NCBI RefSeq assembly: GCF_032362555.1
Contig: NC_083525.1
Coordinates: 3,271,501 to 3,335,500 of the forward strand
DNA: 64,000 nucleotides
DNA from: Amyelois transitella
Taxonomy: Eukaryota; Arthropoda; Insecta; Lepidoptera; Pyralidae
Direction of reading: 5' to 3'
The position numbers were made by a program, and so were the translations under genes. The notes under the pieces were generated by a model. The model saw only the letters and a program-made list of their open reading frames with translations, had not been told where the DNA came from and searched no databases. Positions within the stretch are counted from its first letter, which is position 1. Every line of letters starts with the position of its first letter. Shown here piece after piece: positions 1 to 64,000 of this stretch.

Positions 1-2253
1 GATTACTAATGGCTATGAGAGCAAAGCCGCAGTAGTATTTGCAACTACTGACAAAAGTTTGAAACATAAGGGCATATCAGCATTTGTTGTGCCAAAGCCG
101 ATCAAAGGTTTGGAACTGGGGAAGAAGGAAGATAAACTGGGCATTAGAGGTTCGTCCACTTGTTCTTTAATGTATGAAGACTGTGAGATACCAAAAGAGA
201 ATATTTTAGGCGAACCAGGATTTGGATTTAAGATTGCAATGATGACATTAGATGCTGGAAGAATTGGAATTGCTTCACAGGCATTAGGTATTGCACAGGT
301 AATTATAAATAAAGCACAAAAATAGTGCAATAAGTGTTGAATTTATAAATTTTGTATATAATAATGTTTTTTAGATATACATACACACATATTTAAAACA
401 ATAAATACATACATACATATAGTCAGGTCTAGTATATTCCTCGTGGTGTAGACAGAGCCAACAGTCTTGAAAAGACTGAAAGGCGACTTTAACTGTATGG
501 CTGTCAAGGAATTAAGATTCAAAAAGTGTCAGGTTGCTAGCCCATTACCTACAAGGGGAATTCCAAGTTATATGCCTATCCTTTAGTCGCCTTCTACGAC
601 ATCCATAGGAGAGTGCCAGGAAAAAAACATACTAAATATATAAGCAAGCAAAGAGAGTGACAGATGGCAGATATCCTATACATGTAATAAAACAGTAAAA
701 ATATTTTGTCTGTACATTTAGTATTTTTGACTAAAATGGATAGAGGGACAATTAGAATGAATAGTAGAAAGCAAGAATTTATTTTTTATCTGTCTGTCTG
801 TCTGTATGAATGATCACGCTTATGACCAATTGCTTTGTTTTAACTCAGAAAATCATTTAAAGTTTGTTTCATCAAAATCGGTTCACTAAAAAAGTTGTCG
901 TCATTTGAATGCACTCAAGGCATGAGTTTGCCTGTAAATAAGTTTACGCGGAAAAATTCTTAATTTACGCGGACGAAGTCGCGAGCAACAGCTAGTATCT
1001 ATATAAAAAAGCTAAATGTACTTACATTACATCACACCATTATCCCTTAGGGGTAGACCACAAGCACCAGTTTCAAGAAAACGAACAATGACAAAAATTT
1101 CACTCACTATTTTGACATGAATTTTTACCAAGAAAAATGTTTCACAAACCAATTTTTTTTTTATTTAATTCAGTAAATGTCATGTGGTATATTTGTAAAT
1201 TACTTATTTATTTTTCAGGCATCCCTGGATGTAGCAATTGAATATGCTTCAAAGAGAATAGCATTCAACAGGCCGATAATGAAGCTACAGTCAATTCAGA
1301 ACAAGTTGGCCGATATGGCAATGAGGCTGGAGTCGGCACGGCTGCTCACTTGGCGCGCAGCGTGGTTGAAGGACAACAAGCAACCCTACACTAAGGAAGC
1401 CGCCATGGCTAAATTAGCGGCGTCTGAAGCAGCTACGTACTTATCACATCAATGCATACAGGTAAGAATATTACAGTCTTAAATCGAAAGGCAAACTAGT
1501 TCCCATTTCATACATACTTACATACATTTGGTCACGCCTATATCCCTTGTGGGGTAGACAGAGCCAACAGTCTTGAAAAGACTGATAAGCCACGCTCAGC
1601 TATTTGGCTTAATGATAGAATTGATATTCAAATAGTGACAGGTTGCTAGCCCATCGCCTAAAAAAGAATCCCAAGTTTGTAAGCCTATCCTTTAGTTTCC
1701 ATTTCATACCATAAAAATGGGTACCACATGTTTTTTAGGCTTTTATACCAATCACATGTCTGAATAGAACTAAATCTAAAGAAGTAAGTTTATCCTTTCT
1801 AGGTAGCATTAGTTTAAATTAAAATTTTCGATCATTCTCAATAGCCACCTTCATCTTAAATTTTAGAGCTAACTGTTACTGGTGGAGTGTCATCCGTTCA
1901 TCTCTTTCCTCTGTTAATATTACTATTAGTTGTTAACTATGTCTTTATGTTTACTCTTTTCTTTATTTGATCAAAATATTTTATGACTAGTCTTCCTTTT
2001 CCTCTCAATTCCTACAATTCAATTTAAATAAGCAAACAATTATCAAATGAGCATATATACATGTTTCTAAACCAACAGTACTATCATTTCTTTGTTATAT
2101 TTGCAGATACTAGGCGGCATGGGCTACGTGACGGACATGCCGGCGGAGAGGCACTACCGTGACGCCCGCATCACGGAGATCTACGAGGGAACATCGGAAA
2201 TACAACGATTGGTCATCGCAGGCCAGCTCATCAAAGAATACGATCTGAACTAA
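1..2253 (+). CDS. ACADS: Short-chain acyl-CoA dehydrogenase, 3' part (5' partial)
   Basis: Mitochondrial flavoenzyme for the first step of short-chain fatty acid beta-oxidation (acyl-CoA to trans-2-enoyl-CoA, FAD to electron-transfer flavoprotein). Three exons are visible: 2-298 (runs in from outside the window; frame starts ATT ACT AAT, ITNGYE), 1219-1461 and 2107-2253 (stop TAA 2251-2253). All junctions are phase 0 with GT/AG sites. About 228 residues are seen, covering the end of the middle domain ([18 protein letters not shown]) and the C-terminal helical domain. The motif [15 protein letters not shown] at 2165-2209 holds the glutamate (in IYEGT) that serves as catalytic base in this family. 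The closest known relatives are vertebrate ACADS and Drosophila Arc42. The upstream exons, including the mitochondrial targeting peptide, lie outside. Both introns carry repeat insertions. The next gene, ARPC3, is convergent. Confidence 0.95.
414..645 (+). repeat. SINE-like repeat, family A
   Basis: In ACADS intron. Contains the family blocks GGGTAGACAGAGCCAACAGT-like start, CTTGAAAAGACTG, GACAGGTTGCTAGCCCAT-like middle and CCTATCCTTTAGTCGCC end. The same unit recurs more than ten times in the window in both orientations, often beside (CATA)n. Confidence 0.7.
640..1010 (+). repeat. Interspersed repeat, family C ('cgcgacttcgtccgcg' type)
   Basis: Ends ACGCGGACGAAGTCGCGAGC then AACAGCTAGT, a tail common in lepidopteran repeats. 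Contains a (CTGT)n stretch. The boundaries are approximate and I do not assign a transposon class. Confidence 0.5.
1528..1700 (+). repeat. SINE-like repeat, family A
   Basis: Second copy, in the next ACADS intron; shows GGGGTAGACAGAGCCAACAG, CTTGAAAAGACTGATA and GTGACAGGTTGCTAGCCCAT. Confidence 0.7.
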
Positions 2254-3648
2254 ATATGAACACGATGGCGAGATAAACCTATAGAATTCGGAATAATATT
2301 ACACTGTAGAAGTGGTAAGTACTGGTGAATAACAGTTGTGTAGTGACATACTTTTGTCTTACATCGCGATTCTGAGATTTAATTGACAGCTTTACAACAA
2401 CGTTATTGCATGCAATGCGAGACAACGATACAGTACAATATGCCTTTTCTATTGTCTAATATTATTATGATTTCTATGCGTGGTCCCATATACTCACTAA
2501 CAGGTTAAATGGGCTTATAAGTAGACCGCCTACAATCGTAGGGTCGAGGTTGACGAGTGACGCATCTGTGTAGACCGGCCGCCATTTTCGGTCAACTTAT
2601 GTTCCGAGTAAGATACGTATTTCTGCCGCCCACAGCTTTGACTCTGTGCTGTTTGTCGACATAACCCTCTCCATTCTCTCCCGTCTATTCCCCGCAAACG
2701 AAGACTTCTAAGCGGTCTACCTGTAGTTACTTTTCAATACTCAAAGAATGCAACTTCTGGTACAGTCCATCCATGTAATTTAAAGATTTTTGTTTATAGT
2801 TATATCTATAATAAAGTATTGCAACTTAGACAGATAAGATCATGATAAGATCGCCATATACTGTAAGATCATAAGAGTATTAATTAAACATTATTGTAAG
2901 TAGAATCATGTATGCTTGGCTGGTACAGTGCGGTCCATAAACAAAAATGGTGTTCTTTCCCTATTACTACCCTAACTACTGCCAAAAGTCCTGTCCTGTC
3001 CTGGCGCCGGGGCCCGCCTGTGACCACGATCGAGGGTATAGTTACACATCTATAAGAATTTTTTAATAAATAAATATATACCGGACAGATTACACAGATT
3101 GAGTTAACCTCGAAGTAAGGTTGATAACCACTGTACATAAGCACACTTTTTTTATTACACAAATTATTTATGAGAGATATACCCATAGAAAACTTTTACT
3201 AAGAGCCAATGAAGCAATATAAATAAGAGATTGCCTTTTAAAACATAAGAAGGACAACATCTTCTTTAATCTTTCAAAGCAACTACATTTTTTTATAAGA
3301 AATAAAATCTTTTCAAGTTGAAGTGAAAATCAGTTTTCTACTATTGAAAACGAATTTTGTAAGGAATTAACAATCAAAAAACAAAATCCAATATTAGTAA
3401 ATATTTTTAATACATTTTAATATACACTGAGTCTTGGATATAAAATTATCTACATTTTAATAGGTCTTTTTAACCCTTTTAATAAGAAAGTAATTATGTG
3501 TATAATTTTTTACAACAAATTTATATTCATCTTGAACTGCTGAAATGGTTAACAATTATAAATGTTGCCAGTACAAACTTAAGATTAAATGCAGAAGAAA
3601 TACATTGGTTAAGCGAAAATAAAGTTTATTTATATAACTAAAGGTGTT
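2254..3648 (+). other. 3' UTR of ACADS and convergent intergenic gap
   Basis: The stretch 2254 to about 2830 is the likely ACADS 3' UTR, with a polyadenylation signal AATAAA at 2810-2815. The rest is AT-rich and holds no coding signal I can support. The end of the ARPC3 transcript (minus strand) also falls here; a minus-strand AATAAA lies near 3625-3630, about 20 bases past its stop codon. Confidence 0.6.
2810..2815 (+). terminator. Polyadenylation signal of ACADS
   Basis: AATAAA about 560 bases after the stop codon; no better signal lies between. Confidence 0.5.
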
Positions 3649-6091
3649 TTATTGACCTGGCCCCGACAAGGACTTGTCCATGAATTTCCTTTTGGCAAAG
3701 CACAGCCACCACTTGCTTGGCTTGCCATCTTCTGTAGCAAACACCTGGAATTAAAAAAGGTTTGTTAATATTTAATTGATATGGACCATATAACTATTAG
3801 AGAAGTTTAGGTGGGGATAGCATTTCTTCAGCGGGGCGTACTAGGATGTCCTGTTGTCTGTAAACGCGAGTGGTTTCCTAAAGTAGTAAAGGACCATGCT
3901 ATCTCTTTCAGTGGGTGCACTAAGAGGCTAAAAGATCAGCGGGTCTCTATAATATTTGACGGATATGTCTAACTGTTGCCTGCCATTTCCGCCACAGAAA
4001 AGTATGAAATACAGTCGCTCCCCGCGTCTGTCCCTATGTTTATATGTATGTACGCTTGGATCTTTAAAACTACACAACCGATTTTGATGAAGTTATACAT
4101 ACATATGTATGAATTTTTTATCATCATCACTTTACACACGTGATATATCAAACGTAAAGCGTAATTAAACATAAAAGTGGAGAACTGAGGATCCTCATTT
4201 TGACAACATACATAAATATAATCACGTCTATCTATACCTTGCGGGGTAGACAGAGCCAACAGCCTTGAAATGAATTATAGGCCACATTCAGTTGTTTTGC
4301 TTAATGATAGAATTAATTTTAACAAGGTGATAATTTTTAAACAAAATGATAACATGATCTACTATTGCTTTCACCAAATTTCTCATTTTAATTACTATAC
4401 CAGTAGCCAGTAGTAAATGTTTTTCTTATATGTATTTAGCTATATAAACTTTTCACAGGAGGATCCATTTTGAAGGAAAATATATAAAATAATATTTTTT
4501 TTTTCTTTCAAATATGCTATATTGACTTGTTTCTCCAATTTTAGTTTGGCTTTAGTTTCTGCAGTACAAGTCCTCAATCCTCTATGTGAGGACTGAGGGT
4601 CTGGCTTCCAAGCCCCTAACTTGCTTATTTGATTTTCACAAAATCTGTTTCCAACTTTGTTTTTGGCATTTTCACTAAATCCTGAACACATTTTCAAAGA
4701 ATTCTGTAGGAGTGGCCCTTGGACCACGGACCACACATACATACAACATAACACTTTATATACATGTAGTTATGTTTACCTTTTCACATACTCGATTGCC
4801 TGTCTCGTGTCTGAGCTGCTGCAGGTACTGTCTCATTATATCTGTAAATGAAAAATTTGAATTTTCTGTATGAGAAAAACAAAAAGCAGCTAATTAATGT
4901 CTGCAATTTGTGTAGTATACTGAAAATGGGAATGTATACATATTTTTTTTTATTTTAGTTAAGTATGGCTTTATTTTTTTTTTAAACTTTATTGCAGCAA
5001 AAAGGATGTAGAGAGGGACAGGAGGGTAATAATTTTTGGTATAGATGAATGAGGCAAACATGCCAATAAGAGAAAAGATTTGTATTTCTGTTTGTGACAT
5101 ATAAACTCAATAACTTCAGAACTAATTTTGATAAAATATGGCACTGAGAAAAAAATACTCCTTTAGGAGGCTACTAAAATATCCCATGGGAGCAAATGCA
5201 ATATGCACATACATACATAGAAATACCTAATAATATTATAGTTATGAAAGCATTAAAATTTACCAGCTTCTTGGGGAGAAGAGGGTTTAGCGTAGACAGA
5301 ATTCAATGGGAAACCTGACTCGCCAGGAATGTCGAACTTAGAAATGGCCAGCATGTACATCTCCTGCTGACCCTGGTTCTTGTTGGAGCATTTCTGCAGC
5401 TTCTTCAGACACTCAGAGATGTACAGAGTTAAATAGATGAGCACACGGTCAGCATCAGACTAGAAAATAAAAAATCCTACATCACATAAAATGTCTTTTT
5501 CCCTGACGGGGTAAACAGCAAACAGTCTGAAAGGTCACTTAGGCTGTCTTAGTTCAGATACAGATATTGCTTGCTTGTCCATCATCAAAAAGAATCTCAA
5601 TTAAGAAGGCTTTCCATTAATTAACTTTTACAATTCAGTTGCCATGCACTACATTTTATCAAACAAATTTGTTAAGGCATGCAAAGCATTGATGTGTATG
5701 AAGCATGTTAGGAGGTATGCAGGGATCACGAAATGTGGTTAAATGTAATCTCTGCCTACTCGTCCAGAACTGAGGCGTTATCATTATATTTAAGTTTGTA
5801 ACAAGTATGCCAGGAAGTTATTTATAATCTACAAACCTTAATCTCGTAAAATCTAAAAAAAACATTGGCTTTGAAATAATTTAACGCTTCGTCAATAATA
5901 TCAAGTTCCAGTTTAGGATTTGTTGGTGCTGGGCCTCTGAATGTGGTCCGTATCGGAAGGAGTGCCAGGTTGCCGACCGATTGGGTGTAGTCCGTCAAAG
6001 TCGAATGATAAGCCTGCAATTAATACGAATTTAATGGTTTCACAGCAAAATTCAAACCTACACAGGGTATTAAAAATATATTTACGGGCAT
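3649..6091 (-). CDS. ARPC3: Arp2/3 complex subunit 3 (p21-Arc)
   Basis: Subunit of the seven-protein Arp2/3 complex that nucleates branched actin filaments in the cytoplasm. Five coding exons on the minus strand: 6086-6091 (only ATG CCC), 5837-6013, 5264-5459, 4780-4841 and 3649-3744. They total 537 bases, 178 residues plus TAA, the same length as human ARPC3. Recognisable conserved blocks are AYHSTL at the N-terminus, [47 protein letters not shown], and the C-terminus [21 protein letters not shown] (residues about 157-178). The tiny first exon was chosen because the family starts MPAYHS, exon 2 opens with AYHS right after an acceptor, and ATGCCC|GTAAAT lies 72 bases upstream in the right phase. 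The gene faces away from CCDC86; a piggyBac-like MITE lies between the two. Confidence 0.95.
4205..4345 (+). repeat. SINE-like repeat, family A, 3'-truncated
   Basis: In the last ARPC3 intron. Begins AATCACGTCTATCTATACC, then GCGGGGTAGACAGAGCCAAC and a diverged AATGATAGAATT block. Confidence 0.6.
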
Positions 6092-8018
6092 CTTTATTGC
6101 TAAGTTTCTTTTTAGCGGTAATAAAACATTAAAGTCTGCCTCGCAGCTTACAGCACTTGAAATAGACCACAGATAACCTCGATAATACTTATAGATTTGA
6201 TAATTTTGATATCTTCATAGAAAAGATATATGTGTATGATGTACAATTAAACTAATTTTTGAATTAATGAGAAATATACAAGGAAAATAATTTTATGATA
6301 ATTATCAATGAATCAGAGCAATTCTTACAAATAAACTTTTGTCAACTTGACATTGACAAAGAAGTTAACTGCTAAAAAAAACAAAAAAAAAATTTTTTTT
6401 GCTCCTCATATTTAGGAGGCAAAGGGGTGTTTAACCTTTTCAGCGCCAAAGTCTGATATATCAGACGTTTAAGTTTCGTGCCCTCGCCGCCAAAGTCTGA
6501 TATATCAGTCAAATAAATCTTACCAATTTAGCTGTATTTTTTCTTATCTTTATAGTACCTGACGACATATGCATAACATTTTTAGACAGTTCATACTTTA
6601 GTTAATCAAAAATAACAATTTCACGATTTATTATAATGTTATTTGAATAATAAATTATCAAAAACAAAACCATGTTTATCAGAGATTCTGACTTTTTTTT
6701 TATTTGAACCCTCAGCGCCAATGTCTTATATATCAGACATTAGTGATGTTACATTACAATGTTACTACTTAAACCAGAAATCTGGAACTCTCAAAAGAAA
6801 CGTCTAAGAAATTAAAAATATTACAGGTTTTTGTTTTGGCCATAAAACTTTTTAGTGTGTCGTAATTTTACCAAGTTTTAGCACAGAAAATGCATTTATT
6901 TTCAAATGATGTTTTGCATCGAACTCAGTAAATTGCATGGTATGTCACAACACTATAGCGACACGATCATGCATCTGTCTCGTACGCCAACGACTGATAT
7001 ATAAGACGCGGAAGTGACCTCAGAGGCGTTAGATGTTTCTAGAACTATTTATTTCGTGCTGTACAATGAGGGTAGGAGGTATCGATAAATTATGGAAGTA
7101 CCCTGTCATGTTATTTTCTGGGTTATCATCTCTGCGTTGCTGTGTAGATTTATTATAATTGCAAATTAATATTTATTGAAATATGACCACTGCAAAGGAG
7201 TTGATTAGGATTTACCTTTTAGCCATGGCAATTGTAAGTAAAACAAAATTGAGACGACGAAACGAAAAATTACACTTTCAGATGATTCAAGTTAGTCATG
7301 TAGGGTAGGTAAAATTTTTACAACATTCAATCGGTTTTTGTCTTTAAAATAAAAATAACCTGATTGAAGGATTTTTAAATAATAATAATACGATCATCAA
7401 TATTAGTAAAATAATAATTGTCTCCATCATTTAATTAATTAAATCAATAAGTTAAATGTATATCTTTCGTAAGGTATCGAAGTTTATGACCGGAAGTTGA
7501 CACATCACTAACACTCGTTAAAAATTCATATTAAGCGTACGCCACTGTCTGATTTATCAGACACGTAGTGATGCAATTAATTATCATGATTACTTGTGCG
7601 TTTTTTCGCTGTATTAATACGCCACTGAGATTTCAATACATTTTAAAATGTTTCAAGGAGTAACAATAATAAAATAAAACCCATGAACTTAAAATATAAC
7701 TGTTTTATAATGATTTATTTAATACAAATTAATAATATCGATACTCAATATTGTCAACACTAGTAAATCAACCACGTTTATTGCCGTGGCGTGTGGTGAA
7801 CGTTTTTGACGAAAACTCTTGGCGTGGAAAGGGTTAAATAGGACGCACGCAATGAGGTCAGCTGTTAAAGTCAATTAATATAAACGTCACCTACGCACGT
7901 CGTTACTGTCGCTCAACTCAAAGTTTACAAAACACGTGTTATTTGCTTTTTTAATGTAAAGTGAAATGTAAAAAGCTGCAAAATTTTTCTTCAATTTTTG
8001 CAAGATTTTGTGTAAGAA
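6092..8018. promoter_or_regulatory. Divergent intergenic region between ARPC3 and CCDC86
   Basis: The two genes are transcribed away from each other, so both promoters should lie here. About 1.4 kb of the 1.9 kb is a piggyBac-like element (6435-7833). The flanks left over are 6092-6430 (5' side of ARPC3) and 7838-8018 (5' side of CCDC86). The second flank holds an E-box CACGTG at 7933-7938. No TATA box or initiator can be assigned with confidence. Confidence 0.5.
6431..7837. mobile_element. Non-autonomous piggyBac-like element (MITE) with TTAA target site duplication
   Basis: The element is flanked by TTAA at 6431-6434 and 7834-7837, the target-site duplication of the piggyBac superfamily. 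Its ends are imperfect inverted repeats: the left end reads CCTTTTCAGCGCCAA, the right end (reverse complement) CCCTTTCCACGCCAA. It is about 1.4 kb long and has no open reading frame for a transposase, so it must be non-autonomous. It contains five copies of a near-palindrome around GTCTGATATATCAGAC: 6451-6466 (perfect), 6495-6510, 6723-6738, 6992-7007 and 7547-7562. Most sit next to a GCCAA or GCCACT block. They could be transposase-binding repeats; that is inference. Confidence 0.75.
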
Positions 8019-8589
8019 ATGTCTGCAGAAGAAACTAATGATAAAGTGTTATCCATCATAGCAAGTTTAAAAAAAACGAACGACGGTGGAAATGATAATA
8101 CCATAGAATCATCAACTGATGTTACTTCTAATAAAAATATCACCGAAAAAAAGAATGAAACCCTTAGAGGAAAACCAAAATCTGGTAGATTTTGGAAATC
8201 ACAAAAAGAAAAGTAAGCTACCTACCTTATAAAAGCTGATGATGTCAAGTAGCTTTAGCATAATGTCTTAACCTTTTTTCTGTCCCAGGTTCTCAACTAT
8301 AAATAAGACAAAAGGATTAAAGCAAGATTTCCAGAAAAAGACTGCATTGCGATTGGAGTTACAACGAACCAAAGAGTTGGCTAAACAAGCGATGGAGCAG
8401 TTAAAACAGAAAGAAGCAGAACGTAAAGAACGGAGACGGCAAAACTTAGCAAGATCAGAAGAGAACAAACGTAAAGCAGAGATTGTGCAAGTTATTACTA
8501 ACACAGCAAAACTGAAGCGAATGAAGAAGAAGCAGCTTAGGTTTATACAAAAGAGAGACACAAATAAGCAGGTGGAAGCTAATAAATAA
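8019..8589 (+). CDS. CCDC86: CCDC86 / Cgr1-family nucleolar protein
   Basis: Small, lysine- and arginine-rich nucleolar protein. Yeast Cgr1 acts in 60S ribosomal subunit and rRNA processing; a similar role here is by family. Two exons, 8019-8212 and 8289-8589, joined in frame across a 76-bp intron (AA|G Lys codon), giving 164 residues. The N-terminal 55 or so residues are acidic/polar and poorly conserved. The conserved domain begins with KSGRFWKSQKEKFSTINKTK, spanning the splice junction, followed by a highly charged coiled coil (about residues 80-130). It ends with the family block RKAEIVQVITNTAKLKRMKK and KKQLRFIQKRDT. The start at 8019 is the first ATG of the open frame and has an adenine-rich context. 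Divergent from ARPC3; an AATAAA overlaps the stop region, and another lies near 8816. Confidence 0.9.
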
Positions 8590-11500
8590 AAAATGTATTT
8601 TTAAATTCTATTTATTTCATGCAACTGCACTCCAAATAGGGTATAAAATTAAATGCCTACAAATGTAAAATCACATCTTTTTCCCAGACAGGCAGACAGT
8701 AGAGACTACATCGCACCTTGCTATGATGCCTTCTTTACATCTCACTTCATTCACATTTATTCTCTGTGTGATCTTGTTCATACACATTTTTACAGTATAC
8801 ATAATTACAGGTTGCAATAAAACAATCCATGTACCTGTAGATAATAAGAGTTGGCCAATACAAATTTATTTCGGAAGGTTGTTATAATGGCAAAGGCTTG
8901 TCATACAAGTTAAAACTATAAGGGGTCAAGTTATTCTTCAGTTAGCTGTACACTTTTTTCTATTTAACCTTCTCAATGCAACAGTTATCTGATAACCCAT
9001 CCACACATACCCATATCACATCTTTATCTCTTAGAGTTGATCTATTGGTAATTTCCATATTTCTTTATCAACAGCCAGGAAAAAGGAAGCTTTAATTAAA
9101 TAAGAAACTAGTTTTTAATTAACATATTATACATGCATATAATCACATCTTTATCCCTTGCAGAAAAGACAGACAGTCTGAAAGGCTACAATCAGCTGCA
9201 TGGATTATAGATGGAATTTATAATACAACAAAATGATTTATTATTTTTATATTCATCATAATAATCAATAGAAACCTGCGCGTCGTCAATATTATATTAT
9301 AATTGCGATTCCCTACAGGGTTCATATTGTACGTATGTACATATACAGCCAACAGTCTTGAAGAGATTGATAGGCTTTATGTTAGATCTGAGATTCAGTG
9401 ACAGGTTGCTAGTCAATCGCCTACAAGATGAATCCCAATGTTTATTACATACATAATATTAGCCTTATATCCTTAATCGTTTTTTACGACATCCGTGGGG
9501 AAGTGGTCCTATTGAAGTGCTGGGCACCACACGACACTTTAATCAAACACACAAATAATTTCATCTAATATTTTTATTCAGTATTTGATAGCAATTTACA
9601 CTCGCAGATACATATAAAAATATTAAATGCCTTTTTCCTTTGTGGATAGGTAATGAAATGAGTAATATTTACATTTTTGAAATGGGTGATTCAGATCATG
9701 TGACACCAATTAGTTTTAACACAAACATATGAAGCTTATACCATATCCTTTGTGATGTTTTACCCCATTTTTGTCTTTATGATTGTGTATTTTGAAAATA
9801 CTATTCTTTTATAAATTGAAGACTTTTCAACACATCTTGAATAATTTGTTTGTAATATGGTATAACAGACCAATGTTTTGCATTTTACAAACTAATTTTC
9901 TTATGTCATTATATACATCAATGAAAATACCTGCATAGGACTGAATATAATATTATATATATAAATATATATCTAAAAAATACACCAAAATTAATTTTAT
10001 AGTATTTGTCCATATCATGATTTATATTAACCACCAATAACTCCAAAACAATTTCATTTAGTGTGAACAGGACCTACAAAAAGTATAGTTCAAACAATTT
10101 TCTTCCAGCGTCAATAAAATTATATCACTTTTTCAATATTAATACAAATACTGTTCATAGGTTAATTGCATTCATAACTTCACGCGTAAACTTACCAATT
10201 AAACTACGTAATTAAAGTAATGATTCATAAAGTAAATCAAAAATGTTATAAAAAGTTATAAAAATCAAATCACACATACAAAGTATATCTATCTCTTACA
10301 ACATAGTGTCTTAACATGTTTCATTAAATTCAATCAAATAATTTACAACAACAATACAGTTGTTATAATAATAACAACGATAGTTAGTAGCTTACTCTAT
10401 TTAGAACTAACATTTGTTTATAATACTTTAACATATAGAAAAAATCTTCATTGAAAACATCAGTCTAAGGCAGTGACAACAAATTATGATAAACTAAATG
10501 ATGTCATGGGTTCAAGTTTACTCGAAAGTAGTTTATAGTATCGTGGTAAAGTACAATTTTTGTACGAATCATATCTTAAATTTTAAAAATGAGACTCACA
10601 GAAAGTTCTTATCCTATGTTCTACTCGTGATTGCTGATTTGTTCGCACTGAACCCTCCATTCCACCCTGAGAACAACATCGACACTAGGAGTAATGTAAA
10701 CATTAGCACCTCTCACAAACGAAGCAACTCCAGTGTCTGAGACAAAATATATAATAATACCATCAATCTGCTTATAAAGCCAAAAGGGCTGATTGCAGGA
10801 TGAACTGATAAACAAGACTATTGTTGGAACCACAATACATGTACTTTATTTGGCACCATACACTTTCAGTAGTTCCAGTCTAATTTCCATTAATTTTTTT
10901 AAAGTTGCGCCAAAATATCATGGACACTGGATCGAAACCATACTCTACAAAAAGTTCTCTTGCATTTATAATTATTTAACGATTTGTTTGCGTGCAGTTT
11001 ACATTATCATAACACTGACATATTTAAGACGAAAGCCTTCGTACACACAATGATAGTAATTTTCAATTCGTAAAAGTAAAATGGCGCGGGTTACATAACC
11101 ACATCTGAGTATTAAGTTAATATCATTCCTGTAAAAATAATAATATGTGCGAGTCACTGGTCCTTACTTAGCATAAGATGCTATATTTAGAGGTTTCAAA
11201 GTTACCCTGTGTAACTTTCAAATAAAATATTAGAAAACCAAAGCATATTTCTAACCTAACATACACTTCACATCCAATTACAGCGATCAATTCACAGAAG
11301 CCTGCACTTGTACAGATCGCATAAACAGAAATCCTGAATTAAATTTGCATTACTTTAAAATAGATAATTCCTCAGTGAAATAAAGAACTTTAGTATTTAT
11401 ATTTACAAGGATCTGAGAAAATCAAAATGAGCGATCGGAAAGTACAAAATTGTTTCAAGTCAATTACTGATTTTAATCATAATTTGCTTTCTGGACAGAA

Positions 11501-11783
11501 TAGGGCAGCAGAAGCATTATTAAAATATGTAGTATAATAAAATATTCATTTTCAACCATTCCATACCTCATAGGTTTGTCATCTCGTCTGTGCCAATTTC
11601 GTAGAATTTGTTTCAGATTTCATTTGACAAAATGTGCCCAGCTACCCTAATTTGCCACCATTTTGACGATCTTCAAACCGGCATATAATTACATCGAGTT
11701 ACACATTTGCTGACAGTTTTCTAGTAGACGCGTGAGGGCGAAGGTCCTTAGGCGGAGAGTATGTGTGTGTTGAGAGTAGAAAG
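8590..11783. other. Convergent gap: CCDC86 3' flank and likely long SPPL3 3' UTR
   Basis: AT-rich sequence without supported coding exons. CCDC86 transcripts should end in the first few hundred bases. SPPL3 (minus strand) ends at 11784, and its 3' UTR may run down to about 9565, where a minus-strand AATAAA-type signal occurs; this is inference. Two SINE-like fragments lie at about 9130-9240 and 9330-9535. The sequence from 9560 to 11783 shows no repeat that I recognise. Confidence 0.4.
9330..9535 (+). repeat. SINE-like repeat, family A
   Basis: Shows AGCCAACAGTCTTGAAGAGA, GTGACAGGTTGCTAGTCAAT and the terminal ACGACATCCGTGGGGAAGTG block. A second partial copy lies just before at about 9130-9240. 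Confidence 0.6.
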
Positions 11784-14700
11784 TCACACATCGAAGTCGG
11801 CGCCGCCTTTCCCTGGTGGAGGCGTCATGAACGGTTCACTCCACATTCTTCTGAGATCACCCTACAAAAGATAATAATTTATTTGTATATTAATATATAA
11901 AAATTACTTTTCATACACCTGCATTTTATTTTCATATATCAGACTAGATTTATGTTAGCATCCTTACTGTACGTACAAGCGACATAAGTGCAAAGGCAGC
12001 AAAGTGAACTGTATCGAGATCTCTACGCCACAAATCGCCAGCCAATCACAGTACGGTCTGTTACGCCATCAGCCAATGACAGCGAGTGTACTAATTTGCG
12101 CAAGTAACATTTCCACTTATAGGAGTGTAAATACACCCTCCAACTCAACATCGTCTCCGGCGCGGTGGCCTGTAATAATACCAGCCTGGAGGAAGATCTT
12201 CCCTTTGGTTGGGGTCGAGCCTGAATCTACAGGTAACTGTACACTGACTGAGGTACAGTAAGGCACATAAGTTACCTCGACGTGACGTATGGTTTTCGGC
12301 ACTTTAGAATTCTCCATCTCTTTCCCACGTATGTCGTAAAAGGTGACTCAGGGATAGGCTAGTAAACTTGGGATTCCTTTTGTAGGCGATGGGCTAGCAA
12401 CCTGTCACTATTTGAATTTTTTTCCACCATTAAGCTATACAGCTGAACGTGGCCTTACCGAATTTTCAAGACTTGGCTCTGTTTACACAGACGTTTTATA
12501 TAGCCGTGACTATATGTACGTTACCTTGACGTAAGCCATAGTGAGCAGCGGCAGCAAGGTGAAGGGCACCAGGTACAGCAGCGCCGGCTGCGCCGCCTTG
12601 AACACCTCGGCCGACACCGTGGCCGTGAGCAGCCCCAGGAAGTAGCCCAGCAGCGAGCAGTGGAAGTACGTGAGCCGGGACCCCTGCATACATTATAGAA
12701 TGGAATAGATTTATTTTCAAAATTGGATACAAGGTATCACTTATTGACGTCACATCACTTTAATCTAATTATAACTACTACCGCTTCCAAAATATATCTA
12801 CTACAGTATACATTCAGTAAGCACTCTATTACCTTATTTTTAATACTAGCTGTAGCCGTGAATACCGAGGTTGTTTGTCAATGGGAAATTAATTGAATTT
12901 AGAATTGAAAATTTTATTTATTTCAAGTAACAATTAGTCATAAGTAGTGCTTATAGACTATATTTGTACAAATTTATGATCGTCTGTAAAAAAGAAAATA
13001 TTGTTAAAAATTATTGTTTCGATAAAGTAATGAAGTTTCGTTCCAAAGGTTCCACTGTTGTACATTTTACTTGCATAAAAGTTTAATAAATAAATTAAAA
13101 AATAAAATTTAAATAACTCACCATAGAGCGAGGGCCGGGAACTTGTCCCATTTGGCAGACCAGCGTGGCCTTCTTGTAGGCGTCGTAGCGCAGCACAAAG
13201 CAAAGCAGCAGACCTGGCATCACTATGTCGCCTAGACCTGGAATCAAAATACAGATTTGTTTAATGTTGAATTCTAGTGGTAACCTTAATTGACCAAGTT
13301 TAAAGGAAAGCTATTAATAGATTACTATTCTATTTAATTATTATTTTCGTTGAAGAGGAATAAAAATAATATTGACCGATTTAATGATAAGTTTTTTTGT
13401 TACTCATTTAATAACCGCCCTTTGTACAAATTTTTGTATTAATAAATAACGAAAATAAAAAGTCCGCAGGCTTTACAAAAAAGCTCATAAGAATACATAA
13501 AGATAGTATGGCAGTAGCGGATTTCACATACCCGAGAAAAAAATACGAAGCGACAACATAAAGCAAGAGTGAAAAGGCGGTTTCTAATGAAATCTCGGAA
13601 AGTAACATACTTAATGCCCCACAACAAGTGAACAAGTTGACCAGCCCCCGTAACATAAAACGCGCGACGCCGTTTTTATCGCCCGAAAAACCATCGCTGT
13701 CCCCATTCAAGACACAATAAAAACGCCATGCTATGTGACAGATCTTTCTGTCAAATGGAAAATGGTACGGTTTTTGAATCTGCAGTGGTATTTTTTTACA
13801 CTCACCCAGCATAGAAAAGTGTCCCTGCTGATGCATAGAAGGGAACACCAGCTTGGCGGGCAACGAGAGCTTGGGCGCGTCCCGCATGGCGCCGCCGAGC
13901 TGCAGCCGGCGCGCCACCACGTTCATCGGGTTCTCGGCCGGCCTGCCGGGCACATAACCAGATAATATACTATTCATAGGCCGCTATAGACATTGATGTT
14001 AGGTCAGCTAGCTACAATTTGAGAGCTTTAATTAAAGAGACGATTCTTATTATTTTTTATACATACATACATAAATATGGTCACGTGTATATCCCTTGCG
14101 GGGTAGACAGGGCCAACAGTCTTGAAAAAACTGAATGACCACATTCAGCTATTTGGCTTAACGATAGAATTGAGATTCAATTAGTGACAGGTTGCTGGTC
14201 CATCGCCTAAAAAAGAGTCCCAAGTTGTAAGCCTATCCCTTAGTCGCCCTTTACAACATTCATGGGAAACAGATGGACTGGGTCTATTCTTTTTTGTATT
14301 GGTGCCGGTAACCACACGGCACTGTTGTTGTTTTTTATCAATAGTGAAGATTAGATGTAATATGACAAAAAGGGTAAAAAAAATATAGGCCCCAGGAACT
14401 AACCTTGTGGCAACCTTGACCATCACGTTGGTGGTGAAGATGTAGGACGAGAAGAACACCCAGAACACGTCGTAGAGCAGCAGACCGGTGAGCAACAACG
14501 TGGACACTTTCAGAGAAGGCAGTCGGATCAACGCGATGAATGTCACGCATAGCCCCATGCCCATGGCTGGAACAGAAACATTGATTTTAATCTGTGGTTT
14601 GTGCAAATGTTTACATATCCCAACGCACATTCATTATCTACTAGATGGTAGGAAGAACCATACTAACCAGTTGCAAAGTCTACTTTTGCTTCATCCATCT

Positions 14701-17700
14701 TCAATCTTCTCATACAAGCTTGTCAGATTAGGATATTATATTGTTCAGACCCGACTTTTCCTCAAAACGTTTCCGATTAGGTTAATCGAGACCTTCCCAT
14801 CCGCTTCGTGTTGTGGTAGTCGAGTTCTTCCAGCTTCCTACAACGCGCATCAGAATAACTTTGCCGCCTAGAAGTCTACAAACCGCCTTCTGAGACATAA
14901 TCATCTCTAAGCCTGCGTCACCGCTATTTGTATCGACACCTGTTACTACCCACGACGCCACTACACAGTAAACCTACAAGATTGTCGACAGAGTGACCTT
15001 GGGTGGGGCTTGTCCCGAGTGTTTTGGCTAGATTTGGTCGGCTGCAACACGATTGCAAACCAACCATCTCGAAAGCGGTCGACACGGCACGGCCAAGGAC
15101 GTCTGAAGGTCGAACACAATCTTGTGGGGCAGAGATGTCTACACGGTCCAGTCAGTGACGATTGCGGGCAGCCGTGTTAACTGTGTACAATTACCGTCCA
15201 TGAGCAGCCAGTGGCCGGTGAGCACCCACACGGCGACGATGCCGGCGGCCAGCAGCGCGGCGGCCAGCTCGGGCGCGCTGTAGCGGCCGCACACGGCGCC
15301 GCGCCCCACGCCCGCGCTGCCCGCCACGTACTGGCACAGCGGCGTCAGCAGGAACGCCAGCGCCGCGCACGCTATTACTGCGGACGGAATTGTTTGTGAA
15401 CAATACGCAATAATAATACTCGGAGTGGGAAGACTTAGACGAACGTATCTTGATCAAAGATCGTGGCAAGTGGAAAGAGGTAGTCTCTGCCTACCCCTCC
15501 GGGAAAGAGGCGTGATTTTATGTATGTATATTCAATTACAAATTTAAAATATGTATGAAAATTAACTTTGAAACTAAATTCTATCAATATTTAACTTCGT
15601 GTTATGTTGCTACTCTTGTTACTTACTACTAGACTACTCGAATTACCGTGTTCATTATGAATGCATGTAAGTGGAAGAGGTGGGTACAGTTGGGGAACAG
15701 AAACGTGGGGGAGAGAATCTAGAAAACCATATCTTGGCCGATCGCATAATAAACATTTCGCGAAAGGTGTGGTAGGTATATTGACCATTCATGGATGGAT
15801 GGAAAGGTGCGAGGGAATTCAGATGACGATTATAATATACATAATTATTGTATTTTCCTTATTCATATTTTCTGGAGAAGTCCAGGATATGAGACCACAA
15901 TGCTGGAGTGGGCAAGTCGGATATCTATACGAGGAAACATCGATTTTAAAATACCTTATGGTTGTTTATGAAACAAATTTATTTTCAAATTCAATACTAT
16001 CAATATATGATAAACAGTAGCAGCTACTTACTGGCAGTACATATCGCGACGAGGGTCTGCATGGAGTCGAAGAAGAAAAACATGACCAGTAGCGCCACCG
16101 ACGAACCCAGGGGGAAACACAACGCCTGCATCGTGTTTAGGGTTTGAACGTCTGAAAGAAAACAAAATATTTATTTATTTGAAACTTTATTGCACAAAAA
16201 AATTTACAAACGGCGGACTTAATGCAGAGATCGTGGCAAGTGGAAAGAGGTAGTCTCTGTCTACCCCTCCGGGAAAGAGGCGTGATTTTATGTATGTATG
16301 TATGTAAATACATTCATAAGAATCCAAAAAAGCTAAATAACATTGCCTTTATCTTCTTCGTCCTCCTGGCTTTAGTCCCCGGTTGCATCGTCATCACCCG
16401 GAAGAGCCCGGGGTATGACTTCGACCTTGGATCCTGGATTGGGTGAGTCAAATTAACCACGAAGCGACACCCAATTGACCTCCGCAACCTTTGCAGGTAA
16501 ACCTAACCCGTATTGGATCCAGATCACATCCAGTTGCCTGTGTGTCCGGTTTCCTCACGATGTTTTCCTCGTTCACATTTAGTTTTATCGTAAGATCATC
16601 GGTTGGTACTCGGTAAGGTATAACTTGTCGTGGGATTTGAACCCAAACCAATTCGGCCACTGACTTGTGTAATGTTCATCCTCCCGGCGTACGTCCCGGT
16701 AGGTCTCTGGGAAAGACCCTGGATTGGGTAAATCAGTTTTTAGACCAAACGACTCCCATCTGGCCTCCATTCTGTCGGACCAGCATTGGAACTTACAAAC
16801 TTTTCCTTTTTTAACATTTACTAGACCAAACAGCCAGAACGCTTTCACCCTCAGCCATAAACAATGTATTTTGTACAGTGTTTTTTCCCCGCCGCTAATT
16901 AGCTACGATCAATACAATATTTCACCCACAGAGAAAACAGCTGTGTCTATAGACAATAACAAACACAAAACCTGGCGAAAACACGAGGGTCACGGATATT
17001 GACTAAATTAAATTTCCCTATTCATAAAAAAATACTGTTTGAATAGCATTTACATGGTAATTCATTGTATGTTTCGCAGTGGTGTGTTACGTAATAGGTA
17101 CAGAAATTATGCTTTTAATTTATTACTTAAAGTATTTAAAGAGAGACCTAGACGAACGTATCTTGATCAAATTAAGGACGTCCTGGTAAAGGGTCAGGTC
17201 AACAGTACCCGAAACCGCCGAGCTTGCATGAAGAGAGTTATGAATGTGGATGAAGCGAAGGAAGTATGCAGAGATCGTGGCAAGTGGAAAGAGGTAGTCT
17301 CTGCCTACCCCTCCGGGAAAGAGGCGTGATTTTATGTATGTATGTTTGTATGTATTTAAAGAGATATGGCGCAGGCGACGTCATTGGCCAAGAATTGAGT
17401 TGCTTGGTTTCCTTGATAGAAACTTATAAACAAACCGTCTTCCACCTGTCGTTGTTCCCGGTTACGACCTCACCTCTGCGTAGAGAAGGCCGGAGCGCCT
17501 TTGACCATGATCCAAGATTGGGTAAATCAAGTTTCAACAATGACCTCGGCTGACCTCAACAACCTTTACAGGGAAACCTAACTGGATCATGGTAACTTGC
17601 ACTAGATGAATGTTCCTCTAAATATATGAATGTAGACAAACCATACTTCTGTAAATAAATGTTTGTAAATATGTATGACAAAACCAAGTCAATACGACTA

Positions 17701-20700
17701 TTGCTTGCATTGTCATCCAATTTTCTATGATGCATTAATTTTAAAGTGTAAAGCTTATACACGACACGACGCAAATAAATTTCTGGTCATTTCAACATAA
17801 AACAATTAAAAGGCTTTAAAATAATCGTTATATGTAATAAAAAATAATCATTTTTATGTGCCTGTTATAGTTGATCACGATTGAAACATTATTTAGAAAC
17901 GCGAGGTTTTTGAATGCTTTCACGAAGAGTTTATTATGCCTATAAATCATTGTAAGCACAAAATATTAATATATCTACATATACTAATAAAATAAAAAAT
18001 TTTGTTTGTGTGAGCGCGCTAATCTCTTGAAATTTTATATCTCCATTATATTCAGATTTTAAATTTCATGTTAAGATTGCAAATAATTCTTATGAAAAAA
18101 TTACTAAAAACTTTTGCTTGAATAATTCCCAAAGGTTTGTGTCAGGCAGCGCTCGCTCGACCATCGGAAATACGCTCTAATGAGATTCAAAGCTCTATGT
18201 CCGCTTTAGAAAAAATATGCAGGTTAATCAAACTAAGAAGATTACTGTTTAATTTTGATTAAAAAACCTACGGTTTTCATGTCTACATTACGGTTTTCAT
18301 GTCTACAATGTCCTTGCGCCATCTTTACCAAACATATGTATGCATTGACAATAATTTCTCAGCAATAACCTCGCGATCATTGACAGAGTTTTTATAAATC
18401 TCTAAGTTGTGAATAGAACAATGGATGGCATTACATATTCTCCAAGTTTTTATTGGAATAGTAAGAAGACGCCCACTTCGCTAAAGGCATACTGTCGCCT
18501 CGTTGATAAAACCTACAAAGATGAATTGTTGTTATAAAGTTTCGAGAAATTAACATGTTATTTTTAAACAGTCATGTTGTTCGTTTGCATTGTGAAGTTA
18601 TATAGGTAGATTACACCACACGGTTAAACATCCATTATTATTATAATTTTAAATGAGTTTTATCCTTGTTGCGTTTAATTTTCTTTGAATTAAACTCATC
18701 ATTATTATAATAAAAACATTGCGTTGGTCGGTATTGGTTCTATTTTTGTACTAAGCAAAACATATTTTTAATTGTGTTTTGTTTTAAAAGTTAGGTATTT
18801 ATGGAAACAAATAAACAATATTTAAACAGAAAACACAGCTAACTTTACAAAACTAATAATACTAAAGGTCTACTAATATATAATTAAAATAACAAAACGA
18901 ATGCTATTTCTATGATGTAACATCAGAACGGGATAGATATGGCGGAACTGTACAGGTGCCTTGTTGACTTTGGAACCCTTAAATGGCAGTAAATGCTGAA
19001 ATCAATTAAAGCCTGTCTTCAAATAGTGATATCAGATAGTGCTTGGCGTATCAAGTTACATGGCCCTGTAAATTAAATAAGGCTTCCTCACAGCTCGCTG
19101 AACGCCTATATGGAGATAGGTAGAGTGATTGAATCTAATGGCTAAAATAAAGCGTACGTACTGAAAGGTAAAAGCTCTATGTAACATTTGAAGAAATATT
19201 TTTTTGTCATTGGTCAGATTTGATTAGACTTCACCTCAGGACTTCGCACCGTCTCAGCAGGACGACTGACAAAATCTCAAGTTCAAAGTGCTATCTTGCG
19301 GGAGAATTCATCGCAAACACTCTCATAATTAAAAAAAAAATAGCTATTGTTAACGCAAAACAACGGGAACAGTACTTTTTCCCAGGAATTAAAATAGCCA
19401 GTTGCCAGCCCAGAATGCTAAATTATAAAGGTACCAAGATTCATCGTATCCCAACTCGTAGACGTTGCGCGATGCTTGAATTTACAGACAGAGAAAAAAA
19501 AACATTTTATATTCATATCGATCTAATAAAACCCACTGATAACACTCACTGCTGTTAGTGCAGGATGCCGTGACCGGTTTTCCGTTCCCGCCCAGCAGCG
19601 TCGCCTCCCGCTCTCTCTCCGCCCGCTCGCGAGCCTCGCGCTCCATGTTGAGTGAGCGGAAGCTGCCGTACACTATCAGCAGCATGGAGATCAGACACGC
19701 TGAAACCCTGCCAACAAAAATTTCTTTTCATTCACTTTATACGATTGCATTCTTATAAAACATGTCGCACTTGCTGTGAACGTCCTCACAGTTGATCTCC
19801 AGCTCAATCTAGTAATAATTTATTTATTTATTTTCATTTAAAATCTTAAACTGATGGACTAAACTGCGAAACATGCCCATCTAACACGATAATCGTTTTA
19901 AATTTATACTAATTTATATTTTTCTCTCGCTTCTTAACACGTAGTACCTATATACACGTACAATGTAGTTATACATATATCTAGTTTTGCACCTAGGTAT
20001 TTATTTTGGCAATCGTCTGTGCCGGTGATAAACGCACAAGAAGGTCATGCAAACAAACTAAATATAACCAGGCTCTCTCAGGTAATCAATCGCGAGACAG
20101 ATTTTTTTTATATATTCATACTGTGGTATATGTCCTGTACAAGCCTTCCCTGGGAATGACCCAGGATACTGACTTACTGATTGACTGACCAATCGACGGA
20201 CAGCCCTAATCTATGCCTATCAGCATTGTTAGCGTGACGCGAGCGAAGCCGCGGGCGTATTCTAGTGTGTAAAATAAACAATAGATATTTAATCAACTAA
20301 AAACTGAAATAGTATCTTCTGTTACCGAGCACGTTTCAACAATAGACCCTCAGGCTCCAGCACATTGTCTGAGATGATTAACGTACTAATTGGAGCGCCT
20401 GGCGTCGAGCGTCTGGTCACTCATTAGCGGGTCATTCTGGCGATATTTATTGACTCGTCTTGACCTGGTGTTATTTGATAACTTTATTGCAACGAGAGGG
20501 TGCTAATTTTATATAAACTTTGGCTTTCATTCTCCCAATACTGGTTTCCATTTGAAAGATTACACATTTGCAAGAAATCTACACCGACTACTTAATAATC
20601 TTGTCTCCATTAGGAAGAATAAGAATCAAAAAGTTAAATTTTATCAGCGCAGTGCATACAAAGCAGGTATGTATTGCCACTTGGATTAACTGCATTTGGT

Positions 20701-23139
20701 GTAGCCTCCATGAGGTCCTTTCCACAATAGCAAATAATTCCTGCGTACTATTCTATTGACCGGTAAAATGTTGGGATTTCTTTTATTAAATTTATGTATT
20801 CAGAGTCACTTGCGCACATAAAAAACAGTTTAGATAATCCCTAACTTGGTTAGTAGCTGAAACTCCTTAAGCCCATATTCGACCAAATGCCCCGAGAGTG
20901 TTCCCATATTAATAGTCTGTACATAATAGATTTAGGCAGAGACGAACTTTAATCGACTTTATGAATTAATTAACTTCATTTCACTAAGGATGCGGGTGTT
21001 GACTCCTACACACAATTATGGCTCCCCTCTAGCACTTCTTTAAGGGGGGTTGCAGAGTGTATAAACGGAACCGCTTCCGCTAATTGCTCTGTATCTTATC
21101 ACACATCGTCACCTTCACATAGAGCTTATCCTTTATCCTTTACAGGATCAACAGAGCTAGCCAGTCTCAGGAATACTGAAAGCAATGTTTAGCTGCACGA
21201 TTTAATGATAAAATTGAGGTTCTAATAGTAACTTAAACATAGGTATTGGAAGATTATGTAAATGATTAATATTGAATACAGAGATAAATAAAAAAAATTG
21301 GGGCTTTCATAATTTTCCAAATAATAAACTTATTGCAAAGACCACAAGGGGTATATTATACCACGAGGACAACATTACGGCATAGAATACCTATTAGAGA
21401 TATTAACGCAGTAAAACAAAATTTACTTGCGCAAAGTGATTGACTTCATCTTGAAAACTGCAAATGAAAGTTAAAACTAACAGAACCTTCACCTCGCGAA
21501 GTGAAACTACCAATTGGTATTTTTTTTCAGCCTATCAAATTGTGCGACAATAAGTGACTGCTTTTCTTTACCGATTGGATTGTAACATTTATAGTAAAAA
21601 AACATGCGACATGGAGAAAGTGAAATGAAGTTTATTTTTCTGGCATTCATCAATCTTAAAATTTTAATCCTATACAAAATTAATTTAAGTATCTAATATG
21701 GTTAGCTATTTGACCATGTCTTCTATTTTTGATACACTAGTGCATTCTAAATCTAGTATATCAAAATAGTTGTAATATTAATTTATGCATATACAATGAT
21801 AACAAAATGTAATAAAATTCATCCCTCCTTTTCTCCGCTCTACACTGGACGTACACCTACTGACAGCTAAAGCTCCATTACCTGACAGTATGGTAATACT
21901 GTCGAAATATCGCCGAGTCTTAAACAATAATAACGTCGGTTCCTAAATATATCCGGCCCACCATTAATTTACCAGCTAATTGCAATTTGAAAATTCGACA
22001 CGTTGTTATTGAAATGACTGTTTCCCACTTCAATGATTATAACTGTACATTAAGCATAAAGTCAGAAAAATGAACATTTATTATATAAAAAAATACATAC
22101 AGAGCGTATGAAACTGTTTTCCGACGGTTGTTTGGGCTAAGAATGGTACGACGACTCGAAGATTTATCTTTGAATAATTCGCCGACAGGAAAGAAATTCT
22201 ATCAATGAGTGGTTCGTATACGAAATTCCTGTCGGCTGAACGCACGAGGACGAAAAATTATGCTGTCGATCGAACTCGAACTGTACCTAGACCAAAAAGC
22301 CTTTAAGGCCCAGGAATTTCAAACTCCCAACTGAAGAAACCGGCTAGATCGATTTCATTCCTTAATTCTCCTCTATTCCTCCTGGCGTTAATGCCGGTCA
22401 CATCCTCACCTCTCTGGAAAGCAGCCCGGGATGCGCTTATTGACTATGATCCTGGGTTGGGTAAGTTTTTACACGAAGCAACGCCCGTGTGACCTCAGCA
22501 ACCTCTACCCCATACTGAATCATGGTGTTACATTAGTATTATCAGACTTCTCTTTGTTCTTCATCATCTCCACTAAACAGACAGTGCGGCACACGGGTAA
22601 AACCAGTATTGAATCAGCATGAGTACAAATAACTTATTCTTAATTGTAAATAACAACAGTAACGTTTAATTACAAACAATATTTACGGAAAACAATGAGA
22701 CATTTAATTTAATACTGTTGCATTTTGTGTCATTTAGTCTGCGGCTGGGCGATCTTTCCTCTTTTTAAGCGTTCAAAATAAAAACTCAAGTCAATAATGT
22801 TGTTGGTTTTATTTGTTTTCTCTTTTGCAGGTTACTTACAAATTTTGATATAAGTAGGCATTAGTGTTGCTATAATATAAAAAGTCATACAAATACACAT
22901 ATTGTGCAAAGTTATGCATAAAGACAAGGATCCTGGTAATAGACGGTCCTAAGGCTCGTCTCCAGAGAGGTAACATGCAACCCTGACTTAAACCAGGAGG
23001 ATGACACAGAAAACACCATTAAAACTTATAACATGCTTTTATGGAAAACAAAAGAAAAATATACTCACTTGGAAGAGTCCATAATTGAGTAGGCCCACTT
23101 GTACTCCTGGTACTCCATGTTGGCCCCGACTTGCGCCAT
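11784..23139 (-). CDS. SPPL3: Signal peptide peptidase-like 3 (intramembrane aspartyl protease)
   Basis: GxGD-type aspartyl protease of the Golgi membrane. In mammals SPPL3 cleaves type II membrane glycosyltransferases and so tunes glycosylation. Nine coding exons, minus strand: 23069-23139, 19550-19707, 16032-16151, 15195-15377, 14404-14566, 13806-13942, 13122-13237, 12525-12683, 11784-11861. They sum to 1185 bases, 394 residues plus TGA (human protein 385). All junctions have GT/AG and keep frame. The catalytic motifs are present: YD at residues 209-210 ([10 protein letters not shown]), GLGD at 278-281 (GLGDIVMPG), and PAL at 349-351 ([14 protein letters not shown]). Other conserved blocks are [27 protein letters not shown] and [12 protein letters not shown] strongly charged Arg/Glu stretch ([14 protein letters not shown]) follows the first membrane segment. 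Introns hold SINE and LINE pieces. The 5' UTR is not resolved. Confidence 0.96.
12320..12500 (-). repeat. SINE-like repeat, family A, inverted
   Basis: Reverse orientation, in the SPPL3 last intron, ending about 25 bases from the exon edge at 12525. Shows TATGTCGTAAAAGGTGACTC and GATGGGCTAGCAACCTGTCA. Confidence 0.7.
14050..14335 (+). repeat. SINE-like repeat, family A, near full length
   Basis: Starts at (CATA)n, runs through GCGGGGTAGACAGGGCCAAC and GTGACAGGTTGCTGGTCCAT to CTTTTTTGTATTGGTGCCGG and ACCACACGGCAC. This shows the full unit of roughly 280 bp. In an SPPL3 intron. Confidence 0.75.
16325..16860 (+). repeat. SINE-like repeat, family B (two adjoining partial copies)
   Basis: Typified by TCCTCCTGGCTTTAGTCCCC, GGTTGCATCGTCATCACC, CCTTGGATCCTGGATTGGGT, ACCTCCGCAACCTTTGCAGG and GTTTCCTCACGATGTTTTCC. 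Other copies of the family lie at about 17450-17600, 22370-22620, 30545-30680, 31300-31660, 48400-48530 (inverted), 22915-23010 (inverted) and 53750-53870 (inverted). In an SPPL3 intron. Confidence 0.65.
17130..17350 (+). mobile_element. 3' end of a non-LTR retrotransposon (LINE) reading frame
   Basis: Encodes [19 protein letters not shown], then ARG-rich stretch and [19 protein letters not shown] before the stop, followed by TATGTATG. These are C-terminal residues of a LINE reverse transcriptase polyprotein; the rest is missing. Shorter pieces of the same end lie at 15440-15530, 16225-16310, 31775-31885 and 48205-48260. Confidence 0.65.
22370..22620 (+). repeat. SINE-like repeat, family B
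   Basis: In SPPL3 intron 1. Shows TCCTCCTGGCGTTAATGCCG, TGATCCTGGGTTGGGTAAG and GTGACCTCAGCAACCTCTAC; diverged toward the 3' end. Confidence 0.6.
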
Positions 23140-26100
23140 CTTGAGACCACGTGATCAACCGCGCCAGTTGGTGGCCGCCTCCCAAGAGGACCCAAGGACC
23201 GGGAGTGTTGAGCACTCTATAAATTTTTTGTTTCATTAAAATCACGATGACAATATTTAATAGGTTACCTTGTCTCATAAATCACATTGGACAAATTAAT
23301 TATATTTATTTAATGTATTTTACTACAATATTTAAATAAAGAAAACTCAAAATGCAAAATTTTCATTTTTCCAAAAATATTCAGTTCCATATGCAAGAAT
23401 TCCATCCTGATAAAATTCAAGCTTCATCCATTTAGATTATTAAATAACACAAAAGAGTACAAGTTACTCAATAACACCACTGTCAACAAAAAGGATTTAT
23501 AATAATTTTAATGGGCTCATCTCACTCAGGCCATTAATTTTCTACTGTAAATCAAACTTGTCATTAACACATAAATTTTTATTTAAGAATTATTAATAAT
23601 ACTTTGATAGCAATTACTTCACCATAAAAAAATAATGAAGAAAACTCTATGTTGAAATGTAAAATCCCTATGTTGAGTCAACCTGTACTTCACTAATGGC
23701 AGATGTATGCAACTGTGCATAGCGCAGCTGATATTAAGACTACATCAACAATTACAGTTCATCTCATAACATTAGTAAGTCATGCAAATTTAATAACATT
23801 GAGTGTTGTCAAATTATGATACCTTGTGAAATTCTACTGCAAATGGTCACACATAACATATAAATGAAAAAATATCTAAGAAAGAATATTAAATTGTTCA
23901 TCTTAGGACGTCACCAATTATTTTTTGTTATAAATTCATTCTTTAATTTAAATAGAAGATAAGTTAATTTGTCCACATTCACACAAATTGGTATAAAATG
24001 GCCCCTTTTCCGGGGCTCACACTGGTATGGCAGGACCAAGGTCCCATACAGACCTCAAACACTATGGGTTGCAACTGGGACTAACACCAGGAAAATGCTG
24101 ATAAATGTTACACAATAAGGATACTTGTTTTTATTTACTTGCATATGCCCACTTAACAGGTTTAGCTAATTGTACAGGAAATAATGTGCTTGTGACTTCA
24201 AGTTGAAACAAAAATAACAATTACTTGATAATGTATTAAATACAACTTCTCTTACACTACAGTGAAACTCTACAGAAGTTTTTAAGATAGAATTATATTT
24301 TTGCTGCAGGCCTTGTAACCTCAATTGATAACAATGTAGTTAGTACAGTCAACAAAAATAGTATGCTATCGTAAATAAGTATATGATTGTTCATTTCTTA
24401 TTCTTTCTCTCTATTGTGTCCATCCATGCTAAAATTATCAATGTGAAAGTGTATTTGTTCGTAGATCATTCTCATGTCAAAACCACTGAACTCATCTTCA
24501 TGAAATTTTGCACATATATGTGGAGTATAGAGAAGCACAATGGTACATACAGACACGAGCTGCTGGCTAAAATTTGTTTTACATATTTTTGGTAATCATT
24601 TTCAATGTGTTTATAACTGGTCTGCAATTGATATCAATTGATTGATGACAATTTATTTTAGTTAAATTTGTTATTCTAAGCAAAAGATTTATTCTATTTG
24701 TAAATATTTTCTTTGTGTAAAAAAAGCAGACTTAGTCATTACATTTCTGTTAAAGGAAGGAAAGAATTGTACAATAAGGCAATAAAATACCTACTTCTAA
24801 TTAAGTAACAATCCTGATAAGGGATAAGAGGTCAATACTCACTCTGATAATTTAACTGCCACTTTAAGTGATTACATACTCCAATAAATTTGATGTTTTT
24901 GATAATGCAGAATTATCTCAACTAAAATCTGATGCTTGGGCCTGATTTTATTTATATCAACATTGAGTAAAGAATAAAGTTAAAGGATATAGGTGCAATA
25001 AAATGTGTTCAAAATAGAAACCTGAAATGACAGGAATTATTGTAACTTAACTTTTAATTATGTGGATACTCTAAGGCCCTCCCTCATAAATTTAAAAAAT
25101 AAATAAATACTTATTCAGAGTCTATTTCAATAAATGTATTGTCAATGTTAATTTTCTAGTAAAGCCATTAAACTTTAAGAGAGAATCAAAAACAAAGTTC
25201 AAAATAAGTAGAGCACGAAAATAGTGAAGACAATAAAGTGAAAGGGTACCGATATGGACACATTGTCGGACTGAAAATAACTGCGGAAGGAGCTCAAAAC
25301 ATGCATCTTTTATATGAAACAATAATGAACTTCACTTGTATTTCATATAATCTCAATAATTCATTGCAGAAAGCGTAAAAATACGAATACCAAACAAGCA
25401 AATAATTGTTTTTTTTAATTATCTACTTACCAATTACAAGGACTGTTCCAATTATCACAATATGATTAATCTTACGATTCCATGCTTAATAATAAAAGTT
25501 AAAAGTAAACCATTCAGAATACATTGGATTAATTGATTTACACAACTTATTTACGAGAAAACACCTCTATCTTACGCTCTATCGACAGCCATACTGTCAT
25601 GACATAGTGTCATTCAAACTTATTAACTTCTATTTACACCAACTTAGTGGCGAGTAGCTATAGGTACAGAGGGAAAAGGAAATATAATTAATTTGTCTTG
25701 TTTGTTTTTACTATTTGGAATTTATCATCTATTAAATAAACTTAATTTTTTAAATCAGTATTTTAGAAAAGGATAATTAAATAATTACAGATAACAACAA
25801 TTTCAAAAGACACTAAATGCCGCCAGTCTTATGTTAGCACTCAAAGAACATAGGACTACTTAATTTCTTCTTTTTCATGAATGTCGTATAAGACAACTAA
25901 GGGACTGGGCACATTCATAAAATGCAGTTTTCATTGATCCGTGAAACTGACTTACATAATTCAGGAACATGGCCCAGACGCAGCCCACAGGTATTAATAT
26001 ATAAGAGCACCCCGGGCGCAGATGTAAAGAGTAAAGATGAAGAAAAGAGTGCATGACAGATGTTGCAAGTTAAGATTCTTGAGTCTAAACTGCCTAAACT

Positions 26101-26364
26101 GTCTAAACTGCTGAACACATTCCTTTAACATTGTCGACATGACGATGAAATTTTTATGAAAATAAGACTTTTTGCCATGGCAAATGGCAACACAACTCGA
26201 AAAAGGCTCGATCAGTCAATGTCATGTCACAACCATCAATCAACGTCTTGGAAACGTCAAACACACAACGTCAAAAATTTTACTGCATGTCTTGTCATTT
26301 TCAATATTTCACAGATTTTTACGCAAAAGTTTTAACTTATTATAAAATTCGTGGTTATTTAAAA
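23140..26364. other. Divergent gap between SPPL3 and MRPL57
   Basis: AT-rich stretch upstream of both genes. It probably holds the SPPL3 5' UTR, perhaps with a non-coding first exon and intron, and the short MRPL57 promoter just before 26365. I see no open frame with codon bias and no clear repeat. A minor transcription-start or enhancer role cannot be judged by eye. Confidence 0.4.
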
Positions 26365-27046
26365 ATGAAAATATCTTCAATCTTGTTCCGGCGTAATTAC
26401 TTGCCAAATGGTCATTTATTTCGAGGTAAAGATCGCTTAGTAAAAAAAGTGGAAACAAAGCATTTGAATCAAATCAAGCAAGATTTCGCTATTGAAGAAC
26501 AGAATATGTTTTATTTGAGATTTCCATATCTTACAGAGGTTAGTAACCCGAATTAATTTTGTGCATAGGAACCCATAGTCTTGTCTTTATGCCTTCCGGA
26601 ATAAATACAAGCTAAACATAAAGACGGCTCTATCATAGAGCTAACAATCTTGAAAAGATTGTTAGGTTAGCTGTCTGTTTAATTCTATGCTGTATTGTTG
26701 TTACAAAAATGTGAAATACCAAAATAGGTAACCTTTTCTATAAGTCCTAAATATAGTAGTTCTGCAATGCTGTTGTCCAACATATATGAACCAAATATTA
26801 TTGTTATGGTTAGTTGAGTTTTAAGATTATTAGAATTTATAGGAATCATACAGTGTTTGAATGTCTTGCCAACAATTTTTATTTTTGTTATTTTAGGCTG
26901 AGAGTGCAGGCCACGCCAAAGCTTTGAAAAAGCAAGAGGAAAGGAAGAGAAAGTTCTCAGAATCGACAAGAAGGATCTTCAAAGAAGATGTCACATTATA
27001 TGAAAGATTCCAACATTTAAGAGTAAATGAGGGTTGGGATAAGTAA
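26365..27046 (+). CDS. MRPL57: Mitochondrial ribosomal protein mL63 (MRP63)
   Basis: Small subunit-protein of the mitochondrial large ribosomal subunit. Two exons, 26365-26538 and 26897-27046, phase 0 junction (TTACAGAG|GTTAGT ... TTTTAG|GCTGAG), 107 residues plus TAA. The protein is basic at the N-terminus (MKISSILFRRNYLPNGHLFR), as expected for a mitochondrial import signal and rRNA contact. It matches the family pattern: FRGKDRLVKK, then EEQNMFYLRFPYLTEAESAGHA (in human, ENHYWLSMPYMT...RGHA), and the C-terminal YERFQHLRVNEGW. An in-frame upstream ATG at 26224 would add 47 residues, but the family length (about 102 in human) and the position of the basic leader favour 26365. Polyadenylation signal AATAAA at 27061-27066. 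Confidence 0.85.
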
Positions 27047-28918
27047 AATTATGAAATGTTAATAAAATGTGTTAGTTTAGATAGTAGGTTATAATTTTCC
27101 AAGCCAGGTCCAGTAAAGGTCTTACCTAGGTAGGCTATTCTGTATGTATTAAAATATTTTAACAAATTAATATCTTATTATTAGCTAAATATCCCTTTTC
27201 ACATAAACCAAACCATAAATAATTTCATGGAACATTGTGGTTTTTCAACAGGAAAAAGACCAAAGGTAATACATAAAAGTTAATTTTCAAATAGTTATTT
27301 ATTTATTTAGCAACATATTATACCATCTGATATAAAATTCATATCACTTCTCCTACTCACATCAATAAGTTACTTTGCATACATTTAATATTTCAAACAA
27401 ACACACACCTAAATAATGATAGTACTTTTTCAAAATACATAAATATACATATTGCTTTATCAACAGAGATTTTAAGTGTTATAATCTATGTTGTTGTTTG
27501 TTCGTTGTTATTGTTATTTATTGAGTCTTTCTCTCAAGAGCTAGGTGTAAAACAGGTGCAACAAGAATTCTTACTGATCAAGTGAAATATAAAGCAAGTT
27601 GAGATTTGTGTAATGAGATACTTACACTACTACATTTTACAATTATTTTATAACACATCACTACCTACTCATTTGTAAATAGTTTGCCTAATATGAATAG
27701 AAACTAAAATATACATATAAAAAGCAAAGAAAATTCACTAATAAAAAGCACTGGTTTGAACAATAAATGGAGTCTAAAATTGGAGTCTTTTGGCTAATCA
27801 TTTCTTACAAATGGGCAATGAGTTTTACTCAATTTAATCTGTTCAAATAAAACTGATTGAGTTTTACAATGAACTCTCAATTTGTTAAATAATATGTAAG
27901 AATTTTGTAAGGTACTGTTTATTTAAATTTCATGACCTATTATTGTAATAAAATTAAAGATTTCTGTTGTATGCATAGGACAGCATCTGTTTTGTTGTAG
28001 TTATCAGGCATTAAATAAAATGAGAACTTATAAGAATTAAAACTAAGCTAGACCTTGGAATGAAGTGATGTACGAGAAAAACAATATAAACAAAACTTAA
28101 ATTATTTAACCATTTAATGGCGTTGACAAGGCATGATGGCAATAAATAAAATATTAAACGCTTTGCGTGGCTTTCCAAGCCAATAATAATGTGGCTGCAA
28201 GTATATTCAATAATAGATTTATATGTAAGTAGTTTTTGATTAGGTGATACCTTGAATCCACAGACTAAACTTGGACTAAACTTATCTGGGGACACCATAG
28301 TGTCCCCACCATGTCGAACGAAACAGCAGCGCGGATGAAAATATTCAAGCAATTAATATTCTATTCTGAAAAATTAATCTATATATACATATTTCATAAT
28401 GTTGGTAGAAAAATGTGAAACAGCTAACATAACAAGTGGTGCCGTTTGTTGTGACATGTGTGAGCGGTGACAAGTATTATAATACTATTGGACTAATTTA
28501 TCACAGCTAATTTTGTGATGACATAATATTATTCCTTTCACAAAAATGTGCTTACGTAATTATCATTCATAAAATAGAACTTCTTATTATACATACCTAG
28601 AAATTCGAGAATAATCTATATTGTCTTTGTTGGTACACATATAGTTTTTTTACATAAACCTTATCATAAGAAAAGCAAATAAACACTTACATTTATCAAT
28701 AAATATAACATTCATAAAGATATTCAACTACAAGTATAAACTTAAGCCAAACATTTGTTGCCGCAATTTTATTATGAGTACTTTAAGATTGTGTAAAAAT
28801 TAAATATGATACAAGTCGAGAACGGGATTTTGAGTAATTGTATATTGAGATTGCATAGTGCATTTTTTTAAACATATACTATACCTTACACAAGCTCATG
28901 TTTTATTTTTATAAAAAA
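27047..28918. other. Convergent gap: MRPL57 3' end and likely AIFM3 3' UTR
   Basis: MRPL57 should terminate soon after the AATAAA at 27061. The remaining 1.8 kb lies downstream of AIFM3 (minus strand) and is AT-rich with several minus-strand AATAAA-like signals, for example near 27297-27310. It is most simply read as a long AIFM3 3' UTR. No coding frame is supported here. Confidence 0.4.
27061..27066 (+). terminator. Polyadenylation signal of MRPL57
   Basis: AATAAA 15 bases after the stop codon; a short 3' UTR is usual for such small genes. Confidence 0.5.
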
Positions 28919-31900
28919 TTAATTAATGGTCTTGGTCCAGCCAAACATATCGTCTTTAAGATCTTTTTTATAAAGAGATTTGCCTTGATATAATAATTCG
29001 GCGAACTGGGATACCACCGGGTCTCTCATACAAGAAGCTACAGCTATAACTTTATCCGACTCATCGAAGAAGAAAACAACGAATTTCAAAGCATCCACAT
29101 CGCCATCCACGAGAATATTTGCCGACTTGCCGCATCCGGCGTAACGAATGGATTTACCGAAGAGCATTGTCCAGAAATATGGAACCGTCCGCAGTGGAGT
29201 ATCTTTTCTCAGTATGTTCAGGGCTGCTACTCTGCCGTGGTACTGTGCTAACCCCACGTGTCCAATACTCATTTGTTTATTCCCGTGCGCGAACACCGGC
29301 GCGTAAGCTATATCACCGCCCGCGTACACATTTTTAATGTTGGTTTCCAGTTTATCATTGACGGTAACCGCACCGTTCGGCTGCAGCTCGATACCGCTAT
29401 CTCCAAGGAAATCAGTATAGAACGTGGTTCCCACGCCCAAAATTAGTATGTCCGCCGCTAGCGTGCACTCGTTGGTCAACACTACAGATTTTAACACTCC
29501 ATTCTCACCATTGCATTTCGCTATTGTTGTATCAAATTCGAATCTGATTCCTTTATCTTCAAAAAGCTTTTGCAAGCTTCTACCTATTTCATGGCCAAAT
29601 ATCTGCCCCAACGGTGCAGTGTCTTTCCCGACTACGGTTACAGATCTTGCTTTGCTGCTGCAGGACGCGGCCGATTCTAATCCGATGAAACTTAATCCGA
29701 GAACAACAACGTCCTTATCATTTTTGTCGCCTAACTTTGTTAAAATGCTTATGGCGTCTTCGTAATTTCTGACAGTAAAGACGTTTTCCAAGTCTATGCC
29801 CGGTACGTCAGGCACGCGAGGTTTGCAGCCCGTGGCTAAATAGAGGGCGCTATATTTAAGTTTTGTCGAATCATTAAGGTATACGAATCTATTTTCGGGG
29901 TCTACTTTGGTTGCTTCCACGCCCTTTATAATTTCGATGTTGGCGTTATCGTAGTATTCGTCCGTTCGTGCCTGTAAAGTTTTTATGTCTGTGACCACGC
30001 CTATTTTGGAGACTTTGATCCTGTCGTAGGGTAAGTAGGGTTCCTTGGCCACGACGGTGATGCGTCCGTTGAAGCCCTCGCTGCGCAGGGTCTCCGCGCA
30101 CGTGGCGCCCGAGGGCCCACCGCCTACGATCACTACGGAGGTGCTCTCGCAGGGCCGCACTGCCCCTATATCTTTGATACGCTTGTTTGTCTGCAAGTCG
30201 CTCACCTTAGCTCGAACCTGGAATAAATAAAAAATTGTTATAATCGTAACGGCATACCATCAACTGCTCTGGTGCCTATTCATCTAGTAGTTTTTAAAAT
30301 TACCATTTTTGACCCGTGGAACACTACAGTGGTTCCCCTAGAACAACTCTTGATATCTGAACCATCCACCTGTAGGGCATCTATGATTTAAAAAATCAGC
30401 GTTTAAATCGCACTCAGCACAATGTATCTACAATATACATAAATATGACTAATTCTTAAGGAAATAATATGTAGCTCATAATCCGTCTAGTATGCATATG
30501 CTTAATATTAAAAGAGGTTTAAATTATATCATTCGAACTGAGGCGGAGATGTCTTCTTCCTCCTGGCTTAAATCCCGGTTGCATCCTCACCACGCTCCAG
30601 AGGAGCTCAGGGTATGCTTTTGCCTTTTACACAGCCGAGGTGGGATTCGAACCTGTGCCTTTTTGCGCCACACGCACGTGTTAGTGAAGCGTAGATTTAA
30701 TAATAAATAAAAAACCTTTACATATTATTACATAGACGGCAAGGTTACTAATTTACTTAGTATCAATCAAGTCGACGTACATATTTTAGCTAAGATTGTC
30801 CTCAATACTTTTGTTCCACTCAAGGTTTTTGTCATGGTCGTTCATGTCATAGTTTCGATAAAAATATGTAGAACAAGTACGTATTTACTCTCGTAGGTAT
30901 ACTTACATATATGTAAGTATTCTTGACAATGCAATAGTGACATAATAACGCTGACCCATAAAACATATTCAGATCAGTCAGTGTTAAAACTAAATTCTAA
31001 GCTTGAACAGACAAACTACCCAACTAAAATATAAATACAAAAATGGCACTGGGTACCTATGTGTTTGTAAACTATTCGCTTTGCGTAGCTACTTCATCAA
31101 TCTTTGTATTTCTCATGTCTACTTAGTAGACGTTAAAAAAGAAAGATATCTTACTTTCATGCCGGCTGTTTCGTGCCTTGTAGTTTCCGGCACTTAAGAA
31201 GAGAACCACTCCATATTTTTCCATGGATGTCGTAAAAGACGAATAAGGGATAGGCGTTTAAACTTGGAATTACTCTTGTAGGAGAAGGGCTAAAAACCTC
31301 TTCGTCTTCCTCCTGGCTTTAGTCCCGGTTGCATCCTCACCACTCTAAGGATGGAGGCCGGGGTATGCCTTTGACAATGGACCCTGGATTGGGTGAGTAA
31401 GGTTTTTACACGAAGTGACTCCCACCTGACTTCCGTAACCTTTGCAGGGGAACCTAATTATTGGATTGATCATGGTTACACATCCAGTTGCCTGAATGCG
31501 CAGGTTTCCTCACGATGTTTTCCCTCACTGTAAGAACATCAGTAAGTATTCAAACGAATGTACATAACTTCGAAAATAATCATTGGTACATGGCCGAGAT
31601 GGAATTTGAACCTGTGTACTCCTGAACGTGGCATATCAGTTTTTTCAAGACTGTTATGTTATGTTAGCTCCGTCTATCTCGCAAGACGTGACTATATGTA
31701 GTATATGTACAAATACTGTTACCGTTGGATTTGCGATAAATGACTTTGTACGCAAGATAGTCATAGATAATAAGTTATGAATGTGGATGAAGCAAAGGAA
31801 ATGTGCAGAGATCGTGGCAAGTGGTAAGAGGTAGTCTCTGCCTACCCCTCCGGGAAAGAAGCGTGATTTTATGTATGTATGTATGTACGCAAGATGAGCC

Positions 31901-34736
31901 AATTTTTAAATAAGAATTACGTAATACCCTATTCATATCGAAGAAGTATAACCTACTGGTCATTAGAGACTACTTTTTTACAATACTGACTCATGGTGAC
32001 CATGTAGGTTTACAATAAAAACACGTACTTATTAGTACGTGGGTAAAAATTATGTATAGTTTTACAATCGGTCAAGGCGATTCAAGGTCGTCAGCTTACG
32101 ACTTCGTAGTATCTGGCACAGTTTGTTCAAGTTAACTGAATATTAAGGGCAAGATCTGCACGAAGTAATAGAACTAGAACATTTATTACCTAGATAAATG
32201 TTCATTGTGAAGTGAAAACTGGAAACAGATTTCAGATAGAATTTACACAGGCGGTCAGAGACAGCGTTGATGATGAAAAAAACTATATAAAACCAAACCG
32301 ACAATTCTTGGAAAAAAAAAACAATGATTCGCGAGAAAGCTAAACTTAATATTTTAAATGCGAATGCCATCTGTTTCATATCATAAGAACTGAACCGATT
32401 TTCAGCAAATGTTAAACATAGGGTACAAATTTTTGCGTCATAGTTGCGTGTAAAAGCTCCGAAGGGATATAAGAAAAAAGTATCTATAAAGACTTTCATG
32501 ACACAGACAGCCAAAACAACAAATATCGGCTTTGATGCAAGACCTCACCTAGCAAAATAGCTATACCCGCATTATACGAGACGAGTACGTCATTCCGACT
32601 GCATGAAATTAGAATGCAGCTGTATCAACGGCATCTTTATCTTCATAGTCTTTATATGTAGACTTTCGCTTGCAAGGAGGAAAGACGATGCAGGATTGCA
32701 GAGACGTGCACGGCATACTTTTAGACTTATTATAGGTTCAAAAGTGTGGGTTCAATGCATTTATCTTACGTAACATTGAGGAAAAATTAAAGTTTCACGG
32801 CATGAGAGCAGTTTGTATTTTTGCTCCTCGAGAGGAAAAAGAAACTCCTGTGAATGTCTGTTTCACATTATTTCCGAATTTTCACATTAAAAGTTACTCT
32901 AATCTTTCACATAACTCGTAAAAGCATAAACCCTTTAATTCTGAATTTTCTTATCTCTCTTGTCATTATACTCTAAATATATTTAAATATCTGTCAGCAC
33001 GTAAACCGTCGTCTAAGTGTTTAATCTAAACATAGCGTGAAGACAAATCCGCCATTACTCAGAATGTGACTCAAATGCAAGGTGACTCAAAAATTACCTC
33101 AACGTCAACATTGATTGTGGCATATTATATACATACAGAGTAAGGATAATGCAAAGTAGAACTACTAAACGTAATATTGTCTGTTCTAACACAAAATCTA
33201 AACTTGTTATACACTAAAACCTTCCTCAGAAGTTACTCTATCTGTTAAAAACTGTATGTAAATCCGTTCAGTACTATTGCGGTTGTTGTTTCTTAATATG
33301 TAGTGCATTAATTATACCTGACTGATGTCTCTTTAATTTATGATGAAGTTATGATTATGATGTAAGAAGGAGATAGAGGTTGACAGGTAATAACAGTGTG
33401 GCATTAAACTTCCACTTTCCTTAAATAAAATGGCGCTCAACAGTTACATGAATGTATAGGTTTCCTCATTCTATATCAACACTAGCTATGCCGGCGACTT
33501 CGTCCGCGTGGAATAGTTATTTTGGGCATCATTGATGCCCTTAAGTATGAATAATTTTCCCTGTTTTTTTTTCATATTTTCCATTACTTCTTCACTCGTA
33601 AAAGTTGTAGTGTAATGTTATATAGCCTTAAGCCTTCCTCGATAAATGGTCTATTCAACATTAAAGATTTTTTCAATTCTAACCAGTAGGGTAGGGCCTG
33701 AGATAAGCGTGTTCAAACAAACAAACAAAGTCTTCAGCTTCAGCACCATAATATTGGTAAAGATAAGAGCATCTTTGACCTTTTAAATTCATAAATCAGT
33801 TTATGCAGTCTCTGTTCAAAAAACCTGATAATGGACATGCTTCTAAAACCTGGGTTCAAAGGACTAGGAAAATAAAATAGATACTCACTTTGACTTGCCC
33901 TTTTTCAGTAACAGTAACTTGATAGCATGGCAGTGAATCAAACCCAGGAAAATCTTCAATATCTCCAGTTTTGATGTTAAAGCAGGCTCCGTGCCACTGG
34001 CAGCGAATTCTGCCATCGCCCAAAGCTCCAGAAACTAATGGTGCTCCATAGTGTGTACATTTTGTACCCAATGCACTAAATTCGCCTTTCTGCTTGACTA
34101 GAAGTACTTTCCCATCTTCACCAATGTCAAAAACTTTCATTTCATTGTCTTTGAGATCACCTTCATTGCAGACTACTGACTCCACATATTGAATATTAGA
34201 GTCCATTCTGGATATTGTTCCTGCTGTGAAGAGAAAAACATGTTTAACTTTTTTACACAATTGTATAAGAATCTCAAAATTAAAAGTGCTAAACAATTTC
34301 GATGGAATTTCACACATATATGTAAAGACTACACTTTTTAAAGTAACATAAGTTATGTTTCAACCTAGAAAGTTTACTAGGAAATACCTGTACAAAAATA
34401 AACTGTTTTCATGTTATTTTTTGTAAATAATAAAACAGTTATAACGAGTGCTTGGATGTAATTAATGAATGTTATTTATTGTCACTAATTACTTTGGTCC
34501 TGAATAATTATTTTAATTATTTATTGATGTGTGAACCTATAGGTTCTGCGGCGGTCCTGAATATGTCGAGCAATTATATTATGCTTCCAAATTGAGGCCA
34601 AATATACCTATGTTAACAAAATAAATTATTTTACTAAATGAGTAGTTTTTAATTGATACTTACGTTTTCCACAAACATCTTTGTCTTTGTTTTGACCACT
34701 ATTAGGAGAATATGATCTTGAAAATGAACTACCCAT
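28919..34736 (-). CDS. AIFM3: AIFM3-type Rieske [2Fe-2S]/FAD pyridine nucleotide-disulphide oxidoreductase
   Basis: Apoptosis-inducing-factor-like flavoprotein with an N-terminal Rieske domain; mammalian AIFM3 (AIFL) is linked to mitochondria-dependent cell death, and its substrate is unknown. Three coding exons, minus strand: 34664-34736, 33889-34223, 28919-30217; 1707 bases, 568 residues. The N-terminus MGSSFSRS fits the MGxxxS N-myristoylation pattern. The Rieske ligands are seen as CTH (residues 80-82) and CQWH (99-102). The FAD-binding loop GGGPSG is at 168-173. The second dinucleotide motif is GLSFIG (310-315), with Ser for the usual middle Gly. A third FAD block is NVYAGGDIA. The C-terminal domain has VPYFWTMLFGKSIRYAGCGK. 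Exon 1 joins exon 2 as AAAC|CA (Pro), consistent with the frame. The 3.7-kb intron 2 is full of repeats. The gene diverges from OSBP, which starts 0.83 kb away. Confidence 0.95.
31200..31660 (+). repeat. Family A fragment joined to SINE-like family B
   Basis: The start (CATGGATGTCGTAAAAGACG) is a family A piece; from about 31300 a fairly complete family B copy follows (TCCTCCTGGCTTTAGTCCCG to CACGATGTTTTCCCTCACTG and beyond). In AIFM3 intron 2. Confidence 0.65.
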
Positions 34737-35563
34737 TTTTAACACTGGTCCTACAAGTAAAAAAAAGTTAATAAACTTAAAATCTATCTATGATTATAAA
34801 TAAAGCGCCTATCAGTAATCAGTAATTCATGGAACACACAATTAACTTTAATTAACGTACCAGATAAATATAAGAATAAAAATAGTTGTTCAAAGCTTAT
34901 GAAAACTATGTAATGAAAGGGAAAGGATTCACCTTGAGCAATTACTCGCTTTACAAATCCGTAACTCAAAATGCCTGTTTTACGAATGACCACAACCATG
35001 TTTTTTTTTGCTACACAAATTCCATTCAAATTCTTGTGACGTTGACAAGACAATTTGAGTGTCAATAAACTGTCAACGTCAAGCAAAGTATTTTTACGCC
35101 CCGCTGACGAAGATATCAATCGCGAATTGTAGGGCATGATAACAGACATGAAACCATAGATTTAAAAACATTCATGCAACTTAAACATGAGACCATTGAT
35201 AATTAAGTAGACACTCAAAGCATCATGACACAATTTAAAAACTTTGAAAGCATTGTCTCATGTCACTTCTCTTTTTAAGCTGAAAAAAGCAGACTAAGAA
35301 CATGTTACCTTTCATGGAATGTGACTGTTTATTCACGAAGTTCGATGTCACGGTGTCTTTAAAAGACTTACTTCATAGCTCTGCTGGTATCAATGTCAGA
35401 TGCCATGTCACGTGTCAGTCTCCAAGTCAAATTTGGAAACTTTTCTATCGTGAAAATAGCGTGTAATTTTTTTACCAATTGATAATGGTGGTAGTCGACG
35501 TACGTGGCTGATAGTAACTTATATTATGGTTTTTTCATTAGTTTCTGCTATATAATTATAAAA
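34737..35563. promoter_or_regulatory. Divergent promoter region of AIFM3 and OSBP
   Basis: The start codons of the two genes are 828 bases apart and point away from each other. An E-box CACGTG at 35409-35414 is directly followed by TCAGTC at 35415-35420, which resembles the arthropod initiator TCAGT. It lies about 145 bases before the OSBP ATG and is a candidate start site. No TATA box at a matching distance is evident. Confidence 0.4.
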
Positions 35564-38500
35564 ATGTCCGACGCAATTGTGCCTAAGGGTCAGCCGATTC
35601 CAGGCGACCCAGAGAAGAAAGGGTGGCTTTTTAAATGGACCAATTACTTGAAGGGTTACCAACGAAGATGGTTCGTTCTTTCAAATGGATCGTTATCTTA
35701 TTACAGGTAAATACAAGTTGTTGTTTGCTTTAATATTTTGATATTTTGTCATCTCATAAACTCATTAAAATCTGAGGCTCATTTTCCCTACATAATACTG
35801 CATCGATTTTCTTGAACGATAGATTCGCTATGACGCAGCGATGTTTTCCTATTAATAAGTGGTGCTGAGGTTCTAACTGGAATCATACTGCCTTGAAACC
35901 CCTTTATTACACCAAGCTCTTAAGATAACTAGAAAATGTATTTTATATTACACTATATGAATGTATTTATAATCAAACTAAACAATGACATAATATCTCC
36001 TACAGATATCACAATTTGCATTTTTAATAATAAGATATGATATTTTTTTAAATCTATTGCATTGCAGTGTAGGTAATTATGTGATTATTTTATGTGTATG
36101 TCATATCTAATTCTAAGTCATACTTGTAGATAATATCTGGTACCTGCTTATATTATTACAGTAACAAAGTAAAGGAAATAATTCTTTATCTTACAAGTCT
36201 TTCCATACTGGTCTGTAAATCTGGTAGTGAAAAAAATACATAATGTAAGTCAATCAATGAAAAGGCTAACAATCTTAAAATTCTTTTATAGGCTTGGCTT
36301 ATAAAGATGTGATTATATGTAACTAGTCCTTCATTTGAATAGTAGGGGGCCTCTATTCTATCTGCAACTCATAGTATAAAACAAATACAGAATGATGAGT
36401 TCAGTGTTCATAATTGGGTGTAATAAACAGTCTTCAAGGTTGAATCATTAGATAGTAAATGTGAAATTCTAATTGACACTTGCACATGGGGCAGGTGGTA
36501 GACATTGTATGTTCTTGTTTGCCTTTTCTAAAATTAACAACAACCATGGATATGCAATTTGAGCATCAGCAGTTAAGGCTTGAAATCTTGTTTGGTCTTG
36601 TTTAGACTTGAAAGTTACTGCCGAGGTTAGAAGCCCAGTTTTTTAATAGTGATTCCATTTAAAACACATATTGTTATCTCATTGGCTAAATTATGTATGT
36701 ATGAATTATCAAATTTAATGTTTGTTAAAGCACTAAATAAATCTTAGACATTTTTAATGAACACAGAATACTTTATTAATTGATCTTATAAACCATTTCA
36801 TGAACTACATATTTTGAATAACAAAAAATAAATATATTTTTAAACATCAGTGTCATTAAACTTTTTACATATTTAATATTGTAACAAGGAGGTCACACTG
36901 AACAATGTTTGATAAGGGGCCATTCAAGTATTACATAAGCACTATGGGGGGGGGTCTTTGTTTTGTTTATTTTGGATTACATTGGAGGTAGGGGAGTCTA
37001 GATGATGATTACGTCATCTGTAGTTATTTACTTTTTTCCACAAATGGCAACCCTCACATTGTCTATGCATGAAGGCATTTTTTCGGGAATTCCCGCTAAA
37101 GTTGATGTTCGCTTTAGAATCGATTCGGGGAATTACCGCACTCTGTTCACTTGTTAAAATTTCTTCTGTCAGTGTATTGTTTTGTTCGGATACTAGCAAA
37201 GCAACTCAGCATTGGTGTTACTGTTGATTCCATTAGCCAAAGTTAAATGTTTTATTGAGGCTATCAAGTCGAACATGCAAAAAAGTCTTTATCATGCATT
37301 AAGTAAGTCACTAAATCGTCACATCGAGATGATCCTTAAAAATGAAACACGCACACTGATAAGAAAGTTAGATCTGTAATGTTCGCTGATCGGCTGATCG
37401 TTGTGCAAATTAACTGATGTGCATTATTCAAAATCCTGGTTAGTGCCATGTGGTGCCTGGCACTTATTAAACACGTATCTTTGATAGTGGTTTTGTATAG
37501 CATTTAACTATATTAGTTACTAGCGACCCGCCCCGGCTTCGCACGGGTGCAAAATTATAAATGTTATTATACATAAAAACCTTCCTCTTGAATCACTCTA
37601 CCTGTTACAAAAAACCGCATCAAAATCCGTTGCGTAATTTTAAAGATTTAAGCATACAGACAAACAGAATAAAATAATAATAGACTTTGTTTTATACTAT
37701 GTAGTGATTCAACGTTAGACCTTGTGACCCCTTAACAGTGCAACTTAGCAAAGTTTGTTAAGTTGGACTGTTGACCACATATTATGTGTCTACATACATA
37801 CATACATAAACTCACGCCTCTTTCCCGGAGGGGTAGGCAGAGACTACCTCTTTCCACTTGCCACGATCCCTGCATACTTCCTTTGCTTCATCCACATTCA
37901 TAACTCTCTTCATGCAAGCTCGGCGGTTTCGGGCACTTTTGACCTGACCCTTCACCAGGACGTCCTTAATTTGATCAAGATATGTTCGTCTAGGTCTTCC
38001 CACCCCGACCTTTCCCTCCACACTCTCCTTGTATATCTGCTTAGTCAACCTGTTTTCATTCATCCTCTCCACATGACCGAACCATCTCAACATACCCTTT
38101 TCTATTCCTGTAACTACATCTTCTTTCACATCACAACATTCCCTTATCACGCTGTTCGCTGTAAGTTGTCTAATACATTTAATTTCATTGTTTCAGGAAC
38201 CAAGCGGAGATGGTGCACACCTGCCGCGGCATGATCTCCCTTCTCGGCGCGCTGATCCACACCGCGGACTCGTGCACCTTCGTGATCAGCAACGGCGGCA
38301 CTCAGACCTTCCACATCCGCGCGCACGACGAGGTGGAACGCCAGAGCTGGGTCACTGCCCTCGAGCTCGCGAAGGCGAAAGCTATGTTAGTGTTAGTCCG
38401 ACATTTGTATCAGGTGCTGGTTGAGGGCCGCTTGCACTTACAATTTTCTAAAAACTTTTCTTCCTGCTTTACAACACAATGTTAGTGGATACTATTACTA

Positions 38501-41500
38501 GCCTTCGTAGGACGTCATGCGCGACGCCGTTTTAATCGCTCGAAAAACTAACGCTGTCCCGTTTCACGTCATAATAAAAAGCGAAATACCGATAGTTTTA
38601 GCAAACCAGCTAGAGCTCTTGCTTACTTGTAACTGTATGTCTGTTAATTAGGCCGCCTCTTCACGTCTTTTTTCCTCCTTTTGTTCCTTTTAGTCTGATG
38701 CCTCTTCAGTCGATATTTAGTCACTAATTTCTTCTAAACCTTATAATGGATTTGGATAAAATCTTCTATCTACCATGTTTTATGACATGAAAGTAAGTTA
38801 TCTATTCTCTATCTTATATCTTACTAGCTGATGCCCGCGACTTCGTTCGCCGTAAAAGTTCACGGAAAAAGCTGATCCTATGTATTGCCCCTTAGAGGGG
38901 TGGGGGAAGTTATTTGTTGTTATTAAGTTGGACCAAGCCAACACATTTGAGAAAATCGCATTTAAATCGGAGTAACAATTTTATTCCAAGGAAAAACGTA
39001 CAGATAGAAATTTAAAAATTGGCTGCTGCTGGTCTAATATAGATCCCCCATATCGATTTTTTGCCAATAACTTCCAAGTACAGACTTCGGTCATTTTCTA
39101 TTTTATTATATGTATGGATATAGATAAAGTGGTTCAATTATGACGGTGATGGATTTAGTATTACAACAACAGAACAAGTGGACTTTGTACAAGAATGTCC
39201 TCACCACTAGTTCTATCTCTGTTTATTCACAAATGGCGACAAAGTCAGCATGTTTGATATTCCGATATACCTTTTTATGAGACATCATGTGATAAGCATG
39301 TTAAACGCCTTAATCTTTATTAAGAGTTTTCTCTTACATGTAAAGCAAGGACACTTTCTGAGTCAACGCTTTAAATTATGCAGTACTAGAGGCCGCCCGC
39401 GACTTCGTCCGCATGGAAACCCTATCAATCCCGCGGGAACTCTGGGATAAAAAGTAGCCTATGTGTTATTCTGGGTCTTCAGCTACCTACATACCAAATT
39501 TCATGGTAATCGGTTCAGTAGTTTTTGCGTGAAAGAGTAACAAACATCCATACATCCATACAAACTTTCGCCTTTATAATAGTAGTAGGATTCAATGGAC
39601 TTATCATTCATTCATATAATCGCGTCTATATCACTTACGGGGTAGACAGAGGGAGTCTTGAAAGTCTGATAGCTTAACATTGAAATGAAAAGAGAAAGAT
39701 ATAGGCCGACAGTACTAATTTTTAGTAATTAAAATAATTAACTGTTCCTAACAGCAACATTGGTTACAGACAGCTACTGAAGTTTGTATGAACTTAATTT
39801 TACACTCAATGCATTTACAATTAGTTTTTGTTTTAAAACACTATGTTTAAAATCTGTAAGTAGTTTATGAACTTTGAATGGAGGACTCTATTGAGGTAGT
39901 AATGTAAATGTATAAATTAACATATCATTGAAAATATTAATTAACACATAGCTTAGCATTCAGTGCCATATGGAATCTTCTTCCTTCTTGCGTAAATTGA
40001 GGTTACACCTATCTGGAGAGGAGGCAAGAATAAATCCAAACTGATTTTTTTTAAGCTGGAGACAAAAAGGTTGTCTTTCATATTCAGTACCTGATATCTG
40101 TCAAAATAAAAGATAAAAACCTCAGATTCGCTCGCTTCTGAAGGCCTGTTCTATCATTATGCCAAATTTTGTAAAAATCGGCCTCGAACTTTTTGAGTTC
40201 ATTTGTATACAAACAAAAAAATCTTTTCACTTTCAAATATTACTATGACTTTCACTGTAATATTTTTCTCAAAAACAAAAAAAACAAAAGAAGACAAAGT
40301 ATATTCTTTCAATGTACACTTCAACACTAATATTATAAAGAGGAAAACTTTGTTTGTTTGGTTGTAATGAATAGGCACAAAAACTACTGGACCGATTTTA
40401 AAAATTCTTTCACCATTCGAAAGCTACATTATCCACGAGTAACATAGACTATATTTTATTTTGGAAAAAATAGGGTTCCGTAATATATTTGGATTTTTCG
40501 GACACAAACTGAAAAAAACCAACCAAAAAGTTACTTATTTTGCGTACGCTGCCTAAACTACAAAAGATAGAACCATAAAATGTTTTAATTAATTGTAGAT
40601 CTTATAAATATCTACAAAAAAGTCCGCGACACACTATACCTATCTATGTCGAGTGAGGCACAACAACCACATTTTTATTTAAAAATCTTGAATTTTTTTT
40701 GGTCTACATTTAAACGCGTTTTTTTTACTCATGCTATTAATCCTTATCAAAATAAATAATTTCATCAATAAGTACAGTTTATGTAGATAGTATTTGGTCT
40801 TTGAATGATTAAAATATGACGTTTGGTTTTGAAGTTGTGGTGAAATTAAAATATTACGATTTCTGCTGCACGGCCCGTTGCGAAGTGAGCAAGACTTAGC
40901 CGCTTTGCGGGCGGTCCTTTAGTTAGTTCTATCTAATAGAGATATATTTTGTATCGGCTGTGCATCCGTGCGAAGCCGGGGCGGGTCGCTAGTAAATTAT
41001 AAGTTCCAATAAGTATTAGTTAATATGTGTAGGAAGTATAGTCGCGTCTCTCCTCTAGCGTGGCAGCTCTACAATATGAATTTAATTAATGATAACAATA
41101 GATATTTAATCAGTAGCTGTATATAATTAATTGACTACACCTGACCTTTTGCTTCGCAGCCGCAGCTAACTGACTAACATGTAAATAAAACAATTTTAAT
41201 AAAGCGGAAGTTTTAAATATTATCATAATTGTAAAAGTCAAACAAGGGAAATGTCCAAAACTTGGGCTTCTAACTTCCTATTATCTCTGAATGTCAATTC
41301 CATTGTAAAACCATTCAGTAAAGCGGCCTTTTAGTCCAGTGACTATTATCCCTGCCTGACTATTAGTCCGTATTTTTTACTGTTACTTTGAAACACAATA
41401 AAAATCACATTTTTCCTGTAACTCAAACTCTTTCCTACAGAAGAGCACAAGAATCAGACGATGATGAAGACCAGATGTCATCCGGCGCTGCGGTGGCGGG

Positions 41501-44500
41501 GGGACCGGAGGGTGAAGGCGAGGACGCGGGGGGGATCGCGCGGGAGTTGGGCGCGAGGTTTCACGACCTTCGGACGTGTTCCGAGCTCGTGGCGAGGCAT
41601 GGCGCGGCGCTGCAGAGGTCCCTTGTGGACCTTGAGATACCGCCAACGGACAACACTAAGCAGGTGTCCGAAAGAGCCACGTTGTTCAGGATATCCTGCA
41701 ATGCTATGATGAATGTGAGTGTGCAATCATGGACTACGCATAATTAAAACAAATGTTGTGACTATTTTTTAAGATGTTCAAATGAAGATGCTTTGAAATA
41801 CTTTAGGCATATTCCTCCATCTTGTCATAGCATTTGTTTTAACCTGACACCGACCTAAGTTCCCCTCTTGACCTTGACGGCCGATGATTTGCTTGCCGTT
41901 TAGATAATTTACACTCAAATCTTTTCCAAGGTTAGGCTTCCTTGAAAATATTTAAGATTTTTCTTGCTTCTTTTAACTTACAAATATCAATAAATAGATA
42001 ATAAATAAATCCAATTTGCCTAAGAGTATGTATTTCCCTAGTTTGTGCATTCACAAAAATTTACTTAGATATAATAAAAATTAAATTATTAAACACATAT
42101 AATTTAATCATCTCCAACAGATAATTTGGTAAAAAAAGGTGAAGGTTTAAAAAATTCCCCACATCAATACCTAAGTTCCCTTTAAAAAGTTATTTTTCAT
42201 TTGAGACCCCACTCAAGTATATTTGCAGCCATTCGGTTATTCCCCACTTTCAGCCCTCCACAATTTTTTAACGATTAAAATGATTTTTATGAAACTTAAA
42301 GCACGCGCACTAGAGTCAATTATACACAGTTTAGCAAAAGAAACTAAAAAATAGGAAGCTACGATGATAAGACAGACGGACATGTCATATTTCACCCATC
42401 TTTTAGCGTTGTAGGTTGAAAATTGACTTATGCTCATAATCTCCGTTCAGGCTTGTTCGGAGTTCATGAACGCGGCGGCCGCCTCGAGCGCCCGCATGAA
42501 CCGCGCGTTGCAGCATGAAAGGGAACAAAAGATGAGGTTGCAGGAGATCGTGGAACAGCTGGCCCGACAGCACGACAATCTCGAGAAGACCGTCACAGGG
42601 CGCTCCACGGCCAATTCTGGTTAGTATATTTTAATGATTATAATAAATAACTTTATTTATCCTAGGTAGGTATATCTAATTCGTACGCAGTAGCTGTTTT
42701 TTACTTACGTATGTTTGTTTTTATGATTTATTTTTTAATTTATAAGCCCATAGCATCCATCTCAGTTTAGTCCAAAGGTTCGACTGGCGGAGAATGCCAT
42801 GTGGCATTAAGACCAACTTTTATATATTTTACGTGCTTTATGCACGTGTTAAAATAAATAAAGTGACTATATCATTGACATCTACCCTCCGTACTAGGTT
42901 AAAAACTGTATGACAGAAGGGTAGCGCTTTCGAACTAGAAGCTAACATTGTTCTTAAATTGCAAGTATAAACAACGTGGAAAACAGTCATTTATGCAAGT
43001 TTCAGAACCTTGAAACTTTTCCGTACCTTCTGTCTATTTCTAATTACAACTAATTACATACATAAAATCACGCCTCTTTCCCGCAGGGGAAGGCCGATAC
43101 AACATCATTGCACTTGCCACGTTCCTGCATACTTTTTTCGATTCTTTTAATTTCATAACTCGGATTTCGGGAATCTTGACCTGACCTTTTGTCAGAACAT
43201 CTCTAATATGATCAGTGTACCTTCGTCTAGGTCTTCACACTACCTTTGTATATTTGCTTAGTGAACTTGCTTTCATTCATTCTTTTACCATCTAAGCATT
43301 CCCTTTTCTATTCCTATCAATATACGTATATTTTACATTACAACATTCCCTTATCACGCTATATTCCTATAACTGAAACAAGACATCAGCTGAACGTTCG
43401 GCTTCACGAACTTCACGTTCAGCTGTTTGGATTAATTATATAATTGAGATATAAATTCGATTAGTGACAGGTTGCTAGCCTATCGCATAAAAGAAGAATT
43501 CCAAGTTTATCAACCTATCCCTTAGTCGCTTTTTGCGAAATCCGTGGGAAAAAGATGGAATTGTCCTATATATATTTTTTATTGGTGAACCCCACATCAC
43601 TCTTATTCGTGTATTTAACCAGAGATGATGAGATTCCAAAAATTAAAGTAATTTTTTTGGTTTGAGAGTAGTTTTTCATGTTGCTGCTCACTAGTTATGT
43701 GTAAAGAAAAAAAAATGAAACCTGCCGTAATGGAAAATCTCCATTTCGTGGTCCAGTAGGAATCTTCGTGTAAACTTTGTTGAATAAGACCCCCAGGCCG
43801 TCAATATGTGCTAATTGGATTAGATTTAATTCAAAGAAAATAAACTAAAGATAGATCGACAATGAGGCGTCCTAGGTAATTTGATATTTTATGTATGTAT
43901 ATGTATTTATAAAGTATTTTGTATGTATTCTATGTATCTTCTATGTATTTTGTTTGTAATGTATGTATTTTCCAGTATGCATGTGCACTTTATCGCACCA
44001 CCGACTTAAAGGTTTTCTGATTGTTCAGCTGGTAGACTGGGAGAGGATGCCAAACGGCAATAACTCTGCCCTTTGTACATTTGTTTTTGTGCCATAAAGT
44101 TTTAAATAAATAAAGGTACCTCATGTAACTGTTTAGTTTAGTGTACTAAATACTCGCACTAATCACAGGTGAAAGCCTCAATGAGCCATGAAATAGTATT
44201 GACTTGACATTTACGTACATGTTCCGTTTTATGCACATATATCGAGATCGTCACAATATTTTAACCCGCAGTTACGGACAGTAATTTTTTACCTGTTAAT
44301 GTCTTAATCAACTATATATTATATTTTATAATCGATATATTATAATAATTTCTTATTTTAATTAATCCTTAAATACTACAATGACAACTCAGTGATGTAC
44401 AGTAAAAGAAAAAACTATGTCAATGTCTAATGGCAGTATTCTGTTTGTGCGGAACGGAACGTAAATAAATTGATGGTTGGTTTGGTTTTGTGGATGACGG

Positions 44501-47500
44501 ATGTGAAAAATCGAAAGAAAATAAAATTTGCAATTGTTGAATACCTAGTTTTTTCTTAAATTTAAAGTAATATTTGTGCGAAAAGTGCTTAAAAATTAAG
44601 TAAAATGTTGATACAATAAAAATATTTTTGTCGGTACGTAAAATATCGTGATACGAATTCTTTGACGGTCCTCTTTTCGTAGATTTTTTGAGTATAATGT
44701 ACCCTCTCAAGGTTGCTATGCTATTCAAAGCGTAGCAATAGTAATTGGTACAATATTTTGCATTCGTTTATTTAATTATCGTCTCGTCTGCCGCGTACGC
44801 AGAGTTATTTTTCTTTTGGTAGTTCCTATGTGAAGAGCTCCTGTGTGATCTCGTTCGTATTGTGATCTTGGCCTTGTGTAGTAATTTTGTTTCGGTTATA
44901 AATATTATGTGCTTATGGTTATATCATATGACTAATTTTGGATGATACATCAATATAATACATCATGGGCGGTAAGTGGGGACAAATGTCCCTTTGGCTG
45001 GTTTGGCAAGCTTGTGTCATCTAGAACAGAGGTTGTGTTTGCAAATACTGTTAGACACAGCACTATTCACGCATCGCCTGGGTGATTTCTTTGCTACATG
45101 TACGGAATGATCATCTACTCAATCAACAATTACATATACCTACCAACATATTAAAGTGAGACAAACTATAGAAGAGTTGGTTCCAAGTGTTTAGTTAGTT
45201 TGTACATATAATAGGTGTATATTGATGTGGCTCCGATATTATTGAATGGCACTGTTAAATGTTTACACCAAGCACAAATCTCATTACATTTCTAACCAGC
45301 ACTGATTCATTATATGAATGGGGAATAAGATAATGTGTAGAATTCTTATAAGACAGCAAGCAAATTTAATTTTTAAATATTTTTCGTAGACCTACTGGGG
45401 AATATTGGTTAATTTTCTGCAAAATTCAGTGTACAAACCATGAATGTCTATTGCTATCGAGAGAATATTTTGTTCAATGTTCAAATAAAAAAAAATCATT
45501 TATTTCATTTAATGTCCAAAATAAATATCTATAGGGGATTGTAAACAGTTGAATGTTCCCCTAATGTGTATTATAATACAGGGCATTGTGTCATACACTT
45601 ATTATCTCCTGTTGTAGGTACCAAAACATCCATTTGGCTTGCACAACAAGAAATGTCTTCTATGTTTTCTGTTATAAAGGAATGGTTTAACTATTATTTA
45701 AACATTTTTTATCAGTGGAGAGGTATATTTTTTTTATTTTGCATATTATTTTGTTTTTCAAATGTTTAATAGATTGCTTCATTATAGAACTGTACTGATT
45801 ATTGTTTTATACTTTACACACAATTAATTATTATGAAGCCTTAATTTATTAGATTATTTATTAGATAGGCTCATTTACGGTTTTATTAAAATATCTATAT
45901 TATCAGTATCAAAACCTGGATTTTGAATTGAATCCATTGAGATGCAATTTTAGGTAAAATCTAATTGTAGCATTAGGAAGCTATGATCGACTGACCCCTG
46001 TTCAATCATAATTGAAGTCTAGTGGACACATATCAATCAAACATCATCCATTATAAAAAAAATAATTAAATGGTTCAAATTTTTTCCTCATTGGATCTTG
46101 CAATCAGCCGTGTTAGCTTTAAGCAGATGTGATGGTGGTAGTATGAAAATAACACAGTAAGTTTAAAGGTTTAAGATCATTTGTGTCTGTTACACAGGTG
46201 GGACCGGGTCAGGGCAAGGTAACGACACAGAGGATGAGGATCATGAGTTCTTCGATGCCATGGAAGAAGGTGTCTCTACAACCAGAGATGATAAGACTTC
46301 ATTTGTAATGAAAGTGCCTGTGAGTACATGACTCTTTGGGTTACGGTCAACAGCATATCAACTTACCAAAAGTTCACTGCATATTCACCTCTATTCACAG
46401 GTGTCCATGAAGGGTAACTTGATATGCTGTGAACTGTACACTAGAATTCTTTGGTCTTGAATATTTGAAACAGGCGTGAATGTATCTTAGATTTGTTGTT
46501 TAGTTGTGGTTTGAAACACTAATTGTATTTTAAGACTAATTAAGCTTGTTCAGTAAAATTAATAGAAAAGCAGGTCTTTGGCCGATTCTTTCGAAGAATA
46601 CACTATCATACATGAGGTTGATAGTGTAATCAAAAATACTACAGAAAACCGCTTTTATGAAGAAGTTGAAAATCATGACACCTTGTGGTCTGAAATATGC
46701 CCTTGCATTAACAAATCATTTAACTAAGTCGACGCCCGATTTTATTCAGCCATTTTTAACAACCACAAGGTCATTATAATTAATCATAATAATAAAGCCG
46801 AGCTGCATTTAATACTGTATATTCGAAGGTTCAATGATGCTATTTTTGATTTTCATTCACATTTCATACATTGTTCATGTCCCATTACAGGTAAATAGGA
46901 AAAATAAAGTTAAAGCCGGAGAAAGCTCTGATGAGTCGGAGGGTGAGACTGTGACGGAAACGCAACAGGTTAGTCTCTGATATTATTCATTAGTTATTTA
47001 AGCGATTTCTGCGGCAATTTAGGGATATGAAGTTACTTTTATGTCAATTACAATTACAATCCACATGTAGAGGTAGTGATGACTTGGCTATGGATGCTGG
47101 CAACTTCCAAACCAAACAGTGTATTTATGCTATGTTTTTTGTGGCTGATATAATCTTGAATTTTATGTTTTTTTAACGCACAATAGAATTAATTGTTAAT
47201 CTAATAATGAACCAGTTAATATTATTATTATGGTACTTTGGTATAATTGACTTGCCATTTCAATAATCTGATCGTTTCACTGACCACCAATGAGCATAAT
47301 AAATTTTTAACAAAGCCATTGTTCTTATTGTTTACTTGAATCCATTGTACACATGAAGGAGGCAAATACTTAGATTTAAAATATACAAGCTGTGATTTGA
47401 AAGAAGTCATAGTCAAAGGAATACAAAAGGGAATGCTAAAATGGTTTGGTCATGTTAAGAGGATGAATGAAAGCAGGTTGACTAATCAAATATACAAAGT

Positions 47501-50500
47501 GTGTGAAAATGGGAATGTTGGAAGAGGAACACCTAAACAAAAGTACTTTGATAAAATTAGGTATATTCTGGTGAAAGGTCTGTTTAAAAGTAGATTCTCT
47601 ATACTGACGGAACTTGCTTAGATTGATAATTGAAGATTAAGCAAACAATGTACGCAAAAATCGTGACAAAGGGAAAGGTGTAGTCTCTGCCTTCTTCTGT
47701 AAATAGGCTTGATCATACGTATGTTTGTAAATATATATGTCTGTTTTGTTTTAAATACCACACTTTGACACACATAGATACTTAGATTTAAACTCTTTAT
47801 TGCACCATAAGAATAATTATAACTCATAATAGCATTTTCCAATTTACTCTGCCAGCAGAAGAGTGTCCATTTACAATTATTATTGTTCGTAGGTATTATT
47901 CTTGGAAGACAAGGAGCGTGCAGAAGCCGCCATGGGCGGACCGGAGGCGACCGCCTCTAAGGCTGGCGCAGTCGAACAGAAAATATGGGTGAGATTGTTT
48001 TCTATACTAAACTAAAACTATACTGCAGCATGTTTTTTCGATTAGGAGTAGCCTTACTAAGATTTAATCGTACATTCAAACAAAAACATTTGTTTGAGAT
48101 TGACTTTTCTAAAATAGTTTCTGTTTATTACCAAACCGCTGTTGGCGCAAGTGTCTTTGCAAAAATTACATTCAAAGTTTTTAAAATGTGAATATATGAA
48201 CTTAGATGTAGTCTCTGCTTCTCCTCTGGGATAGAGGTGTGATTTTATGTATGTATTTAAACTAACAGTAAGCGAACGATCGCATACGTAATATAATTTT
48301 TTGAACGATCAGCAAGCTTTCGCGCAGTCGTCGTGCAATTATCGCTATTTCAAAGATTAAAATAATAAGCCGATGTATTTTTTATTTTCCGCAAAGGTAG
48401 CGGTTGTTAGAAGGGAGTCACTTCGTGTAAAAACCTGCCTTACCCAATCCAGGATCATATCCAAACTCCCGGACTCCTCTCGATTGAGTTCGCAAACAGG
48501 AGTAACGCCAGGAGAATGATGATAATTTATTCCTTAATAAAAATTCGGCAGCCCCACGTGTCGCAAGTGACCAACTCGACGGTGGACGGGCACCCGCGCC
48601 GGACCCGCGTGCCCGACAAGCCCAACTACCCGCTCAGTTTGTGGTCCATCATGAAGAACTGTATAGGTAACAATATGTTTACTATCATCTCAATATACAA
48701 AGGACTAACTGAGTAATTGATATATTAGTCATGCTACTAATACACTAAGAGAGGATTTCCGAAATTCCCGCGAAAATGGAAATTAATTTTATTTTTGCAC
48801 AGTGATAATAAACACGCCTCATATATATAATGTCCTGGTCTTAATGTTGAGGTATTTGCTAGGATGTATACTAAACACCCAAAATTAATCACATCCATTT
48901 TTTTAAGAATAAAACGATAAACAAAACCAGTGAAGACCTATACAGTTTAAATGATGGAATTGAAGATTTCGCCTAAAAAGTGAATCCCAATTTTATGAGC
49001 TTTTTTTTTTGAATGACCAACATACAGTTTTTCCGAGTTGCATCAAACATAATTGAGATAATCACGCCTCTTTCTCAGTGATGTCTGATCTTTCTCAGTC
49101 ACAATCTGAAATAAGTTTTCGTCTATACTATGTTTAGAAACATCACATATACCTACAGTTCAACAAGTACGGCTGTACTAGATTGAGATTAGATATCAGC
49201 CGTGATGCAGTTATTTTTACGATTGGTAGTATGACTTTGCAAACGGAAATGATAATCATGACATGAATTGTCAATTGGCTGAGATAAGACAACATGAGCT
49301 TGAATCGAAAACCATTTCTGTATTTGTTATGTTAAGCTAAATTTAATTTCATATCTTGTATTGAGTTATCTGAATAGTTTAAATAAGTTACCTTTGGTTA
49401 CGTAAGTAAACCACTTAACGGTTTTAGATTATGGTTTATATCAGTTAATTTTTCCTAATAAATCTTAATCTAAACCAATCTACTATCCCTTTTTTAAATA
49501 AAAGTCTTCCAATTTTTTATGGCTACAAAACTTCATGAAAAATTGGCTTCATGATGTGACCGCAGAATTGAGATATTTAAAATTCAAGTAATTTCGCATT
49601 CATAAATTTTGAAGCCTTGTGGTTCCCGGCACCAGTATAACAAAGAATAGGATCACTCCATCTCTTTCCCATGAATGTCGTAAAAGGCTACTTAGGGATA
49701 GGCTTATTAACTTGGGATTCTTTTATACGATGAGCAAGCAACCACTATTTAAGTCTCAATTCTATCATTAAGCCTAACAGCTAAACGTTTATCAGTTTGT
49801 CTACCCCGCAAGAAATATAAACGTGATTATATGAATGAATAAATTTGGATTTTGGACTAGGTACATAATCTATACTAATTTACATATATTCTAATTAGTT
49901 GGCAGTGAATCGTGTCTTTACATCGCCATTGATTTACTAATCTAAACAATCTGGCATTAGATAACATTGCCGGCTGATAAACTTACTGTTGTGACTGTTA
50001 TATGGGTGGTTCATTGATACATTTAGATAACTCTCCGTATCTAAAAATAATTGTTTATTTATTTATATGTTTGTATACAAACAGCTGGTTAGCTTATATT
50101 TCTGTTTCAGATTTCGCCCAAACAAATATACTTTATACTGTTTTATTTTATTATTTAAGTTTTGATTATTATTTTTGTTTACTACTAGGTAACGTAAGGA
50201 GGGTGATGATCTCTTAAATTTAATACTAAAAATCTCGCCTTTTTCCCAGACGGGTAGGCAGAAAATACATTTCTCTATTTATCACGATCCCTGCTTACTT
50301 TTATCCACATTCATAAGTATCTTCATGTAAGCTCTTCCGTCTGATTAGGGTACTCTAGACTTGAACATTCGCTTTAGAATTAAAAAAAAAATATTGTCTT
50401 AAATTGAAAGTATTAACGTAAAAAAAAATATTCATAGGCAAAGAGCTCTCGAAGATTCCGATCCCTGTGAACTTCAGCGAGCCGCTATCGATGCTGCAGA

Positions 50501-53500
50501 GGCTGGTGGAGGACTACGAATACTCAAGTATACTGGACCGGGCCGCTCAGTTCTCGGACCCCGCGCAGCAGCTGGCCTACGTGGCCGCCTTCACTGTGTC
50601 TTCCTACGCCACTACATCTTGCAGGTGACGTGTTTACATTATAATGCCGTGTGGTTCCCGGCACCGATACAAAAAAAGAATAGGATCACTCCATCTCGTC
50701 GATGTCGTAAAAGGCGACTAAGGGATTGGCTTACAAACTTGGGATTCCTTTTATAGGTGATGGCCTAGCAACCTGTCACTATTTGGATCTCAATTCTATT
50801 ATTAAGCCAAATAGCTGAACGTGGCCTATCAGTCTTTTCAAGACTGTTGGCTCTGTCTGCCCCGCAGGGGATGTAGACCTGACGTTATATATGTATGTAT
50901 GTATGTTTAGAGGCAGGGACTACTCGTACGTCTTTCCACTTGGAGCGATCCCTGGATACTTTTGCCTTTAGTCTTTTTAAAAGTTTAATTTGACTTGTCA
51001 CATAAATATTTTAAGCTCCACGTACCGTTTATAGTTTTCTAGTAAAAGCTAAATATATATCTGTATAAATCCATGCTAGCGTACATAATGGCTGCAGATT
51101 AAAGTCCATACAATCCAAACTCACCCCTACAACCCAACATTTACAATAGTTGAAATGTGACGTATGGTTTCAGAACGAACAAGCCGTTCAACCCGCTGCT
51201 GGGCGAGACGTACGAGTGCGACCGCATGGCCGACCTCGGCTGGCGCGCCATATCTGAGCAGGCGAGTTATAGTGACCATTATTAACACTTTAACTAGTTA
51301 GTAAATTCAATGAACTAATGTTTCGGTACGATAAATGACCGCGGGGTTCCCGACAAAAAGGAAATAAGAACGACATCCATGAGAAAGAATCAATGGTCTT
51401 ACCACGCCATTTCCTTCTCATGGATGTCGTAAACGGCGTCTTAAGGGATAGGCTTATAAACACCAATAAAAAAAGAATAGGACCACTCCATCTCGTTCCT
51501 ATGGATGTCGTAAAAGGCGACTAAAGGATAGGCTTATATTATTACTTGGGATTCTTCTTTTAGGCGATGTGCTAGCAACCTGTCACTATTTGAATCTCAA
51601 TTCCATCATAAAGCCAAACAGCTGAACGTGGCCTATAAGTCTTTTCAAGACTGTTGGCTCTGTCTACCCCGCAAGGGATATAGACGTGATTATATGTATG
51701 TATGTCTACTCCGCTAGGGATAAAGACGTGATTATTTTAGTTTTTTCCAACCCGTCAATCTGTTTCTTTATGATGATTCTCTCTTCCAAATGACACCAAT
51801 AAGAAAGAGACAGAGGGGTAAGGGATAATTTCATTTAAACCAAACAAAGAAAATGCATCATTTTCATTTCGAAGTTTATTGTTTTGAGCCGGTACCTATT
51901 TTGTTTATAGTATCTTAATCTGACGTTCTTTTTGATACAGAAATACGAGTGAAAGGGCTTATCCCTTCAGTCGTCACTTATCATCTCCATCAAATTCTAT
52001 ATTTATTATGTGCATAAAAGTACCAACTAGGGTGTAGGCACAGTTGATAATACAAATACCATATTATTTAACATTGTGTTATTATTATTTTTTCAGTCAC
52101 TTATTTTATTATAGTCATATTTTTTTTTGTTAATTTTCTTTTAAAATATATGCTATATTATATCCCTCATTAATATTCCTACCTGCAATTCCCCACCATT
52201 CCTTCTCCTTCCAGCATTCCTCGCCTCAACGTCTCCGTTTAATAATACTGCTTTTGGTGAATTGTTTTTGTAATGTAAGGAATTTAAAATATATTTAAAA
52301 TTTTATTTTTTCTTTTTATAGTCGAAATAATTAGTCATGTGTGACATGGTACGTTAGAAATAGTATTCAAAATTTTTATGGCGTAAACTTTTTATTCTAA
52401 AATTTAACTTATAATGTTAAAAATTAACAAATCTTTATTTTACTCACCTCAGTGTTTGTTATATATAGCTAAATCTAACGTTTTTGACAAGAACTTATAT
52501 TTTTATTTTTTTCTTTGGCAAATCGTTTCCGATACCGAACCAATAAACAAAATTGCAAAATTGACCATAAAAATTGGGGTGTAGGTGTCTCACCACCCGC
52601 CGATGGTGGCGCAGTTCTGCGAGGGGCAGGCGGGCTGGCAATGCTGGCAGGAGTTCACCATGACCACCAAGTTCCGCGGGAAGTACCTCCAGGTCGTGCC
52701 CCTGGGGTCCGCCTCCGCCATGTTCCGCAGCTCCGGGAACAAGTACATGTGGAGGAAGGTGGGTTCGTGGTGCGATGACGGTTCAGGCGGATCCAGGTAG
52801 CACGGATGTTAAGGGGTTCCAGAAACAAAAACTTGTGGAGGATGAATATGTGTTTAATCATTAGGGTCCAGGTGGATGCAGGTAGGAATATCACAGGGTC
52901 CACGCATATAGGTAGTATGTAAAGGCTTATTGACACCAGGGCAACGCTGCATTAACAAGTACCTATCTGTTAAAGAATAGGTCTAAAATAACATATCTTC
53001 TGATGTGAATGCCTGAGGGCAAAATCTGATTCACATCAGCCTGAGGGAAAAAAAATATGTCTTCGATTTGTTTGTGAGGTAACCGACCGAGTTCTTGTCT
53101 CCAAATAAAAAAGAGGATGTTTCAACAATGTCGCATTGTGTTACATTATGAGATTTATAAGTTACGCCGATGTATCCTTGCAGAAGTTCAATCTTTGTAT
53201 GGCGTGAAAATATTTGAGCGGTTGAGCCTATCAGACAGCGCCGTTCGAACCCGCGAACTACACTGTCCGCCATTATGGCAGGATATATTTTGTTTTTGGA
53301 TTTGATGTACCTACTTGTAACTTTGTCGAGTTACATTCGGTTTGATTCGGCGGTAGGTTGCGCTGTCTATAATTGCCGACGCGACTTATAAATTGGTGGA
53401 ACCACTAGACTGTAGTTGGAGGATTGCCCCAGTGTCAATGAGCAGTCCCCACAATGACTTCATGCCGGGCGGAGGCAGGTGGTGCACCACCCGCCCACGG

Positions 53501-55591
53501 CGGTGCACCACTGCGAGGGCGCGGCGGGCTGGGTGCTGCAGCAGGAGTTCTCGTACCAGAGCTACTTCCGCGGCCAGTTCATCACGATCCACCCGCTGGT
53601 GTTCCCCACCTGCGTCTTCACCAACAACGGCAGCCGGTACAGCTGGGACAGGGTACCCGAGCTCGTTTGTTTTACACTATACTTTTAAAAGGTTTTTGTA
53701 GTTACACTTTTCTCTCATTTTCACGAAAAATGCCAGCGGAACCATCTGATTTAGTCTTCCTCCTGAAGTTAGTACGAGTTGCAAAACATTGTCAACTGAC
53801 TCACCCAATACAGGATCCCATGGTCAACCGATGTAACCGGGACTCAAGCTAGTAGGAAGAAGCAATAAATTCTCAAATCTCTGGAGAGCAGTCGGGATGC
53901 GCCTTTTTTGCTCTCCGCTGGTAGGTAATGTATTGCCTGTACTTACTTCAGGCAAACTATTGCTACATATTCAAAATTCTGGAGTTTACATTCAAGCGAT
54001 AGTGAGCCTAGAATAGCTTCTAGTAAGCAAATCGATCAGAGATTGTACCGTCTCTTCCAATTTCAGGTGACGACGACAGTGCACAACATCATAGTGGGCA
54101 AGCTGTGGGTGGACAACCACGGCGACATGGACATCGTGGGCGAGGCGGGCCCGGCCAAGGGCTACGTGGCGCACCTCAAGTACCAGCCCTACAGCTACTT
54201 CAGCAAGGACACGCAGAGGAAAGTTACCGGCATCATCAAGGATCCTGATGGAGTGGTGAGCATAGTATTACAAGTAGATAATTTAAAGGCTTTTTCCCGG
54301 TCGAGAACGAGCTAGCCAACTTTAATCTTAAAGAAATAACTTACTGAATCAAACAAATACTCGCATTTAAGGTTCAATTGAAATCCTACATTATTTTGGA
54401 TACTTGATTTGATACTCGTGAGGGAAAACATAATGGAAAACCTGCCTACGGCGGCAACTGGGTGTTTAACTATGGTCCACACTGTGGTAATCTTTCCCTA
54501 CTAAGTGGCTCAAGAAGCTCAGACATTTTGCATTAAAATGCGATTAACAAAATAACTTCTTGCGTGCGGGTGTGGCCCTAAAGAGGTGAACTGCTGATCA
54601 ATAATATCCCGGAACTTAATGATGATAAATGTAGGTATTCAATGTTAATACTAAAAGATGATAAAATAACCTAAAAATTATGGTTAAAACTATGTGTGTT
54701 CACACGGTGAACGAGCGCAGTCAGCATATTGATGTGCATCGAACAGAAGCTTTTATTAAAAACAATGAAATATTTTCAGCCGCGGTACGTGCTGCAAGGC
54801 TACTGGGACAGCAAGGTGGAGGTGGCGCCGGTGACGTCGGCGTCGCCCGACAACACCGTGTGCAAGACCGGCAAGTTCTGCGTCGCCTGGGAGCGCGTGC
54901 CCGCGCCGCCCGACTCCGACAAGTTAGTGGCCTCACCTCGCTCACACTGCGCACGAAATATACCCAAACGGCATAGTTTATTAGCGTAAAATGCTTGCAT
55001 GAAAATTTCTCTTTATCATGAATTGATTTACGTTCAGGCTTACGATTTTCTGCCACTGAATAGACTGATCTACTGACAGACTGAATAAATTTGATCTACA
55101 TAGCCTTTTTAACACCTAATTGTTTAGTGCATGTTTTCATCCCATAAGTTAGTAGGATGCATAGTCGTACATTTATAATAATATATAAGATCAATCTGTT
55201 AATTTCGGAAGTAAAATAAGTTTGTATAAACTTTCGCAGGTGGTACTACTTCACACTACTGGCGGCGCAGCTGAACGAGCTCGAGAACGGCGTCGCGCCC
55301 ACAGACTCGCGGCTGCGCCCTGACCAGCGCCTCATGGAGGAGGGGCTCTGGAACGAGGCCAACGCGGAGAAGCTGCGCCTCGAGGAGAAGCAGCGCGCCA
55401 AGCGGCGGCAGATGGAGGCCGAGGCGGAGGCGGCGGCCGCCAGCGGGGCGCCGCCCGCGCCCGCGCCCGCGCCCGCCTGGTTCTCGCGCGAGGCCGAGCC
55501 CGGCCAGCCGCACCTGCGGCACCTCTACAACCACCGCTACTGGGAGAGCAAGGAGCGCCAGGACTGGAGCGCGTGCCCCGACATCTATTAG
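35564..55591 (+). CDS. OSBP: Oxysterol-binding protein (PH domain, FFAT motif, sterol-binding ORD)
   Basis: Lipid transfer protein of ER-Golgi contact sites that exchanges sterol for PI4P. Coding exons: 35564-35706, 38197-38385, 41441-41714, 42451-42619, 46198-46319, 46891-46968, 47893-47988, 48552-48666, 50438-50624, 51174-51261, 52585-52758 or 53479-53652 (alternative), 54067-54255, 54780-54922, 55240-55591. With one alternative exon the protein has 772 residues (human 807). PH domain at about residues 17-107 ([20 protein letters not shown]). Glu/Arg-rich coiled coil at about 175-250. FFAT motif EFFDAME at 275-281 binds ER protein VAP. The ORD runs from about 380 ([18 protein letters not shown]), with [10 protein letters not shown] and EQVSHHPP (486-493; His pair for PI4P), to the C-terminus DWSACPDIY. 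Intron 10 has a GC donor. 3' UTR ends near AATAAA at 56372-56377. ATG at 35564 chosen over an upstream in-frame codon because MSDAIVPKG leads straight into the PH domain. Confidence 0.96.
37790..38155 (-). mobile_element. Truncated LINE, C-terminal end of reverse transcriptase polyprotein
   Basis: Minus-strand frame of 112 codons without stops: [20 protein letters not shown], then [20 protein letters not shown] and [19 protein letters not shown]. The WFGHVERM block is typical of the C-termini of lepidopteran non-LTR retrotransposons (RTE-like; class assigned by resemblance only). The element is 5'-truncated and lies 42 bases before the acceptor of OSBP exon 2. Confidence 0.75.
38822..39120 (-). 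repeat. Interspersed repeat, family C
   Basis: Begins ACTAGCTGATGCCCGCGACT followed by TCGTTCGCC. In OSBP intron 2. Confidence 0.55.
39385..39600 (-). repeat. Interspersed repeat, family C, well preserved
   Basis: Runs from GCCCGCGACTTCGTCCGCAT through GTAATCGGTTCAGTAGTTTT and ACAAACATCCATACATCCAT to CTTTATAATAGTAGTAGGAT. This is the classic end structure of the family. Relatives lie at 33478-33740, 37517-37705 and 20215-20270. Confidence 0.6.
40320..40997 (+). repeat. Interspersed repeat related to family C
   Basis: Begins CTAATATTATAAAGAGGAAA, contains AAAACTACTGGACCGATTTT and ends GAAGCCGGGGCGGGTCGCTA. The end is the reverse complement of the sequence that starts the copy at 37517, which supports a shared family. 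In OSBP intron 2. Confidence 0.5.
43065..43370 (-). mobile_element. Decayed LINE 3' end
   Basis: Inverted copy of the same LINE terminus (AAAATCACGCCTCTTTCCCG, TTCGTCTAGGTCTTC) with frame breaks and deletions. In OSBP intron 4. Confidence 0.6.
43375..43615 (+). repeat. SINE-like repeat, family A
   Basis: In OSBP intron 4, joined to an inverted LINE fragment (43065-43370). Shows GTGACAGGTTGCTAGCCTAT and CAACCTATCCCTTAGTCGCT. Confidence 0.6.
44965..44971 (+). CDS. OSBP: Candidate alternative first coding exon of OSBP
   Basis: ATGGGCG is followed directly by a strong donor GTAAGT (44972-44977). It ends in phase 1, which is what exon 5 (46198, GT GGG ACC...) needs; the product would begin [12 protein letters not shown] and lack the PH domain and coiled coil. 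The ATG has A at -3 and G at +4. Upstream sequence 44730-44964 contains CG-containing stretches unlike the surrounding AT-rich intron. This is inference from splice phase and context only. Confidence 0.35.
46342..46439. repeat. Short inverted-repeat element (MITE-like), copy 1
   Basis: About 98 bases with inverted ends: TACGGTCAACAGCATATCAA at the left; GATATGCTGTGAACTGTA at the right. A related copy is at 56871-56972. It begins 22 bases after OSBP exon 5. Confidence 0.5.
47395..47725 (+). mobile_element. Decayed LINE 3' end
   Basis: Forward frame reads [20 protein letters not shown] and then decays; ends with a diverged GTAGTCTCTGCCTTC block. In OSBP intron 6. A further short inverted piece lies at about 50230-50340. 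Confidence 0.6.
49615..49840 (-). repeat. SINE-like repeat, family A, inverted
   Basis: In OSBP intron 8. Begins with TTGTGGTTCCCGGCACCAGT and ends GTCTACCCCGCAAGAAATAT, the reverse of the family. Confidence 0.7.
50640..50910 (-). repeat. SINE-like repeat, family A, inverted, near full length
   Basis: In OSBP intron 9, directly after exon 9. Runs from GCCGTGTGGTTCCCGGCACC to TGTATGTATGTATG, well preserved. Confidence 0.75.
51262..52584 (+). other. OSBP intron 10 with GC-AG splice sites
   Basis: Exon 10 must end with the codons GAG CAG (EQ) to join VSHHPP in frame. The next six bases are GCGAGT, so the donor dinucleotide is GC rather than GT. No usable GT lies nearby that would keep the conserved sequence. 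The intron also contains two partial SINE copies (about 51380-51720). Confidence 0.8.
51330..51720 (-). repeat. SINE-like repeat, family A, inverted, partly duplicated
   Basis: In OSBP intron 10. A partial copy (GGTTCCCGACAAAAAGGAAA, ATGGATGTCGTAAACGGC) precedes a fuller one (from about 51455 to TATGTATGTATG at 51705), in the same orientation as the copy before exon 10. Confidence 0.7.
52585..52758 (+). CDS. OSBP: OSBP alternative exon 11a (canonical signature VSHHPP)
   Basis: 174 bases, 58 codons, phase 0 at both ends. It begins GTG TCT CAC CAC CCG right after GTGTAG and ends AGGAAG|GTGGGT. It completes the family signature EQVSHHPP with the EQ of exon 10. The later block [12 protein letters not shown] matches the canonical OSBP sequence. 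This is therefore the conserved version of the exon. The acceptor has a poor pyrimidine tract (AAAATTGGGGTGTAG). Confidence 0.9.
52991..53060 (+). other. Predicted RNA hairpin in the intron between OSBP exons 11a and 11b
   Basis: Perfect 11-bp inverted repeat CTGATGTGAAT (53000-53010) and ATTCACATCAG (53029-53039), with an 18-nt loop. Outer arms ACATAT (52991-52996) and ATATGT (53055-53060) can add six pairs. A direct repeat GCCTGAGGG occurs in the loop (53011) and right of the stem (53039). It lies between the two alternative exons. Confidence 0.5.
53479..53652 (+). CDS. OSBP: OSBP alternative exon 11b (diverged duplicate, VVHHPP)
   Basis: Also exactly 174 bases and phase 0 at both ends. 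It begins GTG GTG CAC CAC CCG after GGAGGCAG and ends GACAGG|GTACCC. The frame is open throughout, with almost every codon ending in G or C, as in neighbouring exons. It aligns without gaps to exon 11a and shares HHPP, CEG, AGW, QEF, FRG, PL and W, 23 identities in 58. FRGQFI replaces FRGKYL. Either exon splices in frame between exon 10 and the exon at 54067. Mutually exclusive use is inferred; inclusion of both would also keep frame but would duplicate part of the barrel. Its acceptor is purine-rich and its donor weak, which suits regulated use. Confidence 0.8.
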
Positions 55592-56400
55592 GACCGCTAC
55601 CTCCCTACTAGTTTCCTTCTGACCCTCACAAGGATGTAAATATCGTTTCGTTCGTTTAGTTTGTCGTGGCCTAATAACGAAATAGCTTTACGATACCTCA
55701 CTAACCGAATCGCGTACAACGAAGTCGCTCTCGCTGTACCGGAATTAAGTGTAAAATAGCGTTCGAGGTTAAGTTGATGCGTCTTAAATTACGAAGTGAA
55801 ATGAATGCGAGAGACGCTGTTGGTCCGATGATATTAATGTGGAAGATTAGGATAAACGAAATGTTGTGACTTGTGTTGCGTGTCATTCCCGTTCGATCCC
55901 GAGTCTCGGTCGCGGTCCTCAATCACTGAAATTAAAATGTCAGGTGCTTATAATAATAGATTTCAATTTTGTAAAGCTTCGTCACGCTACTAATAATATG
56001 TATAGAAAATGACAAAATATTGAATTATAACGGGCATTAAAAGTAGCTCTTTACGTCCAATTAATGAAATGACAAAATCGTAAACTATCTTTAATGCCTT
56101 ATGGTAGGAGCAATGTAAGTGTTAAAATATACAAGTTGATATCAAAGTACAATCGTTTGTAACGAATGTATTTGTGATTGTAATGAAGTGACCGGCGACT
56201 GATTTACTGTTGATAACAACTTGTAGTGCTCTAGAATATTTTGTAAGATCTATTACAAAGTGTACATTTTCAAGTGGATGTAAGATATTTGTTAATATTT
56301 TTATTATTATAATAGAATAATATTTGAATACAAAGCCATAACATCTGTATCATGTTGATGATTATTATGAAAATAAAATATAATTGCGCAGTATGATTTT
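55592..56400 (+). other. OSBP 3' UTR
   Basis: Follows the TAG stop at 55589-55591 and ends at about 56395, after the polyadenylation signal AATAAA at 56372-56377. No open frame of note. Confidence 0.65.
56372..56377 (+). terminator. Polyadenylation signal of OSBP
   Basis: AATAAA about 780 bases after the stop, followed by a T-rich stretch at 56397 onward. Confidence 0.6.
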
Positions 56401-56870
56401 TATTGTTTCCCTTTCTAGTCACCTATTTATGACCTTGATGACTATGACTTGTGTTCGTGTAGGTTGGGAAAGCTTACGGGAATTATGAACAAACACATTG
56501 AATATTTTCAATATTTTTTTATTTAGAAAACGGAAACAGTGAAAAAGTACATAACTGTAAATTGCAGTTGGTTATAATAATATTGTTTGATCAACAAATC
56601 ATTTACAGTTGTAATTTTTACTCTGTTTTTAACATTTAGGTTCATAAAAATTTTAAAGTAAAAAATAACCGTGATTAAAGTAACCAGCCCCGGTAAAGAC
56701 ACCTTAATTATCGTGCAAAAAAACTATCTTTGTTTTGCTATGGACAGGCCGTGGAACAGGGCAGCAATAGTATTTAGCGCGATAAAAAACGGCGTTGCGC
56801 GTACTACGGGGACAGGTCTCTAATATCCATAAAAGTAGTCACTGACACTGTTTAGTTGGCGACCGACTGG

Positions 56871-56972
56871 TACAGTCAAAAACACATCAACCTACCTAAT
56901 TCATTGCAAATTCGCCTCTATTACTGCACCATAGAGTTCTTTGCAGGGTAATTTGATATGCGGTTGACTGTA
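56871..56972. repeat. Short inverted-repeat element (MITE-like), copy 2
   Basis: About 102 bases. Ends are TACAGTCAAAAACACATCAA and GATATGCGGTTGACTGTA. The middle (ATTCGCCTCTATTACTG) resembles the middle of copy 1 (ATTCACCTCTATTCAC). Confidence 0.5.
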
Positions 56973-58729
56973 GTTAAATCTACAAGACGAAATGAAACAA
57001 GATTTATTATCCTATTTCCTATATTATGACTTGCAAAAGGTGTTATTTAACATATTAAATTATTTCATATAAAATCACCAGTTTGAAGCATAAAATGATT
57101 AAAGAACAGAGTAAAAAGTACAGTTATAATAAACAGTAAGCTGTAAAGCAGATAAATAATTCTCATACATATTCTCAATAGTCTCATTGCCTGAATAAAA
57201 TAAAAATAATTGATATTTTTTTAATAATTCAGAAATAAAACATTGAGACTTCCTGAATTTTTCGTCGATTTAATCAGATAATGAGACAATCTTTGAAACT
57301 TATATTTCAGTATTAATTTTATTTATACATTTACACTTTGCCAAATAGCTTTTCTAAACAGCTCCACTCCAGTTTCTAATATTGTATGTTTTACTTAATT
57401 AGCATTGCAAATATGCTCATACATACTTTAAAATATACGCCAATAAGGTATTAATAGAATTACTAGCATTACTGCATAAAATATATTCAAATAGCCTTTC
57501 GAGAGATAGTCGACACCACGCATATAGATCTGTTTTGGTGACTACGCTACTTAGCGAACATTGTTATTTTATCCATTCAAACAGTTTGTAGTACAGTTAA
57601 AGTTACAGGAAAACTTTAAAATATTATTCAATATAATGACAATACATAGGGCATACAAGTAGTATTATGCTCATTATTTGTATCAAGTTGTGTGTTTTGT
57701 GACACGTCGTTTTTCGTTACTGCGAGCTGTTCGAATGGATAAAATAACAGTATATGAAAGTGTAGCACAATTGGTACTTCATCTCCGTGTTCATTGTTAT
57801 AGTAAAATCCATCCAGGGATCTTAAAACCAAACTATTATTAACTAAACTTTAAAAAAAAATCCAATATTTTTTTCTGCACAATTATTTACATTTTTTACA
57901 AGGAAAAGAAATAATAAATAATATTTCTACACCTTTGATATGAGGTCGTCCCTTTAGTACAATGACGAAACAAATAATGCTACATATATTGGAAACATGT
58001 ATTTCTTTCAATTTAAATGAAATTAATGTACATAATATTTACAATATGTGTGCCACCATCTTTGCTGTATTCACATATCTAATTTTATGAAACATTGAAA
58101 AAATAATTGGGTAAAGAGAAAAGGTTTCTTGGTGTAGAATATTTTACATAGATCAAGATTAGCGAGATAAGACAGTTATTATACTACTAACTGCATTTAG
58201 AACTATTATAAATATAAATACGGTGATCTGAATTGTTTCGTAGGAGTGATTCGATTCAAAACGATTTAGGACCCCGAATAGAAAGCAGTGATGGCATGTT
58301 CGTACATGAGGGTATCGACAAGATCTAGTGAATTAAAGCTTTGTTTGGGTCGGAACACGGGACAAATTATTGGCACGGGTCGGTAGTTCATAAATTTAGT
58401 TATTTCATATTCGTAATTCAATCGGAAAAATGACTTAAGACAATAGTAAGGATAATGTTTATATTCTTCAGAATTCATAGGTGATTTTAAACAAATTTTT
58501 AATTATACTTTAGCAGTAAAGAAATGTCCATTTCCAAACCACATGCATATTCCTTATTGTACATTACGTGTGCAGAAAGATCCCTTGCCACGTCGTGCCG
58601 ATAAAGGGTGCCGGTCCTTTGCAATCCTATATTTATTTTTTATCTTCAAATGGGAATCCTAAATTGTTTTCCAAAACAATTTGTAGTGTAATAACAGCCT
58701 TAATGTAAATATATTTCGATTTGAATAAT

Positions 58730-58748
58730 ATATATATATATATATATT
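58730..58748. repeat. TA microsatellite
   Basis: A run of alternating TA of about nine repeats in the gene-poor stretch. Confidence 0.8.
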
Positions 58749-60350
58749 TATTATTTTTGCATTTTGGCTTTCAAATTATTTTTTGTGACTTTTTACGATT
58801 CTTCGATTGATACACACCGAATCCCCAAGCTTGCTACATAGTACTCGTAAATACACCTGGCGTTAGTAAGGGTTTTGACAATAATCAAAAATTAGTTTGA
58901 CATTTGTAAATAAAATAAAAGTACAAAAACACAAGCAATCTTATTAAAGATTCGGTTATATGTATATAAATATTATAATAAAACTCATTCGACTAGCTTC
59001 TCGCCCCCCAGCATTGCAACAGACGCAATACTGAGACCAAAACTGATTGAATGTACGTTAGTGAGTTACAAAGGTGAACTTGAAAGAAAACGTTTACATG
59101 GAGAAAACATTTTACAAACACAGCTCTGTTCCTTAATTAAAATAAAACAATTGAATTCTTTTTATTATAAAAAAAAATAATTATAATAATTTTTCATTAA
59201 TTCGTTTCGACAAATGATTGTTCGAATTGTATTTTTTTCTTGTGGCAGTAAACTACATATTATCTACACAAACATTTCATTGTAAATGCGAGCCATTCGA
59301 AAGTTGCATATGCCACAACGTATAAGTGAGTTATTCATGTAGTTTGGTCGCTACGAACTCCTGAGCGCATGAATCTCATTGTATAATGTGTGATAATGAA
59401 ACATTTGAAAATGACGGGTTTACACACACTCTCACAAACACGCCTTAATTTCAATAACTATTATCATTCATGTTAGCTTCAAATATTCCAACATATTTGG
59501 TCATTTTCTCATTGAAAATTAGCAATGATAATTTCTATCATTAATGTTTTTAGCAATTAAATCTCTTATGTACTTAATCCTTCTCGAAAACAAGAAAAAA
59601 ATTAATTTTGATTGAATAATGAATTGTTCAAACCCAAAAATAACGTGCTTGATGAACTCATTGTACAGCTAAAACCTTACATTATTTTTACATGAGGCTA
59701 AAACTTATCATAGTAGGAAAATGACGTATACTAGGGTTACAATGAGAACACGAACGAGCAAGACCTACTCGAATGACTCCACATATTAAAAATATGGCTA
59801 TTTTACACTTCAAAGATCTTTATCATATTTACAGTTCAAAATGGTAAAACTTAGAAATACATAACAAAATAAGATATGAGTAGCTAATTAGAAAAATCGA
59901 ATATTTGTGATTATATAACAAAACTCAAGCGCGGTAAACAACAACAGAAACAGTAGTTACACTCAACTCAAACTAAAACAATTCTGACGAGAGCCCGGCG
60001 CGACCACCTTCCATTCTCATTTCAATGCTGTATTTCCATCAAATATACAAAATATATGAGAAGTTTATAGTCATGTTTAAAGATTATAAAAACCCAGATT
60101 AAATATCGTTTTACCAGAGGATAATGAAGAAAACTCCTTTTTTATGACTCTTCACATTTATTCATGTTAAATATTATACATTTTGAAACAAGTCTTGAAT
60201 AGGGGCAGAAGACTTATAATTGTTAAAAAAACAAAATATTTTCAGTCATTACTTATAATTGTTACGTTTCTCATTTCAAGATGAATAACATCTGACACAA
60301 ATGTTACTCCATAATATTCATGTTATGTATAGTCATAACAAATGTTACTC

Positions 60351-60394
60351 CATACAATTCATAATATAACGTATGGAATATTATGAATTGTATG
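60351..60394. repeat. 17-bp perfect inverted repeat (hairpin)
   Basis: CATACAATTCATAATAT (60351-60367) and its exact reverse complement (60378-60394) flank a 10-base loop. On the minus strand it could lie in the 3' UTR of the gene at 61255. Confidence 0.6.
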
Positions 60395-60539
60395 TTAATG
60401 TAATGAATTGCATTTGAATAATTAATTAACAACCCCGCACTTTGGGTCTCTGTAACAATTTGCAAAAGGTTGTTGAAAGAGATTAAGATTAAGGCCGCCG
60501 TTTGCGCATCGCCTAATTTCAGTACATTCATACATATAT

Positions 60540-60720
60540 ATCAAGTCACAGTCTCATATATATCCCTTGTGGGGTAGACAGCGCCAACAGTCTTGAAAAG
60601 ACTAATAGGCCACGTTCAGCTTTTTGGCTTAATGATAAAATTGAGATCCAATATTGACAGCCAATCGCCTTAAAATAGAATCCCAAGTTTGTAAGCCTAT
60701 CCCTTAGTCAGTCCTAATTT
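60540..60720 (+). repeat. SINE-like repeat, family A
   Basis: Shows GTGGGGTAGACAGCGCCAAC, CTTGAAAAGACTAATAGGCC and AAGCCTATCCCTTAGTC; 3'-truncated. Confidence 0.7.
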
Positions 60721-61254
60721 CAGTGTTTTTTTTTATTCTTATTGTAGTCATTATGTGCAAGAGAAATTTAATTAATTAATTCAAAACTGAAATAGGTCGT
60801 CGCCCCGGGCCGAAAATACTTAACAATTTACGAGGTGACTAATCAATAACAATTTCAATATTTTTTTTAGTTTTTTTTATATGTGCATGTTTAATGATTA
60901 AATGCTTAAGGTAGCTCTCGTTCCTATTCATAAGCGAAAACAATCATTACCTTTAATCACAGCGAACACACTAATTAAGAAGGTGTAATCGTTTGGTGGC
61001 GTTCTTGTCTAAGTTCACTTTTACATTTTCACCATGTTTCGTCTTTCGACTCACTCGCTGCACTATGGAAGATTTTTCGTTTTGACTTATTTTATCTAAA
61101 GCAACGACAAAATATACGAACGTGTGCACACACGAGTCGATCGCGACACTTTCATATTTACACTCGATTATCATCCGTATGTCATTCACTTAAGACTGTA
61201 TGTTTTGGTTCCATTTCGGAGAGAATTCTTAGATATTGAACGTCCGTGTCGCGG

Positions 61255-63245
61255 CTACTCGCTGAAGTAGCGCACCTTGCCGGACCCGCAGCGGATCACG
61301 TCCTCCCATGCTGGAATTGAAAAGATAAGTAAGTAGATAGATTTATAAAATACTTTACTATACTGTAGTACTTTTAAACCCACATAGGTATATCTTTAAA
61401 GATAAGAGTTCTTCGTCAGTCGATGATATAATAATAAATAAAAAAATATATTAATTGTCCGGTAAAATAAAGGCGCTGTGGCTGGTCATCGATTGTATTG
61501 CACGCCGGTTGGTGACGTTGGTCAACAACAAGAGCCATGCAACACACTCCGCACACAATTTAAAAGTTCGCTTGTATGTAAAGAGATATTATGGGACCTA
61601 AATACATTGCAAATTAGTTGAAACAATGAGTGAATCGTACCTGATCCGACGTAATCGATGATCTGGTGCAGGTGATGCGTGTCGGGCGGCGGGTCCGGCA
61701 GCAGGAAGCGCAGCGCCGCGCAGCCCGCGCTCACCGCCACCGCGCGCCCCGCGTCCGCGCCCGCCACCAGGTCGCAGCGCGGCCGCGCGCCCGCCAGCAG
61801 CGTCTCGTTGATGTCGAACCCGAACGTCACGCCGTCCATGTCGCGCGCCTGCGCCTGCGCGTCCAGCAGGATCACGGGCGGCCGCCGGTCCGACACCACG
61901 TCCGGCGCCGGGCACTCGGCCGGCGCCGCCGCGGCCCGCTCCTTGCGCTCGCGCCGCGCCGCGCCCGGCGCCGGCGGCTTGGCGCGGCGAGCGGCGACGC
62001 GCGGCTCCAGCGCCGGGTAGCCGTCCGCGTCGGCCGGCTGCGGCGCGGGCTCGGCGCGCTTGGAGTCGCCGCCGCCCGCGCCCTCCGCGTAGAAGTTGCA
62101 CGACTCGATGAGGTCGGGGATGTTGTGCCGCGTGCGCGCGATGTCCGCGTACGAGGCGTGCGGCGCGGCCAGCGGCGCGCGCGGCGGCGCGGGCAGCGAG
62201 TGCACCGAGTCCATGTCGTCGTTGGAGTCGTTGCTGCGGTCGGAGGGCGGCGCGGACTCGCGGCGGGCGCGCGGCTCGGGCGGGCGCGCGCGCCGCGGGT
62301 CCCGCTCGGGCCGCTCGTCGCGCTCGGCGCGCTCGCGGCGCGGCTTGCGGCGCTTGGTGACGGTCTGGAAGTCCTGGTCGGGAGCGGGCTCGGCGTCGGC
62401 CGCGCGGAAGTAGAAGCCGTCGCGGGCGTCGTCGCCCCAGGAGCGGCGCTCGGGCTTGGCGGGCGGCGGCTCGGGCGCGTCGGTGAGGTCCTCGAGCTTG
62501 GTGCGCGACAGCTCCTCGAGCGAGGAGGCGCGCTTCACTTTCTCCTGCGCCTTGCGCCGCTCGGTGGACCGCTTCTTGCCCTTGTCGTCGTCGTCTTTGT
62601 GCTTCCCGCGCAGCTTGCCGCCGCGGCCCGCGTCGGCGTTGGACTCTATGAACCTGAGCACCTCGTTGAGATCCTTGTTGCCCTGGTATCCGTCGATCTG
62701 GTGCGATTTGATCACGGTCTCGTTCTTAGAGGACTTTTTCCTCCGCGGCTTCTTGTGCTGACTAGACCCCGAGACGGGTGAGCCGATTCCTTGTACGGCG
62801 TTCCCGTTTTCGTCTAGAGATTTCTGTAAACGGTAGTGCACAGTGAATATAGGCACCTGAATAGGAAAAAACAACACGCATTAGAATATGTCAGTAGTAA
62901 TTATGTGTTTATTGTCGTGCGTCGCGAACCCACAGTGCATGGCATATTATGATGATGTGTGATTACCGCGAGTTGTTTGATGGCGGGACTGACGTGAAAT
63001 TACTCGTACTCATAAAAAAAGTAGCGTGCCAGCGACATGCTGGATGACAAAAGCCCCACCACCGTACTCGTAGTTTCACGTCAGCGTGGAGGTGTGGTGA
63101 GCGGCGTGCTGTAGCGGCGGCGGTGCGTGAGGAGAGAGCGGGCACCCACCTTGTACTCGTCGGAGGACGCGACCGCGCCGGTGGCGCCGTAGTTGGGTCG
63201 CGACAGCGGCAGCCCGTTGAACGTACTCGAAATCACGCTGCGGGG
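61255..63245 (-). CDS. Unrecognised Arg/Ala/Pro-rich protein, C-terminal part (5' end outside the window or unresolved)
   Basis: Three exons, minus strand: 63150-63245 (opens CCC CGC AGC, PRSVISSTFNGLPLSRPNYG), 61641-62856 and 61255-61310 (ends GKVRYFSE, TAG at 61255-61257). Junctions are GT/AG and in frame, giving 455 residues. I do not recognise the family. Non-repetitive, probably conserved islands are IDGYQGNKDLNEVLRFIESN, DFQTVTKRRKPRR, SYADIARTRHNIPDLIES, DGVTFGFDINETLL and DYVGSAWEDVIRCGSGKVRY. Between them lie basic (KKPRRKKSSKN, KGKKRSTERRKAQEK) and Ala/Pro/Arg-rich low-complexity stretches, so an intrinsically disordered, possibly nuclear or RNA-linked protein is likely. The middle exon is extremely GC-rich. 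The first exon upstream of 63245 was not found. Confidence 0.75.
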
Positions 63246-64000
63246 CTGCTTTATGATAAAAATAAGGTTTTCAATACATGATTTTTCAAATGAAAATAGG
63301 TATCATTTATTAATTCTAGTAATAAATTTACTAAAGTATACTAATCACAGTGAGACCAGATCTCTGTCATTGCTAGGCAAAGTCTCTAAATGGCTACCGG
63401 TACAACATGATTAAATTGATAAGATAATTTTTACGTTTATTTTAGTTTTTTACGCCATTGCATGGGCGGCTTTCCCACAATCAGTTGATTGGTCTCGCTT
63501 ATTTTCACCCACAACCGCGTCCTTGCGGATAAGCCTTGTTTATAATACTATAAATACTTGTAATAAGCTTTGCGATCCCTTCAGAACAGAAGTATAGTCA
63601 GTGGAACCGGCAAGTAGGCGAGGTGTGAGGAGACTATTTTTTTTCGTTTTCTTAGATTTAATATCGCTCTGCAAAATTGATTACTATATCAGTCTTTCTT
63701 ATGTGAAGAATAGAAGCTTCGTAATCTCTTAGAAACACGGCATAAAAATGACCTTTTAGTTGCATATGATGTCCACACTAAACAACAGTTACTCAATATG
63801 CTGATGGTAAGAGAGAGAATAAAAGTTGAGAAACTTTATCTACTTACAAATTTACTTCTTTAAAATACTCAGAACACGACCCTTGAGCTTCACTATAGCA
63901 CGACACATTCATGTTTGTGGAGCTACTACTGTGGTACTGCATTTCTACCGTGCTATTTATTCATGTTTAATGAGTTTATTAGTTAATTACATAATAGTAG
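63246..64000 (-). other. Upstream intron of the unrecognised minus-strand gene
   Basis: The acceptor side of the exon at 63150-63245 lies here (AAAGCAG before CCCCGC on the minus strand). The remainder is AT-rich with no exon, repeat or promoter that I can support. Upstream exons probably lie beyond the window end. Confidence 0.5.

Follow-up and report, generated by a model that had tools for sequence, protein, structure and literature searches.

Tandem-duplicated exons that are spliced in mutual exclusion have been described for several genes, with Cacophony, Ca-alpha1T, Dscam, Mhc and nAChR alpha6 as named examples. Such pairs consist of adjacent homologous exons inside a domain, are often ancient and yield isoforms that differ in one block (PMC9741552, PMC9013439). 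Neither OSBP nor oxysterol is mentioned in the main text of PMC9741552, nor OSBP in PMC9013439. Regulated exon choice is also known from Caenorhabditis elegans let-2, where it requires a GC donor that belongs to intron 10; replacement of this donor by GT raised the use of exon 10 (PMC2490688). At the level of whole genes, Osbp duplication was reported for some hemipterans in an insect-wide study (PMC6826512). Among the literature matches listed, no title or abstract opening reports an OSBP exon pair, and a forty-year OSBP review and one fly Osbp paper do not mention splicing, exons or isoforms. The exon arrangement described below is of a known kind; for OSBP we found no prior report, and one may exist in annotation or in print. 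From vertebrates, an OSBP gene with a second exon of this kind is not known.

The pair analyzed here resembles these systems in that two homologous exons lie side by side within one domain. It differs from them in that the gene encodes an OSBP-family lipid exchanger and in that the pair is known here from genomic sequence alone. Within the window, that is, the whole 64-kb stretch of Amyelois transitella DNA analyzed, the OSBP gene lies on the plus strand, starts at or before a PH-like exon near 38200 (read as PH by eye) and ends with the stop codon at 55589-55591. The following features are used below, with the evidence on which each is based:

50438-50624, plus strand: upstream exon of the lipid-binding domain (ORD), taken as constitutive (splice sites, frame; protein alignment with 7v62_A beginning at residue 26)
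51174-51261, plus strand: OSBP exon ending in ...RAISEQ, with a GC donor, cag/GCGAGT (frame, splice sites)
52173-52187, plus strand: left arm, 15 nt, of an inverted repeat upstream of exon a (perfect repeat, shuffles, local fold)
52585-52758, plus strand: exon a, the canonical copy, VSHHPP...MWRK (PF01237 and human OSBP match)
52877-52891, plus strand: right arm, 15 nt, of the inverted repeat, located in the intron that separates exons a and b (perfect repeat)
53479-53652, plus strand: exon b, the variant copy, VVHHPP...SWDR, with a weak donor, agg/GTACCC (PF01237 and human OSBP match, GC3)
54067-54255, alternative end 54252, plus strand: next OSBP exon after the pair (splice sites, frame, alignment)
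54780-54922, plus strand: OSBP ORD exon (frame, splicing model)
55240-55591, coding to 55588, plus strand: final part of the ORD and stop codon (frame, alignment)

The ORD joins the exons at 50438-50624 and 51174-51261, either exon a or exon b, and the segments 54067-54255, 54780-54922 and 55240-55588. Spliced in this way, ORD-A and ORD-B each comprise 376 residues in an open frame, and both match human OSBP (7v62) end to end with 451 and 443.5 bits, respectively, the next-best relatives scoring 218.3 bits for A and 208.3 bits for B. By E value, the closest solved relative of the whole domain is likewise OSBP (3.1e-134 for A and 6.2e-132 for B, followed by 1.5e-63 and 1.8e-60).

Both exons measure 174 bp, are in phase 0/0, lack internal stops and lie between the same OSBP exons, separated from each other by an intron of 720 nt. 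Their products align without gaps to one another, with 23 of 58 residues identical, and likewise to human OSBP, with which a shares 28 and b 26 of the 58 positions. Nineteen residues are common to a, b and the human protein, nine to a and human only, seven to b and human only and four to a and b only. For comparison with the 28/58 of exon a, identity to human OSBP amounts to 62/91 in the preceding exons, 37/63 in the following one and 13/48 in the exon at 54780-54922. Searched against PF01237 (gathering score 28.9), exon a covers profile positions 103-159 (E 3.1e-15, 56.3 bits) and exon b positions 103-158 (E 4.4e-9, 36.1 bits); both align without gaps to the same stretch of 7v62_A, at 117-174 and 117-173. 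OSBP of this moth, therefore, carries a tandem duplicate of one ORD exon, and the two copies are homologous, adjacent and compatible in length and phase, as are mutually exclusive pairs. These data bear out the initial annotation in its coordinates, equal lengths, phases, residue identity and open frames, and the changes that it quoted, FRGKYL to FRGQFI and PLGSAS to PLVFPT, are correct. That the pair could have arisen artificially, by haplotype duplication or assembly error, is exceedingly improbable: no sign in favor of it was found, the copies have diverged at 35 of the 58 residues and at 66 of the 174 bases (23, 26 and 17 by codon position), the sole long repeat shared by the two sites is confined to the exons and their acceptors, and the carrying contig spans 9.18 Mb in a 327-Mb assembly of 33 contigs.

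Exon b is, with little room for doubt, a real second coding exon. G or C occupies 56 of 58 third codon positions in exon a and all 58 in exon b; the 57 A/T bases of exon b all fall on first or second positions, for which its composition gives a P of 1.5e-13. The GC-ending codon bias and complete openness that had been attributed to the second copy were, thus, confirmed. When neutral decay from exon a to the observed nucleotide identity was simulated in 4,000 runs each under intron, exon and 80% GC composition, a GC3 of 58/58 arose in 0, 0 and 1 runs and a GC3 of at least 56/58 in 0, 2 and 58 runs. Depending on the setting, 7-28% of the 4,000 simulated copies stayed open, and 0.025-0.65% (six settings) were both open and in possession of HHPP. 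Exon b is stop-free in four of six frames because it is GC-rich and, given this and the share of open neutral copies, an open frame alone is weak evidence; the coding case is carried by third-position bias and homology instead. The GC content in successive thirds of exon b is 0.79, 0.59 and 0.64 and falls to 0.33 immediately after it, while the 58 bases before it already reach 0.60, so that the GC-rich block is not exactly bounded by the exon.

Pairwise substitution rates are of no use as a test of selection here. Uncorrected NG86 estimates gave a dN of 0.576 and a dS of 0.373 (ratio ~1.5), and LWL85 gave 0.584 and 0.413. However, third positions change almost solely between G and C, and five of the 11 fourfold sites common to both exons differ, which is about the two-state saturation level. 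Because the GC3 bias caps synonymous change and synonymous sites look saturated, dN/dS was dropped as a selection test for the pair, and for the same reason it cannot support purifying selection on exon b either. The initial annotation had considered exon b to be under selection and not a decayed duplicate. Of this, the undecayed appearance and a constraint at third positions hold, whereas the uncorrected ratio of ~1.5 lends the claim no support; constraint on exon b is argued here from codon-position structure, not from dN/dS.

The duplication is confined to two copies in all searches performed. A genome search with exon b, in which the best three candidates were scored, returned exon b itself, exon a (E 6.9e-11) and one weak paralogue (0.18) and, thus, among these candidates, no retrocopy. 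In the 64-kb window, no third copy exceeded the threshold among 2,838 stop-to-stop segments with 15 or more residues (the next-best had an E of 1.4), and tblastn of viral contigs and GTDB genomes (11 and 62 pattern matches, respectively) gave no relative of exon b. A candidate decayed copy of the exon a end at 52806-52842 (73% over 37) was dropped, as the similarity does not extend (39/86). A PF01237 profile search of the genome considered 29 candidates and listed 28 matches, of which two, both in this OSBP gene, start at the duplicated segment (profile 103-164 and 101-163). Every other locus has one such match, and that of the next OSBP exon (122-224) overlaps the segment in part.

The best tree of the segment, built from 58 residues and 9 of 11 rows after leaving out two partial rows of paralogues from the same genome, joins a and b as sisters, followed by human OSBP (SH-aLRT 86.6, UFBoot 79). 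The branches measure 0.50 for a, 1.09 for b and 0.39 for their shared stem. The AU test rejected a grouping of a with human OSBP (0.017) but not of b with human OSBP (0.20), and KH and SH rejected neither. From these data, we infer an old duplication, far back in the insect or arthropod lineage and after or near the vertebrate split, a date that is rough because the tree rests on 58 residues. An old duplication predicts that exon b is widespread among related insects.

Repeated sequence was also seen elsewhere in these genes. In the intron before exon a, positions 51370-51735 contain direct and inverted pieces resembling a dispersed repeat, with similar sequence near 50840 and in locus L009. 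This locus harbors, at 4045-4712 on the minus strand, a tandem array with a 172-bp unit (3.9 copies, 93% matches) in a gene of the same genome that is ORP5/8-like by resemblance. The array unit corresponds to the end of the exon preceding the HHPP exon, and its copies read ...FYVAEQ followed by GT. We read this array as a recent duplication of an exon piece in a second ORP gene.

To place the duplicated segment in the domain, human numbering was set by hand such that D453, T491 and K577 coincide with an Asp, a Thr and a Lys in the sequence of 7v62. The exon then corresponds to human residues 520-577; it begins with the V of the VSHHPP signature and ends with Lys577. EQVSHHPP, which we take to be the OSBP signature, is exact with exon a, while exon b gives EQVVHHPP, in which the His pair and PP are kept and the Ser is lost. 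This Ser is present in all nine other ORD segments compared: human OSBP, ORP1, ORP3 and ORP8, yeast Osh3 and four paralogues from the moth genome (two partial), the latter named by resemblance (ORP3-like and so on). Ten columns are invariant in these nine segments, a count that leaves out ORP2, a Kluyveromyces Osh and Osh6. Exon a retains all ten and exon b six, having lost S2 (VSHHPP to VVHHPP), A9, K29 (K29Y) and G41 (G41V). Net charge (K and R minus D and E) is +5 in a, 0 in b and +6 in human OSBP. The human OSBP ORD (7v62), thus, resembles isoform A, which aligns with it end to end and keeps the ten family invariants, and is unlike b, with its VVHHPP, Y at 548, V at 560 and a net charge of 0 versus +6.

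Several of these positions have described roles. In ORP3, PI4P is bound through its 4-phosphate by the two His residues together with Arg837, and through its 1-phosphate by Lys603 and Lys829 (PMC8049286); the positions of both Lys residues lie outside the duplicated segment. D453, T491 and K577 of human OSBP are sterol contacts predicted by docking (PMC11830314), of which K577, the last residue of the exon, is retained in a and replaced by R in b. In ORP1, the P688A exchange reduces sterol binding, with P688 located at the tunnel bottom (PMC6381110). By a hand count from His651, this Pro is exon position 39 and is conserved in both a and b, and the sequence beside it changes from PLGS in a to PLVF in b. 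The proposal that the pair retains the His residues and would exchange a section of the lipid-binding barrel is supported by the PF01237 match and the alignment; as to the changed residues around the retained His pair, b departs further from the family invariants than had been noted (the S of VSHHPP, A9, K29 and G41). The b isoform is, thus, predicted to share the PI4P-gripping His pair with A and to differ in barrel wall, tunnel bottom and a surface stretch, which makes a lipid or membrane difference between the isoforms plausible.

Splice signals around the pair are of uneven quality. Scored against the donor consensus, the GC donor at 51261 (bases 51262-51263), which is common to both outcomes, matches eight of nine positions, and the exon b donor five of nine, the lowest of the six scored; the remaining four range from six to eight of nine. 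Pyrimidines occupy nine of 20 positions before the exon b acceptor, which is preceded by a purine run, and seven of 20 before that of exon a. The weak donor, the purine run, the four lost invariants, the longer branch (1.09 versus 0.50 for a) and the uncorrected dN/dS above 1 would suit an exon b that was functional for long and is now dying or seldom spliced. We consider such a relic unlikely, as exon b has a GC3 of 58/58, is free of stops and retains its splice dinucleotides and HHPP, and acceptors with few pyrimidines are frequent in this gene (three of five others also score 7-9).

We favor mutually exclusive use of exons a and b, with a probability of about 0.8. This is inferred because either copy alone gives a full-length ORD, while both together would add an extra block of 58 residues. 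Omission of both copies left the examined part of the splicing model in frame and the signature missing. The frame itself does not enforce exclusion because a model with both exons is also open, both being in phase 0/0, and the 720-nt intron between them provides no steric ground for it. Exon b could, thus, be a coding exon used as an added cassette, with some OSBP containing both copies. This appears improbable, since an extra 58-residue block in the barrel would, judging from the ORD structure (PMC8049286), be expected to break the fold. Under mutual exclusion, transcripts would carry a or b with the rest of the ORD unchanged, and the moth probably makes two OSBP forms.

The choice between the exons could involve the GC donor upstream together with the weak donor on b. 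GC donors are overrepresented among genes with alternative splicing (PMC2490688), and the locus resembles let-2 in having a GC donor where exons are chosen. Unlike in let-2, the moth GC donor sits on the shared upstream exon, and the relationship is one of association only. Competition between RNA structures within introns is one known mechanism of mutually exclusive splicing. At this locus, a perfect 15-bp inverted repeat (52173-52187 and 52877-52891), chosen from ten inverted pairs listed, brackets exon a. Matches of at least 15 were reached in four of 1,500 dinucleotide shuffles of the same two introns, and by the same type of shuffle, inverted matches in the remaining pairs, introns 2-3 and 1-3, were not beyond chance. 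In a 900-nt local fold, the stem has pair probabilities of 0.843-1.0, with a duplex energy of -23.6 kcal/mol, and its motif recurs elsewhere in the window once, with two mismatches. Such an intronic stem would loop out exon a and so favor b; as there are three intron pairs to allow for, it is suggestive only as a splice-choice element.

For the two forms, PI4P binding would be kept and the second ligand, the attraction to membranes or both may change. Based on the PLGS-to-PLVF change, the loss of an invariant Lys and Gly and the loss of five net positive charges, we tentatively raise the possibility that isoform B keeps its PI4P grip and serves a different second lipid or membrane, with the insect toggling cargoes through the GC donor and the exon-looping stem.

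OSBP exchanges sterol for PI4P between membranes, and insects depend on dietary sterols. If insects swap a pocket piece by splicing, a single gene would yield two exchangers set apart by one defined block of 58 residues. If true, the pair would constitute a natural experiment on second-ligand and membrane residues in which the PI4P-binding His pair is held constant, and given the dependence on dietary sterols, a second pocket could matter to insect lipid handling.
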